Assembly (NCBI RefSeq): GCF_014202935.1
Contig: NZ_JACHHX010000001.1
Coordinates: forward strand, 1 to 64,000
DNA from: Rehaibacterium terrae
GTDB lineage: Bacteria; Pseudomonadota; Gammaproteobacteria; Xanthomonadales; Xanthomonadaceae
Direction: 5' to 3'
DNA length: 64,000 nt
The notes beneath the pieces are model-generated. The model was not told where the DNA came from. It saw only the letters and a list, made by a program, of their open reading frames with translations, and did no database searches. Shown one piece after another: positions 1-64,000 of the stretch (position 1 is its first letter; every line of letters begins with the position of its first letter). Position numbers and translations under genes: made by a program.

Positions 1-46
1 GCGGCATCCTGCCGCGGCGAAAAACGGCGTGCATCCGTGCACGCCG
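1..46 (-). repeat. Two short hairpins with GGA loops on the minus strand
   Basis: Two adjacent perfect hairpins lie at the window edge: arms 1-6/10-15 (6 bp, 3-nt loop) and arms 25-33/38-46 (9 bp, 4-nt loop). Read on the minus strand, both loops contain GGA. They resemble the GGA-loop hairpins of the large repeat at 172-595 but in the opposite orientation, so they may be the end of another copy that continues outside the window. From 47 to 171 I see no gene or recognisable element. Confidence 0.5.
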
Positions 47-171
47 CCCTGACGGGCCTGATCCGGCGGCACTCGCCGCTGCGCATGGGGCCCCATCAAG
101 AGCGCGGGCTTCCTGCCCGCAGAAGCAACGGCAAGAGCAGAAGCGTCGCCTCGGTTGCCCGCGCTCCGCTC

Positions 172-595
172 TTGGGCGGGCAGGAGCCCGCCCGCTCTTC
201 CCGGGGCCCCTGAGCGGCGGCGGGCGCGCGGAGGAAAAGCCCGAAGGGTCGCCGGCAAGGATGCCGGCGACGTTTGCGCCGGCACAGGATGTGCCGTCGC
301 AAACGCCCGCAGCGCGACCGCGTACCTTTCGGACAGGAAGTCCGAAAGGCGCCGCTCCGGGGGCGAGCCGGATCAGGCGAAGCACGGCTTCGCCCCGGCG
401 AGCGCCAGCACATGGATGTGCTGGCCGGCGGGCGCCACAGGGATGTGTGCTCGCGAGGCACCGTCCGAAGCCGCGTTGGGCAAGCAAAGAAAAGTAACCC
501 GGGCGCCGGCGGGCGAACGGAACAACCGGCGCGTAGCGCCGGCCAGGTCGCGATCAAACCACACCCTGTAGAGCGGCTTCAGCCGCGACCGGCGA
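172..595 (+). repeat. Dispersed hairpin-array repeat, copy 1
   Basis: This stretch has no credible gene and is closely similar to 60422-60868. It holds successive hairpins: 174-181/186-193 (loop AGGA), 249-256/263-270 (AAGGAT), 272-285/291-304 (14 bp, one mismatch, AGGAT), 325-334/340-349 (10 bp, AGGAA), 376-383/387-394 (ACG) and 404-411/418-425 (ATGGAT). It contains GCAAGCAAAGAAAAGTAACC near 478-497 and ends in a Xanthomonadales-type REP-like motif (GAGCGGCTTCAGCCGCGACC, 571-590). Small reading frames on both strands run through it, but they follow the palindromes and lack ribosome binding sites. The hairpins are seen directly; a role as RNA is inference. Confidence 0.75.
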
Positions 596-597
596 AG

Positions 598-951
598 TCA
601 GCGCGGCGGCGCCGCCAGTTCCGCGGCGTCGAGAAAGCCGTCGCCGTCGCGATCGAGCCGCTCGAACGCGCGGGCGAGATTGGCGAGGAAGGCATCGAGC
701 GTGCGCGGCTGGCTGGGCCGCAGGATCACGCCGGGCGGCAGTTCGTCGTCCTGCAGGATGCCGTCGCCGTTGCGGTCCATGGCGCGGAAGCCGCGCGTCA
801 TCCACGCCTGGTATTCGGCCAGACTGATGCGGCCGTCGCCGTCGACGTCCATCCGCGCGAGATAGTCGTCCGGGGTGGCGGCGAACTGCGCGCCCACCGC
901 AGCAGGCGCGAGCGCGAGCGCCAGACACACGACCAACCGCCGCACCGGCAT
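598..951 (-). CDS. Secreted EF-hand domain protein
   Basis: A 117-residue protein with an N-terminal signal peptide (about residues 1-21, ending AVGA-Q), so it probably acts in the periplasm or outside the cell. Three calcium-loop motifs are visible: DVDGDGRISLAE, DRNGDGILQDDE and DRDGDGFLDAAE, each with the Dx(D/N)xDGxIxxxE pattern of EF-hands. The family binds Ca2+ as a buffer or sensor; the partner here is unknown. The ATG at 951 was chosen because it starts the signal peptide and overlaps the stop of the upstream gene by one base (TGATG), which suggests translational coupling. A longer upstream start would run through that gene. Confidence 0.85.
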   Translation of the reverse strand: MPVRRLVVCLALALAPAAVGAQFAATPDDYLARMDVDGDGRISLAEYQAWMTRGFRAMDRNGDGILQDDELPPGVILRPSQPRTLDAFLANLARAFERLDRDGDGFLDAAELAAPPR

Positions 952-1217
952 CAGCCGCCGGCCAGCCAGCGGTAAGCCAGGATCGCCAGCACCGCGAAGA
1001 TCAACAGCCCGATCGTGCCGCGGCGCGCCGACGCGGCCTGCGCCTGCGCCACTTTCGCCTTCAAGGCCGGGTCGCGGCCGATGTGGGCCTCGACCGCCGC
1101 CCTGGCTTCCTTCAGGTCCAGACCGCTGTAGTCGCGCAGCCGCTTGATCGCCTCGATCTTCTGCCCGCGCTGCAAGGCCTCGATCGCCTCGGGCGGCAGG
1201 AAATTTTCGCTGCCCAT
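951..1217 (-). CDS. Small membrane protein with ribosomal L7/L12 C-terminal-like domain
   Basis: An 88-residue protein. Residues about 8-45 (IEAIKRLRDYSGLDLKEARA and following) match the helix-turn-helix core of the ribosomal protein bL12 C-terminal domain (the IK-R--TGLGLKEAK-VE pattern), the part that contacts translation factors on the ribosome. After this comes a single hydrophobic segment (TIGLLIFAVLAILAYRWLAG) ending at the C-terminus, so the domain would be anchored in the inner membrane and face the cytoplasm. It is coupled by a one-base overlap to the EF-hand gene. Such proteins are usually annotated as L7/L12-like or hypothetical; function is unknown. The ATG at 1217 was preferred over 1268 because residues before it look non-coding. 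Confidence 0.75.
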   Translation of the reverse strand: MGSENFLPPEAIEALQRGQKIEAIKRLRDYSGLDLKEARAAVEAHIGRDPALKAKVAQAQAASARRGTIGLLIFAVLAILAYRWLAGG

Positions 1218-1271
1218 GGTGCGCTCCCGTTGTGGTCGCCTCGACCATGATGATGCGCCCATCGCCACAGC

Positions 1272-1305
1272 GAAAAAAGCGGAAGGGCACCGCAGCGCCC
1301 TTCCG
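1272..1305 (-). terminator. Intrinsic terminator of the desaturase gene
   Basis: On the minus strand a 9-bp perfect stem (1305-1297 with 1288-1280, 8-nt loop) is followed by C and six T residues (1278-1273). It lies 22 bp beyond the desaturase stop codon and before the L12-like gene, so it separates these two units. Confidence 0.75.
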
Positions 1306-1326
1306 TCATCGTGCCTGGCGGTGCGC

Positions 1327-2526
1327 TCAGGCGCGCACCGGCACCAGCGCGTAACCCTTCAGCCGCGCGGAGAACTCCTCCAGTGCGCGGATGCCGGAGG
1401 CCTCGGCCTCGCGTACCCATTCCTGCAGCGCCTGCAGCATGGCCTCGGGACCGCGCAGCTCCATCACCGCCGCCAGTCGCTGGCGGTACTCGACCACGGT
1501 GCGCAGGGTGGGGCGGTTGTCGACCAGCGCATGCAGGCGCTCGCGGCCCTCGTGATCGAGCCAGCGGCCGCCGTCGGCCAGGCCCTTGCGCAACCGGCGC
1601 GGGATCGCGCGCAGGCTGGCTCCGGCGGCATGCATCTCCTCGCGCAGGGCCGGGATCAGCACGCCCCGGTAGTACTCGGTCATCACCCGGTAGCGATGGG
1701 TGAGGATGGCCTTGAGCGTCTCGGCGTCGGGCATGGCGATGTTCGGGCGCGCGTCGAGCGCCGGCGCCACCCTCAGCACCCTGGCCAGGCCGAGCTTCTC
1801 GAACAGGCGGATCGCCGCCCAGCCGATGTCGAACTCCCACTTGCGCAGCGAGAACTTCGCCGAGCTGGGGAAGGTGTGGTGGTTGTTGTGCAGCTCCTCG
1901 CCGCCGATCCAGAACGCCCACGGCGAGAGGTTGGTGGCGGTGTCGGCGGTCTCGAAATTGCGATAGCCCCACCAGTGGCCCAGGCCGTTGACCACGCCGG
2001 CGGCCCAGAACGGGATCCACAGCATCTGGATCGCCCAGAGGGCGATGCCGGCCGCGCCGAACAGGGCGAAGTTGATGACGAACATCAGGGTCGGGCCGAG
2101 CGAATTGAGCGGAGTGTAGAGCCTGCGTTCCAGCCAGTCCTCCGGCGTGCCGCGGCCGTACTTGTCCATGATGGACTGGTCCCTGGCGCTGTCCTGGTAC
2201 AGCTCCACGCCACGCCAGAGCACCTTGCCGATGCCATGGAACTGCGGACTGTGCGGATCCTCCTCGGTTTCGCAGTGGGCATGGTGCTTGCGGTGGATCG
2301 CGACCCATTCCCTGGTCCGCATGGCGGTGGTCAGCCAGACCCAGAAGCGGAAGAAGTGCGACAACACGGGGTGGAAGTCCACGCCGCGGTGCGCCTGGCT
2401 GCGGTGCAGGTAGAGCGTCACCGAGAAGATGGTGAGCTGGGTGACGATGAGCAGGTACAGCGCCATGCCCCCGAGGCCGGCGCCGGTCAGGCCGCCGTCG
2501 AGGAAAGCGAGGATCGAGGAAAGCAT
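1327..2526 (-). CDS. Acyl-CoA/acyl-lipid delta-9 desaturase
   Basis: A 399-residue membrane enzyme of the stearoyl-CoA desaturase type, which introduces a cis double bond into saturated fatty acyl chains and so tunes membrane fluidity. The three histidine boxes that hold the di-iron centre are present: HRSQAHR (41-47), HRKHHAH (78-84) and ELHNNHHTF (211-219), plus the family's [10 protein letters not shown] (183-192). Hydrophobic segments lie at about 20-40, 55-70 and 145-178. The C-terminal 150 residues are soluble and helical. It is transcribed alone and ends at an intrinsic terminator. Family assignment is secure; whether the substrate is acyl-CoA or phospholipid-bound acyl cannot be read from sequence. 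Confidence 0.93.
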
Positions 2527-2695
2527 TCAGGGACTCCGGGTGACGACTTGCGGTCTGCCCACCCTTCCTGGATATGCCGACAGACCCACGCCATCATGCC
2601 TGTCCCCGGCCCCCGCCGCCACCGTGCGGCGTCGAGGTCACCAGGCGCGGTTCACATTCCGGCGCCGTCGCCAACCGCAACATCGCCCAGTCGCC

Positions 2696-3508
2696 ATGCC
2701 CGAGTTGCCAGAAGTCGAGACCACCCGCGCCGGGCTCGCCCCGCACCTGGAGGGCCGCCGCGTGCTCGCCGCCACCCTGCGCCGGCCCGACCTGCGCTGG
2801 CCGATCCCGGCCGCGATCCGCGACGAGCTGCCCGGCCAGCGCATCGGCGCGGTGCGGCGACGGGCGAAGTATCTGCTGCTGGAGGCGCAGACCGGCAGCG
2901 CGCTGCTGCACCTGGGCATGTCCGGCTGCCTGCGGGTGCTGCCGGCAGCCTCGCCGCCCGGGCCGCACGATCATGTCGATCTGGCGCTCGATTCGGGCCG
3001 GGTGTTGCGCTTCACCGACCCGCGCCGCTTCGGCTGCCTGCTGTGGCAACCGGCCGGCGAGACCCACGCGCTGCTGCGCGGGCTCGGTCCCGAGCCCTTG
3101 TCCGACGACTTCGACGGCGACTACCTGTTCGCGCTCAGCCGCGGCCGCCGCGCACCGGTGAAGACCTTCCTGATGGACCAGGCGGTGGTGGTCGGCGTGG
3201 GCAACATCTACGCCGCCGAAAGCCTGTTCCGCGCCGGCATCCATCCGCTGCGCGCGGCCGGCGCGGTGTCGCGGGCGCGTTACGCGGCGCTGGCCGACGC
3301 GGTGAGGGCCATCCTCGGCCACGCCATCGCCCGTGGCGGCACCACGCTGCGCGACTTCCTCGCCCCCGACGGCGCGCCCGGCTATTTCGAGCAGGAGCTG
3401 TGGGTGTACGGCCGCGAGGGCGAAACCTGCAAGGCCTGCGGCACGGCGCTCAGGCAGGCCCGGGTCGGCCAGCGCGCCACGGTGTGGTGCCCGCGCTGCC
3501 AGCGTTGA
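2696..3508 (+). CDS. mutM: Formamidopyrimidine-DNA glycosylase (Fpg)
   Basis: A 270-residue bifunctional DNA repair enzyme that excises 8-oxoguanine and formamidopyrimidines and cleaves the abasic site. The start MPELPEVET fixes the catalytic proline (Pro1 after Met removal) and Glu2; this decides the ATG at 2696 within a much longer open frame. The helix-two-turn-helix region with [20 protein letters not shown] is intact, and the C-terminus has the four-cysteine zinc finger (CKACG ... CPRCQ). Length matches E. coli Fpg (269). It is divergent from the desaturase gene. Confidence 0.96.
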
Positions 3509-3543
3509 GGGCGGGAGTCGGGAAGCAGCACCGGATCCTCGTC

Positions 3544-3563
3544 ACTCCCACGCAGGCGGGAAT
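3544..3563. repeat. dRS3-like short inverted repeat (degenerate)
   Basis: A 20-bp element, ACTCCC-N8-GGGAAT, close to the ATTCCC-N8-GGGAAT pattern found intact at 7855 and 44455. It is followed by an AATCCGGTGAC tail related to the flanks of the other copies. The rest of 3509-3690 holds nothing I recognise. Confidence 0.5.
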
Positions 3564-3694
3564 CCGGTGACATTCGCGACCCGTCGCAGCGCGGAAGGCC
3601 CCGGGCTCCCGCATTCACGGGTGCGCCTGCGCCGCCCGCCCTGCGGCCCGGAACGCAGTCCGGCACTGGCGGGCGCAGGAAACCGGCACGCTTC

Positions 3695-3723
3695 ACTTTC
3701 CCCCTCGCCGCCGGCGCTATAGT
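3695..3723 (+). promoter_or_regulatory. Possible promoter of the ECF sigma gene
   Basis: A good -10 hexamer (TATAGT, 3718-3723) sits 27 bp before the start codon of the sigma-factor gene. The -35 region (around 3695, ACTTTC) is poor, so the element may depend on an activator or on an alternative sigma factor. Confidence 0.3.
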
Positions 3724-3750
3724 TCGCATTCCAGAGGGGGGCACTGGGGC

Positions 3751-4314
3751 ATGTCCGAAGCCGCCGAAATCACGCAACTGCTCAACTGCGCGCGCAGTGG
3801 CGACCGCGGTGCACTCGATCAGGTGCTGGCCACCTTGTACCGGGAGCTGCACGCGATGGCGCGTCGCCAGCTCGGCGGCCAGCACGGCCACACGCTCGAC
3901 GCCACCGCGCTGGTGCATGAGGCCTACCTCAAGCTGATCGGCCGCGCCGAAGCGCAATTCGACGATCGCGCCCACTTCTTCGCCTACGCCGCCTCCGCCA
4001 TGCGCAGCGTGGTGGTCGATTACGCCCGCCAGCGCCTGGCGCAGAAGCGCGGTGGCGACCTGCACCGCGTCACCGAACTGCCCGAGGATGCCGCCGGCGG
4101 CCTGCGTCTGGACGAGGACATGCTGGCGCTGGACACCGCCCTGACCCGCCTGGCCGACGTCGACGCGCGGCTGGCCCAGGTGGTCGAGTTGCGCTACTTC
4201 GGCGGCCTGTCCGAGCTGGAGATCGCCGCCCTGTTGCAGCGCTCCGAGCGCAGCGTGCGCCGCGACTGGCAGAAGGCGCGCATGTACCTGCTGGCCTCGC
4301 TGCAGGGCGGCTGA
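3751..4314 (+). CDS. ECF-type RNA polymerase sigma factor
   Basis: A 187-residue sigma-70 family protein of the ECF class. The N-terminal half carries region 2 (LYRELHAMARRQLGG, TALVHEAYLKL), typical of the subgroup TIGR02999, and the C-terminal part carries the region 4 helix-turn-helix (LSELEIAALLQRSERSVRRD). It would direct RNA polymerase to its own promoter set. It lies 18 bp before a Ser/Thr kinase gene on the same strand. This ECF-kinase pairing occurs in Xanthomonadales and relatives, where the kinase is thought to take the place of an anti-sigma factor; no anti-sigma gene is seen here. Targets are unknown. Confidence 0.9.
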   Translation: MSEAAEITQLLNCARSGDRGALDQVLATLYRELHAMARRQLGGQHGHTLDATALVHEAYLKLIGRAEAQFDDRAHFFAYAASAMRSVVVDYARQRLAQKRGGDLHRVTELPEDAAGGLRLDEDMLALDTALTRLADVDARLAQVVELRYFGGLSELEIAALLQRSERSVRRDWQKARMYLLASLQGG

Positions 4315-4332
4315 GCAACGACGGAGGGCCCG

Positions 4333-7182
<2,850 letters not shown>

Positions 7183-7824
7183 TCAATCCCCTGCCGGCAT
7201 CGCATCCAGTGGCAGCAGCGGCTGCTGCAGTTCGATGCGGCCCTCGCCGGCGGTGATCTTCTTGAATTCGGCGCGACTGACCGAGACGTAGCGTTCGTTG
7301 CCGCCGATCTCCACCTGCGGCCCGGAGGTGACCGCGCGGCCCTGCTCGTCGACGCGCACCACCATCGTCGCCTTGCGGCCACTGTGGCAAATGGTCTTGA
7401 TCTCGCTGATCGAATCGGCCCAGGCCAGCAGGTACTGGCTGCCCTCGAACAGCTCGCCGCGGAAGTCGGTGCGCAGGCCATAGGCGAGCACCGGGATGCC
7501 CAATGCATCGACGATCTCGGTCAGCTGCCAGACCTGGCGCTTGCTCAGGAACTGCGCCTCGTCCACCAGCACGCAGTGCAGCGGCCCGCGCGCGGCGATG
7601 TCGGCGCGCACGGCGGCTTCCAGGTCGTCGTCGCGGTCGAAGATCGTGCCCGGCGCCCGCAGGCCGATGCGCGAGGCCACCACGCCCTCGCCGTAACGGT
7701 CGTCCAGCCGCGGCGTCAGGATCAGCGTGCGCATGCCGCGCTCGTGGTAGTTGTGCGCGCTCTGCAGCAGCGTGGTGGTCTTTCCGGCGTTCATCGCCGA
7801 GTAGTAGAAGTAGAGCTTGGCCAT
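7183..7824 (-). CDS. tdk: Thymidine kinase
   Basis: A 213-residue type II thymidine kinase, which phosphorylates thymidine to dTMP in nucleoside salvage. The P-loop SAMNAGKTT (9-17) and VDEAQF (87-92) are intact. The C-terminal half carries the lasso region, but the usual structural zinc cysteines are not obvious beyond CHSGRKA, a common loss in proteobacterial members. The start at 7824 is fixed by [15 protein letters not shown]; the open frame continues 27 codons upstream only because it reads through a dRS3-like repeat. Confidence 0.94.
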
Positions 7825-7854
7825 GCGCGCACCGTGGTCGTCTTCGAACTCGCC

Positions 7855-7874
7855 ATTCCCGCGGAAGCGGGAAT
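7855..7874. repeat. dRS3-like 20-bp inverted repeat
   Basis: A perfect ATTCCC-N8-GGGAAT palindrome between the divergent tdk and rep genes. A second related palindrome (ATCCCC-N8-GGGGAC) follows at about 7908-7927. The same pattern is known in Neisseria as dRS3 and occurs widely in Xanthomonadales. Confidence 0.65.
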
Positions 7875-8021
7875 CCAGCGCCTTCGGGCAGCTACCGAAA
7901 GTCACCGGATCCCCGCTTGCGCGGGGACGACGCCGGGGACCGCATAGCTTACCTGTGCCGCCGATCCCGGGCGGCCCGCGGCAAGGTTGCTAGAATGCGC
8001 GGCCCTTTGCCCCGCCGCGCC

Positions 8022-10001
8022 ATGACCGGACTCAACCCCCAGCAACGCGAAGCGGTCGCCTACTGCGATGGCCCCCTGCTCGTGCTCGCCGGCGCCGGCA
8101 GCGGCAAGACCCGCGTCATCACCGAGAAGATCGCCCACCTGGTGAAGACCGGCCGCCAGGCCGCCCGCCACATCGGCGCGATCACCTTCACCAACAAGGC
8201 CGCGCGCGAGATGCGCGAGCGCGTCGGCAAGCTGCTGCCCGGCGAGCAGGCCGAGGGGCTGACCGTCTGCACCTTCCACGCGCTGGGGCTGAAGTTCCTG
8301 CAGATCGAGCATGCCCGCGCCGGCCTGCGCCGCGGCTTCTCGATCTTCGACAGTGACGACCAGCTCGCCCTGATCAAGGACCTGCTGCCCTCCGGCAGCA
8401 GGCCGGACGCCGCCGAGGCGATGCGCCAGCTCGTCTCGCGCGCCAAGAACGAGGCGCTGTCGCCGGAGCAGGCCGCCGAACTGGCGAGCAGCCCGCGCGA
8501 GCGCGAGGCGGCGGCGATCTACGCCAAATATCAGCAGCGCCTGGCCGCGTTCAACGCGGTCGACTTCGACGACCTGATCCGCCTGCCGCTGATGCTGCTG
8601 GAGGCCGACGCCGGGCTCGCCGCCGCCTGGCGCGAGCGCCTGCGCTACCTGCTGGTGGACGAATGCCAGGACACCAACGGCGCCCAGTACCGCCTGCTGC
8701 GCCAGCTCGCCGGCCCGCGCGGCGCCTTCACCTGCGTGGGCGACGACGACCAGTCGATCTACGCCTGGCGCGGCGCCAACCCCGAGAACCTCGACCTGCT
8801 GGCGAAGGACTACCCGAACCTGCGCGTCATCAAGCTCGAGCAGAACTACCGCTGCAGCGCGCGCATCCTGCGCGCCGCCAACAGGCTGATCGCCAACAAC
8901 CCGCACGCGCACCCCAAGCAACTGTGGAGCACCCACGGCGACGGCGCGCCGATCCGCGTCTGGGAGTGCCGCAACGGCGAACACGAGGCCGAGCGCGTCG
9001 CCGCCGAGATTTCCTATCTCAAGCAGTCGGACAAGGCGGCCTGGGGCGACATCGCCATCCTGTTCCGCGGCAACCACCAGTCGCGGCCCCTGGAGAAGGC
9101 GCTGCAGATGCTGCGCATCCCCTACCACCTGACCGGCGGCACCGCCTTTCTCGACCGCGGCGAGGTCAAGGACGCGCTGGCCTGGCTGCGCGTGCTGGCC
9201 AATCCCGAGGACGATGCCGCCTTCCTGCGCGCCATCGCCGCGCCCAAGCGCGAGGTCGGCGCGGCCTCGCTGGCGAAGCTGGCGGAGCTGGCGCAGCAGG
9301 CCGGCCTGCCGCTGTCGCGCGCCGCCGAGTCGATGACGCTGCTCAAGCAGCTCACCCCGCGCGCAGCCGCCGGCCTGAACGAATTCACCGGCATCCTGCG
9401 CCGCCTGCGCGAAGAGGCCGGGCGGCTGCCGCCGGGCGAGCTGGTACGCCGGCTGGTCGAGCAGACCGGCCAGCTCGCCGCCCTCCGTGCCCAGTGCAGG
9501 GACGAGGCGAGCTTCCAGCGCCGCCGCGGCAACCTCGACGAACTGGCCGAATGGTTCGAGGGCGGCAAGGGCGCCGGTCCGGGCGAGCTGGCCGCCCAGC
9601 TCGCCCTGCTCACCCACGCCGACCGCAGCGAACCGGGCAACGCGGTGCGGCTGATGAGCCTGCACGCCAGCAAGGGCCTGGAGTTCAGGTACGTGTTCAT
9701 CGTCGGCGTCGAGGATGGCAACCTGCCGCACGAAGCCGCGCTGGAGGAGGGTTCACTGGAGGAGGAGCGCCGGCTGATGTACGTCGGCATCACCCGCGCC
9801 AAGGAGGCGCTGTGGCTGTCCTACAGCCGCGAAGCCAGGCGCTGGGGCGAGACCCTGCGCCTGCAGCCCAGCCGCTTCCTCGCCGAACTGCCGGCCGGCG
9901 ACCTGCACCGCGACGGCGCCGACCCCGAGCGCGACGCCGAGGCCAGGCGCGAGCGCACCCGGACCCGGCTCGGCGCGATCGCCGCCATGCTGGCCGACTG
10001 A
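8022..10001 (+). CDS. rep: ATP-dependent DNA helicase Rep
   Basis: A 659-residue UvrD/Rep superfamily 1 helicase that unwinds DNA 3'-5' and clears proteins ahead of replication forks. Visible motifs are the Q-motif LNPQQREAV (4-12), Walker A GAGSGKT (24-30), motif Ia TFTNKAAREM, motif II VDECQDTN (about 212-219), motif III GDDDQSIYAWRGA, motif IV QNYRCS, and motif V/VI (LMSLHASKGLEF, RRLMYVGITRAKE). Length and the DDDQSIYAWRGA signature favour Rep over UvrD. The ATG at 8022 is chosen at the family N-terminus; the frame is open much further upstream. Confidence 0.95.
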   Translation: MTGLNPQQREAVAYCDGPLLVLAGAGSGKTRVITEKIAHLVKTGRQAARHIGAITFTNKAAREMRERVGKLLPGEQAEGLTVCTFHALGLKFLQIEHARAGLRRGFSIFDSDDQLALIKDLLPSGSRPDAAEAMRQLVSRAKNEALSPEQAAELASSPREREAAAIYAKYQQRLAAFNAVDFDDLIRLPLMLLEADAGLAAAWRERLRYLLVDECQDTNGAQYRLLRQLAGPRGAFTCVGDDDQSIYAWRGANPENLDLLAKDYPNLRVIKLEQNYRCSARILRAANRLIANNPHAHPKQLWSTHGDGAPIRVWECRNGEHEAERVAAEISYLKQSDKAAWGDIAILFRGNHQSRPLEKALQMLRIPYHLTGGTAFLDRGEVKDALAWLRVLANPEDDAAFLRAIAAPKREVGAASLAKLAELAQQAGLPLSRAAESMTLLKQLTPRAAAGLNEFTGILRRLREEAGRLPPGELVRRLVEQTGQLAALRAQCRDEASFQRRRGNLDELAEWFEGGKGAGPGELAAQLALLTHADRSEPGNAVRLMSLHASKGLEFRYVFIVGVEDGNLPHEAALEEGSLEEERRLMYVGITRAKEALWLSYSREARRWGETLRLQPSRFLAELPAGDLHRDGADPERDAEARRERTRTRLGAIAAMLAD

Positions 10002-10293
10002 GCGCGGGGCCAGCGCCACAAACGCCGGCAACTTCCTGCGAACAGCAGCCAAAGGTGCTGGTTTTCTTCGCATCTCTCCACTCGCCCGGAGCGGGAGTCA
10101 CGCGCGCCGCTCGGACGATTTTCTTTTTTGTTGACAATTCGTTGCGCCGCAAACATGCCGTGTTGACGCAGCATAGCGCCCGCGCGAAGATGCCGCCCCC
10201 GCCGGCCGGGAGCCTCCGCCGCCCCTCTGCCGGCCATGGCCGGCAGCACGGCGCCCGCTCCCGTGCCTGTTTCGGTCACCCGGCTGCCTCCGG
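10002..10293. other. Intergenic DNA with a promoter-like AT-rich patch and weak terminator
   Basis: No gene is seen here. A weak terminator for rep is possible: stem 10089-10094/10107-10112 followed by an interrupted T-run (10119-10129). A consensus -35 hexamer TTGACA lies at 10131-10136 and TTGACG at 10163-10168, but neither has a convincing -10 at the right distance. The patch is clearly more AT-rich than its surroundings and could hold a promoter for the hairpin array or the lipoprotein gene downstream. Confidence 0.3.
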
Positions 10294-10439
10294 CAGGCTG
10301 TCGAAAGACAGCCTGGCGGGCGAGCCGAGGATGGCTCGCATCGCGAATCAATCGCTGCAAGCGATTGATTCGTCGGAAGCGAGTCCGGACAGGCGCCGGA
10401 CTCGCGACTTGAAAAACGCACTGGATGTGCGTTTTTCAA
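10294..10439. repeat. Array of five consecutive perfect hairpins
   Basis: Five perfect inverted repeats follow each other with almost no spacing: 10294-10302/10307-10315 (9 bp, GAAA loop), 10320-10326/10333-10339 (7 bp, loop GAGGAT), 10344-10356/10360-10372 (13 bp, 3-nt loop), 10379-10388/10396-10405 (10 bp, 7-nt loop) and 10409-10421/10427-10439 (13 bp, loop TGGAT). The stem sequences are unrelated to each other, so this is not one unit copied five times. The last hairpin has an A-rich left arm and T-rich right arm and could terminate transcription on either strand. The array lies 70 bp before the lipoprotein gene. I infer a structured RNA or a complex REP element. Confidence 0.7.
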
Positions 10440-10509
10440 CAGCCTGCTAGAGTCCGAAGCCCGGCCGCCGGAAAGCGCCGCCCCGCCACGTCCCGCCGCA
10501 GGAGCCTGC

Positions 10510-11436
10510 ATGATCCTCCGCCGCCACACCCTGGCCTTCATCGGCCTGACCGCCGCCGCCCTGCTGCTCGCCGCCTGCAAGCGCGAGGAGGGGCCGGCCG
10601 CCCCGGATTCGCCCGCCGCCGCCGTCGAGGCCCTGGCCGGCAGCCTGCGCGAGAACGACCTGGTCCGGTTCTCGAAGCTGTCGGTGCCGCCGGCGATGTA
10701 CGCCCGCCTGGAAGCGCGCTGGCGCGAGCAACAGGCACAGCAGCCCGCCCCCAGCGACGAGGAACGCGAGGAATTCGCCCAGACCCTGGCCCGCTTCACC
10801 GACGCCGATGCCGAGGAGCGGCTGTACGCGGAGCTGGAGCCGAGCCTGGCCCGTTTCGAGAGCGAGGTGGCCGCCCAGCTGCCGCTGATGGTGGCGATGG
10901 GCAGCGGCTTCATCAGCGCCTCGGTGCAGCAGAGCGACACCCTCTCCGACGCCCAGAAGCAGCACGCCAACGAGGTGATCGGCGCGCTCGCCGGCTGGGC
11001 CTCGGCGCTGCCGCTGGGCGACCGCCAGAAGGCCCGCCAGGCCGTCGGCGTGGTCGTCGACACCGCCCGCCGGCTGGAGCTGGACAGCCTCGACCGGATG
11101 CGCGAGTTCAGCTTCGAGGAAACCCTGGTCCGCGGCGGCACCCTGCTCGGCGGCGGCAAGCGGCTGATGGCGCTGTACGGCTTCGACATCGACCGCGCGC
11201 TCGACAGCGTGCGCGTCGAGCCGGTGTCCGAGAACGGCGACCGGGCCCGCGTGCGGGTGCACTACACGCTGTTCGACAAGCCGATGAGCTTCGAGGTCGA
11301 GATGGTCCGCATCGACGGTGGCTGGTACAGCGCCGACGCCGTCGCCGGCACCCGGGCGCAGCTCGACGCGCCGCTGTTCGAGGACGACGAGCAAGCCTTT
11401 GCCAGGGACGAGACCGACGGGAACGCCGCCGACTGA
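10510..11436 (+). CDS. Predicted lipoprotein of unknown function
   Basis: A 308-residue protein that I do not recognise. It starts with a lipoprotein signal peptide with lipobox LLAAC (Cys at residue 22), followed by an acidic/Pro/Ala linker, so it is probably anchored in the outer membrane facing the periplasm. The body is rich in charged amphipathic helices (about 35-240) and ends in a beta-strand section (RARVRVHYTLFDKPMSFEVE) like a small NTF2-type or DUF fold, plus an acidic tail. It lies 25 bp before plsB on the same strand and may be co-transcribed with it. A weak ribosome binding site (GCAGGAG) precedes the ATG. Confidence 0.75.
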   Translation: MILRRHTLAFIGLTAAALLLAACKREEGPAAPDSPAAAVEALAGSLRENDLVRFSKLSVPPAMYARLEARWREQQAQQPAPSDEEREEFAQTLARFTDADAEERLYAELEPSLARFESEVAAQLPLMVAMGSGFISASVQQSDTLSDAQKQHANEVIGALAGWASALPLGDRQKARQAVGVVVDTARRLELDSLDRMREFSFEETLVRGGTLLGGGKRLMALYGFDIDRALDSVRVEPVSENGDRARVRVHYTLFDKPMSFEVEMVRIDGGWYSADAVAGTRAQLDAPLFEDDEQAFARDETDGNAAD

Positions 11437-11461
11437 CGCCCGGCCGGCCCGACCGTCGCGC

Positions 11462-13981
11462 ATGGACACCGCCACCCCCAACCCGCGCCATGTGCGCCCC
11501 CCGCTGTGGGCGCGCCTGGCCGGCAAGCTGCTGGAACCGTGGATCGCGCTGCGCTGCGATCCGGCCGACATCGCCGCCCAGATCCCGGCCGGCCGCCCGG
11601 TCTGCTACGTACTGGAGCGCTACGGCCTGTCGAATGCGCTGATCCTGGAACGCGCCTGCCGCGAGGCCGGCCTGCCCTCGCCGCTGCTGCCGCTGCCGGG
11701 CGACCCGCTCGGCCGCAACCGCGCCTACGTCGCGCTGTCGCGCCGGCGCAGCTCGGTGGTCGGCCGCCCGCGGACCCGCACGCATTCCGACAGCCTGGCC
11801 CGGCTGCTGGAGAGCCACCGCGACCGGCCCGACGCCGACACCCTGCTGGTGCCGGTGTCGATCTTCGTCGGCCGCGCGCCGGACCGGCAGAGCGGCTGGT
11901 TCCGGGTGCTGTTCTCCGAGAACTGGGCGCTGGTCGGCCGCTTCCGCCGCCTGCTCGCCATCCTGCTCAACGGCCGCAACACCCTGGTGCAGTTCTCGCC
12001 GCCGGTGGCGCTGCGCGACGTGCTCGCCGAGGGGCTGCCGCCGGAACGCACCCTGCGCAAGCTCAGCCGGCTGCTGCGCGTGCACTTCCGCCGCATCCGT
12101 ACCGCCGTCATCGGCCCGGATCTGTCGCACCGCCGCCTGCTGGTCAGCCGCGTGCTCGACGCCGAGCCGGTGCGCCGCGCGATCGCCGACCAGGCCCGCC
12201 GCGACGGCAGCAGCTACGCCGACGCCTGGCGCAAGGCGCATGCCATGGCGCTCGAAATCGCCGCCGACTACTCGCACCCGGTGGTGCGCTCGGCCAGCTT
12301 CGTGCTGACCCCGTTCTGGAACCGCATCTACGATGGCATCACCGTCCATCACCTGGACACCATCAAGCGGGTGGCACCGGGACACGTGGTGGTCTATGTG
12401 CCCTGCCACCGCAGCCACATCGACTACCTGCTGCTGAGTTTCCTGCTCTACCAGCACGGCATCGTGCCGCCGCACATCGCGGCCGGCGTCAACCTCAACC
12501 TGCCGGTGATCGGGCCGATCCTGCGCCGCGGTGGCGCGTTCTTCCTGCGCCGCAGTTTCCGCGCCAACGCGCTGTACTCGGCCGTGTTCAGCGAGTACGT
12601 GGCGCAGCTGCTCGGCGAGGGTTTCTCGCTGGAATACTTCATCGAGGGCGGGCGCTCGCGCACCGGCCGCCTGCTGGAGCCCAAGGGCGGAATGCTGGCG
12701 ATGACCGTGCGCGCCTACCTGCGCCAGCCGCGCCGGCCGGTGGTGTTTCAGCCGGTCTACATCGGCTACGAGAAGCTGATCGAGGGCAAGAGCTACCTCG
12801 ACGAACTCACCGGCCAGCCCAAACAGAAGGAAACCGTCTGGGCGCTGCTGCGCGCCGCCGCCGGCATCCTGCGCCAGCACTACGGCAAGGTGGCGGTGAG
12901 CTTCGGCGAGCCGATCCGGCTCGACGACATCCTCGCCGAGCACGCCCCGGACTGGCGCGCGCAGGCGATCGCGCCGGAAGACAAGCCGGCCTGGCTGGCC
13001 GCGGCGGTGGACGACCTCGCCCACCGCATCCAGGTCAACATCAACCGCGCCGCCGACGTCAACCCGGTCAACCTGCTGGCGCTGGTGCTGCTGTCCACGC
13101 CCAAGCACGCGATGAGCGAGAGCGACCTGCTCGCCCAGCTGGCGCTGTCGAAACGGCTGCTGGCGGCGGTGCCGTACTCCGACCGCGTCACCGTCACCGC
13201 GCTCTCGCCCGAGCAGATCATCGCCTACGGCGAGCGCATCGGCGTGTTGACCCGCATCCGTCATCCGCTCGGCGACGTGCTCTCGGTCGAGGGCGAGACG
13301 GCGGTGCTGCAGGCCTACTACCGCAACAACATCCTGCATCTGTTCACCGCGCCGGCCTGGATCGCCTGCTGCTTCCAGAACAACCGCCGCCTGAGCCGTG
13401 CCGGCGTGCTGCAACTGGGCCGCGCGGTCTACCCGTTCATCCAGGGCGAACTGTTCCTGCCCTGGAGCCAGGACGGATTCGCCTCCCGGCTGGAGGCGAC
13501 ACTCGCCGTCTTCATCGAGGAAGGGCTGCTGAGCCAGACTGGCGACGGCGACGACGCCTGGCTCAGCCGCAGCCAGGGCCAGACCGATGAAGTCTTCCGC
13601 CTGCGCGCCATCGCCCACAGCCTGCAACAGGCCTTCGAGCGCTACTACATCGCCATCGCCATCCTGGTGAAGAACGGCCCCGGCACGCTCAGCGCCGGTG
13701 AGCTGGAAAACCTCTGCCACCTCACCGCGCAGCGGCTGAGCCTGCTCTACGCGCCGGCGGCGCCGGAATTCTTCGACCGCGCCCTGTTCCGCGGCTTCAT
13801 CCAGCGCCTGCGCGAGATGCAGCTGGTGTGGACCGATGCCGAAACCAAGCTGGTCTTCGGCGACCAACTCGAGGCCTGGGCCAAGGATGCCAAGCTGATC
13901 CTGGGCCGCGAACTGCGCCACACGATCATGAAGATCTCCCCGGAGACCGCGCGCGCGGCGGCGGCGGACCAGGGGGGGTGA
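11462..13981 (+). CDS. plsB: Glycerol-3-phosphate 1-O-acyltransferase
   Basis: An 839-residue inner-membrane enzyme that transfers an acyl chain to sn-glycerol-3-phosphate, the first step of phospholipid synthesis. The acyltransferase signature PCHRSHIDYLL (H-x4-D, near residue 315) and downstream blocks GAFFLRRSFR, YFIEGGRSRTGR and RPVVFQPVYIGYEK are intact, matching motifs I-IV of the family. Length is close to E. coli PlsB (807). The ATG at 11462 gives the usual N-terminal region; the longer open frame reads into the lipoprotein gene. The stop overlaps a run of Gs before the convergent YdcH-like gene. Confidence 0.96.
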   Translation: MDTATPNPRHVRPPLWARLAGKLLEPWIALRCDPADIAAQIPAGRPVCYVLERYGLSNALILERACREAGLPSPLLPLPGDPLGRNRAYVALSRRRSSVVGRPRTRTHSDSLARLLESHRDRPDADTLLVPVSIFVGRAPDRQSGWFRVLFSENWALVGRFRRLLAILLNGRNTLVQFSPPVALRDVLAEGLPPERTLRKLSRLLRVHFRRIRTAVIGPDLSHRRLLVSRVLDAEPVRRAIADQARRDGSSYADAWRKAHAMALEIAADYSHPVVRSASFVLTPFWNRIYDGITVHHLDTIKRVAPGHVVVYVPCHRSHIDYLLLSFLLYQHGIVPPHIAAGVNLNLPVIGPILRRGGAFFLRRSFRANALYSAVFSEYVAQLLGEGFSLEYFIEGGRSRTGRLLEPKGGMLAMTVRAYLRQPRRPVVFQPVYIGYEKLIEGKSYLDELTGQPKQKETVWALLRAAAGILRQHYGKVAVSFGEPIRLDDILAEHAPDWRAQAIAPEDKPAWLAAAVDDLAHRIQVNINRAADVNPVNLLALVLLSTPKHAMSESDLLAQLALSKRLLAAVPYSDRVTVTALSPEQIIAYGERIGVLTRIRHPLGDVLSVEGETAVLQAYYRNNILHLFTAPAWIACCFQNNRRLSRAGVLQLGRAVYPFIQGELFLPWSQDGFASRLEATLAVFIEEGLLSQTGDGDDAWLSRSQGQTDEVFRLRAIAHSLQQAFERYYIAIAILVKNGPGTLSAGELENLCHLTAQRLSLLYAPAAPEFFDRALFRGFIQRLREMQLVWTDAETKLVFGDQLEAWAKDAKLILGRELRHTIMKISPETARAAAADQGG

Positions 13982-14017
13982 GTTTTTCCCGGGTCCCGCG
14001 GCCCCGGTCCCGGCCGC

Positions 14018-14227
14018 TCAGGCATCCAGGTCGGGAATCAGCCGGCTCTCCAGCCGCGCGATCACATCCTTGAGCTGCAGCTTGCGCTTCTTCAGCCGCT
14101 TGATCTGCAGCTCGTCGGCGCCGGGGTCGGCCGAGAACCGGGCGATGGCCGCATCCAGGTCGCGATGCTCGATCTTGAGCTCGGTCAGCTTGCGCGCGAT
14201 TTCGGCCGGATCTTCAGGTGGCTGCAT
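14018..14227 (-). CDS. YdcH/DUF465 family small coiled-coil protein
   Basis: A 69-residue charged, fully helical protein (ELKIEHRDLDAAIARFSADP, then QIKRLKKRKLQLKDVIARLE) typical of the DUF465/YdcH family: a helical hairpin of two coiled-coil segments. Function in other bacteria is not established. The ATG at 14227 is preceded by a strong GGGAGG ribosome binding site 7 bp upstream, which decides the start over 14308. It is divergent from ttcA and convergent with plsB. Confidence 0.85.
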   Translation of the reverse strand: MQPPEDPAEIARKLTELKIEHRDLDAAIARFSADPGADELQIKRLKKRKLQLKDVIARLESRLIPDLDA

Positions 14228-14295
14228 GCGGTCCTCCCGGAACCGCCAGCTTACTCCCGGCGTCGGCGCGACGACACCGGTAGAATGACCGGCCG

Positions 14296-15210
14296 ATGTC
14301 CGGGCCATCCCTACCGATGAACCTCACCCCGCTCCCCGCCGTCGCGCCCGCGCCGGCCGCCGACCCGTACGAGCTGAACAAGCTCGCCAAGCGCCTGCGC
14401 CGCCAGGTCGGCCAGGCCATCGCCGACTACGGGATGATCGAGGACGGCGACAAGGTCATGGTCTGCCTGTCCGGCGGCAAGGACAGCTACACCCTGCTCG
14501 ACATCCTGCGGCAGCTGCAGAAGAAGGCGCCGGTGCGCTTCACGCTCACCGCGGTCAATCTCGACCAGAAGCAGCCCGGCTTTCCCGAGCACGTGCTGCC
14601 GGACTACCTGCGCAGCATCGGCGTGGATTTCCACATCCTCGAGCAGGACACCTATTCGGTGGTCAAGCGCGTCCTGCCCGAGGGCAAGACGATGTGCTCG
14701 CTGTGCTCGCGCCTGCGTCGCGGCGCGCTGTACCGCTACGCCGAGGAGCAGGGCTTCACCAAGATCGCGCTCGGCCACCACCGCGACGACATGGTGGCGA
14801 CGTTCTTCATGAACCTCTTCCACCACGCCAAGCTCAGCGGCATGCCGCCCAAGCTGCTCAGCGACGACGGCAAGCACGTGGTGATCCGACCGCTCGCCTA
14901 TTGCAAGGAAAGCGACATCGCCGCCTACGCGCAGTGGAAGGCCTTCCCGATCATCCCCTGCAACCTGTGCGGCTCGCAGGAGAACCTGCAGCGCAAACAG
15001 GTCGGCCGCATGCTGGCCGACTGGGAGCGGCAGTTCCCGGGCCGCATCGAGCAGATCGCCCGCGCGCTCGGCGACGTGCGCCCCTCGCAGCTGGCCGACC
15101 CGAAGCTGTTCGACTTCCTGGCCCTCGGCGCCCGCGGCGGCGCCGTGCCCGACGCGCATGCCTGGCTGGCCGGCGAGCCGGCGAGACCAGAAGCGCGTGA
15201 GGAGGCGTGA
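14296..15210 (+). CDS. ttcA: tRNA 2-thiocytidine(32) synthetase TtcA
   Basis: A 304-residue iron-sulfur enzyme that thiolates C32 in certain tRNAs. The PP-loop SGGKDS (59-64) that activates the base with ATP, the cluster-binding [10 protein letters not shown] (about 135-144) and the later [12 protein letters not shown] are all present. A second ATG at 14317 (MNLTPLP) is equally possible; neither has a clear ribosome binding site. The stop codon lies within the left arm of a 23-bp inverted repeat that fills the gap to rdgC. Confidence 0.94.
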
Positions 15211-15280
15211 GAAACGAGGCAAGAACCACAGCCAACCACATCGCAGGCGGGGGCTTCCCTCGTTTCTCACTCCTCCTCAC
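15197..15280. repeat. 23-bp inverted repeat spanning the ttcA stop codon
   Basis: Arms 15197-15219 and 15258-15280 pair over 23 positions with one mismatch, around a 38-nt loop. The ttcA stop codon lies inside the left arm. There is no T-run right after it, so it is not a standard intrinsic terminator. Sequence composition (runs of GTGAG/CTCAC and GAGGAG) matches repetitive DNA common between Xanthomonadales genes. Confidence 0.8.
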
Positions 15281-15293
15281 TGTTTTCTGACCG

Positions 15294-16205
15294 ATGTTCT
15301 TCCGCAACCTCACCTTCTTCCGCTTCCCCCCCTCGCTCGCCAAGGCGCTCGACGAACTCGACGCGCGCCTGGAGGACTGCCGGCTCAAGCCGGTCGGCCC
15401 GCTGGAAATGAGCTCGCGCGGCTTCGTCTCGCCGTTCGGCCGCGACGAGCCGGCGCTGACCCACCGCGTCGGCGACTGCATCTGGCTCACCGTCGGCGGC
15501 GAGGACAAGATCCTGCCGGCGGCGGTGGTCAACGACGTGGTCGCGCGCAAGGCTGCGGAGCTGGAGGAGCGCGACGGCCGCAAGCTCGGCGGCCGTGCCC
15601 GCAAGCGGCTCAAGGACGAGGTGCTGCACGAGCTGCTGCCCAAGGCCTTCGTGCGGCCGGTGCGCACCAATGCCTACCTCGACCTGGAGCACGGCTTCAT
15701 CGCCGTCGACACCTCCTCGCGCAAGCAGGCCGAGGCGGTGGTGTCGGAGGTACGCCACGCGCTCGGCTCGTTCCCGGCGCTGCCGCTCAACGCCGAGGTC
15801 GCGCCGCGCGCCGTGCTCACCGGCTGGATCGCCGGCGAGGCGCTGCCCGACGGACTGACACTCGGCGACGAGTGCGAGCTCAAGGACGGCCTGGACAAGG
15901 GCGCGGTGGTGCGCTGCCAGCGGCAGGAGCTGGTCGGCGACGAGATCGCCAAGCATCTGGAAGCCGGCAAGCAGTGCTCCAAGCTCGCCCTGATCCTCGA
16001 CGATCACGTCGGCTTCGTCCTCGGCGAGGACCTGATCGTGCGCAAGCTCAAGTTCCTCGACGGCGCCGTCGAATCGCTGGAAAACACCGAGCGCGACTCC
16101 CTCCACGCCGAGATGGACGCCCGCTTCGCCCTGATGAGCGGCGAACTCAAGCGCCTGTTCGCCACCCTCGAAGCCGCGCTCAAGCTCAGCCGCGCGGAGG
16201 GGTGA
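15294..16205 (+). CDS. rdgC: Recombination-associated protein RdgC
   Basis: A 303-residue protein of the RdgC family, a ring-shaped dimer that binds DNA non-specifically and limits RecA activity. The N-terminus MFFRNLTFFRFPPSL and blocks such as MSSRGFVSPFG, KILPAAVVNDVVARKAAELE and FALMSGELKRLFATLEAAL are characteristic; length matches E. coli RdgC (303). It follows ttcA with an 83-bp gap filled by a long inverted repeat. Confidence 0.96.
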   Translation: MFFRNLTFFRFPPSLAKALDELDARLEDCRLKPVGPLEMSSRGFVSPFGRDEPALTHRVGDCIWLTVGGEDKILPAAVVNDVVARKAAELEERDGRKLGGRARKRLKDEVLHELLPKAFVRPVRTNAYLDLEHGFIAVDTSSRKQAEAVVSEVRHALGSFPALPLNAEVAPRAVLTGWIAGEALPDGLTLGDECELKDGLDKGAVVRCQRQELVGDEIAKHLEAGKQCSKLALILDDHVGFVLGEDLIVRKLKFLDGAVESLENTERDSLHAEMDARFALMSGELKRLFATLEAALKLSRAEG

Positions 16206-16270
16206 GCCACGCGGCAAGGCCCTGCCGTCCGGGTCTTGCTTCGCGGCGTGCCGCCCGCCAAGCTCGCCGC

Positions 16271-17047
16271 ATGCCCCAGCTCAAGCGCCGACCGTCCCGC
16301 ACGCTCGAACGCCAGACGCTGACGCTGTCGTTGCCGGACGGCCGCGCGCTGGAGGTGCAGCAGGTGCGCGATCCGCGCGCGCGGCGGATCCGGCTGGTGG
16401 TGAACGCGCGCGGCGTGCGGCTGACCGTGCCGCACGGCGTCAGCCTGCGCGCCGCGCACGATTTTCTCGCCACACAGCGCGACTGGCTGACCGCGCAGTT
16501 GCCGCGCTTCGCGGTCGCGGCCGGCGACGCACCGTCGCTGCAACCGCACCAGACCGCCGTCTTGCCGCTGCGCGGGGAGTCCTGGCCGGTGCGCTGGCAG
16601 GAGGGCCGCTACGTCCGCGTCGCACAGGACGGTGCGCTGCTGCGCATCCAGTGCCCGCCGCAGACGGCCGGCACCGGCCTGCGCCGCGCGCTGCAGGAGT
16701 TCTACCTCGCCCAGGCGCGCGCCGACCTCGGCCGCTGGCTGCCGAAGTACCTGCCGACGCTGCCGCGCCCGCCGCGGACGCTGCGCATCCGCCCCCTGCG
16801 CTCGCTGTGGGGCTCGCTCAGCCCGTCCGACGCGCTGTCGCTGGACCTGGCGCTGGTGCTGGGCCGGCCGCGCGCGTTCGAGTACGTGCTGGTGCACGAG
16901 CTGTGCCATCTGATCCAGCCGAACCATTCGCACGCGTTCTGGCGCGAGGTCGAAGCGCGCTTCGGCGACTGGCGCGAGGAGCGCGACTACCTGCACGGCG
17001 AGGGGCCGGCGCTGAAAGCGCAGCTGCGGGCGCTGACCACGCCTTGA
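16271..17047 (+). CDS. YgjP-like/DUF45 zinc metallopeptidase
   Basis: A 258-residue protein of the M48-related YgjP (DUF45) family. The C-terminal domain carries HELCHLIQPNHSHAFW (from about residue 209): HExxH plus the third histidine of a zinc site. The N-terminal part is beta-rich (RRIRLVVNARGVRLTVPHG), as in the family. Substrates are unknown. The ATG at 16271 was chosen because residues upstream are repeat-like and not conserved in style; the gap from rdgC is 65 bp. Confidence 0.88.
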   Translation: MPQLKRRPSRTLERQTLTLSLPDGRALEVQQVRDPRARRIRLVVNARGVRLTVPHGVSLRAAHDFLATQRDWLTAQLPRFAVAAGDAPSLQPHQTAVLPLRGESWPVRWQEGRYVRVAQDGALLRIQCPPQTAGTGLRRALQEFYLAQARADLGRWLPKYLPTLPRPPRTLRIRPLRSLWGSLSPSDALSLDLALVLGRPRAFEYVLVHELCHLIQPNHSHAFWREVEARFGDWREERDYLHGEGPALKAQLRALTTP

Positions 17048-17063
17048 CGGTGGCGGTCGCCGC

Positions 17064-17905
17064 TCAGCCGGCGAGGAAGGCAGCCAACTCCCGCGCCACC
17101 GGCGCGGGCGTCTCCATGTGCAGGTGGTGCCCGCCCGGCAGGACCACGGCGCTGCCGTCGCGCAGGCAGGCCAGCCGCGCCTGGCGCAGCTCGGCGCCGA
17201 AGTAGGGCGGCGACTGCGCCGCGGCGATCAGCCTTACCGGGCATTCGACACCGGCCAGCCACTCGCGCACGGTGCCCTCGTCGGCACGCAGCGCCGAGGT
17301 CAGGCGCAGGCGCGGGTCGCTGCGCCAGACGAAGCCGCCTTCCACCGGCGCGATGCCGCGCTCGACCAGCAGCCGCGCCGCCGGTTCGCTCAGGCCGTTG
17401 GCCTGCATCCGCGCGCGGACCGCCGCGGCCGGGTCGGGAAACACGCGCAGACTCCGCCCCACCGGCCCGCGCCGCTGCAGCAGCGCCTCGCGCAGCCGCG
17501 ACAGCGCGCCGCCGGGCGTGCCGGCCAGCGGCCCCAGCGCCTCGATCAGCGCCAGCCGCTCGACCCGCTCGGGCGCGGCGGCGGCATACAGCGTCGCCAA
17601 CGCGCCGCCCAGCGAGTGCCCGAGCAGACGGCCGCGCGCCCAGCCCAGCGCGTCGAACGCGGCGTCGATGTCGAGCAGGTAGTCGATCAGCCCGTACTCG
17701 GCACCGGGCGGGCGGTGGTAGGAGTGTCCGTGCCCGGGCAGGTCGAGCGCGACCAGGTCGATGTCCGGCAGGTGCGGCAGCAGCGGGAGAAAGCTGGCGG
17801 CGTTGTCCAGCCAGCCGTGCAGGGCGAGCACCGGCGGCGCGCCGGCCGGGCCGTGGCGCAGCGCGGCGAGGCGGCCGCGCGGGGTGTCGAGCAGGATCTC
17901 GCGCA

Positions 17906-17906
<1 letters not shown>
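17064..17906 (-). CDS. Alpha/beta-hydrolase (serine hydrolase-like)
   Basis: A 280-residue alpha/beta-hydrolase-fold protein. HGWLDN (30-35) gives the oxyanion region, GHSLGG (96-101) the nucleophile Ser98, and GGHHLHMETP near residue 262 the catalytic histidine. The HGWLDNAASF block resembles serine hydrolase-like (SERHL) esterases. The exact substrate cannot be told. It overlaps the hemH stop by one base (TGATG), so it is the second gene of a two-gene unit. Confidence 0.88.
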
Positions 17907-18907
<1,001 letters not shown>

Positions 18908-19050
18908 GGCGGGCGTTCCGGCGGCGGGGCCGCATTCGACAGGCTGGGCGCGAACCGTATCATTGCCGATGTCGACGCGCGGCTCACGCGCGGTTCATTG
19001 CCCCGGCCGATACTGGCCGCGATCCTCATGTGCCCCGCGGAGTCACGTCC

Positions 19051-19728
19051 ATGCGTCCGATCCTCGCCGCCCTCACCCTGCTCGCCGCGCTGTCCGCCGC
19101 GCCCGCCCACGCCGGCGCCGTCGAGAACCAGCGCGCGGCCGAAGCGGTCAAGGTGCTCGACCAGCTCATGCTCGTGCCCGAACAGTCCATTCCCGAGCGG
19201 CTGCTGCGCGACGCCTACGCCGTCGCCGTCATCCCCGGCGTGGTCAAGGCCGGCCTGGTGGTCGGCGGTCGCCATGGCCGCGGCCTGATCTCGGTGCGCG
19301 GCGCCGACGGCACCTGGAGCTATCCCAGCTTCATCACGCTCACCGGCGGCAGCGTCGGCTTCCAGGCCGGCGTGCAGAGCACCGACGTGATCCTGGTGTT
19401 CCGCACCCAGCGCGGCGTGGACAACATCGTCCACGGCAAGTTCACCCTCGGCGCCGACGCCGCGGTGGCCGCCGGCCCGCTCGGCCGCCGCGCCGAGGCC
19501 TCGACCGACGCCCAGCTCAAGGCCGAGATCTATTCCTATTCGCGCAGCCGCGGCCTGTTCGCCGGCGTGGCGCTGGATGGCGCGGTGCTGTCGATCGACC
19601 ACCGCGCCAACCAGCGCGTGTATGGCGCCAACACCACGCCGCGCGCGATCTTCGAAGGCCGGGTCAGCGGTGCCAGCGACGCGCTGGTGGACTTCCGCGA
19701 CCGGCTGGAGGAATACACCGCCCGCTGA
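19051..19728 (+). CDS. SYLF/YSC84 domain lipid-binding periplasmic protein
   Basis: A 225-residue protein with a cleavable signal peptide (cut after AHA, residues 20-22) and a SYLF (Ysc84 actin-binding/lipid-binding) domain over nearly all of the rest: [33 protein letters not shown] and [21 protein letters not shown] are typical. SYLF domains bind phosphoinositides in eukaryotes; the bacterial role is not settled. The ATG at 19051 begins the signal peptide; an ATG 21 bp upstream would add seven residues. It is followed by tatA after 104 bp. Confidence 0.9.
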
Positions 19729-19832
19729 CCGGCGGCGGTCGGGCGCCCGCCCCGGCCCCGACGTCCGCCGCAGGGCGACGCCCGCGCGGCTGCGCTATCC
19801 TGAGCGCCTCCCACCCTTCACCGGATTCCATC

Positions 19833-20066
19833 ATGGGCAGCTTCAGCATCTGGCACTGGCTGGTCGTGCTCGCAGTGGTGGTGCTGCTGTTCGGCACCAA
19901 GAAGCTGCGCAACGTCGGCTCCGACCTCGGCGCGGCCATCCGCAGCTTCCGCAAGGGCATGCAGGAGGGCGACGAGGGCGAGGGCAGCGCACCGGGCAAG
20001 CTGGGCAAGGGCCAGTCCGAGGACGCCTCGTCCGCCGACCGCCAGCGCGACGACTCCAAGCACTGA
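19833..20066 (+). CDS. tatA: Sec-independent translocase subunit TatA
   Basis: A 77-residue subunit that forms the pore-like assembly of the Tat system for folded proteins. The N-terminal transmembrane helix ([16 protein letters not shown]), FG hinge, amphipathic helix ([19 protein letters not shown]) and acidic tail are as expected. First gene of tatABC. Confidence 0.95.
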
Positions 20067-20085
20067 GCGCGGCCGTCGCGCGCGC

Positions 20086-20427
20086 ATGTTCGACATCGGC
20101 TTCACCGAGCTGCTGGTCCTGGCGCTGGTGGCCCTGCTGGTGCTGGGCCCCGAGCGCTTGCCGCGCGCGGCCAGGATGGCCGGGCTGTGGGTGCGCCGGG
20201 CCAAGGCGAGCTGGTATTCGGTGAAGGCCGAGCTGGAACGCGAGCTGGCCGACGAGGAACTCAAGCGCAGCCTCAAGGACGCCGCCCGCGAACTGCACGA
20301 GGCCGGCGACGCGCTGCGCGACGGCCTGCGTCCCCCCGTGTCGGGCGGTCGCGCCGACCGCACCGACGCGGCCACGCCCGCGCGCGATGACCGCGACGAC
20401 GACAAGCCCGGAGCCGGCACGCCATGA
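20086..20427 (+). CDS. tatB: Sec-independent translocase subunit TatB
   Basis: A 113-residue subunit that, with TatC, receives twin-arginine signal peptides. [20 protein letters not shown] and the GPERLPRAA hinge are the family signature, followed by a long amphipathic helix and a charged, disordered tail. It starts 19 bp after tatA and overlaps tatC by four bases (ATGA). Confidence 0.95.
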
Positions 20428-21173
20428 GCGTCGCCCCCGAGCCGCAGGAGGAGAGCGTCCTCTCGCACCTGGTGGAGCTGCGCAACCGGCTGATGCGCGC
20501 GGTGCTGGCGGTGCTGGCGGTGTTCGTGCTGCTGCTGCCGTTCGCGCAGACGATCTACAGTGCGTTCGCCCAGCCGCTGCTGGCCAAACTGCCGGCCGGC
20601 GGGCAGATCATCGCCATCGACGTGGCCAGCCCGTTCTTCGTGCCGATCAAGCTGGCCTTCGTGCTGGCGGCGATGCTGGCGATGCCGATGGTGCTGTACC
20701 AGCTGTGGGCCTTCGTCGCGCCCGGCCTGTACCGCCACGAGAAGCGGCTGGCGGTGCCGCTGCTGGTCTCGGCCACGGCGCTGTTCTACCTGGGCTGCGC
20801 CTTCGCCTGGTTCCTGGTGCTGCCGGTCGTGTTCGGCTTCCTCGCCGCGGTCACGCCCGAGGGTGTGGCGATGATGACCGACATCAGCCGCTACCTGGAC
20901 TTCGTGCTGGTGATCTTCCTCGCCTTCGGCTTCAGCTTCGAGGTGCCGGTGGCGGTGGTGATCCTGGCCGTGCTCGGCTGGGTCAGCGTCGAGCAGCTCA
21001 AGGCGGCGCGCTCGTACGTGATCGTCGGCGCCTTCGTGATCGCCGCCATCATCACCCCGCCGGACGTGATCTCGCAGCTGATGCTGGCGATCCCGATGTG
21101 CCTGCTCTACGAGCTGGGCATCGTGGCGGCGCGGGTGCTGGCGAGGGACAAGGCGCCGGACGCCGAGGGGTGA
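20424..21173 (+). CDS. tatC: Sec-independent translocase subunit TatC
   Basis: A 249-residue polytopic inner-membrane protein with six hydrophobic segments; it recognises twin-arginine signal peptides. [10 protein letters not shown] near the N-terminus, [12 protein letters not shown] and the FSFEVPV block are diagnostic. It closes the tatABC operon; the next gene is convergent. Confidence 0.96.
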
Positions 21174-21195
21174 GGCCGGGCACCGCTTCCGACAA

Positions 21196-22002
21196 TCACA
21201 GCTCCGCCACCGCCTGATCTTCCCGTGTCGCCGGCGGCGCACCGGCATCGCCGAACACCGCCTGCCAGGCCAGCAGGTTGCCGATCGCAGTGAGCGGCAG
21301 CAGCACCGCGAACAAGGCCAAATGCACCAGCACCTGGCCGAGCTGGCCCAGCGCCGCCAAGAGCATGCCGACGATGCCGATCGCGATCGACAGCACCAGC
21401 ACCACGGCGATCAGCAGTGCCAGGTACAGCACCAACGCGCCGAGGTTGCCGCCGCAGGCGCGCAGGCTGGCGCCCATCGCCGCCCACGGCGAGCCGCCGC
21501 CGAACATCACCAGCGGCACCGCGAAGAACACCAGCGCGAAGACCACCAGCGCCGCCGCGATCATCTTGATCAGCACGCCGCCGAGGCTGCGGCCTTCGGC
21601 GGGCTGCACCTTGTCCGGGCTGGTGGCGCCCGAGGCCAGCTGCGCGAGCGTCTCCAGCCCGAACAGGTCGACGATCAGCCAGATCGACAGCAGGCCGGCC
21701 AGGATGCCCGGCAAGGCCAGCACCACCAGCGCCGGCAGACGGCCGGGCAGGCGGAAGGCCTGGAACAGCTGCACCACCTCGATGCGCCGGCCGGCCTGCG
21801 CCTCGCGGGCGGCGAACATCAGCCCGGCCAGCAGTGCCGGATAGAACAGGGTCAGCACGACCGAGCCCAGTACCGGCAGCAGACCGATCAGGCCAATCAG
21901 CGCGCCCATCGCCGCCAGCGGGCCGGGATGCTCGCCATACAGGCGGATCGCGCCCTTGAGCCATTCCGCACCGCGTCCCGCCTCGACCTTCCGGTACTGC
22001 AT
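21196..22002 (-). CDS. BPSS1780-like integral membrane protein
   Basis: A 268-residue membrane protein with about six hydrophobic helices (for example [20 protein letters not shown] and [18 protein letters not shown]). The N-terminal [17 protein letters not shown] and the overall plan match the BPSS1780 family of uncharacterised proteins. The start at 22002 is supported by an AAGGAG ribosome binding site 7 bp upstream. It lies 14 bp after the amidotransferase gene on the same strand, so the two form a unit. Confidence 0.82.
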
Positions 22003-22016
22003 GTTCTCTCCTTTCC

Positions 22017-22736
22017 TCAACGGTGCCGCCGCGCCCGCCGCACGAAGCGGCGCAGCACCTCGCGCGCCTTCGGGGCCGCGCGCACGCCCTGCAGCAGCGT
22101 GCGCGGGCAGTGGCCCTCTTCGGCCAACGCCTGACGGCGGGCGTGGATGTAGCCGCGCATGTGCGCGGCGCTGAATTCGGGGTGGAACTGCACGCCCCAG
22201 ACCTGCTCGCCGACGCGGAAGGCCTGGTACGGGTCGCCCGCGGTGCTGGCCAGCACCACCGCGCCGGCCGGCGGGTCGATCACCCGCTGGCGGTGGGTGA
22301 GCTGGGCATGGATCACCGCCGGCAGGCCGGCGAACAGCGGATCCCGCGCGGCTTCCGGGTGCAGCTCGACCGGCAGCGTGCCCATCTGGCGGCCGTGCGG
22401 ATTCCAGTCCACCTTGCCGCCCAGCGCATGGGCGATCAGCTGGTGGCCGTAGCAGATGCCGAACAGCGGCACGCCCTGGCCGGCCGCCTTCGCCAGCCAT
22501 TCGGCGCTGCGCTCGCTCCAGTCGTGACGCTCGGTGACCATCGCCCCCGAGCCGCTGACCAGCACGCCGGCGAAGCCGTCGCGGCGCGGCAGCGGCTCGC
22601 CCACGGCCACCCGGCACACCACCGCCTCGTCCGCAGGCAGCGCGGCGGCCACGCGGATCCAGTGCGCGAAGCTGCCGTGACGACGCATCGAGGGCACCGG
22701 CTGGCCGGTTTCGAGGATCAGGAAGGGACGGGGCAT
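22017..22736 (-). CDS. Class I glutamine amidotransferase (GMP synthase-like)
   Basis: A 239-residue stand-alone class I glutamine amidotransferase domain. The nucleophile elbow GICYGHQ (Cys95) and the His/Glu of VQFHPEF (His185, Glu187) complete the triad. Such proteins are often annotated as GMP synthase-like or gamma-glutamyl hydrolase-like; the ammonia acceptor here is unknown. It is the first gene of the unit with the BPSS1780-like membrane protein. Confidence 0.88.
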
Positions 22737-22800
22737 GGATTGAGGACGGAAACGGGGAATCTCGGGAACCGGAAACCGGCCGCTGCCTGCGGCAGCTCAG

Positions 22801-22938
22801 TCGGAAACCCGGTCGGAAACCGGGTCGGAAACCGGAAAAGCTCCGGTACGCCTTTCCGCTCGAGCGCGGCACCGCCGCGCAACCGATTTCCGATTTCCGA
22901 TTTCCGACCAGCGGCCGGCCAGCCGCTGGCCGGCCGCT
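22801..22938. repeat. Short tandem repeats and a 13-bp palindrome upstream of glyQ
   Basis: Three 12-bp units (TCGGAAACC plus three variable bases) lie at 22801-22836, then three 7-bp CGATTTC units at 22884-22904, roughly the reverse complement of the same GGAAA-type word. Next comes a perfect inverted repeat, arms 22910-22922 and 22926-22938 with a 3-nt loop, directly abutting a TATACT hexamer (22938-22943) that could be the glyQ -10. Short GGAAATCG-like runs are common in Xanthomonadales intergenic DNA. Confidence 0.65.
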
Positions 22939-22982
22939 ATACTAGCGCGCTTTCCGCAACGCTCCCGCGAGCACGGACACCC

Positions 22983-23876
<894 letters not shown>

Positions 23877-23902
23877 ACGCCCACATTGCGCACGCGGTCG
23901 CT

Positions 23903-23931
23903 CTGACATAGGATGCGGCCACTGATAGAAG
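23903..23931 (+). promoter_or_regulatory. Candidate promoter of the NYN gene
   Basis: CTGACA (23903-23908, five of six -35 bases) and TAGAAG (23926-23931, four of six -10 bases) are separated by exactly 17 bp, between glyQ and the NYN gene. If used, it would also transcribe glyS independently of glyQ. Confidence 0.4.
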
Positions 23932-24011
23932 CCGACCGACCCGTTCGTCCCTGATCCAAGCATGCCGCGAGGCATCACGAGCGGGTTCCGGTCCCTTATC
24001 CAAGGATCAGC

Positions 24012-24680
24012 ATGATCCCGACGCGCCGACACGCCATCCTCATGGATGGCGGTTTCGTTATTAAGAAGCTTCAAGCCCAGGCGCGCACCTTTCCAAACGC
24101 CGACCTCGTCGAGCAACTCGCTCATCGCATCTGCCTGGCGGGCGCCGCGAAAGAGTCGGAGCTCCTGCGGGCCTACTTCTACCACGCCAGACCGGCATCG
24201 GCCGAAGTGACCAACCCGCTGAGCGGGGAATCGACGAATCTGGCCGACACGCCGGTCTTTCGTTTGCACGAAAGTCTGCTGGACTCGCTGGAATTGAAGG
24301 CGAGCTTCGCCGTTCGACTCGGCGAAACCACGGTCAACGACTGGCGCATCGGCTCCAAAGCGATGGAATCGATGCTCGCCGAGCCCCGCCCGGTCCATGC
24401 ACGCGACCTGGTTCCGAACATCAGCCAGAAGGGGGTCGACCTTCGCCTCGGCCTCGATCTGGCCCGTCTGGCCTTGCGCGGACTCGTCGACACGGTGATC
24501 GTGGTCACCGGCGACAGCGATCTCATCCCGGCTTTCAAGTTCGTGCGTCGTGAAGGCCTGCGCGTCATTCTCGCCACGCTCGGACACGGTGTCCGCAGAG
24601 ACCTCAAGGCGCACGCCGACCTCGTCCTGGACGCGTCCGCAACCTCCCTTGGCCTCGAAATGAGCAGCACACGCCGATGA
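24012..24680 (+). CDS. NYN-domain (PIN-like) predicted ribonuclease inserted between glyQ and glyS
   Basis: A 222-residue NYN (LabA/DUF88, PIN-fold) protein, a family of Mg2+-dependent ribonucleases. The metal-binding acidic residues are in place: Asp12 (LMDGGF), Asp143 ([11 protein letters not shown]), and Asp168/Asp170 ([19 protein letters not shown]). A region with no recognised motif (about 60-130) sits between the first and second acidic blocks. No second domain is fused. The start has an AAGGA site 8 bp upstream. Its last bases overlap the glyS start by four (ATGA). Codons such as GTT, ATT, CTT and CAA are frequent at the 5' end, unlike neighbours that almost always end in G or C, which suggests recent acquisition. 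RNA target unknown. Confidence 0.87.
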
Positions 24681-26761
24681 CCGACCATCGCCCTCTCCTG
24701 ATCGAACTCGGCACCGAGGAACTGCCGGTCAAGGCGCTGCCCGAGCTGGCGCGCACCTTCGCCGAGGGTGTCGTCGCCGGCCTGGACAGGCGCGGCCTCG
24801 CCCACGGCGCGGCGCGCGCGCTGTACACGCCGCGCCGGCTCGCCGTGCACGTGGCCGGCGTGGCGCTGCAGCAGCCCGAACAGCACAGCGAACTGCTCGG
24901 CCCCTACCTCAACATCGCGCTCGACGCCGAGGGCCGGCCGACCCCGGCCCTGCTCGGCTTCGCGCAGAAGAACGGCATCGACTGGACCCGGCTGGCACGC
25001 ACCACCGACAACAAGGGCGAACGCTTCGTCCACCGCGCCACCAAGCCGGGCGCGGCCACCGCCGAATTGCTGCCCGAGATCCTCGCCGAGGCGATCAAGG
25101 CCATGCCGATCCCCAAGCCGATGCGCTGGGGCGCGCACGAGTACGGCTTCGCCCGCCCGGTGCACTGGCTGGTGATGCTGCTCGGCGACCAGGTGGTGGA
25201 CGGCTCGCTGTTCGGCCTCGCCGCCAACCGCATGAGCCGCGGCCACCGCTTCCACCACGACAAGGCGGTGTGGATCGGCTCGGCGGACGATTACGTCGAG
25301 GCACTGCGGCAGGCCAAGGTGCTGGTCGACCCCGACGAGCGCCGCGCCCGCATCCGCGCCGAGGTCGAAGCCGCGGCGCAGGCCGCCGGCGGCGTCGCCC
25401 GCATCGAGCCGGGCATCCTCGAAGAGGTCAACGGCCTGGTCGAGTGGCCCAAGGCGATCCTTTGCGGCTTCGAGCGCGAGTTCCTCGCCGTGCCGCAGGA
25501 GGCGCTGATCGCCACCATGGAGGCGAACCAGAAGTTCTTCCCCGTGCTCGACGGCGACGGCCGCCTCACCGAGCGCTTCGTCGGCGTCGCCAACATCGAG
25601 TCCAGGGACGAGGCCGAGGTGCGCCGTGGCTACGAGCGCGTCATCCGGCCGCGCTTCGCCGACGCCAAGTTCTTCTTCGACGAGGACCGCAAGCAGGGCC
25701 TGGCCGCGATGAACGCGGGCCTGAAGACCGTCACCTACCAGCAGAAACTCGGCAGCTACGCCGACAAGGTCGCGCGTGTGGCCGCGCTGGCCGAGGCGAT
25801 CGCGCCGCAGGTCGGCGTCGATGCCGCCCTGGCGCGCCGCGCCGCCGAACTGGCCAAGGCCGACCTGCAGTCGCGCCTGGTCGGCGAGTTCCCCGAGCTG
25901 CAGGGCATCGCCGGCCGCTACTACGCCGCCGCCGAGGGCGAGCCGGCCGAGGTCGCCGCCGCCATCGACGAGGCCTACATGCCGCGCTTCGCCGGCGACG
26001 CCATCGCGCCCTCGCCGCTTGGCCGCGTGCTGGCCGTGGCCGAGCGCCTGGACACGCTGGCGGGCGGCTTCGCCGCCGGCCTCAAGCCGACCGGCAACAA
26101 GGACCCGTTCGCGCTGCGCCGCAACGCGCTGGGGCTGGCGCGCACGCTGATCGAGGGCGGGCTGGATCTGGACCTGCCGCACGAACTGCGCCGCGCCGTG
26201 CACGCCAACGACGGCACCACCGCCATGGATGCCGCCGAGGTGCGCGTGACCGAGCTTTACGACTTCATCCTCGACCGCCTGCGCGGCTACTTCGCCGACC
26301 AGGGCGTGCCCGGCGCGCACTTCGAGGCGGTCGCGGCGGTGCGGCCGGCCTCGCTGCTCGACTTCGACCGCCGCCTCAAGGCCATCGGCGAATTCGCGCG
26401 CCTGCCCGAGGCCGAGGCGCTGGCGGCGGCCAACAAGCGCATCCGCAACATCCTGAAGAAGGCCGGCGACGAGATCCCCGATCACGTCGCCCGCTCGCGC
26501 CTGATCGAGCCGGCCGAGCAGGCGCTGGCCGAGTCGGTCGAGGCCGCCATCCGCGAAACCGACGACGTGCTCGCCGCGCACGACTACATCGCCGTGCTCA
26601 AGCGCCTGGCCTGGCTGCGCGCGCCGGTCGATGCCTTCTTCGACGGCGTGATGGTGATGGCCGAGGACCCGGCCTTGCGCGAAAACCGGTTGGCGCTGCT
26701 CAAGCGCCTCGCCGACCGCTTCTCGGCGGTGGCGGAGATCGGGCTGCTGTCGAACGCCTGA
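24677..26761 (+). CDS. glyS: Glycyl-tRNA synthetase beta subunit
   Basis: A 694-residue beta subunit that binds tRNA-Gly. The N-terminus [15 protein letters not shown], the block [17 protein letters not shown], the HD-like region and the C-terminal anticodon-binding part ([10 protein letters not shown]) are all present at normal length. The start codon is inside the end of the NYN gene, so its translation may now depend on that gene. Confidence 0.97.
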
Positions 26762-26873
26762 GCCGTCCGCGCCTGGTCGGCAGGGCTGGGATGGTGTTGG
26801 CGACACCGGGCGCAAGCCCGTACACGGCACGCTCACATCCGCGCGCGGACGGGCCGCTATGCTGGGCCATGCC

Positions 26874-28631
26874 ATGACCCGTCCGCGCCTGCGCCTGCTG
26901 CTGTGCTGCCTGTTCGCCGCGTCGCCGGTGACGGCGCAGGACGGTGGGCTGGCACGCGTCGAGGTCCGCGGCCTGTCCGGCGATGCGCTCGACAACGTGC
27001 GCGGTGCGCTGGCGATCGAGCGGCTCGACCCGCAGCGCCGCGCGGCGCTCAGCGCGAGCCGGCTCGATTACCTGCTGCGGCGCACGCCGGCCGAAGTGCG
27101 GCGCGCGCTGGAGCCCTACGGCCATTACTCGCCGACGATCGCCATCCGTATCGAGCGTGATGGCGACGGCGCGGCCACGGTGATCATCGACATCGACCCC
27201 GGCGAGCCGGTGCGGGTCGGCGACCGCCGCATCCGCATGCAGGGCGAGGCGGCCGACGACAGCCGCATCGGTGCCGTGCTCGGCAGCTTCGAACCACTGC
27301 CGGGCGAGGTGTTCGACCATCGCCGTTACGAGCGCAGCAAGGCCGAGGTCGAGCGCCGCCTCGCCGAGCGCGGCTACTTCGATGCCCGGCCGCAGACCGC
27401 GCGGGTCGAGGTCAGCCGCGCCGAACGGCGCGCCGACATCCATCTGCTCTGGGACAGCGGCCCGCGCCACGCCTTCGGCGAGGCGGTGTTCGGCGAGCAC
27501 GGCTTCCGCCCCGGCCTGCTCGACAAACTCGTGCGCTGGACGCCAGGCGAGCCCTACGACCAGGCACGCCTGATCGCGCTGCAACGCTCGCTGGCCGACC
27601 TGGACTACTTCAGCGCCATCGACATCCGGCCCGACCTCGACGCCACCGACCCGGACTCCCGGCAAGTGCCGATCCGCATCGACCTCGCCCCGGCCAGGCG
27701 CAGCATCTACAGCGCCGGCCTGAGCTACGGCACCGACACCGGCGCCGGCCTCAACCTCGGCTGGGAGCGGCGCTGGGTCAACACCCGCGGACACAAGGCG
27801 CTGGCCAACCTGGACTGGGCGCAGCGGCGGCAACTGCTGACCACGCAATACCGCGTGCCGGCGTTCGCCTGGCTGGACGGCTGGTACACCGGCGCGCTCA
27901 ATCTGCTCAACGAGGAATTCGACGGACTGGAAAGCCAGCGCGCCGAACTGGTCGCCAGCCGCAGCGGCCGGCTCGGCCTGTGGAACCTCACCGCCTCGCT
28001 GCACGCGCAACGCGAGCGCTTCGGCACCGGCGGCGACTTCAGCGACTACACCTCGCTGGTCTATCCGGCCCTGCGCGCGCAGGCCAGCCGCGGCGACGAT
28101 CCGCTGTACCCGACGCGCGGCTGGGGCCTGATCGCCGAGCTGCGCGGCGGCGGCGCGTGGGTCGGCTCGGATCTCGGCTTCGCCCAGGCCCATGCGCAGG
28201 GCCGTTACGTGACCAGCTTCGGCCGCCGCCATCGCCTGCTGCTGCGCGGCGAGGCCGGCTACACGCGGGTGGACGACTTCGACCGCTTCCCGCCCTCGCT
28301 GCGCTTCTACGCCGGCGGCGACCGCAGCGTGCGCGGCTACGGCTACCGTGAGATCGGCCCGCGCGTGGACGAGGTGGTGGTCGGCGGCACACGGCTGCTG
28401 ACGGGCAGCGTCGAGCTGGAACGGATGTTCAGCGCACGCTGGGGCGGCGCACTGTTCGTCGATGCCGGCGATGCCTTCAGGCGCCGCGACGAATTCGACG
28501 CCCGCGTCGGTGTCGGCCTCGGCCTGCGCTGGCGCTCGCCGGTCGGCCCGGTGCGCGTGGACGTGGCGCATGGCATCGACAACCGCGACCGGTCGATCCG
28601 CATCCACCTGAGCATGGGACCGGATCTGTGA
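26874..28631 (+). CDS. tamA: Outer-membrane translocation and assembly factor TamA
   Basis: A 585-residue Omp85-family protein. It has a signal peptide (1-21, ending VTAQ), three POTRA-like domains (about 25-265) and a C-terminal 16-strand beta-barrel with the GDRSVRGYGYRE (lid-loop RGY) motif near residue 485 and a terminal beta-signal (IRIHLSMGPDL). With TamB it helps insert autotransporters and other outer-membrane proteins and links to lipid transport. An alternative ATG lies 15 bp upstream. It overlaps tamB by four bases. Confidence 0.92.
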   Translation: MTRPRLRLLLCCLFAASPVTAQDGGLARVEVRGLSGDALDNVRGALAIERLDPQRRAALSASRLDYLLRRTPAEVRRALEPYGHYSPTIAIRIERDGDGAATVIIDIDPGEPVRVGDRRIRMQGEAADDSRIGAVLGSFEPLPGEVFDHRRYERSKAEVERRLAERGYFDARPQTARVEVSRAERRADIHLLWDSGPRHAFGEAVFGEHGFRPGLLDKLVRWTPGEPYDQARLIALQRSLADLDYFSAIDIRPDLDATDPDSRQVPIRIDLAPARRSIYSAGLSYGTDTGAGLNLGWERRWVNTRGHKALANLDWAQRRQLLTTQYRVPAFAWLDGWYTGALNLLNEEFDGLESQRAELVASRSGRLGLWNLTASLHAQRERFGTGGDFSDYTSLVYPALRAQASRGDDPLYPTRGWGLIAELRGGGAWVGSDLGFAQAHAQGRYVTSFGRRHRLLLRGEAGYTRVDDFDRFPPSLRFYAGGDRSVRGYGYREIGPRVDEVVVGGTRLLTGSVELERMFSARWGGALFVDAGDAFRRRDEFDARVGVGLGLRWRSPVGPVRVDVAHGIDNRDRSIRIHLSMGPDL

Positions 28632-31600
28632 GCCGGCGCATCCGCCACCTGCTGCTCGCCGTCGCCGCGTCGCTGGCGCTGCTGTCCGCCGCCGCGTGGT
28701 GGCTGCTGCGCAGCGAATCCGGACGCGACGCGGTGTTGACGCGCATCGCCGCCGCCCTGCCCGAAGGCAGCCTGCACTGGGCGCGCGTCGAAGGCGCGCT
28801 CGGCCGGCGACTGGTCTTCCACGACCTGCGCTGGCGCGGCGCCGACGGCAGCGAGTTCGACGCCGCGCGGGTCGAGCTGCGGCTCGCGCCGGGCGCGCTC
28901 GCCGCGCGACGCCTGCAGGTGCGTGCACTGCGCATCGACGATGCCGCGCTGCGGCTGGCCGTCGCCGACAGCGACGATGCCACGCCGCCGCGCTGGCCGC
29001 GCGCGCTGCCGGTGCTGGACCTGCCGCTGGCGATCCGGCTCGACGCGCTCGCCGTTACCGGCTTCCACCTGTCGCGCGGCGACGAGCCGCTGCTGCATGC
29101 CGAACGACTCGACGCCGTCGCCGAGCTCGCACACGGCCGGCTCGCCATCGACCGTTTCGAACTCGCCAGCGATTCCGGCGCGCTGAGACTGCACGGCTGG
29201 CTCGACACCCGGGACGACTGGCGGCACACGCTCGCGGCGGACTGGATCGCAGCGACCGACGACGCCCCCGCGACCCTCGCGCTGCGCAGCCACGGCGACC
29301 TCGACGCGCTCGAACTCGCGCTCGACGGCCACGCGCCCGGGCCGCTCTCGCTGCGCCTGAGCATCGACGAGGCTCGCGGCGCCGCCCCACGCTGGCGACT
29401 CGACACCGACGCCGCGCGCGTCGAGCCCGAGCGCTTCGGCCTCGCCACCGCCGCGCCGCTGCGCATCGCCCTGCGGGCCGAAGGCGAGGGCGCCGACGCG
29501 GCCATCGACGGCGAGCTCGGCATCGACGCGTTCGCCGTCGCCATCGCGCCCTCGCGGCTCGCCTGGCGCGACGGCACGCTCGCCCTGCAGCCGCTGTCGC
29601 TGCGTCTGCAGGGCGGCGCGCTCGACCTCGATGGCGAAATCGCATTCGACGACACGCCACGCGCCGAGCTCGTCGCCAAGGCGCGCAGCCTGCGCTGGCC
29701 GGGCACGGACGCCGCGCCGGACCTGCGCGCCGATGGCGACCTCACGCTGCAAGGCACGCCAGACGCCTGGGCCGTGACCGGCGAGGCCACCTTGCGCCGC
29801 GACGACGAGACGGCGACGCTGCGCTTGCGCGGCGCGGGCGACCGCGAGCGCCTCGTGCTCGACAGCTACCGCCTCGCCACGCCCGGCGGCGAACTGGCCG
29901 GCGACGGCGAGCTGCGCTGGTCGCCACGGCTGGCCTGGCGCACGCGGGCCGTCCTGCGCGACCTCGACCCCGGCTGGCTCGCGCCCGGCTGGGACGGCGC
30001 GATCCGCGGCGAGATCGCCAGCCACGGCGAAGCGCGCGGCGACGACGGCGTCGCCGCGCACGTCGATGCGCCGGCGCTCTCGGGCACGCTGCGCGGCCGT
30101 CCGTTGCAGGCGCGGCTGCGCGCCGACTGGCATGGCGACGCCGGCGATGGCGAGCTGGCGCTGCGGCTCGGCGACAGCCGCGTCGAGGCTGGCGGCACAT
30201 TCGGCGCACGCCTGGGCCTGCGTGCCACGCTCGCGCCGCTGCATCTGGACGACCTGCTGCCCGGGACCGGCGGCACGCTCCGCGGCGAACTGGCGCTGCA
30301 CGGCGCGGCCTCGATGCCATCACTGCGGTTGCGGCTCGACGGCGAGGCACTGCGCTTGGACGGCCAGCGCATCGGCAGCCTCGGCGCACGCGGCGAACTG
30401 CCGGCGCGCGGTCAAGGCGGCGAACTCGTGCTCGACCTGCGCGAGGTCGAAACCGCCGGCGTGCAAATCGACAGCGCGACGCTCGCACTCGCCGGCAGCC
30501 TCGACGCCCTGCGCGCCGACGCGCGCATCGACTCGGCGCAAGCCGGTCGGCTCGATCTCGCCGCCGACCTCGCCCGCCCGCGCGAGGGCTGGCGCGGCCG
30601 CATCGACGCGCTGCGCTACCGCCCGCCGCACGGCCCCGCCCTCGATCTGCGCGCGCCGGCCGGCTTCGCCTGGGACGGCGCGCGCGGCCGCCTCGATCCG
30701 CTGTGTCTGGATGCCGGCGCCGCGTCGCTGTGCGCGCAGGCCGCCTGGCCCGGCGAGGCGACGCTGGAAGGCCGCGGCCTGCCGCTCGGCCTGCTCGACC
30801 CGTGGCTGGCCGACGGCGAGATCCCGCTGGTGGCGCACGGCACGGTCGAACTCGACGCCCGCTGGCGCGGCGACGGCAGCGGCGAGGCGCGGCTGCGTTC
30901 GCAGCGCGGCGGCCTGCGGCTGGATCCGCAGGCGCGCCGCGACGTGATCGGCTACGAAGCCCTGGACGTGGACGCGCGGCTCGCCCGCGGCCAACTGGTG
31001 GTCACGCTCGACGCCACGCTGAGCGAGGGCGGCCGCCTCGACGGCCAGCTCGACACCGGGCTGGCCCCCGACAGCCCGCTCAGCGCCGACCTGCACCTGG
31101 CCCTGCGCGAACTGACCTGGCTGGAGCTGCTGTCCACCGAGATCGCCGCCCCACGCGGCCGCCTCGACGGCACGCTGCGCCTGCGCGGCACCCGCGCCGC
31201 GCCGCGCTTGAGCGGCGACGCGCAGTTGAGCGGTTTCATCGTCGAGCTGCCGGCGCTCGGCATCACGCTCGACGAAGGCGAAGCGACGCTGATCGCCGAG
31301 GACCTCGACCGCGCCCGTCTCGACGGCCGGCTGCGCGCCGGCGACGGCGTGCTGGTCGCCGAGGGCCGTCTGCACACGGTCGACGGCCGGCCACGGCTCG
31401 ACCTCGCCCTGCGCGGCGACGACCTGCGCATCGCCGACACCCCCGACCTGCAGGCGACCATCTCACCCGAACTCGACCTGCAGTACGCCGGCGACCACCT
31501 GCGCGTGCGTGGCCGCGTGCACGTGCCGCGCGCGCGCATCGACCTCGAACGCCTCGACACCACCACCCGGCCCTCGCCCGACGTGGTCGTGCTCGACCCG

Positions 31601-32326
31601 ATCGACCCCGCGCGCGGCGAGCGGCTCGCGGTGGACACCCAGGTGGTGGTGAGCCTGGGCGAAAACGTGCGTCTGATCGGCTTCGGCCTCGACGGCCGCC
31701 TCGCCGGCCGGCTGCAAGTGCGCGACCGCCACGGCCAGGCCGCCACCGCCAGCGGTGCGCTCGACGTCGGCGGCCGTTACCGCGCCTACGGCCGCGAGCT
31801 GGAGATCGTCCGCGGCCGGCTCAGCTGGGCCAATACCGCGCTCGACAATCCGACGCTCGACATCCGCGCCCAGCGCCGCGTCGACAGCGTCACCGTCGGC
31901 CTGCAGGTGCGCGGCAGTGCGCTGCGCCCGCACAGCGAGATCTTCTCCGAGCCGGCGATGGACAGCAGCGAGGCCTTGAGCTGGCTGGTGCTGGGCCGGC
32001 CGCTGCGCGCCGCCGGCAGTGGCGAGGCCGAACAGCTCGGCGCCGCCGCCTTCGCGCTCGGTGCCGGCGGCAACCTGCTGGCCCAGCAGGTCGGCGCGCG
32101 GCTGGGGCTGGACGAGGTCGGCGTGGCCGAATCGCGCGCGCTCGGCGGCGCCGCCTTCACGGTCGGCAAATACCTCTCGCCGCGCCTGTTCGTCAGCTAC
32201 GGCGTGTCGCTGCTCGGCACCGGCCAGGTGCTCACGCTCAAGTACCTGCTGGCGCGCGGCTTCGACCTGCGCATCGAGTCCGGCACCGAGAGCCGCGCCT
32301 CGATCAACTGGCGCACCGAGCGCTGA
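28628..32326 (+). CDS. tamB: Translocation and assembly module protein TamB
   Basis: A 1232-residue AsmA/VPS13-like protein: one N-terminal transmembrane helix (LLLAVAASLALLSAAAWWLL) then a very long beta-rich periplasmic rod, ending in the conserved DUF490 domain (SSEALSWLVLGRPL, then GKYLSPRLFVSYGVSLLG). It spans the periplasm between the inner membrane and TamA. The start codon is GTG within the tamA stop (GTGA). Length is like E. coli TamB (1259). The rod is highly repetitive in Leu-Asp/Leu-Arg strands, which creates many long shadow frames. Confidence 0.93.
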   Translation: MSRRIRHLLLAVAASLALLSAAAWWLLRSESGRDAVLTRIAAALPEGSLHWARVEGALGRRLVFHDLRWRGADGSEFDAARVELRLAPGALAARRLQVRALRIDDAALRLAVADSDDATPPRWPRALPVLDLPLAIRLDALAVTGFHLSRGDEPLLHAERLDAVAELAHGRLAIDRFELASDSGALRLHGWLDTRDDWRHTLAADWIAATDDAPATLALRSHGDLDALELALDGHAPGPLSLRLSIDEARGAAPRWRLDTDAARVEPERFGLATAAPLRIALRAEGEGADAAIDGELGIDAFAVAIAPSRLAWRDGTLALQPLSLRLQGGALDLDGEIAFDDTPRAELVAKARSLRWPGTDAAPDLRADGDLTLQGTPDAWAVTGEATLRRDDETATLRLRGAGDRERLVLDSYRLATPGGELAGDGELRWSPRLAWRTRAVLRDLDPGWLAPGWDGAIRGEIASHGEARGDDGVAAHVDAPALSGTLRGRPLQARLRADWHGDAGDGELALRLGDSRVEAGGTFGARLGLRATLAPLHLDDLLPGTGGTLRGELALHGAASMPSLRLRLDGEALRLDGQRIGSLGARGELPARGQGGELVLDLREVETAGVQIDSATLALAGSLDALRADARIDSAQAGRLDLAADLARPREGWRGRIDALRYRPPHGPALDLRAPAGFAWDGARGRLDPLCLDAGAASLCAQAAWPGEATLEGRGLPLGLLDPWLADGEIPLVAHGTVELDARWRGDGSGEARLRSQRGGLRLDPQARRDVIGYEALDVDARLARGQLVVTLDATLSEGGRLDGQLDTGLAPDSPLSADLHLALRELTWLELLSTEIAAPRGRLDGTLRLRGTRAAPRLSGDAQLSGFIVELPALGITLDEGEATLIAEDLDRARLDGRLRAGDGVLVAEGRLHTVDGRPRLDLALRGDDLRIADTPDLQATISPELDLQYAGDHLRVRGRVHVPRARIDLERLDTTTRPSPDVVVLDPIDPARGERLAVDTQVVVSLGENVRLIGFGLDGRLAGRLQVRDRHGQAATASGALDVGGRYRAYGRELEIVRGRLSWANTALDNPTLDIRAQRRVDSVTVGLQVRGSALRPHSEIFSEPAMDSSEALSWLVLGRPLRAAGSGEAEQLGAAAFALGAGGNLLAQQVGARLGLDEVGVAESRALGGAAFTVGKYLSPRLFVSYGVSLLGTGQVLTLKYLLARGFDLRIESGTESRASINWRTER

Positions 32327-32353
32327 GCGTCCTTGCGGGCACGCGCGGCGCGC

Positions 32354-33592
32354 TCAGTCGGCGCGGACGCGTGCGCCGCGCAGGCGCGGTACGCCGTCGA
32401 CGATCTCGGTCCAGACCAGATGCGCCACGCCCTCGCGCAGCGCCAGCCGCGGAAAGCCGGTGCCGCGGCCACGGCCGGCGACGTCGGCGATCTTCCCGCG
32501 TGCCAGTTCGCGCGTGAGGTCGGCGGAGAAGCGCGCCAGCCACAGTGTCTGCCGGCCGTGCTGCTCCTGCAGCCACGCCAGCCACACGCCGTCGGCGGCG
32601 GCGGCCAGCGCGACCCGGCCGAGCACCTCGCCGCCGCGGGCGACCTCGCGCATCGGGCCGAAGCGGTCGCCGGCATCGCGCGAGTGGGCCAGACGGATCG
32701 CCGGCGGGCCGCCGGCGGCGGTGTACCAGGCCACCCACACGTCCTCGCCGCGCGCCGCCAGCGCCGGGCCGTTGACCGGGCAGGCCGGCATCACCCAGCC
32801 GTCGTCATGGACCTTGGCCGGCGTGGTCCAGTCGCCATCCTCGTGGCGGGTGACGAGGATGTCGCGCACCTCGCCCTGGGCACGACCGCGGTAGGCCAGC
32901 ACCGGGCCGCGCGCGGTGACCGCGGCGGCGGTCTGGCAGCAGTCGCAGGTGCTCAGGTCGAGCGGCCACTCCACGCGCTTGCTCAGGTCCGCGTCGAATA
33001 CCGCTGCGCGCAGCTGCATCGCGCCGCCGCCACCGGCGGTGGCGGGGTGATTGTGCTGGTGGCCGCCGGCGGTGGCGCGGCCATCCAGCCAGGCAACGGC
33101 GATGCGGTCGTGCGACCACGGCCACAGGCTGACGAAGCCATGCTCGGTGTGGGTGCCGTCGTCGTGCACGGTGACCGGTCCCGACCAGCTCGCGCCACCG
33201 TCGGCGGAGCGGTGCAGCTTGACGTCGTAGGCGTAGGTGGCCTCCGCGCTCTTGACCAGCGTGTGCGCCCACAGCGAGCCGTCGGGCAGCGCGGCCACGG
33301 CCGGGAAATCGGCCCAGTTGACGAACCAGTCCCGCCCTTCGGCCACGGTGGCGGGCGCGCGCCATTCGCCAGCCGCATCGTAGGCCGCCAGCCGCAGGCG
33401 GTGGCCGCCGCCGTCGCGGCGCTCGATCCAGCTCAGCCACAGCCGGCCGTCGGGCGCGAGCGTGAGGTTGGGCTGGGCCGAACCCTCCGGCGCGGGCGGC
33501 GGCCAGGGGGCGACGTCGAAGGCGGCGGCACTGCCGGCGGCGAAGGCCAGCAGCAGGCAGGGCAGAAAACGGGCGCAGCGCGGTCGGTTCAT
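32354..33592 (-). CDS. Secreted BNR-repeat (sialidase-like fold) protein
   Basis: A 412-residue exported protein with a signal peptide (about 1-24). The rest looks like a beta-propeller: an Asp-box SADGGASW (129-136) is clear, and strands such as GPVLAYRGRAQGEVRDILVT recur. It is the kind usually labelled exo-alpha-sialidase, but the arginine triad and Tyr/Glu of true sialidases cannot be assigned, so catalysis is doubtful. Two unusual features suggest metal binding: a histidine cluster HQHNH (178-182) and CDCC (216-219). The ATG at 33592 starts the signal peptide. Confidence 0.75.
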   Translation of the reverse strand: MNRPRCARFLPCLLLAFAAGSAAAFDVAPWPPPAPEGSAQPNLTLAPDGRLWLSWIERRDGGGHRLRLAAYDAAGEWRAPATVAEGRDWFVNWADFPAVAALPDGSLWAHTLVKSAEATYAYDVKLHRSADGGASWSGPVTVHDDGTHTEHGFVSLWPWSHDRIAVAWLDGRATAGGHQHNHPATAGGGGAMQLRAAVFDADLSKRVEWPLDLSTCDCCQTAAAVTARGPVLAYRGRAQGEVRDILVTRHEDGDWTTPAKVHDDGWVMPACPVNGPALAARGEDVWVAWYTAAGGPPAIRLAHSRDAGDRFGPMREVARGGEVLGRVALAAAADGVWLAWLQEQHGRQTLWLARFSADLTRELARGKIADVAGRGRGTGFPRLALREGVAHLVWTEIVDGVPRLRGARVRAD

Positions 33593-33666
33593 CCGCCGAT
33601 GATAGCCACGGCGATGATCCGCCGCCTGCGCCATGTGGCTGGATGCCGTATCGGGGCGAGGGGGCC

Positions 33667-33725
33667 GTGCGCGGAGCGCACGTTACGTATCGCCGCGCGG
33701 CCCGGGTAGCGTGCGCTCCGCGCAC
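33667..33725. repeat. 16-bp perfect inverted repeat upstream of the BNR gene
   Basis: Arms 33667-33682 and 33710-33725 pair perfectly over 16 bp around a 27-nt spacer. The GTGCGCGGAGCGCACG arm with its GTAG neighbour resembles mobile REP-like palindromes of Xanthomonadales. No gene lies in 33593-33785. Confidence 0.7.
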
Positions 33726-33785
33726 GACCGGAGGGGCGGGCCGAAAGGCGCGTCGCGCGCCCGGCTGCCCGGTCCGGCGTTGACC

Positions 33786-34373
33786 TTAGGGCCCGGAAGC
33801 CCCGAACTCCTGCCGGCGGCGGGCATCGTCAGCCGCGCGCAGCTGCGCCAGGCGGTGACGGAACTGCCGGGCCTCCCACGAGGCGAAGCGCCAGATCAGG
33901 TCCACCATCAGCGCCACCGCCAGGCCGACCACGATGCCGCCCAGGAACAGCGCGTTGACCCGCGTGCCCCAGCCGGCCATGCCCTCGCCCAGGCCGGTGG
34001 TGGAGATCAGCCACATGCCGACGCGGTAGGTGAAGTAGTAGATCGGGCCGATGGTCAGCGGGTTGGTGATGAACTGCAGGCCGACCATCACCGTCAGGTT
34101 GCCGCGCACCAGCAGGGCGGCGGCGAAGGCCAGGCCGGCCTGCAGGCCGTACAGCGGCAGCAGCGCCAGCACCGCGCCGAAGTACAGCGCCGGGATGACG
34201 TGGGCGCGCTTGAACGACCACAGGTAGGGCCGGCGGTTGGCGTGCTCGGCGAACCACTTGATCACCGGGTAGCGGCGCACGTTGGCCCGGCGCGGCAACG
34301 GCCGCAGCAGCTTGCGAAGCCGGCGGCGGCGTTCGAACAGGCTGCGGTGGTGGCGGTCGAGTTCGTCCTGCAT
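33786..34373 (-). CDS. DUF2062 family membrane protein
   Basis: A 195-residue inner-membrane protein of the DUF2062 family. It begins with a basic, arginine-rich stretch, then HVIPALYFGAVLALLPLYGLQ and LVRGNLTVMVGLQFITNPLT, the family core, with about three membrane segments in total. Function is unknown. The ATG at 34373 begins MQDELDRHHRS; the open frame continues upstream into tex only by chance. It lies 152 bp after the tex stop, same strand. Confidence 0.85.
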   Translation of the reverse strand: MQDELDRHHRSLFERRRRLRKLLRPLPRRANVRRYPVIKWFAEHANRRPYLWSFKRAHVIPALYFGAVLALLPLYGLQAGLAFAAALLVRGNLTVMVGLQFITNPLTIGPIYYFTYRVGMWLISTTGLGEGMAGWGTRVNALFLGGIVVGLAVALMVDLIWRFASWEARQFRHRLAQLRAADDARRRQEFGASGP

Positions 34374-34525
34374 GGCACGTGGCCGAGGGTGAGGCGCCAA
34401 TTCTACGGAGCGCGTCTGAACGGGAAGATGCCGCAGCGCACGCTTCGCACGGACAGTGCGTTGCACGGATCGTGCCGCCACGGCTCCTGCATGCTCCCGC
34501 ATGCTCCTGCAAGAGCAAACGCCAA

Positions 34526-36856
34526 TCAGCCGCCCTTGCGGGCACGGGCGAAGGCTTCGGCCAGCGCGTTGCCGGCCGCTGCGGCGGCCGGGCGGTCCTG
34601 GCGCGGCGGGCGCGCGTCGCGGCGGCCGTCGCCGCGCGGGCGTTCGTCGCGCGGGCGCGCCGGGTCGCGGCGCGGCGGCCGGGCCTCGGGGCCGTCGTCC
34701 AGGCGCATGGTCAGGGCGATGCGCTTGCGCGGGATGTCCACCTCCAGCACCTTCACCTTGACCACGTCGCCGGCCTTCACCACCTCGCGCGGATCCTTGA
34801 CGAAGCGGTTGGCCAGCGCCGAGACGTGCACCAGCCCGTCCTGGTGCACGCCGATGTCGACGAAGGCGCCGAAGGCGGCGACGTTCGAGACCACGCCCTC
34901 CAGCACCATGCCGGGCGTGAGGTCCTTCAGGTCTTCCACGCCGTCGGCGAAGCGCGCGGTGCGGAATTCCGGGCGCGGGTCGCGGCCGGGCTTTTCCAGC
35001 TCCCGGAGGATGTCGCGCACGGTGGGCAGGCCGAACTTGTCGTCGGTGAACTGCTCGGCCTTGAGCCCGCGCAGGAAGCCACCGTCGCCGATCAGCTGCT
35101 TCACCTCGCGGCCGCAGTGCTTGACGATGCGTTCGACCACCGGGTAGGCCTCCGGGTGTACCGCGGAGGCATCCAGCGGCTCGTCGCCGTCGGCGATGCG
35201 CAGGAAGCCCGCGCACTGCTCGAAGGTCTTCTCGCCCAGCCGCGGCACCTTCAGCAGCTCGCGGCGGGTACGGAACGGGCCGTGCTCGTCGCGGAAGCGG
35301 ACGATGTTCTCGGCCACCGCGGCCGACAGGCCGGCCACCCGTGCCAGCAGCGGTGCGGATGCCGTGTTCACGTACACGCCGACCGCGTTCACGCAGTCCT
35401 CCACGCGGGCGTCGAGCGCGCGGGCGAGGCGGTACTGATCGACGTCGTGCTGGTACTGGCCGACGCCGATCGACTTGGGCTCGATCTTGACCAGCTCGGC
35501 CAGCGGATCCTGCAGGCGGCGGGCGATCGACACCGCGCCGCGCAACGACACGTCCAGGTCGGGGAACTCGCGCGCCGCCAGCTCCGAGGCCGAGTACACC
35601 GAGGCACCGGCCTCGCTGACCACCAGCTTCTGCAGGCGCAGCTCGGGATGGCGCCTGATCAGCTCGCCGGCCAGCTTGTCGGTCTCGCGCGAGGCGGTGC
35701 CGTTGCCGATGGCGACCAGCTCCACCGCGTGCCTGGCGCACAGCAGGCGCAACTGCTGGATCGATTCGTCCCAGCGGTTCTGCGGCGCGTGCGGGTAGAG
35801 CGTGGCGGTGTCCACCAGCTTGCCGGTGCGGTCCACCACCGCCGCCTTCACGCCGGTGCGCAGGCCCGGGTCCAGGCCCAGCACCGCGCGCGGGCCGGCC
35901 GGCGCGGCCAGCAGCAGATCCTTGAGGTTGTCGCCGAACACGCGGATGGCCTCGTCCTCGGCGCGCTCGCGGGCCTGGCCGAACAGGTCGAGCATCAGGT
36001 GCATGTGCAGCTTCACCTTCCACGCCAGCCGCGCGCTCTCCAGCAGCCAGGCGTCGGCCGGACGGCCGCGCGCGGCGATGCCGGCATGCGCGGCGACGCG
36101 CGCGGCACCCTGCGCGTGACCGGCCTCGGCATCGCCGCCCGGGTCCAGATCGAGCGACACGATGCCCTCGCGGCGGGCGCGGAACAAGGCCAGCAGCCGA
36201 TGCGAGGGGATGGTCTTCAACGGCTCGACGTGGTCGAAGTAGTCGCGGTACTTCGCGCCCTCGGCCTCCTTGCCCTCGACCACCCGCGAACGGATCTGGC
36301 CGACGTCGTCGAGCCAGGCACGCAGCTCGCCGATCAGCGCCGCGTCCTCGCCCCAGCGCTCGATCAGGATGGCGCGCGCGCCGTCGAGCGCCGCGGCGGC
36401 ATCGGCCACGCCCTTGTCGGCATCGACGAATTCCGCCGCGAATTCGAGCGGCGTGCGCGCCGGATCGTCCAGCAGCCCCTGCGCCAGCGGCTCCAGCCCC
36501 GCCTCGCGGGCGATCTGCGCGCGGGTGCGGCGCTTGGGCTTGTAGGGCAGGTAGAGGTCTTCCAGCCGCGCCTTGCTGTCGGCGACTTCGATCTGCGCGC
36601 GCAGCTCGTCGGTGAGCTTGCCCTGCTCGTCGATGCTGGCCAGGATCGCCGCCCGCCGCTCTTCCAGTTCGCGCAGATAGGTCAGCCGCACCTCCAGCGT
36701 GCGCAACTGCGTGTCGTCGAGACCGCCCGTGGCCTCCTTGCGGTAGCGCGCGATGAAGGGCACGGTCGCGCCCCCGTCCAGCAGGGCCACGGCGGCGGCC
36801 ACCTGCTCGGCCTTGGCGCCGATCTCGGCGGCGATGGTCTGGGCGATCTTCTGCAT
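34526..36856 (-). CDS. tex: Transcription accessory protein Tex (S1 RNA-binding)
   Basis: A 776-residue Tex/YhgF protein, a conserved RNA-binding factor that affects transcription and stress responses. The N-terminal block [17 protein letters not shown], the YqgF-like domain ([18 protein letters not shown]), tandem helix-hairpin-helix motifs and a C-terminal S1 domain ([20 protein letters not shown]) are in the normal order. The last 45 residues are a low-complexity Arg/Pro/Gly-rich tail ([18 protein letters not shown]) that probably adds non-specific RNA affinity. Confidence 0.96.
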
Positions 36857-36990
36857 GCGCTGTCCGACGGCTGGAAACGGGCCGCCGATTGTCGCAGCCG
36901 CCCGCCCGTGCCGACAGCTTGCGGCAGGCGGCGGGTGCTGTTCTCGCTGGCGCGCGCCTGGCTTCAGGCAAGGTCTGCGCGAGTGCCGCC

Positions 36991-37010
36991 ATCCCGGCGG
37001 AGGCGGGGAT
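36991..37010. repeat. Degenerate dRS3-like palindrome
   Basis: ATCCC and GGGGAT arms around a GC-rich centre, with the usual CCAGCGACTT-type flank, between mnmG and tex. It is related to the elements at 3544, 7855 and 44455. Confidence 0.4.
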
Positions 37011-37098
37011 CCAGCGACTTCAAGCCCTTGGACGCACAGACACTGGGCTGCCGCTTTCGCGCGACGGGCCGGCAGAGGCGGGCTTGCTCAGCAGCGCC

Positions 37099-38950
<1,852 letters not shown>

Positions 38951-38976
<26 letters not shown>

Positions 38977-39248
38977 GTCGCTGGTTTCCGTCAGTTCGTC
39001 ATGGCTTGGAGGCGGCCACGTCGGTTTCTAGCCTCGGCCTTCCCGGCCTCGCCAAGAAACCCGGCCCGCGCCTTCCATGGCGCGGGCGCTCACCGGCGCG
39101 GACTGCCATTCAAGGCAGTCCGCGACAGCCCCGGTTCGCCCGCCACCGACCACGATCACGTCATAGCTGTGCATGTCGCTGGTTTCCGTTGATTCGTCAT
39201 GGCTTGGAGGCGGCCACGTCGGTTTCTAGCCTCGGCCTTCCCGGCCTC
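38951..39248 (-). repeat. 100-bp direct duplication covering the mnmG start
   Basis: 38951-39050 and 39149-39248 are the same 100 bp with three clustered substitutions (38992-38994). The first copy contains the first 9 codons and the ATG of mnmG plus 74 bp of leader; the second copy repeats this upstream, including the ATG. The unit-to-unit distance is 198 bp. The upstream copy can start a short minus-strand peptide identical to the MnmG N-terminus, which soon diverges. Confidence 0.85.
39065..39124 (-). repeat. Two hairpins between the duplicated mnmG leaders
   Basis: Perfect hairpins 39065-39072/39079-39086 (8 bp) and 39097-39107/39114-39124 (11 bp). On the minus strand, which is the mnmG sense, their loops read ATGGAA and TTGAAT; the first carries GGA like the loops of the dispersed repeat at 172-595. 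Confidence 0.55.
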
Positions 39249-39323
39249 GATGCGGGCACGGCCAAGTCGTTCACCGCGCTCCGCGCGGGCGGCCGTCATC
39301 GGCCGGCAGTGTAGCGCTGGACT

Positions 39324-39339
39324 TGGCACGCTTCCTGCT
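39324..39339 (+). promoter_or_regulatory. Candidate sigma-54 (RpoN) promoter
   Basis: TGGCACG-CTTC-CTGCT matches the -24/-12 consensus TGGCACG-N4-TTGC(A/T) in all positions but one, with the GG and GC dinucleotides at the right spacing. No protein gene follows; an intrinsic terminator lies about 110 bp downstream. This points to a small RNA. Confidence 0.5.
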
Positions 39340-39349
39340 CCACAGTTCT

Positions 39350-39467
39350 GGCACCCGCGACAGCAAGGGCGCCGGAGAGGCGTCCGCCGGTGGAGGAACA
39401 GGGGCCGGTGCTGCGTGGCGCGGGGATGCCAGGCCGGGAACCTTGGGGGAGGTTCCCGGCCTTTTTT
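39350..39467 (+). ncRNA. Candidate sigma-54-dependent small RNA
   Basis: The interval between a near-consensus sigma-54 promoter and a strong intrinsic terminator would give an RNA of about 115 nt. It carries six GGA trinucleotides, including one in the terminator loop, as is common in CsrA/RsmA-titrating RNAs of the CsrB/RsmZ type. A 64-codon frame crosses it but runs past the terminator and lacks a ribosome binding site. The promoter and terminator are seen; existence and role of the RNA are inferred. Confidence 0.45.
39432..39467 (+). terminator. Strong intrinsic terminator
   Basis: An 11-bp perfect stem (39432-39442/39451-39461, 8-nt loop) followed by six T residues (39462-39467). No plus-strand gene ends nearby, so it must serve a short transcript. 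Confidence 0.85.
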
Positions 39468-39685
39468 CGTTCCGGGTGCTGCGGGAACGTCCGCCAGGAG
39501 CGGCGGCGCCGGAGTAAAGCCGGCGCCCGGCAGGTCATGGAACAGGGGGAATCCAGGGGACCGTAGGCCGGACGCCGGACAGGTGGGGGTGCGGTCTGTC
39601 TGCGCGCGCCGCGCAAGGTCAGAAACCGACGCCCAAGGTCACAGGGCGCTCAGAATGCGCTCCCGCCGCCGCCAAAGCAAGTGCC

Positions 39686-40582
39686 TCAACGCGGCTCGTC
39701 CTCGCTCACCCCGGCACGCCGCCCCGCCTCCTCGCGTCCGGCGCCGCGCGCTGCCGGCACGGCGGCACGGATGAAGCCGCCACTGCGCCTGGGCTCGACG
39801 GCCGTCGCCGCGGCCGGCGGCGGAGTCTGCGGCATCCGTCGCGCGGGTGCCTGCGATTCGTCGCGCCAGCCGGCCCCGTCGCCGCGGCGCCGCTCTCGCC
39901 ACGGCGGCGGCTCGCCTTCGCGTCCCGGCCACGGCCGCGTCGACCGCTGGTCCACCTCGCCACCCTCGGCGGACGGAAAGCGCCGGTCGGGCTGCCGTCC
40001 GTGCTCACGCCAGTCCGGCCGGCGGCGTTCTTCGTGCTGTCGCCAGCCGGGTTCGCCGTCGGCCAGTCGCCGCCGCTCGCGCCATTCCGTCCCGGGCGTG
40101 CCAGCCTCCGCCTCGTCCTCCCGCAGCGCGGCCTCGCGGGCGCGCCGGTAGACATCGTGGAAGCCGCCGCGCCGCTCGCGCGGCGGGCCGTGCTCGCGCG
40201 GCGGCCGCGGGGCATGGCCGTAGTACGGCCAGTACCAGTAAGGCCAGTAGTGGTACGGGGGCCAGCCATGGCTGTAGCCGTAGAACCACGGCGGGCGGAC
40301 GTAGCCGTAGTGGAAGCTGTACGCGCTGCGGTACGGGTAGGGATGGAACGGCCCCCACCAGCCGCCCCACCAGAACGGGTCGTAGCCATAGCCGTAGTGC
40401 AGCCTGACGTAGCCGCTGGCTGCGCCGTCGTGGCGGCCGACGTAGTAGTCGCCGCGGCCGTCGTCGTAGGGGTAGTAGTAGCTGCCGTCGCGATAGACGT
40501 AACGCTCGCGGTAGCTGCCGTCGTAGGTGGCGCAGCCGGCGAGCAGAACGGCGATGGCGGCAAGGGCAAGCGTGCGGCGCAT
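39686..40582 (-). CDS. Tyr/Trp-rich lipoprotein with basic disordered tail
   Basis: A 298-residue protein that I do not recognise. A lipoprotein signal (LLAGC, Cys at residue 17) is followed by a segment (about 20-125) extremely rich in Tyr, Trp, Pro, Gly and His (for example GYDPFWWGGWWGPFHPYPYR), then a long charged, Arg/Glu/Pro-rich region that is probably disordered. Similar Tyr-rich lipoproteins occur in Xanthomonadales as hypothetical proteins. It is probably surface or periplasm exposed. The ATG at 40582 starts the signal sequence. 39468-39685 contains two short hairpins and nothing else recognisable. Confidence 0.78.
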   Translation of the reverse strand: MRRTLALAAIAVLLAGCATYDGSYRERYVYRDGSYYYPYDDGRGDYYVGRHDGAASGYVRLHYGYGYDPFWWGGWWGPFHPYPYRSAYSFHYGYVRPPWFYGYSHGWPPYHYWPYWYWPYYGHAPRPPREHGPPRERRGGFHDVYRRAREAALREDEAEAGTPGTEWRERRRLADGEPGWRQHEERRRPDWREHGRQPDRRFPSAEGGEVDQRSTRPWPGREGEPPPWRERRRGDGAGWRDESQAPARRMPQTPPPAAATAVEPRRSGGFIRAAVPAARGAGREEAGRRAGVSEDEPR

Positions 40583-40749
40583 GACGGAATCCCTCGGGTA
40601 CTGCGGCAGTCTCGGCCCCGCGCGGTGAATTCGCCCTGAAGCCGGCCCGCGACGGCGCGACGCAGTATCCCGTCGCGCGCGCGCCGCCGCGCTTCCGCGC
40701 CCGCGCGGGGCGATGCTACCGTGCGCCACCCTCCCCGCCCGTCGCTCCC

Positions 40750-41682
40750 ATGGCTCTGCACCAGGCCTCCGGCCGCTGGAAACTCGGACTCGCGCTCGCG
40801 CTGGCCACTGCCGGCTTCTGGTCGACCCTGCCGGTGGCGCTGAAGATCACGCTCGAACAGCTCGACCCGTACACGCTGACCTGGTTCCGCTTCCTGGTCG
40901 CCTTCGTGCTGATGTTCGCCTGGCTGGCGGCGCGCGGCGGGCTGGCGCCGCTGCGCGGGCTGACGCACCGGCACCGCGCGCTGCTGGCGGTGGCGGCGCT
41001 CGGCCTGATCGGCAATTACGTCTTCTACCTGCTGGGCGTGCAGCACACCTCGCCGGGCAATGCGCAGCTGCTGATCCAGCTCGCGCCGCTGCTGATGGCG
41101 CTGGGCGGGATCTTCGTGTTCCGCGAGCGTTTCGCCACCGGGCAGTGGCTGGGACTGGCGGTGATCGTCGGCGGGCTGGCGTTGTTCTTCGCCGACCAGC
41201 TCGGCCACGACACGCTGCCGGCCGGGCGCTACGTGTGGGGCTCGACGCTGGTGATCGCCGCCGCCGTGGTCTGGGCCGTGTACGCACTGGCGCAGAAACA
41301 ACTGCTGCTGCGGCTGTCCTCGCCGCTGATCCTGCTGGTGATCTACGCGGCGGCGAGCCTGCTGCTGTGGCCACTGGCGCGGCCGACGGCGCTGCTCCAG
41401 CTCGACGCGCTGCACTGGGGCCTGCTCGTCTACTGCGCGCTCAACACGCTGGGTGCCTACGGCTGCTTCGCCGAAGCGCTGGCGCACTGGGAGGCCTCGC
41501 GCGTCTCGGCGATCCTCGCCACCACGCCGCTGCTGTGCATCGGCGTGGTGTTTCTCGTGCACGCGCTGTGGCCGACGCTGATCCGCCCCGAAGCGATCTC
41601 CTGGCTGGGCTTCGCCGGCGCCGGCCTGGTGGTGCTCGGCTCGACGCTGACCAGCCTGCTGGGACAGCGCAAGGCCGCCTGA
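40750..41682 (+). CDS. EamA/DMT superfamily transporter
   Basis: A 310-residue inner-membrane protein with ten hydrophobic helices in two EamA repeats (WSTLPVALKITLEQLDPYTLTWFRF in the first, then WAVYALAQKQLLLRLSSPLILL in the second). The family exports metabolites such as amino acids; the substrate is unknown. It is convergent with pepN, and both stop codons lie in one hairpin. Confidence 0.9.
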   Translation: MALHQASGRWKLGLALALATAGFWSTLPVALKITLEQLDPYTLTWFRFLVAFVLMFAWLAARGGLAPLRGLTHRHRALLAVAALGLIGNYVFYLLGVQHTSPGNAQLLIQLAPLLMALGGIFVFRERFATGQWLGLAVIVGGLALFFADQLGHDTLPAGRYVWGSTLVIAAAVVWAVYALAQKQLLLRLSSPLILLVIYAAASLLLWPLARPTALLQLDALHWGLLVYCALNTLGAYGCFAEALAHWEASRVSAILATTPLLCIGVVFLVHALWPTLIRPEAISWLGFAGAGLVVLGSTLTSLLGQRKAA

Positions 41683-41710
41683 CGCCGCCCCTGCACAGGC
41701 GCGGCGTCAG
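41679..41710. terminator. Hairpin enclosing both stop codons of DMT gene and pepN
   Basis: A 10-bp perfect stem, 41679-41688 with 41701-41710, loop 12 nt. The left arm contains the TGA of the transporter gene and the right arm the stop of pepN. No T-run follows on either strand. It may act as a two-way terminator or 3' stabiliser. Confidence 0.5.
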
Positions 41711-44316
41711 GCCAGCAGACGGGCGAGCAGGTCGGCGCAGTCGCGCGAGGTGAGCTTGCCGTCGAGGCCGCGCAGGGTGTCGTGCGCCAGCGCGCGGCGC
41801 GGGCCGGCCAGGCGCTGCCAGGATTCGAAACTGCCGAGCAGGCGCGCGGCGACCTGCGGGTTGATCGCGTCGAGCCCGGGCAACTGCGCCGCCAGCAGGG
41901 CGTAGCCGGCGCCGTCGGCGCGGTGGAAGGCGACCGGGTTCATCCGCGCGAAGCTGCCGAGGATGGCGCGCACGCGGTTGGGGTTGGTCGGCGTCCACCA
42001 GTCGCTGGCGAGCAGCGCGCGCACGTCCTCGACCGCCTCGGGCTGCGGACGCGCGGCGACCAGGGTCAGCCACTTGTCGGTCACCAGCGGGTCGTGACGG
42101 TAGCGTTCGCGGAAGGCGGCGAGGGCGGCGTCCTTGCCCGGCGCGTCGAAGCGCACCAGGCAGCGCAGCGCGCCGAGCCGGTCGGTCATCACCGTCGCGG
42201 TGTCGAACTGCCGCTGCGCCAGGGCTTCATGCGGGTCGAGCCGCGCCAGCCAGCCCAGGCAGGCGTTGCGCAGCGTGCGCGCGGCCATCGCCGGGCCGTC
42301 GAGGCCGCCGGCGGCGAGGTCGGCGAGCGCGTGGTAGCGCCGTTCCAGCCGGTCGGCGTGATCCTCGGCGAGAAGGTCGAGCAGCTCCTCGCGGGCGGCG
42401 AGCAGGGCGTCGACGTCGATCTGCGGCACCTGGTCGGCCAGGGTGTCGAAGTCCGGCAGGGCGAGGCATTCGGCGACGAAGGCGGGATCGGCGGCATCGT
42501 CGTCGAGCAGGTCGCCGAGCGCGTCGCTCAAGGCCGCCTGCGCGGCGCGCGGATCGGCGAAGGTGCGCAGCATCACGCCGGTGGCCAGCCGCTGCAGCGC
42601 CTCCCAGCGGTTGAAGGCGTCGCGCTCGATGCGCGCCAGCCGGCCGAGCTGGGCCGGGGTGTAGGCGTAATCGAGCCGCACCGGGGCGGCGAAGCCCTGG
42701 TTGAACGCCGGCAACGGCTTGGCCGGCAGGCCGTCGAAGTGGATTTCGTGGACGTCGGCGGTCAGTTCGATCAGGTCGTCGCGCACCACGGCGTCGCCTT
42801 CGGCGGCGGCCGCGACCGGCTCGCCGTCGGGGCCGTAGAGCGCGAAGCGCAGCGGAATCAGCAGGGCCTGCTTGTCCGGCTGGCCCGGCGTCGGCGGGGT
42901 GTGCTGGCGGATGCGCAGGGTGTAGCGGCCGCGCATGGCGTCGTATTCGTCGTCGATGCGCAGTTGCGGGGTGCCGGCCTGCGCATACCAGCGCGCGAAC
43001 TGCGCCAGGTCGCGGCCGGACACGGCGGCGTGGGCGGCGAGGAAATCCTCCACGGTGGCGGCGCGGCCGTCGTTGTCGGCGAAGTAGCGGTCCATGCCGG
43101 CACGGAAGGTTTCCTCGCCGAGCAGGGTGTGCAGCATGCGCACGATCTCCGCGCCTTTCTCGTACACCGTGAGCGTGTAGAAGTTGTTGATCTCGCGGTA
43201 CTGCACCGGCCGCACCGGATGCGCCAGCGCGCCGGCGTCCTCAGCGAACTGGCGTCCGCGCAGCAGGCGCACGTCCTCGATGCGCTTGACCGCGCGCGAG
43301 TGCAGGTCGGCGGTGAACTCCTGGTCGCGGAAGACGGTGAGCCCTTCCTTAAGCGCGAGCTGGAACCAGTCGCGCAGGGTGACGCGGTTGCCCGACCAGT
43401 TGTGGAAATACTCGTGGCCGATCACCGATTCGACCGCGAGGTAGTCGGCATCGGTGGCGGTGTCCGGGTCGGCGAGGATGTAGCGGGCGTTGAAGATGTT
43501 CAGGCCCTTGTTCTCCATCGCGCCCATGGTGAAATCCTGCACGGCGACGATGTTGAACACGTCCAGATCGTAGGTGCGGCCGAAGCGCTGCTCGTCCCAG
43601 CGCAGCGCACGCTCGATGGCGTCGAGCGCGAAACCGCAGCGGCCGATGTCCTCCGGCGCCGCCCACACGGCCAGCCGCACCGCGCGCCCTTCGGCGGTGA
43701 CCAGGTCGCGGTGGATGCCTTCGAGCCGGCCCGCCACCAGCGCGAACAGATAGCAGGGCGTGGCGTGCGGGTTTTCCCACACGGCGTAGTGGCGGCCGTC
43801 GTCGAGCGTGCCGCGCTCGACCGGGTTGCCGTTGGCCAGCAGCACCGGGAAGCGCGCGCGGTCGGCGCGCAGGGTGACGCGCCAGGCCGACATCACGTCG
43901 GGCCGGTCGAGAAACCAGGTGATGCGGCGGAAGCCCTCGGCCTCGCATTGGGTGATCAGCAGGCCGCGGCTGGCGTACAGACCCTCCAGCCGGGTGTTGC
44001 GCGCCGGATGGATGCGCGCCCGCGTTTCCAGCACGCAAGGGCCGACGAGGCCGTGCACGGTGAGGCTCTCGCCATCGAGCGCATAGCGTGCCGGTGGCAG
44101 CGGCTGGCCATCCACCGCGATGTCCAGCAGCGCCAGCTCCTCGCCGTCCAGCCGCAGCGGCGCGCCCGGCGCGTATGACTCGCCGGGCGTCAGTTCCAGC
44201 CGCGCCGCGACCACGGTGTCGTCCAGGTCGAGGTCGAAGGCCAGCTCGGTGCGGACGATGCGCCAGGCGGGCGGGCGGTAGTCGGCGAGGCGGACGATGC
44301 GGGCGTCTTCGGTCAT
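41707..44316 (-). CDS. pepN: Aminopeptidase N
   Basis: An 869-residue M1-family zinc aminopeptidase that removes N-terminal residues from peptides in the cytoplasm. The substrate-anchor GAMENKGLNIF and zinc motif HEYFHNWSGNR followed by LKEGLTVFRDQEF (HExxH-x18-E) are present, as are the later C-terminal helical domains. Length matches E. coli PepN (870). The ATG at 44316 (MTEDARIVRLADYRPP) was chosen; the frame stays open for 400 codons upstream by chance. Confidence 0.96.
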   Translation of the reverse strand: MTEDARIVRLADYRPPAWRIVRTELAFDLDLDDTVVAARLELTPGESYAPGAPLRLDGEELALLDIAVDGQPLPPARYALDGESLTVHGLVGPCVLETRARIHPARNTRLEGLYASRGLLITQCEAEGFRRITWFLDRPDVMSAWRVTLRADRARFPVLLANGNPVERGTLDDGRHYAVWENPHATPCYLFALVAGRLEGIHRDLVTAEGRAVRLAVWAAPEDIGRCGFALDAIERALRWDEQRFGRTYDLDVFNIVAVQDFTMGAMENKGLNIFNARYILADPDTATDADYLAVESVIGHEYFHNWSGNRVTLRDWFQLALKEGLTVFRDQEFTADLHSRAVKRIEDVRLLRGRQFAEDAGALAHPVRPVQYREINNFYTLTVYEKGAEIVRMLHTLLGEETFRAGMDRYFADNDGRAATVEDFLAAHAAVSGRDLAQFARWYAQAGTPQLRIDDEYDAMRGRYTLRIRQHTPPTPGQPDKQALLIPLRFALYGPDGEPVAAAAEGDAVVRDDLIELTADVHEIHFDGLPAKPLPAFNQGFAAPVRLDYAYTPAQLGRLARIERDAFNRWEALQRLATGVMLRTFADPRAAQAALSDALGDLLDDDAADPAFVAECLALPDFDTLADQVPQIDVDALLAAREELLDLLAEDHADRLERRYHALADLAAGGLDGPAMAARTLRNACLGWLARLDPHEALAQRQFDTATVMTDRLGALRCLVRFDAPGKDAALAAFRERYRHDPLVTDKWLTLVAARPQPEAVEDVRALLASDWWTPTNPNRVRAILGSFARMNPVAFHRADGAGYALLAAQLPGLDAINPQVAARLLGSFESWQRLAGPRRALAHDTLRGLDGKLTSRDCADLLARLLA

Positions 44317-44398
44317 GGTCGGCGAGTGCGTGGCGTGAGCCGTCAAGGCTAACTCAAGCGGGGTTTCGGGATCGCGGGAATCGCGCGAGCACAGGATC

Positions 44399-44480
44399 CT
44401 CGTCCCCGCGAAAGCGCGGACCCGGTGACTTTCCCGGTCACCGATAAGCACGGGATTCCCGCTTTCGCGGGAATGACGAC
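44399..44480. repeat. Cluster of three palindromes incl. dRS3-like element
   Basis: The divergent pepN/dehydratase gap holds GTCCCCGCG/CGCGGAC-type and GGTGAC/GTCACC-type hairpins, then a perfect ATTCCC-N8-GGGAAT element at 44455-44474. The pieces resemble the flanks of the single copies elsewhere, as if two elements had inserted head to head. Confidence 0.6.
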
Positions 44481-44517
44481 TATGCTTCGAAGGCCTTTCG
44501 ACCCCAACGCCCGACCC

Positions 44518-45492
44518 ATGGACCCCACCACCCACCGCCCCACTCTCGACGACATCCACGCCGCCGCCGCGCGCATCGCGCCGCACGCGCAGCTCACCCC
44601 GGTGCTGCGCTCGCGCTCCTTGGACGCGCTGGCCGGCTGCGAGCTGCATTTCAAGTGCGAGAACCTGCAGCGAGTCGGCGCCTTCAAGTTCCGCGGGGCG
44701 GTCAATGCGGTGTTCTCGCTGAGCGACGAGGAAGCCGCGCGCGGCGTGGTCACGCAGAGCTCCGGCAACCACGGCGCGGCGGTCGCGTTGGCCTGCCGAC
44801 TGCGCGGCATTCCCGCAACGGTGGTGGTGCCGCACAACGCGCCGAGGATCAAGTTGGCGGCGATCCACGCGTTCGGCGCCCGCATCGTGCCCTGCGAGGT
44901 GAACCAGGCCGCACGCGACGCCGCCACCGCGCAGGTGCTGGCCGAGACCGGCGGCCGCCTGATCCATCCGTTCAACGACGCCCGCGTGATCGCCGGGCAA
45001 GGCACCGCCACGCTGGAGCTGCTGCATCACGCGCCCGGGCTGGACACGCTGATCGCGCCGGTCAGCGGCGGCGGCCTGCTCTCGGGCACGGCGCTGGCGG
45101 CGCACGGCATCGAGTCGGGCATCCGCGTGCTCGGCGCCGAACCGGAAGGCGCGCGCGACGCCCACGATTCGCTCGCAGCCGGCGAGCGCATCACCGGCCG
45201 CGTCGCCGACACCGTCTGCGACGGTCTGCGGGCCGAGCTCGGCCCGCTCACCTTCCGCATCCTGCGCGAGCACGTCGAGGACATCCTGCTCGCCGGCGAG
45301 GCCGAGATCATCGCCGCCATGCGGCTGGTCTGGGACCGGCTGAAGCTGGTGATCGAGCCGAGCGCGGCGGTGCCGCTGGCGACGATCCTGAAAAACCCCG
45401 AGCGGTTCCGCGGCCGCCGCGTCGGCGTGATCCTGTCCGGCGGCAACGTCGATCTGGACGCGCTGCCGGCGCTGTTCGCGCGCGCCGGCTGA
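44518..45492 (+). CDS. PLP-dependent threonine/serine dehydratase-like enzyme
   Basis: A 324-residue fold-type II PLP enzyme. The Schiff-base lysine is Lys57 in GAFKFRGA, SSGNHGAAVA is the phosphate/substrate loop, and SGGGLLSG the glycine-rich PLP-binding loop. It lacks the C-terminal regulatory ACT-like domain of IlvA, so it is of the catabolic threonine dehydratase, serine racemase or hydroxyaspartate ammonia-lyase type. Which substrate it uses cannot be told. The ATG at 44518 gives the normal family N-terminus; an ATG 36 bp upstream is possible. Confidence 0.88.
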   Translation: MDPTTHRPTLDDIHAAAARIAPHAQLTPVLRSRSLDALAGCELHFKCENLQRVGAFKFRGAVNAVFSLSDEEAARGVVTQSSGNHGAAVALACRLRGIPATVVVPHNAPRIKLAAIHAFGARIVPCEVNQAARDAATAQVLAETGGRLIHPFNDARVIAGQGTATLELLHHAPGLDTLIAPVSGGGLLSGTALAAHGIESGIRVLGAEPEGARDAHDSLAAGERITGRVADTVCDGLRAELGPLTFRILREHVEDILLAGEAEIIAAMRLVWDRLKLVIEPSAAVPLATILKNPERFRGRRVGVILSGGNVDLDALPALFARAG

Positions 45493-45509
45493 GCCGGCTT
45501 CAGCCGGCG
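45483..45509. terminator. Hairpin enclosing both stop codons of a convergent pair
   Basis: A 10-bp perfect stem, 45483-45492 with 45500-45509, loop 7 nt. The left arm ends in the TGA of the dehydratase gene and the right arm begins with the stop of the opposite gene. Same design as at 41679-41710. Confidence 0.5.
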
Positions 45510-45958
45510 GCGTCGGGCAGCAGCCGCACCAGATAGTCGGCGCGGGCCAGGTCGGCATCGCTGGCGCTGAGCACGGTGGCGACGTAGGCGTCGCGCTCGA
45601 AGCCGATCACTTCCAGATCCCAGACGCAGAACGACTCGCCGTCGCGCGCGGCGCGCCAGTCGCCGCCACCGTGTGGGCGCACGAAGACACGCAGCGGCAG
45701 CTCGTTCTCGCGGTCCCACCAGGCCAACACGAGGTAATCGCAGTCGCGGCCGCGATGCAGGATCAGAAAGCCCACCCCCAGCCGGCCCGGGGCCAGCGGC
45801 GGCTGCGGCAGCGCCGCCTCGGCCAGCGCCAGCGCGGTGCCGAAGCCGGCCTCGTCCGGCCAGAGGCCGTCGACGCTGATCTCGTAGTGCTTGAGCATCC
45901 AGCCACCGAGGTCGCGAAGACCCAGGCAGCGGCGCGGACGGGGCCGGTAGGCGTGCAT
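45500..45958 (-). CDS. Conserved hypothetical protein at the end of the bio operon
   Basis: A 152-residue soluble protein with no signal peptide or membrane segment and no motif I recognise. It is mixed alpha/beta and rich in Trp/Tyr/Asp in the middle (YLVLAWWDRENELPLRVFVRP). It begins 15 bp after the bioC stop on the same strand, so it is probably transcribed with the biotin genes, but nothing ties it to biotin chemistry. Confidence 0.7.
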   Translation of the reverse strand: MHAYRPRPRRCLGLRDLGGWMLKHYEISVDGLWPDEAGFGTALALAEAALPQPPLAPGRLGVGFLILHRGRDCDYLVLAWWDRENELPLRVFVRPHGGGDWRAARDGESFCVWDLEVIGFERDAYVATVLSASDADLARADYLVRLLPDAAG

Positions 45959-45973
45959 GAGGGGGATTCTGCC

Positions 45974-46852
45974 TCAACCCGGTTTGCGACGGATCGGAAT
46001 CGCCGACAGCGGCACGGCGGCGATGTCGGCGCCGGCCTCGCGGCGCGGGGCGCCGGGCGCAGGGCCCCAGGCCTGGGCGTAGATCACCTCCCAGGTGCTC
46101 GGCAGCGCGCCGTCGCGACGCAACGGCTCGTAGGCGGCGGCGGCGCGGGCGAAGCGGGCCTTGCCGGTGAGCGTGCGGCGGCGGCCGGCGAGCGCGTTGG
46201 TGGCGCCGATGGCGCGCAGCTCGCGCATCAGCGCCGGCAGGTCGGGATAGGTGAGGGTGAAGCGGTCCTGGTCGAGCACCGGGTCACGGAAGCCGGCCTG
46301 GATCAGCGCGTCGCCGACCTGTTGGATGTGCGCGAACGGGCTGACGTGCGGCACCTGGTCGGCGGCGGCGAAGGCCTCACGCAATTCGCCCAGCGTGCGC
46401 GGGCCGAAGGTGGAGAACAGCAGCAGCCCGCCCGGCTTGAGCACGCGGCGGAAGCCGGCCAGCGTCGCCGGCAGGTCGTCCACCCATTGCAGGCAGAGGC
46501 TGGAGAAGATCAGGTCCACGCTGGCGTCGGCGAGCGGCAGCGCCGCGGCATCGGCGCACACGCGCCGGAACGGCCGCCACCAGGCGGATTTTTTCTTCGC
46601 CTGGCGCAGCATCGGCAGGGCGAGGTCGAGCGCGACCACCTGCGCCTTTGGCCAGCGCTTCTTCATCGCGGCCGAGGCGCGACCCGGGCCGGCACCGATG
46701 TCGAGCACCACCTGCGGTACGCGCCCGTCGAGGTAGTCGAGCGATTCGAGCAGGCGCGATTCGACCTCCTTCTGCAGGGCGGCGGCGGCCTCGTAGCTCG
46801 GCGCGGCGCGGCCGAAGGCGTGCTTGAGGTGGCGGAGGTCGAAGGTGGGCAT
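45974..46852 (-). CDS. bioC: Malonyl-ACP O-methyltransferase BioC
   Basis: A 292-residue SAM-dependent methyltransferase. Motif I VVLDIGAGPGRAS (about 48-60) and LPLADASVDLIFSSLCLQWV followed by FRRVLKPGGLLLFSTFG are typical of BioC, which methylates malonyl-ACP to start pimeloyl synthesis. The gap to bioH contains repeats; the bio gene context makes the assignment firm. Confidence 0.93.
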   Translation of the reverse strand: MPTFDLRHLKHAFGRAAPSYEAAAALQKEVESRLLESLDYLDGRVPQVVLDIGAGPGRASAAMKKRWPKAQVVALDLALPMLRQAKKKSAWWRPFRRVCADAAALPLADASVDLIFSSLCLQWVDDLPATLAGFRRVLKPGGLLLFSTFGPRTLGELREAFAAADQVPHVSPFAHIQQVGDALIQAGFRDPVLDQDRFTLTYPDLPALMRELRAIGATNALAGRRRTLTGKARFARAAAAYEPLRRDGALPSTWEVIYAQAWGPAPGAPRREAGADIAAVPLSAIPIRRKPG

Positions 46853-46897
46853 GGGTGGCTGAAGGCTGGAGCCGGCGTGAGGACGCTGTGCTTTGAA

Positions 46898-47044
46898 GCC
46901 CTCCCCTTCAAGGGGAGGGCTGGGTGGGGATGGTGTTTACGCTCCCGTGCGGCACGGCCTCCACCACCCCCACCCCGGCCCTCCCCCTGAGGGGGAGGGA
47001 GAAGCGCGTGGGCCCTCCCCCTGAGGGGGAGGAAGAAGCGCGTG
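46898..47044. repeat. C-rich hairpins with a 34-bp tandem duplication between bioH and bioC
   Basis: A 10-bp hairpin (46898-46907/46911-46920) of GCCCTCCCC type is followed by two tandem 34-bp units, 46977-47010 and 47011-47044, identical except for one base. Each holds a CCTCCCCC/GGGGGAGG palindrome. They lie within the bio operon and could attenuate or stabilise the bioC part of the transcript. Confidence 0.75.
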
Positions 47045-47047
47045 CGC

Positions 47048-47815
47048 TCACGGCGCGAACTCCGCGGCGAAGGACTCGATCGCCATGGCGATCTGGTCCT
47101 GATGGGTGAGGAAGGGCGCGTGGCCGCCGCCGTCGATGCGCAGGAAGCGGGCGTCGGCGGCCAGTGTGGCGGCCGCCTGCATCGCCTGCCAGTGCACCAG
47201 CCGGTCGCGGCGGCCGGCGATCCACAGACTGGGCACGGCGAGCTCCGGCAGGCGCTCGCGCAGGTCGCATTCGTCGAGCAGGCGCAGGCCTTCATGCAGC
47301 ACCTGCGGGGCCGGCTCGCCGCGCTCGAAGACGTGCTCGCGCAGGCGGCGCAGCTCCTCGCGCATATGGTCGGAGCCATGCGCTTCGAGTGCGAGGAAGC
47401 GGTCGATGGTGGCGTGGTAATCGGCGCGCAGGCCGTCGCCGAACTGGCGGAACACCGACCCATCCACGCCCTGCGGCCAGTCGGGGCCGGCGACGAAGCG
47501 CGGACTGGCGCAGAGCATGACCAGCCCGCGCGCCTGCCACGGCTGCGCCAGCGCCGCCTGCAGCGCGACCAGCCCGCCCAGCGACCAGCCCAGCCACAGC
47601 GCCGGCGGCGTGGCAGCGGCGATGCGTCGCGCGATGTCGGCGAGGTCGAGCCGGCCCTCGCGCTCGGGGCTGCGGCCGTGGCCGGGCAGGTCGACCAGAT
47701 GCAGGGTGAAGCGCGCCGCCAGCCGCTCGGCCAGCGGCGCGAAGATGCCCGAATGCATCGCCCAGCCGTGGATCAGCACCAGCGCGGGGCCATGGCCGCG
47801 GGTTTCGATATGCAT
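47048..47815 (-). CDS. bioH: Pimeloyl-ACP methyl ester carboxylesterase BioH
   Basis: A 255-residue alpha/beta-hydrolase that removes the methyl group from pimeloyl-ACP methyl ester, ending the BioC/FabB cycle. LVLIHGWAMHSGIF, the nucleophile GWSLGG (Ser78) and the histidine of GGGHAPFLTHQ (about residue 232) align with E. coli BioH (Ser82, His235). It starts 4 bp after bioF. Confidence 0.94.
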   Translation of the reverse strand: MHIETRGHGPALVLIHGWAMHSGIFAPLAERLAARFTLHLVDLPGHGRSPEREGRLDLADIARRIAAATPPALWLGWSLGGLVALQAALAQPWQARGLVMLCASPRFVAGPDWPQGVDGSVFRQFGDGLRADYHATIDRFLALEAHGSDHMREELRRLREHVFERGEPAPQVLHEGLRLLDECDLRERLPELAVPSLWIAGRRDRLVHWQAMQAAATLAADARFLRIDGGGHAPFLTHQDQIAMAIESFAAEFAP

Positions 47816-47819
47816 GCGC

Positions 47820-48992
47820 TCAGTGCTCCACGATGCCGGCCAGCGCCACGAGCAGCGCGTCGATATCGGCCTCCGCGTGCGCGGCCGAGAGCGTGATGCG
47901 CAGCCGCGCGCTGCCCTCGGGCACGCTCGGCGGGCGGATCGCGGCGACGCGGAAGCCGGCGACGTCGAGCGCGGCGGAGGCGGCCAGCGTGCGGGCGTTG
48001 TCGCCGAGCACGAGCGGCTGGATCGGCGTATCCGACGGCAGCAGCGGCAGGCCGCGCCGCGCCGCGCCCTCGCGGAAGCGGGCGATGTGGGCGCGCAGTT
48101 TTTCGCGCCGCCAGCCGTCGTCGCGGGCGGCGCGCAGGTTGGCGCGCATCGCGGCGGCCAGCGCCGGCGGGGTGGCGGTGGTGTAGATGTAGGGGCGCGC
48201 GGTCTGCAGCAAATGGTCGATGAGCGCGTCGCTGCCGAGCAGCGCGGCGCCGTAGCCGCCGAGCGCCTTGCCGAAGGTGACCAGCAGCAGCGGCACCTCG
48301 CGCGGGCCGAGGCCGGCGGCGGCGACGCTGCCGCGCCCGCGCTCGCCGAGCACGCCGACGCCGTGGGCATCGTCGATGTACAGCAGCGCGTCCTCGCGCG
48401 CGGCGAGGGCGGCCAGTTCGCGCAGCGGCGCGACGTCGCCGTCCATGCTGAACACGCCGTCGCTGGCGAGCAGCGCCAGTCCGCGCTCGTGCGCGGCGAG
48501 CAGGCGCGCGGCGGTTTCGATGTCGCCATGCGGGTAGCGGCGCAGCACGCAGCCGGCCAGGCGCGCGCCGTCGATCAGGCTGGCGTGGTTGAGCCTGTCC
48601 TGCAGGCAGAGGTCGTCGCGCCCGAGCAGGCTCTGGAGGACGGCGAGGTTGGCGGCGAAACCGCTGCCGAGCACCAGCGCACGCGGCCAGCCGAGCCAGT
48701 CGGCCAGTTCGCGCTCGAGCGCGGCGTGTTCGGCGTGGTGGCCGCAGACCAGGTGCGAGGCGACGCCGCCGACGCCGTGCGCCGCGGCGGCCTCGCGCAG
48801 CGCGGCGACGGCGGCGGGATTCGCCGCCAGGCCGAGGTAGTCGTTGCCGCTGAAGTCGAGCAGCCGGCGGCCGTCGATCTCGATGCGCGCGCCCTCGCGC
48901 CGGCTCACCGTGTGCAGGCGGCGCACCGCGTCGCGCGCCACGCGCTCGCGTGCGGCGGCGGCGAGGCGTTCGCCCGGCGACACCCGCGGCAT
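47820..48992 (-). CDS. bioF: 8-amino-7-oxononanoate synthase BioF
   Basis: A 390-residue PLP enzyme joining pimeloyl-ACP and alanine. [28 protein letters not shown] and the PLP lysine in [16 protein letters not shown] are present. The ATG at 48992 ([10 protein letters not shown]) is preferred over 49052 because the earlier codons lie within bioB; the spacing to the bioB stop is then 7 bp. Confidence 0.95.
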
Positions 48993-48999
48993 GGCGCGA

Positions 49000-50049
49000 T
49001 CAGGCGGCGCAGGCGCAGCCGCCGCCGCAACCGCCGGCCGGCGCGTCGGCAAGCAGGTCGGCGTGGACGGTGCCGCTCTCCTGCGTCACCGCCATCGGCC
49101 TGAGGCCGAGGCGGGCGAACAGCGCCTGGTCGCGCTCGACGTCGGGGTTGCCGGTGGTCAGCAGCTTCTCGCCGTAGAAGATCGAGTTGGCGCCGGCGAG
49201 GAAGCACAGCGCCTGCAGCTCGTCGCTCATCGTCTCGCGCCCGGCCGACAGCCGCACCATCGACTTCGGCATCAGGATGCGCGCCACCGCGATGGTGCGG
49301 ACGAACTCGAACGGGTCGAGCTCGGCCGTGCCATGCAGCGGCGTGCCCTCGACCTGCACCAGCCGGTTGATCGGCACCGAGTCGGGGTGCGCCGGCAGGT
49401 TGGCCAGCGCCTGCAACAGGCCGGCGCGCTGGCCGCGCGACTCGCCCATGCCGACGATGCCGCCACAGCAGGTCTTCAGGCCGGCCTCGCGGACGTGGCC
49501 GAGCGTGTCCAGGCGATCCTGGTACTCGCGGGTGTGGATGATCTCGCCGTAGAACTCGGGCGCGGTGTCGAGGTTGTGGTTGTAGTAGTCCAGGCCCGCC
49601 GCGCGCAGCGCGCGCGCCTGCTCGCCGCTGAGCATGCCCAGGGTGGCGCAGGTCTCCAGCCCCAGCGCCTTCACCCCGGCGATCATGGCCGCGAGCTTGG
49701 GGATGTCCCGGTCCTTGGGCGAGCGCCAGGCCGCACCCATGCAGAAACGGGTGGCGCCGGCGGCCTTGGCGGCCCTGGCCTTCTCGATGACGGCCTCGGC
49801 GTCCATCAGCTTCTGCGCCTGCACGCCGGTGTGGTAGCGCGCCGCCTGCGGGCAGTAGCCGCAGTCCTCCGGGCAGCCGCCGGTCTTGATCGACAGCAGC
49901 GTGGACACCTGCACCTCGGCCGGGTCGAAATGCGCGCGGTGCACCGAGGCGGCGCGGTGCAGCAGCTCGGTGAAGGGCAGCTCGAACAGGGCGAGGACTT
50001 CCTCGCGGCGCCAGTCGTGGCGGAGCTCGGGAACGGCGGCGGTTGCCAT
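49000..50049 (-). CDS. bioB: Biotin synthase BioB
   Basis: A 349-residue radical-SAM enzyme that inserts sulfur into dethiobiotin. The 4Fe-4S motif C-x3-C-x2-C (Cys59, Cys63, Cys66 in [17 protein letters not shown]), the [13 protein letters not shown] block and [12 protein letters not shown] are intact. The C-terminus carries a Gly/Cys-rich tail (GGCGGGCACAA). First gene of bioBFHC. Confidence 0.96.
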
Positions 50050-50079
50050 GACGGCCTCGGCGGCGGATAAAGTGCGGCA

Positions 50080-50108
50080 AGTCTGGGAAGGGGACGCCCC
50101 CCTGTCAA
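50080..50108 (-). promoter_or_regulatory. Candidate promoter of the bio operon
   Basis: On the minus strand TTGACA (50108-50103) and CAGACT (50085-50080) are separated by 17 bp, upstream of bioB. The -35 is perfect and the -10 poor (three of six). The spacer contains a G-run/C-run palindrome. I see no BirA operator of the E. coli type. Confidence 0.4.
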
Positions 50109-50138
50109 CCGAACGCCCACGGATGGAGTTGACGGCCG

Positions 50139-50873
50139 ATGACCCTCCGCATCGCCCGCCTCGGTGCCCGCCTCGGTGCCCGCCTCGGTGACCGCCTCGG
50201 CCGCTGGCTGCTGCCGCCGCGCTGTCTGATCTGCGGCGAATCTGGCACCAACGGCCGCGATATCTGCGCCATCTGCGCCGAAACCCTGCCCTGGAACCGG
50301 GTCGCCTGCCCCTGCTGCGCGCTGCCCCTGCCGGCCCCGGCGCCGGCCTGCGGGCGCTGTCTGAAGAAACCGCCGCCGTTCGCCGCCACGGTGGCCGCCT
50401 TCGCCTACGGCTTTCCGGTGGACCGGCTGCTGCCGCGCTTCAAGTTCCACGGCGACCTCGCTGCCGGCCGCGCACTGGCGCGCGGGCTGCTCGACATGGC
50501 CCGCCACGCCGACCGCCCGCAGGCGCTGATCCCGGTGCCGCTGCACCCGCGCCGGCTGCGCGAGCGCGGCTACAACCAGGCACTGGAACTGGCCCGGCCG
50601 GTCGGCCGGGCGCTCGGGATTGCGCTGCGCGGCGACGCGCTGGCACGGGTGCGCGAAACCGCCGCGCAAACCGAACTCGGCGCGCTGGCGCGACGGCGCA
50701 ACGTGCGGCGCGCGTTCGAAGTCCGCGCCGGCACACTGCCGCCGCACGTCGCCCTGGTGGACGACGTGATGACCACCGGCGCCACCCTCGCCGAATGCGC
50801 GGCCGCGCTGCGCCGCGCCGGGGTGGCGCGGGTGGACGTGTGGGTGGCGGCGCGCGCGCCGGCGCGGCGCTGA
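50139..50873 (+). CDS. ComF-family phosphoribosyltransferase-like protein
   Basis: A 244-residue ComF/GntX protein. An N-terminal zinc-ribbon with paired cysteines (CLIC, CAIC, CPCC, CGRC; about 30-75) precedes a type I phosphoribosyltransferase domain with the PRPP loop [17 protein letters not shown] near residue 205. ComF takes part in DNA uptake in competent bacteria. The first 20 residues come from a 12-bp tandem repeat (ARLG units). It is divergent from bioB, as in many Xanthomonadales. Confidence 0.9.
50154..50201 (+). repeat. Four in-frame 12-bp tandem repeats at the comF 5' end
   Basis: Units at 50154, 50166 and 50178 are identical (GCCCGCCTCGGT) and a fourth differs at two bases. 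They encode [16 protein letters not shown] just after the start. Because 12 is a multiple of three, copy-number change would lengthen or shorten the N-terminus without a frameshift. Confidence 0.85.
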
Positions 50874-51107
50874 CTCACTGCGCGGGCCTGGGAATGTCGG
50901 CCTTCGGATCGCGCCCGGAGCCGATCACCGCCTTCCGCCTCTGCACCGGGGTGCCGGCAGGGCGAGACAGGCGATCGGCAGGCGCATGGGGACGCTCCGG
51001 AAAGGGAGCGCGCTGTAGCGCACCCCCGCCGCGCCCCCGCCGGCCGGCAGTCATGTCCGCGCCAGGCCGTGCCGCTGGCGCGACGAAAGCCCGCCGCCGC
51101 TGCCGGA

Positions 51108-52028
51108 TCAGGCGCGCAGCAGCAGATCGAAGGCCAGCCCGGCGAACACCGCCATGCCGACCCAGTTGTTGTGCAGGAAGGCCTCGAAACAGCGCTGCCG
51201 CGAGCGGTCGCGGGCATGCCGGAACTGCCACAGCACCAGCAGCGCGGCCACGGCGAGGCCGGCGTAATACCAGCCGCCGAGGCCGGCGCGCAGGCCCAGC
51301 AGCGCCAGCGCGGCAAGGAACCCGGTGTAGAGCACGGCCAGCGCGATCAGGTCGGCCTCGCCGAACAGGATGGCGGTGGACTTGGCGCCGGCGGCAAGGT
51401 CGTCCTCGCGGTCGACCATGGCGTACCAGGTGTCGTAGGCGGTGGCCCACAGCACGTTGGCGAGGAACAGCAGCCAGGCGATCGGCGGCACCGTGCCCTG
51501 CACGGCGGCGAAGGCCATCGGGATCGCCCAGCCGAAGGCGACGCCCAGATACACCTGCGGCAGGTAGGTGTGGCGCTTGAGGTAGGGATAGCTCGACGCG
51601 AGGAACACGCCGACGACGCTCAGGTACACGGTGAGCCGGTTGGTCAGCAGCACCAGCGCGAAGGCGGCCAGCATCAGCACCGCGAACAAGGCCAGCGCCT
51701 CGCGCCCGCTCACCGCGCCGGTGGCCAGCGGGCGCCCCTTGGTGCGCTCGACCTGCGGGTCCAGCCAGCGGTCGGCGTAGTCGTTGATCACGCAGCCGGC
51801 CGAGCGGGTCAACCAGACGCCGGCAGTGAAAATGGCGAACAGGTGCCAGGGCGGGAAGCCTTCGGCCGCCAGCCACAGGCCCCACCAGGTCGGCCACAGC
51901 AGCAGCAGCACGCCGATCGGGCGATCGCCGCGGACCAGTTTCCAGTACTGGCCGAGACGTTCGCGCCAGCGCGGGACGGCTGGGCCCGGCGGCCGGGGCT
52001 GCTCGGAGACGTAACGCTCGTAAGGCAT
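51108..52028 (-). CDS. ubiA: 4-hydroxybenzoate polyprenyltransferase UbiA
   Basis: A 306-residue inner-membrane enzyme that prenylates 4-hydroxybenzoate in ubiquinone synthesis. Two Asp-rich motifs that bind Mg-diphosphate are visible: [20 protein letters not shown] (about 80-99) and [20 protein letters not shown] (about 195-214), within eight or nine membrane helices. The ATG at 52028 gives a normal N-terminus. The 234 bp between comF and ubiA (both genes ending there) hold nothing I recognise. Confidence 0.94.
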
Positions 52029-52123
52029 GGGGCGGAAGGTTAGCAGGGCGGCCATGACCTTCGCCCTATCCACGCCGCCCCCGGACGGCGCATCATCGGC
52101 GCTCCACCCCGGGGAGACACCGC

Positions 52124-54070
52124 ATGACACCGACCGCACGCACCGCGCTGGCGCTTCTCGTCGCCGCCAGCCTCGCCGGCGGCCTGGCCGCCTGTTCGCG
52201 CCAGGATGGCGCGCCGGCCGCCACCGCCTCCCAGGCCGAAGTCGCACGGCCCAGCCGCCAGTACGGCATCGAGGAGTTCGTCGAGTCGATCGGCGTCAGC
52301 GGCGCCTCGTTCTCGGCCGACGAGTCGAGAATCCTGTTCTCGTCGAACCGCTCGGGCATCTGGAACGTCTACTCGATGCCGGTCACCGGCGGCGAGTGGA
52401 CGGCGGTCACCGCTTCCAGCACCGACAACAACTACGCGGTGGCCTACTTCCCGCACGACGACCGCGTGCTGGTCACCCGCGACCAGGGCGGCAACGAGCT
52501 CAACCACCTGTACGTCATCGAAACCGACGGCAGCGAGCGCGACCTGACGCCGGGCGAAAAACTCAAGGCCATGTTCGCCGGCTTCAGCCACGACGGCAGC
52601 CGCTTCTTCGTGCTGAGCAACGAGCGCGACCCGCGCTACTTCGATGTCTACGCCTACGACGCGACGACCTACGCGCGCGAGCGCATCTACACCAACGAGG
52701 CCGGCTACCAGCCCGGACCGATCTCCGGCGACGGCCGCTGGATCGGCCTGTCCAAGCCCGACACCACGGTCAACAACGACATCTACCTGTTCGACCGCCA
52801 GAGCGGTGCGCTGACACACCTGAGCCCGCACCAGGGTGCGGCGCAGTTCGCGATCCAGGATTTCGCGCCGGACGGCTCGCACCTGCTGTACACCAGCAAC
52901 GACGGCAGCGAGTTCTTCCGCCTGCGCCGCTACGACCTCGCCAGCGGCGAACACGCCGACGTCCAGGTCGAGGACTGGGACATCGTCTACAGCCACTACT
53001 CGCACAACGGCCGCTACCGCATCGCCGCGATCAACGAGGACGGCAGCACCAGCGTGCGCCTGTACGACGCCGCCAGCGGCGAGCGCCTGCCGCTGCCGGC
53101 GCTGCCGGCCGGCGAGATCCGCGGCGCCACGCTGGCGCGCTCGGAAGCGCGCCTGGCCTTCTATCTCAATGGCGACCGCCAGCCCAACGACCTGTACGTG
53201 CTGGAGTTCGGCGGCGCGCCGAAGCAGCTCACCCGTTCGCTCAATCCGGCCATCGACCCGGCCGATCTGGTCGATTCGCAGGTGGTGCGCTTCACCAGTT
53301 TCGACGGGATGGAGATCCCCAACATCCTGTGGAAGCCGCACCAGGCCACGGCGGAGAACAAGGCGCCGGCGCTGGTGTGGGTGCACGGCGGCCCGGGCGG
53401 GCAGACCACCCGCGCGCATTCGGCGGTGATCCAGTACCTGGCCAACCACGGCTACGTGGTGCTCGGCATCAACAACCGCGGCAGTTCCGGCTACGGCAAG
53501 ACCTTCTTCGCCGCCGACGACCGCAAGCACGGCCGCGAGCCGCTGTGGGACACCATCGAGGCGAAGAAGTACCTGCAGTCGCTGGACTATGTCGATCCCG
53601 AGCGCATCGGCATCATCGGCGGCAGCTACGGCGGTTACATGGTGCTGAGCGCGCTGGCCTTCCATCCGGAGGAATTCGACGTCGGCGTGAACATCTTCGG
53701 CGTCAGCAACTGGATCCGCACGCTGGAGAGCATTCCGCCGTGGTGGGAGAGCTTCCGCCAGGCGCTGTACGCCGAGATCGGCCACCCGGAGAAGGACCGC
53801 GAGTTCCTGATCGCCACCTCGCCGCTGTTCCACGCCGACAACATCGTCAAGCCGCTGATCGTGCTGCAGGGCGCCAACGACCCGCGCGTGATCCAGGCCG
53901 AGAGCGACGACATCGTGGCGGCGGTACGCAGGAACGAGGTGCCGGTGGAGTACGTCGTGTTCGACGACGAGGGCCACGGCTTCACCAAGAAGAAGAACCA
54001 GATCGCGGGCTACGGCGCGATCCTGGCCTTTCTCGACACCCATCTGAAGCACAAGCCGGCGACGCCGTGA
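52124..54070 (+). CDS. S9-family prolyl oligopeptidase-like lipoprotein
   Basis: A 648-residue peptidase. It starts with a lipoprotein signal (GGLAAC, Cys at 25), so it is periplasmic and membrane-anchored. A seven-bladed WD40-like beta-propeller with TolB-type strands ([20 protein letters not shown]) fills about 45-390, and a C-terminal alpha/beta-hydrolase domain has GGSYGGYM (Ser501), an Asp near 587 and the His of DDEGHGF (about 619). It resembles dipeptidyl/acylaminoacyl peptidases, which cleave short peptides. Confidence 0.92.
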
Positions 54071-54159
54071 CGATGGCCGCGCCCGTTCCCGTGCGGGAAC
54101 GGGCGCATGGCCGGTAGTATCGGGCACAAGCCCACGGCCGCCCCGAAGGAGAAACACCG

Positions 54160-54375
54160 ATGAGCGCAGGACCCGGTTCCGCCGGCAACGTGATCGCCGC
54201 GCTGTGCAGCCTGTTCATTCCGGGGCTGGGGCAACTGGTGCAGGGCCGCATCCTGGCGGCGATCTTCTATTTGCTGTTGGCCGGCGTGCTCTGGCTGGTC
54301 ACCTTCACCCTGCTCGGCTGGCTGGGCAACCTGATCGCCTGCATTGACGCGGCGCTGTACCGCCCGCGCCGCTGA
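54160..54375 (+). CDS. Small two-helix membrane protein
   Basis: A 71-residue protein with two hydrophobic segments joined by GRILAAI (ALCSLFIPGLGQLVQGRILA and IFYLLLAGVLWLVTFTLLGWL). The IPGLGQLVQGR core resembles TM2-like/YrvJ-type small membrane proteins. A GAAGGAG ribosome binding site lies 8 bp before the ATG. Function unknown. Confidence 0.8.
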   Translation: MSAGPGSAGNVIAALCSLFIPGLGQLVQGRILAAIFYLLLAGVLWLVTFTLLGWLGNLIACIDAALYRPRR

Positions 54376-54397
54376 ACCCGCCGGCGTTCAGCCGCGC
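54366..54397. terminator. Hairpin enclosing both stop codons of a convergent pair
   Basis: Arms 54366-54377 and 54386-54397 pair at 11 of 12 positions around an 8-nt loop. The TGA of the small membrane protein and the stop of the GGDEF-EAL gene lie in opposite arms, as at 41679 and 45483. Confidence 0.5.
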
Positions 54398-57147
54398 TCG
54401 CGCAGCCAGGCGGTCAGCGCGTCGGCCGACAGCGGCCGGGCATAGAGATAGCCCTGCGCCTCGTCGCAGCCCTGGCCGCGCAGCAGCTCGGCCATGGCCT
54501 CGGTCTCCACGCCCTCGCCGACCACCCGCAGGCCGAGGGCGTGGCCGAGGGTGACGATGGCCTGGGTCAGCTCGGCCACCGCCGGATCCTCCAGCATCGA
54601 CCAGGTGAAGGCGCGGTCGATCTTCAGGTGGCTGACTGGAAAACGGTGCAGGTACTGCAGGTTGGAGAAACCGGTGCCGAAGTCGTCCACCGCCAGCCGC
54701 ACGCCGTGCGATTCGAGCAGGGCCAGACCGCTGCGCAGGGCCTCGCTGTCGATCATCATCGAGGACTCGGTGATCTCCAGCTCCAGCCGCTCGGTCGGCC
54801 AGCCGGCCTCGGCGCAGAGCGCGATCACCCGCGCGGCGAACTGCGGATCGCGCATCTGCACCGCCGAGGCATTGACCGCGAGGTGGCCGAAGCGCAGGCC
54901 GGCGCGGTCCCAGGCGCGCGCCTGGCGACAGGCCTCGGCCAGCACCCAGTCGCCGATGCGCACGATCTCGCCGGTTTCCTCGGCGATCGGGACGAACTCG
55001 TCCGGCCCGCAGCGCAGCCCGCCCGCAGGCCGCCAGCGCAGCAGCGCCTCGATGCCGAGCACGCGGCCGTCGCGCAGGCTGACCGCCGGCTGATAGGCCA
55101 GCGAGAACTCGCCACGCTCGAGCGCGCCGCGTAGCTGGCGCTCGATGCGGATGCGCCGCTGCACGCGCTCGAACTGGGCGACGTCGTGGAACTGATAGGT
55201 GTTGCGGCCGGCGTCCTTGGCGCGGGACATCGCCGCGTCGGCAGCGCGTAGCAGCTCGTCGAGGTCGGCGCCGCGCGGGCCGGACAGGGCGATGCCGACG
55301 CTGCAGCCGACCTGCAGCTCGTGGCCGGCGACGGTCAGCGGCTGACTGAGCGCGTCGATGATCCGCTGCGCCACGGCGGCGGCGTCATCCGGCTGCTGGA
55401 TGCCGCGCAGCAGCACGAGAAATTCGTCGCCGCCGTGGCGACCGATCATGCCGCTGCCGGGCACGCAGCCGCGCAGGCGCTCGGCCATGGCCTGCAGCAG
55501 CTCGTCGCCGACCAGGTGCCCCATCGCCTCGTTGACCAGCTTGAAGCGGTCCAGGTCGATGAACAGCAGGGCCAGCCCGTCCTCGCTGGCGGCCACCGCC
55601 TCCAGCGCCTGCTGGCGGAACGCGGCGCGGGTGGGCAGGCCGGTCAGGCTGTCGTAATGCGCCAGCCGCCGGATGCGCTCGTCGGCCTCGCGCTCGACGG
55701 TGATGTCGCGGATCAGGCCGGTGATCCGCCGCGGGCGGCCGTCGCGATGCTCCAGCTCGCCGACGACCTGCACCCAGACGCGGCGGCCGTCGGGCGTGGT
55801 CAGCGCGCCGCTGAGCTCGATGCTCTGGCCCGGTTCGCGGAACGCACGGATCGCGCCATCGATCGCCTCTCGGGTGTTGGGGTCGTAGAGCGCACGGAGC
55901 TGTTCCAGCGCGATGGCCTCACCGGCAGGCAGGCCGTGGATGCGGCAGGCCTGGTCGGTGAAATGCACCAGGCCCGAATCGAGATCGAACTCGAAACCGC
56001 CGATCCGGCCCATCGCCGAAATGCGGTTGAGCAGCTCGCTCTGCCAGCGCATCGCTTCGTGGGCGCGGCGCTGTTCGGTCACGTCCTGCACCACGCCGAG
56101 CAGGCGCACCACCCGCCCGCCGGCATCGCACAGGCGCTCGGCGCGCACCACCAGCTGCCGCAGCTCGCCATCGCCGCGGTGCAGGTCGAGCTCGAGATCG
56201 CAGGGCTCGCCCCGGTGCAGCAGCCGGCCCAGCGCCTCGCGCAGCCGGGCGTAGGACTCGGCCGGATACAGCGCGCGCTGCTGCTCCAGCGTCGGCGCGC
56301 CGTGCTCCGGCGGCAGGGCGGCGATGCGGAACATCTCCTCCGACCACCACACCCGGCCGCTGTCGGCCTCCCAGGCCCAGCTGCCGACCTGGGCGACGCG
56401 CTGCGCCTCCTTGAGCAGCAGCTCGCTCTCGCTCAGCCGTTCCTGCAGCGCCTTGTAGGCGGTGATGTCGGTCTGCGTGCCGACCACCCGCTGCGGCCGT
56501 CCGTCGGGCCGCCAGGCCACGACCTTGCCGCGGTCGAGGATCCAGCGCCAACTGCCGTCGCGGTGGCGCAGCCGGTGTTCGCTGACGTAATGGGTGACGC
56601 CGCCGGCCAGCAGACGGTCGAGCTGAATGCGCAGGCCGGCGCGGTCGTCCGGGTGGATCAGCGCGAACACCTCGTCGAGCGCAGGGCCCAGCTCGCCTTC
56701 GCCGTAACCGAGCATGGACAGCCAGCGCGGGGAGCGGCGCACGCACCCGCTCTCGGCGTCCCAGTCCCACAGCCCGTCCTCGAGGTGCTCGACCGCCTCG
56801 TCCCAGCGCCCGTGCACCACCGCGTCGCGGGTGCTGCCGCCGGCGGTCGCCGGCGCCACGCTGAGCAGGAAACCGCGCGGCTGCCCGGCGTCGTCGCGGG
56901 CGCCGAGCAGGCGGCATTCGAGCGGACCCAGCGCGCTCGGTTGTTTCCAGTGGACGATGCGTTCGGGATGCGCCCGCAGCTGCGCCATGGCGGCCCCGAT
57001 GGCCGGCCGCAGCTCGGCCATCACCTCCGGCAGCAGCAGCGGCTGCGCGTGCGGGCTGGCGAGCGCGGGACGTCCGCACAGATCGAGCGCGACCAGCGCC
57101 TGTTCCGGCAATCGACGCTCCGGGCTGGCGACCAGGCGGCTGTCCAT
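54388..57147 (-). CDS. PAS-GGDEF-EAL cyclic-di-GMP signalling protein
   Basis: A 919-residue cytoplasmic protein without membrane segments. PAS/PAC sensor modules come first (about 115-240, 250-370 and 380-490; for example GSWRWILDRGKVVAWRPDGR), then a GGDEF domain with intact GGDEF (about 571-575), which could make c-di-GMP, and an EAL domain with intact EALLRW (about 699), LELEITESSM, VDDFGTGFSNLQYL and GEGVETE, which could break it down. Both activities are therefore possible, with one probably dominant in vivo. The ATG at 57147 was chosen over 57243 because the upstream codons look non-coding. Confidence 0.9.
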   Translation of the reverse strand: MDSRLVASPERRLPEQALVALDLCGRPALASPHAQPLLLPEVMAELRPAIGAAMAQLRAHPERIVHWKQPSALGPLECRLLGARDDAGQPRGFLLSVAPATAGGSTRDAVVHGRWDEAVEHLEDGLWDWDAESGCVRRSPRWLSMLGYGEGELGPALDEVFALIHPDDRAGLRIQLDRLLAGGVTHYVSEHRLRHRDGSWRWILDRGKVVAWRPDGRPQRVVGTQTDITAYKALQERLSESELLLKEAQRVAQVGSWAWEADSGRVWWSEEMFRIAALPPEHGAPTLEQQRALYPAESYARLREALGRLLHRGEPCDLELDLHRGDGELRQLVVRAERLCDAGGRVVRLLGVVQDVTEQRRAHEAMRWQSELLNRISAMGRIGGFEFDLDSGLVHFTDQACRIHGLPAGEAIALEQLRALYDPNTREAIDGAIRAFREPGQSIELSGALTTPDGRRVWVQVVGELEHRDGRPRRITGLIRDITVEREADERIRRLAHYDSLTGLPTRAAFRQQALEAVAASEDGLALLFIDLDRFKLVNEAMGHLVGDELLQAMAERLRGCVPGSGMIGRHGGDEFLVLLRGIQQPDDAAAVAQRIIDALSQPLTVAGHELQVGCSVGIALSGPRGADLDELLRAADAAMSRAKDAGRNTYQFHDVAQFERVQRRIRIERQLRGALERGEFSLAYQPAVSLRDGRVLGIEALLRWRPAGGLRCGPDEFVPIAEETGEIVRIGDWVLAEACRQARAWDRAGLRFGHLAVNASAVQMRDPQFAARVIALCAEAGWPTERLELEITESSMMIDSEALRSGLALLESHGVRLAVDDFGTGFSNLQYLHRFPVSHLKIDRAFTWSMLEDPAVAELTQAIVTLGHALGLRVVGEGVETEAMAELLRGQGCDEAQGYLYARPLSADALTAWLRERG

Positions 57148-57346
57148 GAGGGGCGCGGGAACTCCGGGCAGGGAACCCTGCAAGCCTAGCGTGTCCGCCG
57201 CGCAGCGCCGGCAGCGCATCGCCGAAGCTGTGACCCGATTCACGCCGGTTCAGCCACCCGGCCCGGAAAACGCCGACAGCCCGCCGCGCCGCGGCGGTCG
57301 CCACGGTTCGCGCCGGCCCCGAATCCGTGTCAAAATCCGCAGCCAC

Positions 57347-57423
57347 GCGCCCGTAGCTCAGCTGGATAGAGTACTACCCTCCGAAGGTAGGGGTCACAGG
57401 TTCGAATCCTGTCGGGCGCGCCA
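57347..57423 (+). tRNA. tRNA-Arg (anticodon CCG)
   Basis: A 77-nt cloverleaf: acceptor GCGCCCG/CGGGCGC with discriminator G and encoded CCA (57421-57423), D-arm AGCTCAGCTGGATAGAGT, anticodon stem CTACC/GGTAG around loop CTCCGAA (anticodon CCG, reads CGG) and T-arm with GGTTCGAATCC. Immediately downstream are repeats that contain its last 13 bases. Confidence 0.97.
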
Positions 57424-57775
57424 TCCTCCCTCGCTTCGCCCGCGCATCCCACCGCGCCGCGCGGTGCGCCGCGCCCTCCATGCCGTTGCCCGCGCCTGCG
57501 CGGGACTGCCGTCCCGACGGGCGCGCCACTCCTCTTCGCTCCGCCCCTACGCCCGGCGCGCTGCGAGCCCATCGCTTCCCCGTCACCTCGCACGCGCCTG
57601 CGCGGGACTATCGTCCCGACGGGCGCGCCATCCTCCCTCGCTTCGCCCGCGCATCCCGCCGCGCCGCGCGGTGCGCCGCGCCCTCCATGCCACTGCCCGC
57701 GCCTGCGCGGGACTGCCGTCCCGACGGGCGCGCCATCCTCCCTCGCTTCGCCCGCGCATCCCGCCGCGCCGAGCG
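57411..57775 (+). repeat. Tandem repeats derived from the tRNA-Arg 3' end
   Basis: Units begin at 57411 (within the tRNA), 57516, 57618 and 57723, i.e. 105, 102 and 105 bp apart; the last is cut off near 57775. Each starts with the tRNA tail GxCGGGCGCGCCA. Units 1 and 3 are nearly identical, unit 2 is diverged. Before each extra tail is a GGGAC/GTCCC hairpin that would sit where the T-arm lies in the tRNA. The layout is like the rtT repeats after E. coli tyrT. Confidence 0.88.
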
Positions 57776-58024
57776 GGGCGTCGCCGCCCGGCGCCAGTCC
57801 AGCACGGCGGCGGTCAGCGCCTGGCCGATGTCGTCGTGCAGCATGCGGGCGGCGTGTTCGTGCCGGTGCTCCAGCGCGAGCGGCAGGTCGCGCAGCGCCG
57901 ATGCGGACCCGTTTGCGCCCGGGTTCAGCGCGCGAATGCGGCGCGGCCGGGGGGTTCCCCGGCCGCGTGGCGATCGGCATGGTTGTCCGGCTGTCGGAGC
58001 CTCATCGGCCGACGATGACGGCAT
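57608..58024 (-). pseudogene. Histidine-kinase (HisKA_3) fragment fused to repeat-encoded tail
   Basis: A 138-codon frame starting 4 bp after the MCP stop. Residues about 48-78 (EHRHEHAARMLHDDIGQALT) match the phosphoacceptor helix of NarX/DesK-type sensor kinases (ELHD--GQ-LTA). No ATPase domain follows; instead the frame enters the tRNA-tail repeats and encodes repeated RDARAKRGRMARPSGR blocks until a TAG created by the diverged unit 2. It looks like the truncated remains of a kinase gene, though it could be expressed. Confidence 0.45.
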
Positions 58025-58028
58025 GCGC

Positions 58029-59219
58029 TCAGAACAGCTCCACCGAGCCGGCGCCGAGATCGAGCTGCGACACCGGCTTGTGCGGCGGCTTCTCCCACTC
58101 GCCGCGGTATTCGCGGATGCGCACGGCGAGCTTGTGCAGCGCCTGCAGCAGCTCGGCGTCGCGCACGCCGCCGTTGCGGTTGAGCAGCTCCTGCAGGGCG
58201 GTGGCCTCGTGGTTGATCGCGGCCAAGCGCTCCAGGTGGACCAATGCCGAACCGAGCGCCTGGGTGGCGATGTCCTCGAACTGCAGCGAGCGCACCGCTT
58301 CGGCCACCGAGCCGTCGATGGCGCGGCCGCACTGGCTGATCTCCTGCATGCCCTGCGACAGCGCGGCGTTCATCGCGCCGACCTGCTGCAGCAGGCGCGC
58401 CGACTCGTGCTTGGCCTCCTGCGAGCGGGCCAGGTCACGGGTGGCCATGCGGCTGACGGTGTCGCGCACCTTGGTGATCGCCTCGCGCGAGTTGTGCGCC
58501 AGCTTGCGGATCTGCTCGTTGAAGGCGGTGGAGCGTTCGGACAGGTTGCGCACCTCGTCGGCCACCACCGCGAAGCCGCGGCCGGCCTCACCGGCGCGGG
58601 CCGCCTCGATGGCGGCGTTGAGCGCCAGCAGGTTGGTCTGGTCGGCGATCGACTTGACGTCTTCCAACAGGGCGAAGATGCCGTCGAGGTGGCCGGCCAT
58701 GTCGTCGATGTGTTCGACGGTGGCCGAGCTCTGGCCACTGACCTCCTCCAGCGCGGCGACCAGCTGCTCCATCTGCCGGCTGGCCTCCTGGGCGAAGCGC
58801 TGGATGCCCATCTCGCTGCCGTCGCGGTTGCCGGTGCGGTCGACGATGCGCGACACCGCGTTGCCCTGCTCGCGCGACTGCCGGCTCATCGCCTCGAAGC
58901 TGCCCGAGAGCGTCTGCACCGCCTCGCGGACCAGGCTGCGGGTGCGCTCGATCTCATGCCGCGAACCCTCGATTTCGCGGCTGACGAACTGGCGCAGCTC
59001 GCCCAGCAGCGTCTGCTGCTCGCGCAGCAGCCGGGCCTCGTCCGGCGTGTGCCGGCGGGCTTCGGTCGCCAGCCACAGGCTGCCCACCGACCAGGCCAGC
59101 ACCATCGCGGTGAGCAGGCCCCAGCGGACGCCGGGCGCCCAACCGGCGATCTCGGCCACCAGGAACAGGATCGTGAGCAGCAGGGCCGGAGCGAGGCGGG
59201 AAAGGATGCGGGCTTGCAT
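58029..59219 (-). CDS. Methyl-accepting chemotaxis protein
   Basis: A 396-residue chemoreceptor. Two closely spaced N-terminal transmembrane helices (about 8-27 and 32-51) leave almost no periplasmic sensor, so it must sense in the membrane or cytoplasm. The signalling hairpin tip [18 protein letters not shown]...[16 protein letters not shown] is intact. The C-terminus carries [11 protein letters not shown], like chemoreceptors of type IV pilus (Pil-Chp) or other alternative systems. It follows cheB by 89 bp on the same strand. Confidence 0.92.
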
Positions 59220-59308
59220 GGCGGATCTCGTGGAGGTTCCTGCCTACCTTATCGGCGCGCCGCCGCCCGGCTTTAGACGCGGGCACGCGGCGGCGTCGCG
59301 TCCGGCGT

Positions 59309-60343
59309 TCAGGCCGCCAGCCGCGCGAGCAGCGCGTCGGCGATCTCCTCCAGCGGCCGCACTTCCGCCGCCGCGCCCAGCCGGAACGCGCTGCCGGGCA
59401 TGCCCCAGACCACACTGGTGGCCTCGTCCTGCACCAGCGTGTGCGCGCCGGCCTGGCGCAGCGCCAGCAGCCCGCGCGCGCCATCGTCGCCCATGCCGGT
59501 GAGCAGCGCGGCGATGGCGTTGCGGCCGACCGCCTGCGCCACCGAGTGGAACAGCACATCGACGCTCGGCCGGTGGCGGTTGACCGGTGCGTCCTCGCCG
59601 ATCCGGCAGACCCAGCGTGCGCCGCTGCGCTCCACCCGCAGGTGGAAGCCGCCCGGCGCGACGTAGCCGTGGCCGGGCGTGATCGGCATGCCGTCCTCGG
59701 CCTCGGCGACCTTGAGCGCCGATTCGCGGTCCAGCCGCTGCGCGAAGGCGCGGCTGAAGCCGCCGGGAATGTGTTGCGCGATCACCACCGCCGGCGCGTC
59801 CGGCGGCATCCTGGCCATCACCTGCCGCAGTGCTTCGGTGCCGCCGGTGGAGGCACCGAGCGCGATCAGCCGGTCGGTGGTGCGGTAGCCGACCGGCGGC
59901 ACCGGCAGCAGCGCATCGAGGCGCCTCGGCCGGCGCGCCGCCGGACGCGTCGCCGCCGCCGCCTTCACCTTCTCGACCAGCAGCGCGGCGTAGTCGCGCA
60001 GCCCACGCTCGACGTCGAGCTTGGGCTTGGCGACGAAATCGACCGCGCCCAGCTCCAGCGCCGACAGCGTGACATCGGCGCCCCACTCGGTGAGCGTCGA
60101 GACCATCACCACCGGCAGCGGGTGCAGCCGCATCAGATTGTCGAGAAAGCGCAGCCCGTCCATGCGCGGCATCTCGACATCGAGGGTGAGCACGTCGGGC
60201 TTGAGCGCCTTGATCTTCTCGCGCGCGATGAACGGATCGGATGCCGTTCCCACCACCTCGATCTCCGGATCGGCCCCGAGCAGCTCGCTCAGCAACTGCC
60301 GCACCAGCGCCGAATCGTCGACGACGAGCACCTTGATCGTCAT
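59309..60343 (-). CDS. cheB: Chemotaxis protein-glutamate methylesterase CheB
   Basis: A 344-residue two-domain protein: an N-terminal receiver with phosphoacceptor Asp55 ([12 protein letters not shown]) and a C-terminal methylesterase with Ser ([10 protein letters not shown], about 165), His (AQHIPGGFS) and Asp ([11 protein letters not shown]). It removes methyl groups from chemoreceptors. The ATG at 60343 is the family start; the frame is open upstream through the dispersed repeat. The rest of the chemotaxis operon is not in the window. Confidence 0.96.
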
Positions 60344-60421
60344 CGCGCGGCCCTCCGCATCCGAACATCCCCAGTCGATCGCTCCGCCGAAACGAAGGCC
60401 GGTCTTTCCGCTCTTGCTCGT

Positions 60422-60868
60422 GGCGGGCAGGAGCCCGCCCGCTCTTCCGGGGCCCCTGAGCGGCGGCGGGCGCGCGGAGGAACAGCCCGAAGGGTCGCCG
60501 GCAGGGAGGCCGGCGACGTTTGCGCCGGCACAGGAGGTGCCGTCGCAAACGCCCGCAGCGCGCACGCGCACCTTTCGGACAGGATGTCCGGAGGGCGCCG
60601 CTCCGGGGTGCCCTTTCTTTTGGTTACCTTTTCTTTGGGCAAGCAAAGAAAAGTAACCCGGCCGCCGGCAGGCGGACGGAACCCCCGGCCTGAAAGGCCG
60701 GCCAAATCGCGACAAACCCACAGGCGCACGAAACACCCGGCGCTACGCGCCGGCAGGTCGTGACGAACCCGCAGGCGCACGGAGCTCCGGCCTGAAAGGC
60801 CGGCACGATCACGACGAACCCAATCCAGCCCACACATTGCAGGAGCGGCCTCAGCCGCGACCGGAGAA
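60422..60868 (+). repeat. Dispersed hairpin-array repeat, copy 2
   Basis: This is the second copy of the element at 172-595. Hairpins: 60422-60428/60433-60439 (AGGA), 60495-60502/60509-60516 (AGGGAG), 60518-60531/60537-60550 (AGGAG) and 60571-60580/60586-60595 (AGGAT, two G.U pairs). Every loop keeps GGA although flanking loop bases differ from copy 1. The right part (60685-60810) has three imperfect units, each with a CCGGC/GCCGG-type hairpin and a CGACAAACCC- or CGACGAACCC-like tail, and ends with the REP-like AGGAGCGGCCTCAGCCGCGA. The element lies between cheB and a convergent membrane protein gene. Confidence 0.75.
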
Positions 60869-60899
60869 CCACGCAAACAACCGCTCGCGGCCAACGCTC

Positions 60900-61367
60900 C
60901 TACGCCGCGCCCGGCAACCAGCCCTGCGCGCGGAACAGTGCGTACAGGCCGAGATGCACAAACTCCACCAGTGCCACCGCGACCAGCCCCCGCACCCACG
61001 GCCGCAGCCAGGTCGCCGGCAGCGCCTGGCCGAGGCCGAACAGCACGACCAGCAACAGCAGCGTCGCCAGCGGGATGTGGTCGAGCCACTGTGCCCGTGC
61101 CAGCGTCAGGGTCAGCTTGGGCAGCAGCGCGAACCAGGCGACGAAGGCGGCCAGCGCCGAGCCGATCCGCAGCAGCGAGGGCTTGTCCGCCCTGGGCAGC
61201 ACCACGGCGGCCAGGCTCAGCGGCAGCCAGACCACCGCTTTGAGCGCGCCGTAGATGCGGTCTTGTGTGCGTCGCGGCCCCAGCAACACGGCCAGCAGGG
61301 CCAGCGCCAGCAGGGCGTGGAACAGCAGTCCGAGCAGCAGCTCGGCGGCGAGGAACAGTCCGCTCAT
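60900..61367 (-). CDS. Hypothetical integral membrane protein
   Basis: A 155-residue protein with four to five hydrophobic segments (LFHALLALALLAVLLG, ALAAFVAWFALLPKL, LATLLLLVVLFGLG and VRGLVAVALVEFVHLGLYAL). No motif I recognise. The ATG at 61367 was chosen; an ATG 27 bp upstream would add nine polar residues. It is divergent from acs. Confidence 0.7.
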   Translation of the reverse strand: MSGLFLAAELLLGLLFHALLALALLAVLLGPRRTQDRIYGALKAVVWLPLSLAAVVLPRADKPSLLRIGSALAAFVAWFALLPKLTLTLARAQWLDHIPLATLLLLVVLFGLGQALPATWLRPWVRGLVAVALVEFVHLGLYALFRAQGWLPGAA

Positions 61368-61489
61368 GGTCGCGAGGTGACGGGGTGGCGCCACAGCCTA
61401 ATCCACGCCGGCGGGCGACGCAGCGGCCGTGCCGGGGCGGGACCGGGATGGTGTAATTGCCGCTTCGTCCCCGTTTCCGGAGCAGCGCC

Positions 61490-63433
<1,944 letters not shown>

Positions 63434-63608
63434 CCAGGATTCGGGGGCGGTGAGGGGTGGATGCGACGCAAGCCGCGTCCCGGCGGGCGACGCCATGCGG
63501 GACGAGGCGTGATCACGGCCGCCGGCAGGGCAAGGCCCCGCTCCACTCCCGTCCCCGTTCGCTCGCTGCTCGCCGCCATGCCATGGCAGGAATCGTTCCG
63601 GCGTGGGC

Positions 63609-64000
63609 TCAGCCTTGGCGCGACTGCGCGCGCCATGCCGTCAGCGCATCCTCCAGTACGGCGGCGGCGGTGAGGGCGGGGCCGGCGCCGGGGCCGCGCA
63701 GGACCAGCGGGCGTTCGGCGTAGCGTTCGCTGCGGATGAGGATGGCGTTGTCGCAGCCGCCGCGCTGGGCCAGCGGGTCGTCGGGCGGCAGCCATTCGAT
63801 GCCGATGCGGTAGTCGCCGGGACGGGCGCGGGCGACGACGGCGAGCCGGGCGTCCGCTGTTGGCCGCTCGGCGAACAGGGCGGCGATGCCGGTGTCGAGG
63901 GCGGCGATGTCGGCCCACGGATCGTCGCCCTGTCCGCAGCGCAGGCGCGGGTCGATGCGCACGCCGTCGTCGGGCACGCGCCAGCCGATGGCGCGGGCGA
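63609..64000 (-). CDS. Homoserine dehydrogenase, C-terminal part (runs off window)
   Basis: The last 130 codons of a minus-strand gene whose start is beyond the window. Near the end, DNAILIRSERYAERPLVLRG then PGAGPALTAAAVLEDAL match the homoserine dehydrogenase C-terminus (PLVLRG-GAG--VTAAGVFADLL of ThrA). The residues at the window edge (ARAIGWRVPDDGVRIDPRL) also fit. Whether it is fused to aspartokinase cannot be seen. Confidence 0.8.
   Translation of the reverse strand, partial: ARAIGWRVPDDGVRIDPRLRCGQGDDPWADIAALDTGIAALFAERPTADARLAVVARARPGDYRIGIEWLPPDDPLAQRGGCDNAILIRSERYAERPLVLRGPGAGPALTAAAVLEDALTAWRAQSRQG

Follow-up and report, generated by a model that had tools for sequence, protein, structure and literature searches.

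Hairpin arrays in the window

The window analyzed here is a 64,000-nt stretch of Rehaibacterium terrae, and copies of one dispersed element lie at its start and toward its end. A cut copy occupies positions 1–132 on the minus strand, with GGA loops on hairpins hp3, hp2 (25–46), and hp1 (104–120); the contig start falls inside it and cuts off its match (1–56, minus, 46 bits) to R1, our covariance model of hp2–hp4, which was built from eight copies. Copy 1 (172–595, plus) forms a divergent pair with this reverse copy, which lies to its left. The earlier note had taken positions 1–600 as a single element; they actually hold two divergent copies (minus 1–132 and plus from 172). Copy 2 is a full copy on the plus strand (60418–60658), with hp1 at 60422–60439 identified by sequence and hairpin detection and hp2–hp4 at 60486–60599 (hp3 60517–60551, hp4 60574–60592) matched by R1 at 117 bits.

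All GGA-loop hairpins of copy 1, five strong (stem ≥6 bp, ranging from 7 to 15 bp) and one weak, lie on the plus strand. The first, hp1, reads GGGCGGGC-AGGA-GCCCGCCC (174–193) and was recovered by hairpin detection, folding, and the shuffle test. It is followed by hp2, TCGCCGGCA-AGGA-TGCCGGCGA (249–270), which has at its base a small helix, CCC GAA GGG (240–248), whose three pairs each show double-sided changes; by hp3 (271–305), with a 14–15-bp stem and the loop CA-GGA-TG; and by hp4, CCTTTCGGAC-AGGAA-GTCCGAAAGG (325–349). Farther 3′ lie a hairpin detected with no GGA in its loop, GGCGAAGC-ACG-GCTTCGCC (376–394), and hp5, GCCAGCACA-TGGA-TGTGCTGGC (404–425), which was recovered by hairpin detection, locus alignment, and the shuffle test. 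Six hairpins, nearly all with GGA loops, had been reported: five GGA-loop hairpins stand as strong, whereas the sixth (hp6, CACA-GGGA-TGTG, 436–447), read from the sequence, has a stem of only 4 bp and does not form in the minimum-energy fold of copy 1. Both stretches previously quoted as matches to the CsrA/RsmA consensus (around 410–420 and at 437–446) are present in the sequence.

Dinucleotide shuffles of positions 172–450 gave a mean of 0.03 GGA-loop hairpins and reached five in 0 of 2000 trials; the minus strand of the same interval has none with a stem of ≥6 bp. Copy 2 has three GGA-loop hairpins (0/2000 shuffles), and in the remaining window they occur at 0.13 per kb per strand. Fold z-scores were −7.3 for positions 172–480 and −9.1 for one intact copy located elsewhere. 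These results confirm the noted GGA-loop hairpins, and the finding is larger than first described.

Other repeats and hairpins were observed in the window. Copies 1 and 2 are each closely followed downstream by a REP-like palindrome of GTAG type (GAGCGGCTTCAGCCGCGACC or similar; 566–590 and 60840–60868), and palindromes resembling GAGCGGCTTCAGCCGCGACC also occur near elements of other genera; the one at 566–590 looks like a REP of the GTAG type, separate from copy 1. A terminator-like hairpin, TTGAAAAACGCAC-TGGAT-GTGCGTTTTTCAA (10409–10439), also has GGA in its loop, with a 13-bp hairpin just 5′ of it (10344–10372). Close direct repeat pairs are found at 57407–57753 and 38933–39249 (140 nt at 92%; 119 nt at 93%), the former beginning where a tRNA-Arg gene ends.

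A repeat family with conserved GGA loops

BLAST located the element at ∼20 places in the 2.9-Mb genome, in line with the earlier claim of a repeat spread through it. Many copies are at contig ends, as expected because the repeat breaks assemblies. Within Xanthomonadaceae, R1 matched 55 of 119 genomes, representing 33 of 54 genera, with scored copies per genome reaching 31. The named R1-positive organisms were all Xanthomonas (Xanthomonas albilineans, Xanthomonas sp. F10, and Xanthomonas sp. NCPPB 1128), which identified the family as Xanthomonadaceae.

We aligned 57 distinct copies. Standard pairs filled 94.1% of pair cells compared with 72.7% when shuffled, and double-sided changes numbered 393 compared with 103 (0/500 shuffles for both); neither shuffles nor slid registers approached the observed pairing. 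Stems were replaced wholesale between copies with pairing retained, and one-sided changes in them were rare; the earlier note had named non-compensatory stem changes as a ground for refuting it, and on this check it stands. Variation in hp1 and in the outer helix that closes the domain was also pairwise consistent. On its second such check, the conservation of the GGA loops, it stands for hp3 (110 of 111 copies) and hp2 (102 of 111), where the loop frame is nearly always CA..TG or CA..CG, but not for hp4, which has GGA in 28 of 111 copies and elsewhere mostly GCA, GTA, or GAA.

The hp2 and hp3 stems contained six G-U cells versus 2533 Watson-Crick cells, and stems seem to change as blocks, via gene conversion or palindrome copying, in contrast to the stepwise change usual in RNA evolution. 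Given this block-wise change, the few G-U pairs, and the rarity of one-sided changes, covariation alone is no proof of selection at the RNA level, and a strict RNA-only reading of it was softened because G-U intermediates are nearly absent from the GGA stems. The conserved GGA loops are a stronger argument for RNA function than the stem covariation.

The sequence CAGGAUG is the CsrB repeat. CsrA targets are defined by a GGA in the loop of a hairpin (PMC7366521), and the genome has a single canonical RsmA, located beside alaS and carrying the VHREEI arginine. The most economical reading of the loop sequence is that the GGA loops are putative CsrA/RsmA sites. CsrA was found in 13 of 14 R1-positive genomes and in 324 of 370 overall, a comparison without power. 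The four CsrA-less genomes found (G135, G486, G457, and G673), which represent only two families, had elements without GGA hairpin pairs; neither comparison was counted as support.

Every examined copy was intergenic. Many copies formed inverted pairs 330–430 bp apart, and solo copies among tandem genes showed no sense preference (nine sense and 14 antisense, tallied by hand from the gene-context table with orthologs included). No conserved promoter was found for the element copies. At orthologous sites in several Xanthomonas species, the core was kept and the flanks were not. Species-specific variants common to different sites (GTGTGC/CACAAG in G006 and GCGCGC/GCGCGAG in G210) point to gene conversion among copies, and conservation at a single site is therefore no proof of function at that site. 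One locus (L115, in G237) fuses the flanks of two other element loci (L063 and L064/L101) at the element and apparently marks a breakpoint where the repeat mediated an inversion or rearrangement. We also noted, in G006, an inverted element pair with an IS110-family transposase gene inserted between its two arms (L060:1990–3222); the orthologous locus L093 is without it.

A REP/MITE-like mobile or recombinogenic DNA element is a serious rival to an RNA function even though we rate it as unlikely. Its hairpins would arise when replication or transfer leaves the DNA single-stranded, and the GGA loops, with the same small likelihood, would be the recognition letters of a putative nuclease or transposase and not RsmA sites. 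The dispersed intergenic copies in inverted pairs, the unbiased orientation to genes, the near-perfect stems with block changes and few G-U pairs, and the copies at contig ends and at the apparent rearrangement junction all agree with it. Yet the loop motif is not arbitrary but fits the CsrA/CsrB consensus, the same loci are occupied in several Xanthomonas species with no look of fresh movement, and no enzyme gene appears to be associated with the element. REP/BIME families (e.g., the GTAG REPs of Stenotrophomonas and Pseudomonas) similarly consist of many dispersed intergenic palindromes, often in inverted pairs. The element differs from them: a REP is a single GTAG hairpin, whereas the element folds into several domains over ∼300 nt, with a pseudoknot and conserved GGA loops, and by inspection no GTAG tetranucleotide is conserved beside hp2–hp4 in the aligned copies.

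A predicted pseudoknot module at the 3′ end

The predicted 3′ pseudoknot, which was absent from the earlier note, is the most widely conserved part of the element. In intact copies, the sequence 3′ of hp4 runs TGCCC-TTTCTTTT-GGTTACCTTTTCTTTG-GGCA-AG-CAAAGAAAAGTAACC (copy 2 as the example), and TGCCC pairs with GGGCA of the hairpin loop to give an H-type pseudoknot. In copy 2 (plus strand), the two strands of stem 1 (S1) are TGCCC at 60609–60613 and GGGCA at 60637–60641, assigned by sequence and S1 pairing; stem 2 consists of a 5′ arm at 60622–60637 and the 3′ purine arm CAAAGAAAAGTAACC at 60644–60658, both assigned by sequence and module parsing. Loop 1, TTTCTTTT (60614–60621), is the predicted third strand, matching the purine arm in parallel.

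The S1 strands covary, with seven complementary types in Xanthomonadaceae (TGCCC/GGGCA, TGGCC/GGCCA, TGTGC/GCACA, CGCGC/GCGCG, TGTCC/GGACA, TCGCC/GGCGA, and CGTGC/GCACG). Loop 1 matches the purine arm as its parallel Hoogsteen partner at 310 of 324 positions, the paired tracts including TTTCTTTT/AAAGAAAA, TTTCTCTT/AAAGAGAA, TTCTCTTT/AAGAGAAA, and TTTCTTCTT/AAAGAAGAA; within asymmetric tracts, the parallel match holds at 282 of 296 positions versus 192 of 296 for the mirror match. A permutation test of the third strand over nine distinct forms gave a modest 36/2000, owing to the resemblance of the nine forms to one another and to parser mis-trimming of two. On the GGA strand, G-U pairs are frequent and A-C mismatches infrequent in distal stem 2 (the count of zero A-C mismatches in one stem-2 tally was partly built into the parser), which indicates that the GGA strand is the folded strand.

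The module is predicted to form a major-groove triple helix on an H-type pseudoknot. Telomerase-type pseudoknots contain a major-groove triple helix, and the strand order and parallel polarity seen here fit such a fold. With telomerase RNA the element shares the order S1a-L1-S2a-S1b-S2b and a loop 1 of pyrimidines that runs parallel to the purine arm; unlike it, the element is a bacterial repeat, its triplex predicted from covariation alone. The module also weighs against a DNA element, in that stem 2 tolerates G-U and a parallel pyrimidine third strand with a pseudoknot is a typical RNA fold. At some loci (L040, L067, L086, L103, and L111), small hairpin insertions (TTGACCAGCC..GGCTG.. with a near reverse complement) break loop 1 and/or the purine arm, and among these the two kinds of insertion sometimes co-occur in one copy and are mutually complementary.

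Compared with intact copies, copy 1 is a chimera in which the 5′ half of the predicted 3′ pseudoknot, kept by copy 2 and most relatives, has been lost. A module specific to the copy-1 type (354–475, plus; delimited by alignment with L010–L020 and against copy 2) stands in place of S1a, L1, and S2a, the substitute being ∼115 bp with hp5, hp6, and a GCGAAGC-ACG-GCTTCGC hairpin. Downstream, the 3′ pseudoknot arm CAAAGAAAAGTAACC persists as an orphan S2b (485–499, plus), its partner strands missing from copy 1. This type, without S1a/L1/S2a, is the commonest in its own genome, and pieces of the replacement module were found in other genera and families (L004–L006).

The 3′ module pattern was present in 39 of 370 gammaproteobacterial genomes (in the GTDB sense) and gave no match in ∼200 genomes sampled outside Gammaproteobacteria; both searches together placed it in ∼30 gammaproteobacterial families. 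The GGA array (R1) was present in fewer class genomes (14 of 370). At loci outside Xanthomonadaceae, S1 pairs at four or more of five positions in 32 of 37, and at least one GGA hairpin, typically two, lies 5′ of the module in 15 of 37. Others of these loci have a TTTGAG..GAGTT hairpin in place of GGA hairpins, and in many families the module occurs without GGA hairpins. R1, trained on Xanthomonadaceae copies only, re-found the GGA array directly 5′ of modules that had been gathered independently by pattern (L164, L173, L180, L181, and L184). Paraburkholderia megaplasmids hold at least 38–40 copies of the module, a point in favor of a mobile DNA element; phages gave no match to the module, and plasmids gave no full-element match.

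Further observations concern single genomes and loci. The module stands behind another conserved hairpin (TGTTTGAGC..GCGAGTTC) in Variovorax and in other Burkholderiales-like and Pasteurellaceae-like genomes (L133–L184, L153–L156; e.g., L156:600–760). One class genome (G765) combined 12 CsrA-family matches with many module copies. In another family of the order (L006:1300–1575), CATGGATG hairpins stand, without the rest of the element, in repeated terminator-like spacers beside a 5S rRNA gene.

Because the pseudoknot is spread more widely than the GGA array and also stands behind other hairpins, the element might instead be an RNA 3′-end or processing element whose triplex pseudoknot would protect or pause read-through transcripts, with the GGA hairpins accessory or species-specific. 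Pseudoknot triplexes stabilize RNA, as in the MALAT1/PAN ENE and telomerase RNA. We nevertheless regard this as improbable: the solo copies are antisense to their neighbor genes in about half of the cases, and the commonest copy type of the R. terrae genome has no pseudoknot while its GGA hairpins have been kept and added to.

Known relatives and a possible role as an RsmA-binding RNA

The best Rfam matches of the element belong to the CsrB/RsmY/TwoAYGGAY clan. TwoAYGGAY RNA (RF01731, clan CL00106; Weinberg et al. 2010, PMC2864571), for which no function is stated (PMC2864571), is likewise gammaproteobacterial and has paired neighboring hairpins with AYGGAY-like loops on the same strand; hp2 and hp3, with the GGA frequencies given above, are two such adjacent loops. 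The TwoAYGGAY model (cut-off 43 bits) gave no match in the window and scored family members below the cut-off (L031, 38.8 bits; G197, 40.9 bits), passing it only in the relative L139, where the GGA pair of a neighboring copy scored 54 bits. Relative to TwoAYGGAY, the element has further parts (hp1, hp4, an outer helix, and the 3′ pseudoknot/triplex), and it is a multi-copy repeat. By its sequence and predicted fold, it is best viewed as an extended TwoAYGGAY relative; Rfam assigns that motif to the CsrB/Rsm clan.

Several candidates were set aside. A sub-threshold match to Bacillaceae-1 RNA (RF01690) on the reverse strand of hp2–hp3 was rejected, being below cut-off, on the opposite strand, and probably a mirror effect of the paired hairpins. 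Sub-cut-off Rfam miRNA/sRNA matches were taken as chance, except those of the CsrB clan, which were kept because strand and place agree. The counts of CANGGATG and its reverse in the genome (327 vs. 54) were not used as evidence, since a TAG occurs in the reverse and an ATG start context in the pattern itself, and ACATGGATGT was abandoned as a specific marker, occurring at low number in nearly all of 143 class genomes. A literature search for the sequence motifs, repeat papers, and pseudoknot repeats returned nothing relevant, with partial coverage that does not prove novelty.

Like the sponge RNAs CsrB/CsrC and RsmX/Y/Z/W, the element has several GGA-loop hairpins in a CA(N)GGA(U)G frame. Family copies gave weak same-strand matches to the RsmX, RsmW, and RsmZ models of Rfam, and matches to the CsrB/RsmX/Y/Z/W models were all below cut-off. 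Those sponges are single-copy sRNA genes, as a rule controlled by GacA or UvrY, whereas the element is a dispersed repeat that adds long perfect stems and a pseudoknot and is without a known promoter. No CsrB/RsmX/Y/Z homologs have been reported in Xanthomonas (PMC7694677). An RsmA-binding sRNA from the comEA 3′ UTR of X. campestris, RsmU (sRX061), resembles the element as a Xanthomonas RsmA partner with several GGA motifs, and it kept RsmA binding after GGA to AAU changes; by description it is set apart as a single locus reported conserved in Xanthomonas only (PMC7694677).

Building on the observed repeat family, fold, loop conservation, pseudoknot with third-strand covariation, and strand polarity, we propose, with confidence a little short of even, that the dispersed intergenic element encodes a structured RNA with CsrA/RsmA sites on the GGA strand. 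Its outer helix would close a multibranch domain containing hp2 and hp3 (with hp1, hp4, hp5, and hp6 in some copies), and hp2, hp3, and sometimes other hairpins would display CA(N)GGA(U)G loops. At the 3′ end of intact copies there would be an H-type pseudoknot, with its U/C-rich loop 1 placed in the stem 2 major groove to form a triple helix. We infer that transcription would occur by read-through or from a putative promoter, that RsmA/CsrA dimers would bind the paired GGA hairpins of a transcribed copy, and that the RNA would be protected by its knotted 3′ end. Jointly, the many copies might then titrate RsmA or place it on a host transcript. The earlier note's reading of the repeat as a multivalent RsmA-binding RNA is supported in part.

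That these are instead selfish or decaying repeats without present function, homogenized by gene conversion and palindrome-copying mutation, would suit the species-specific variants common to orthologous loci and the block exchange of stems with G-U intermediates nearly absent, but it is highly improbable, leaving unexplained the invariant GGA loops, the coordinated changes in three pseudoknot strands, and the retention across ∼30 families. The proposal of an RNA with RsmA-type sites has a broader form, which we consider rather doubtful: a Gammaproteobacteria-wide multi-copy noncoding RNA family, spread horizontally or by recombination, with a 3′ triple-helix cap and a swappable central cassette that decides the partner. 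GGA hairpins would recruit CsrA/RsmA in many lineages, and TTTGAG/GAGTT hairpins would recruit another partner in Burkholderiales and Pasteurellaceae-like genomes. The scattered copies of Xanthomonadaceae, a family without classical RsmX/Y/Z, would act as a genome-wide RsmA sponge.

RsmA of Xanthomonas is a global regulator of virulence and motility that has no such reported sponge homolog (PMC7694677). A multi-copy repeat with conserved RsmA-type loops would be a candidate for the missing RsmA antagonist, and would mean that binding sites of a regulator can be distributed over a genome by a repeat family. Independently of this, the covarying, predicted triple-helix pseudoknot, present in ∼30 bacterial families and not covered by a full-length Rfam family, would be well suited to biochemical study and represent a new structured RNA class.
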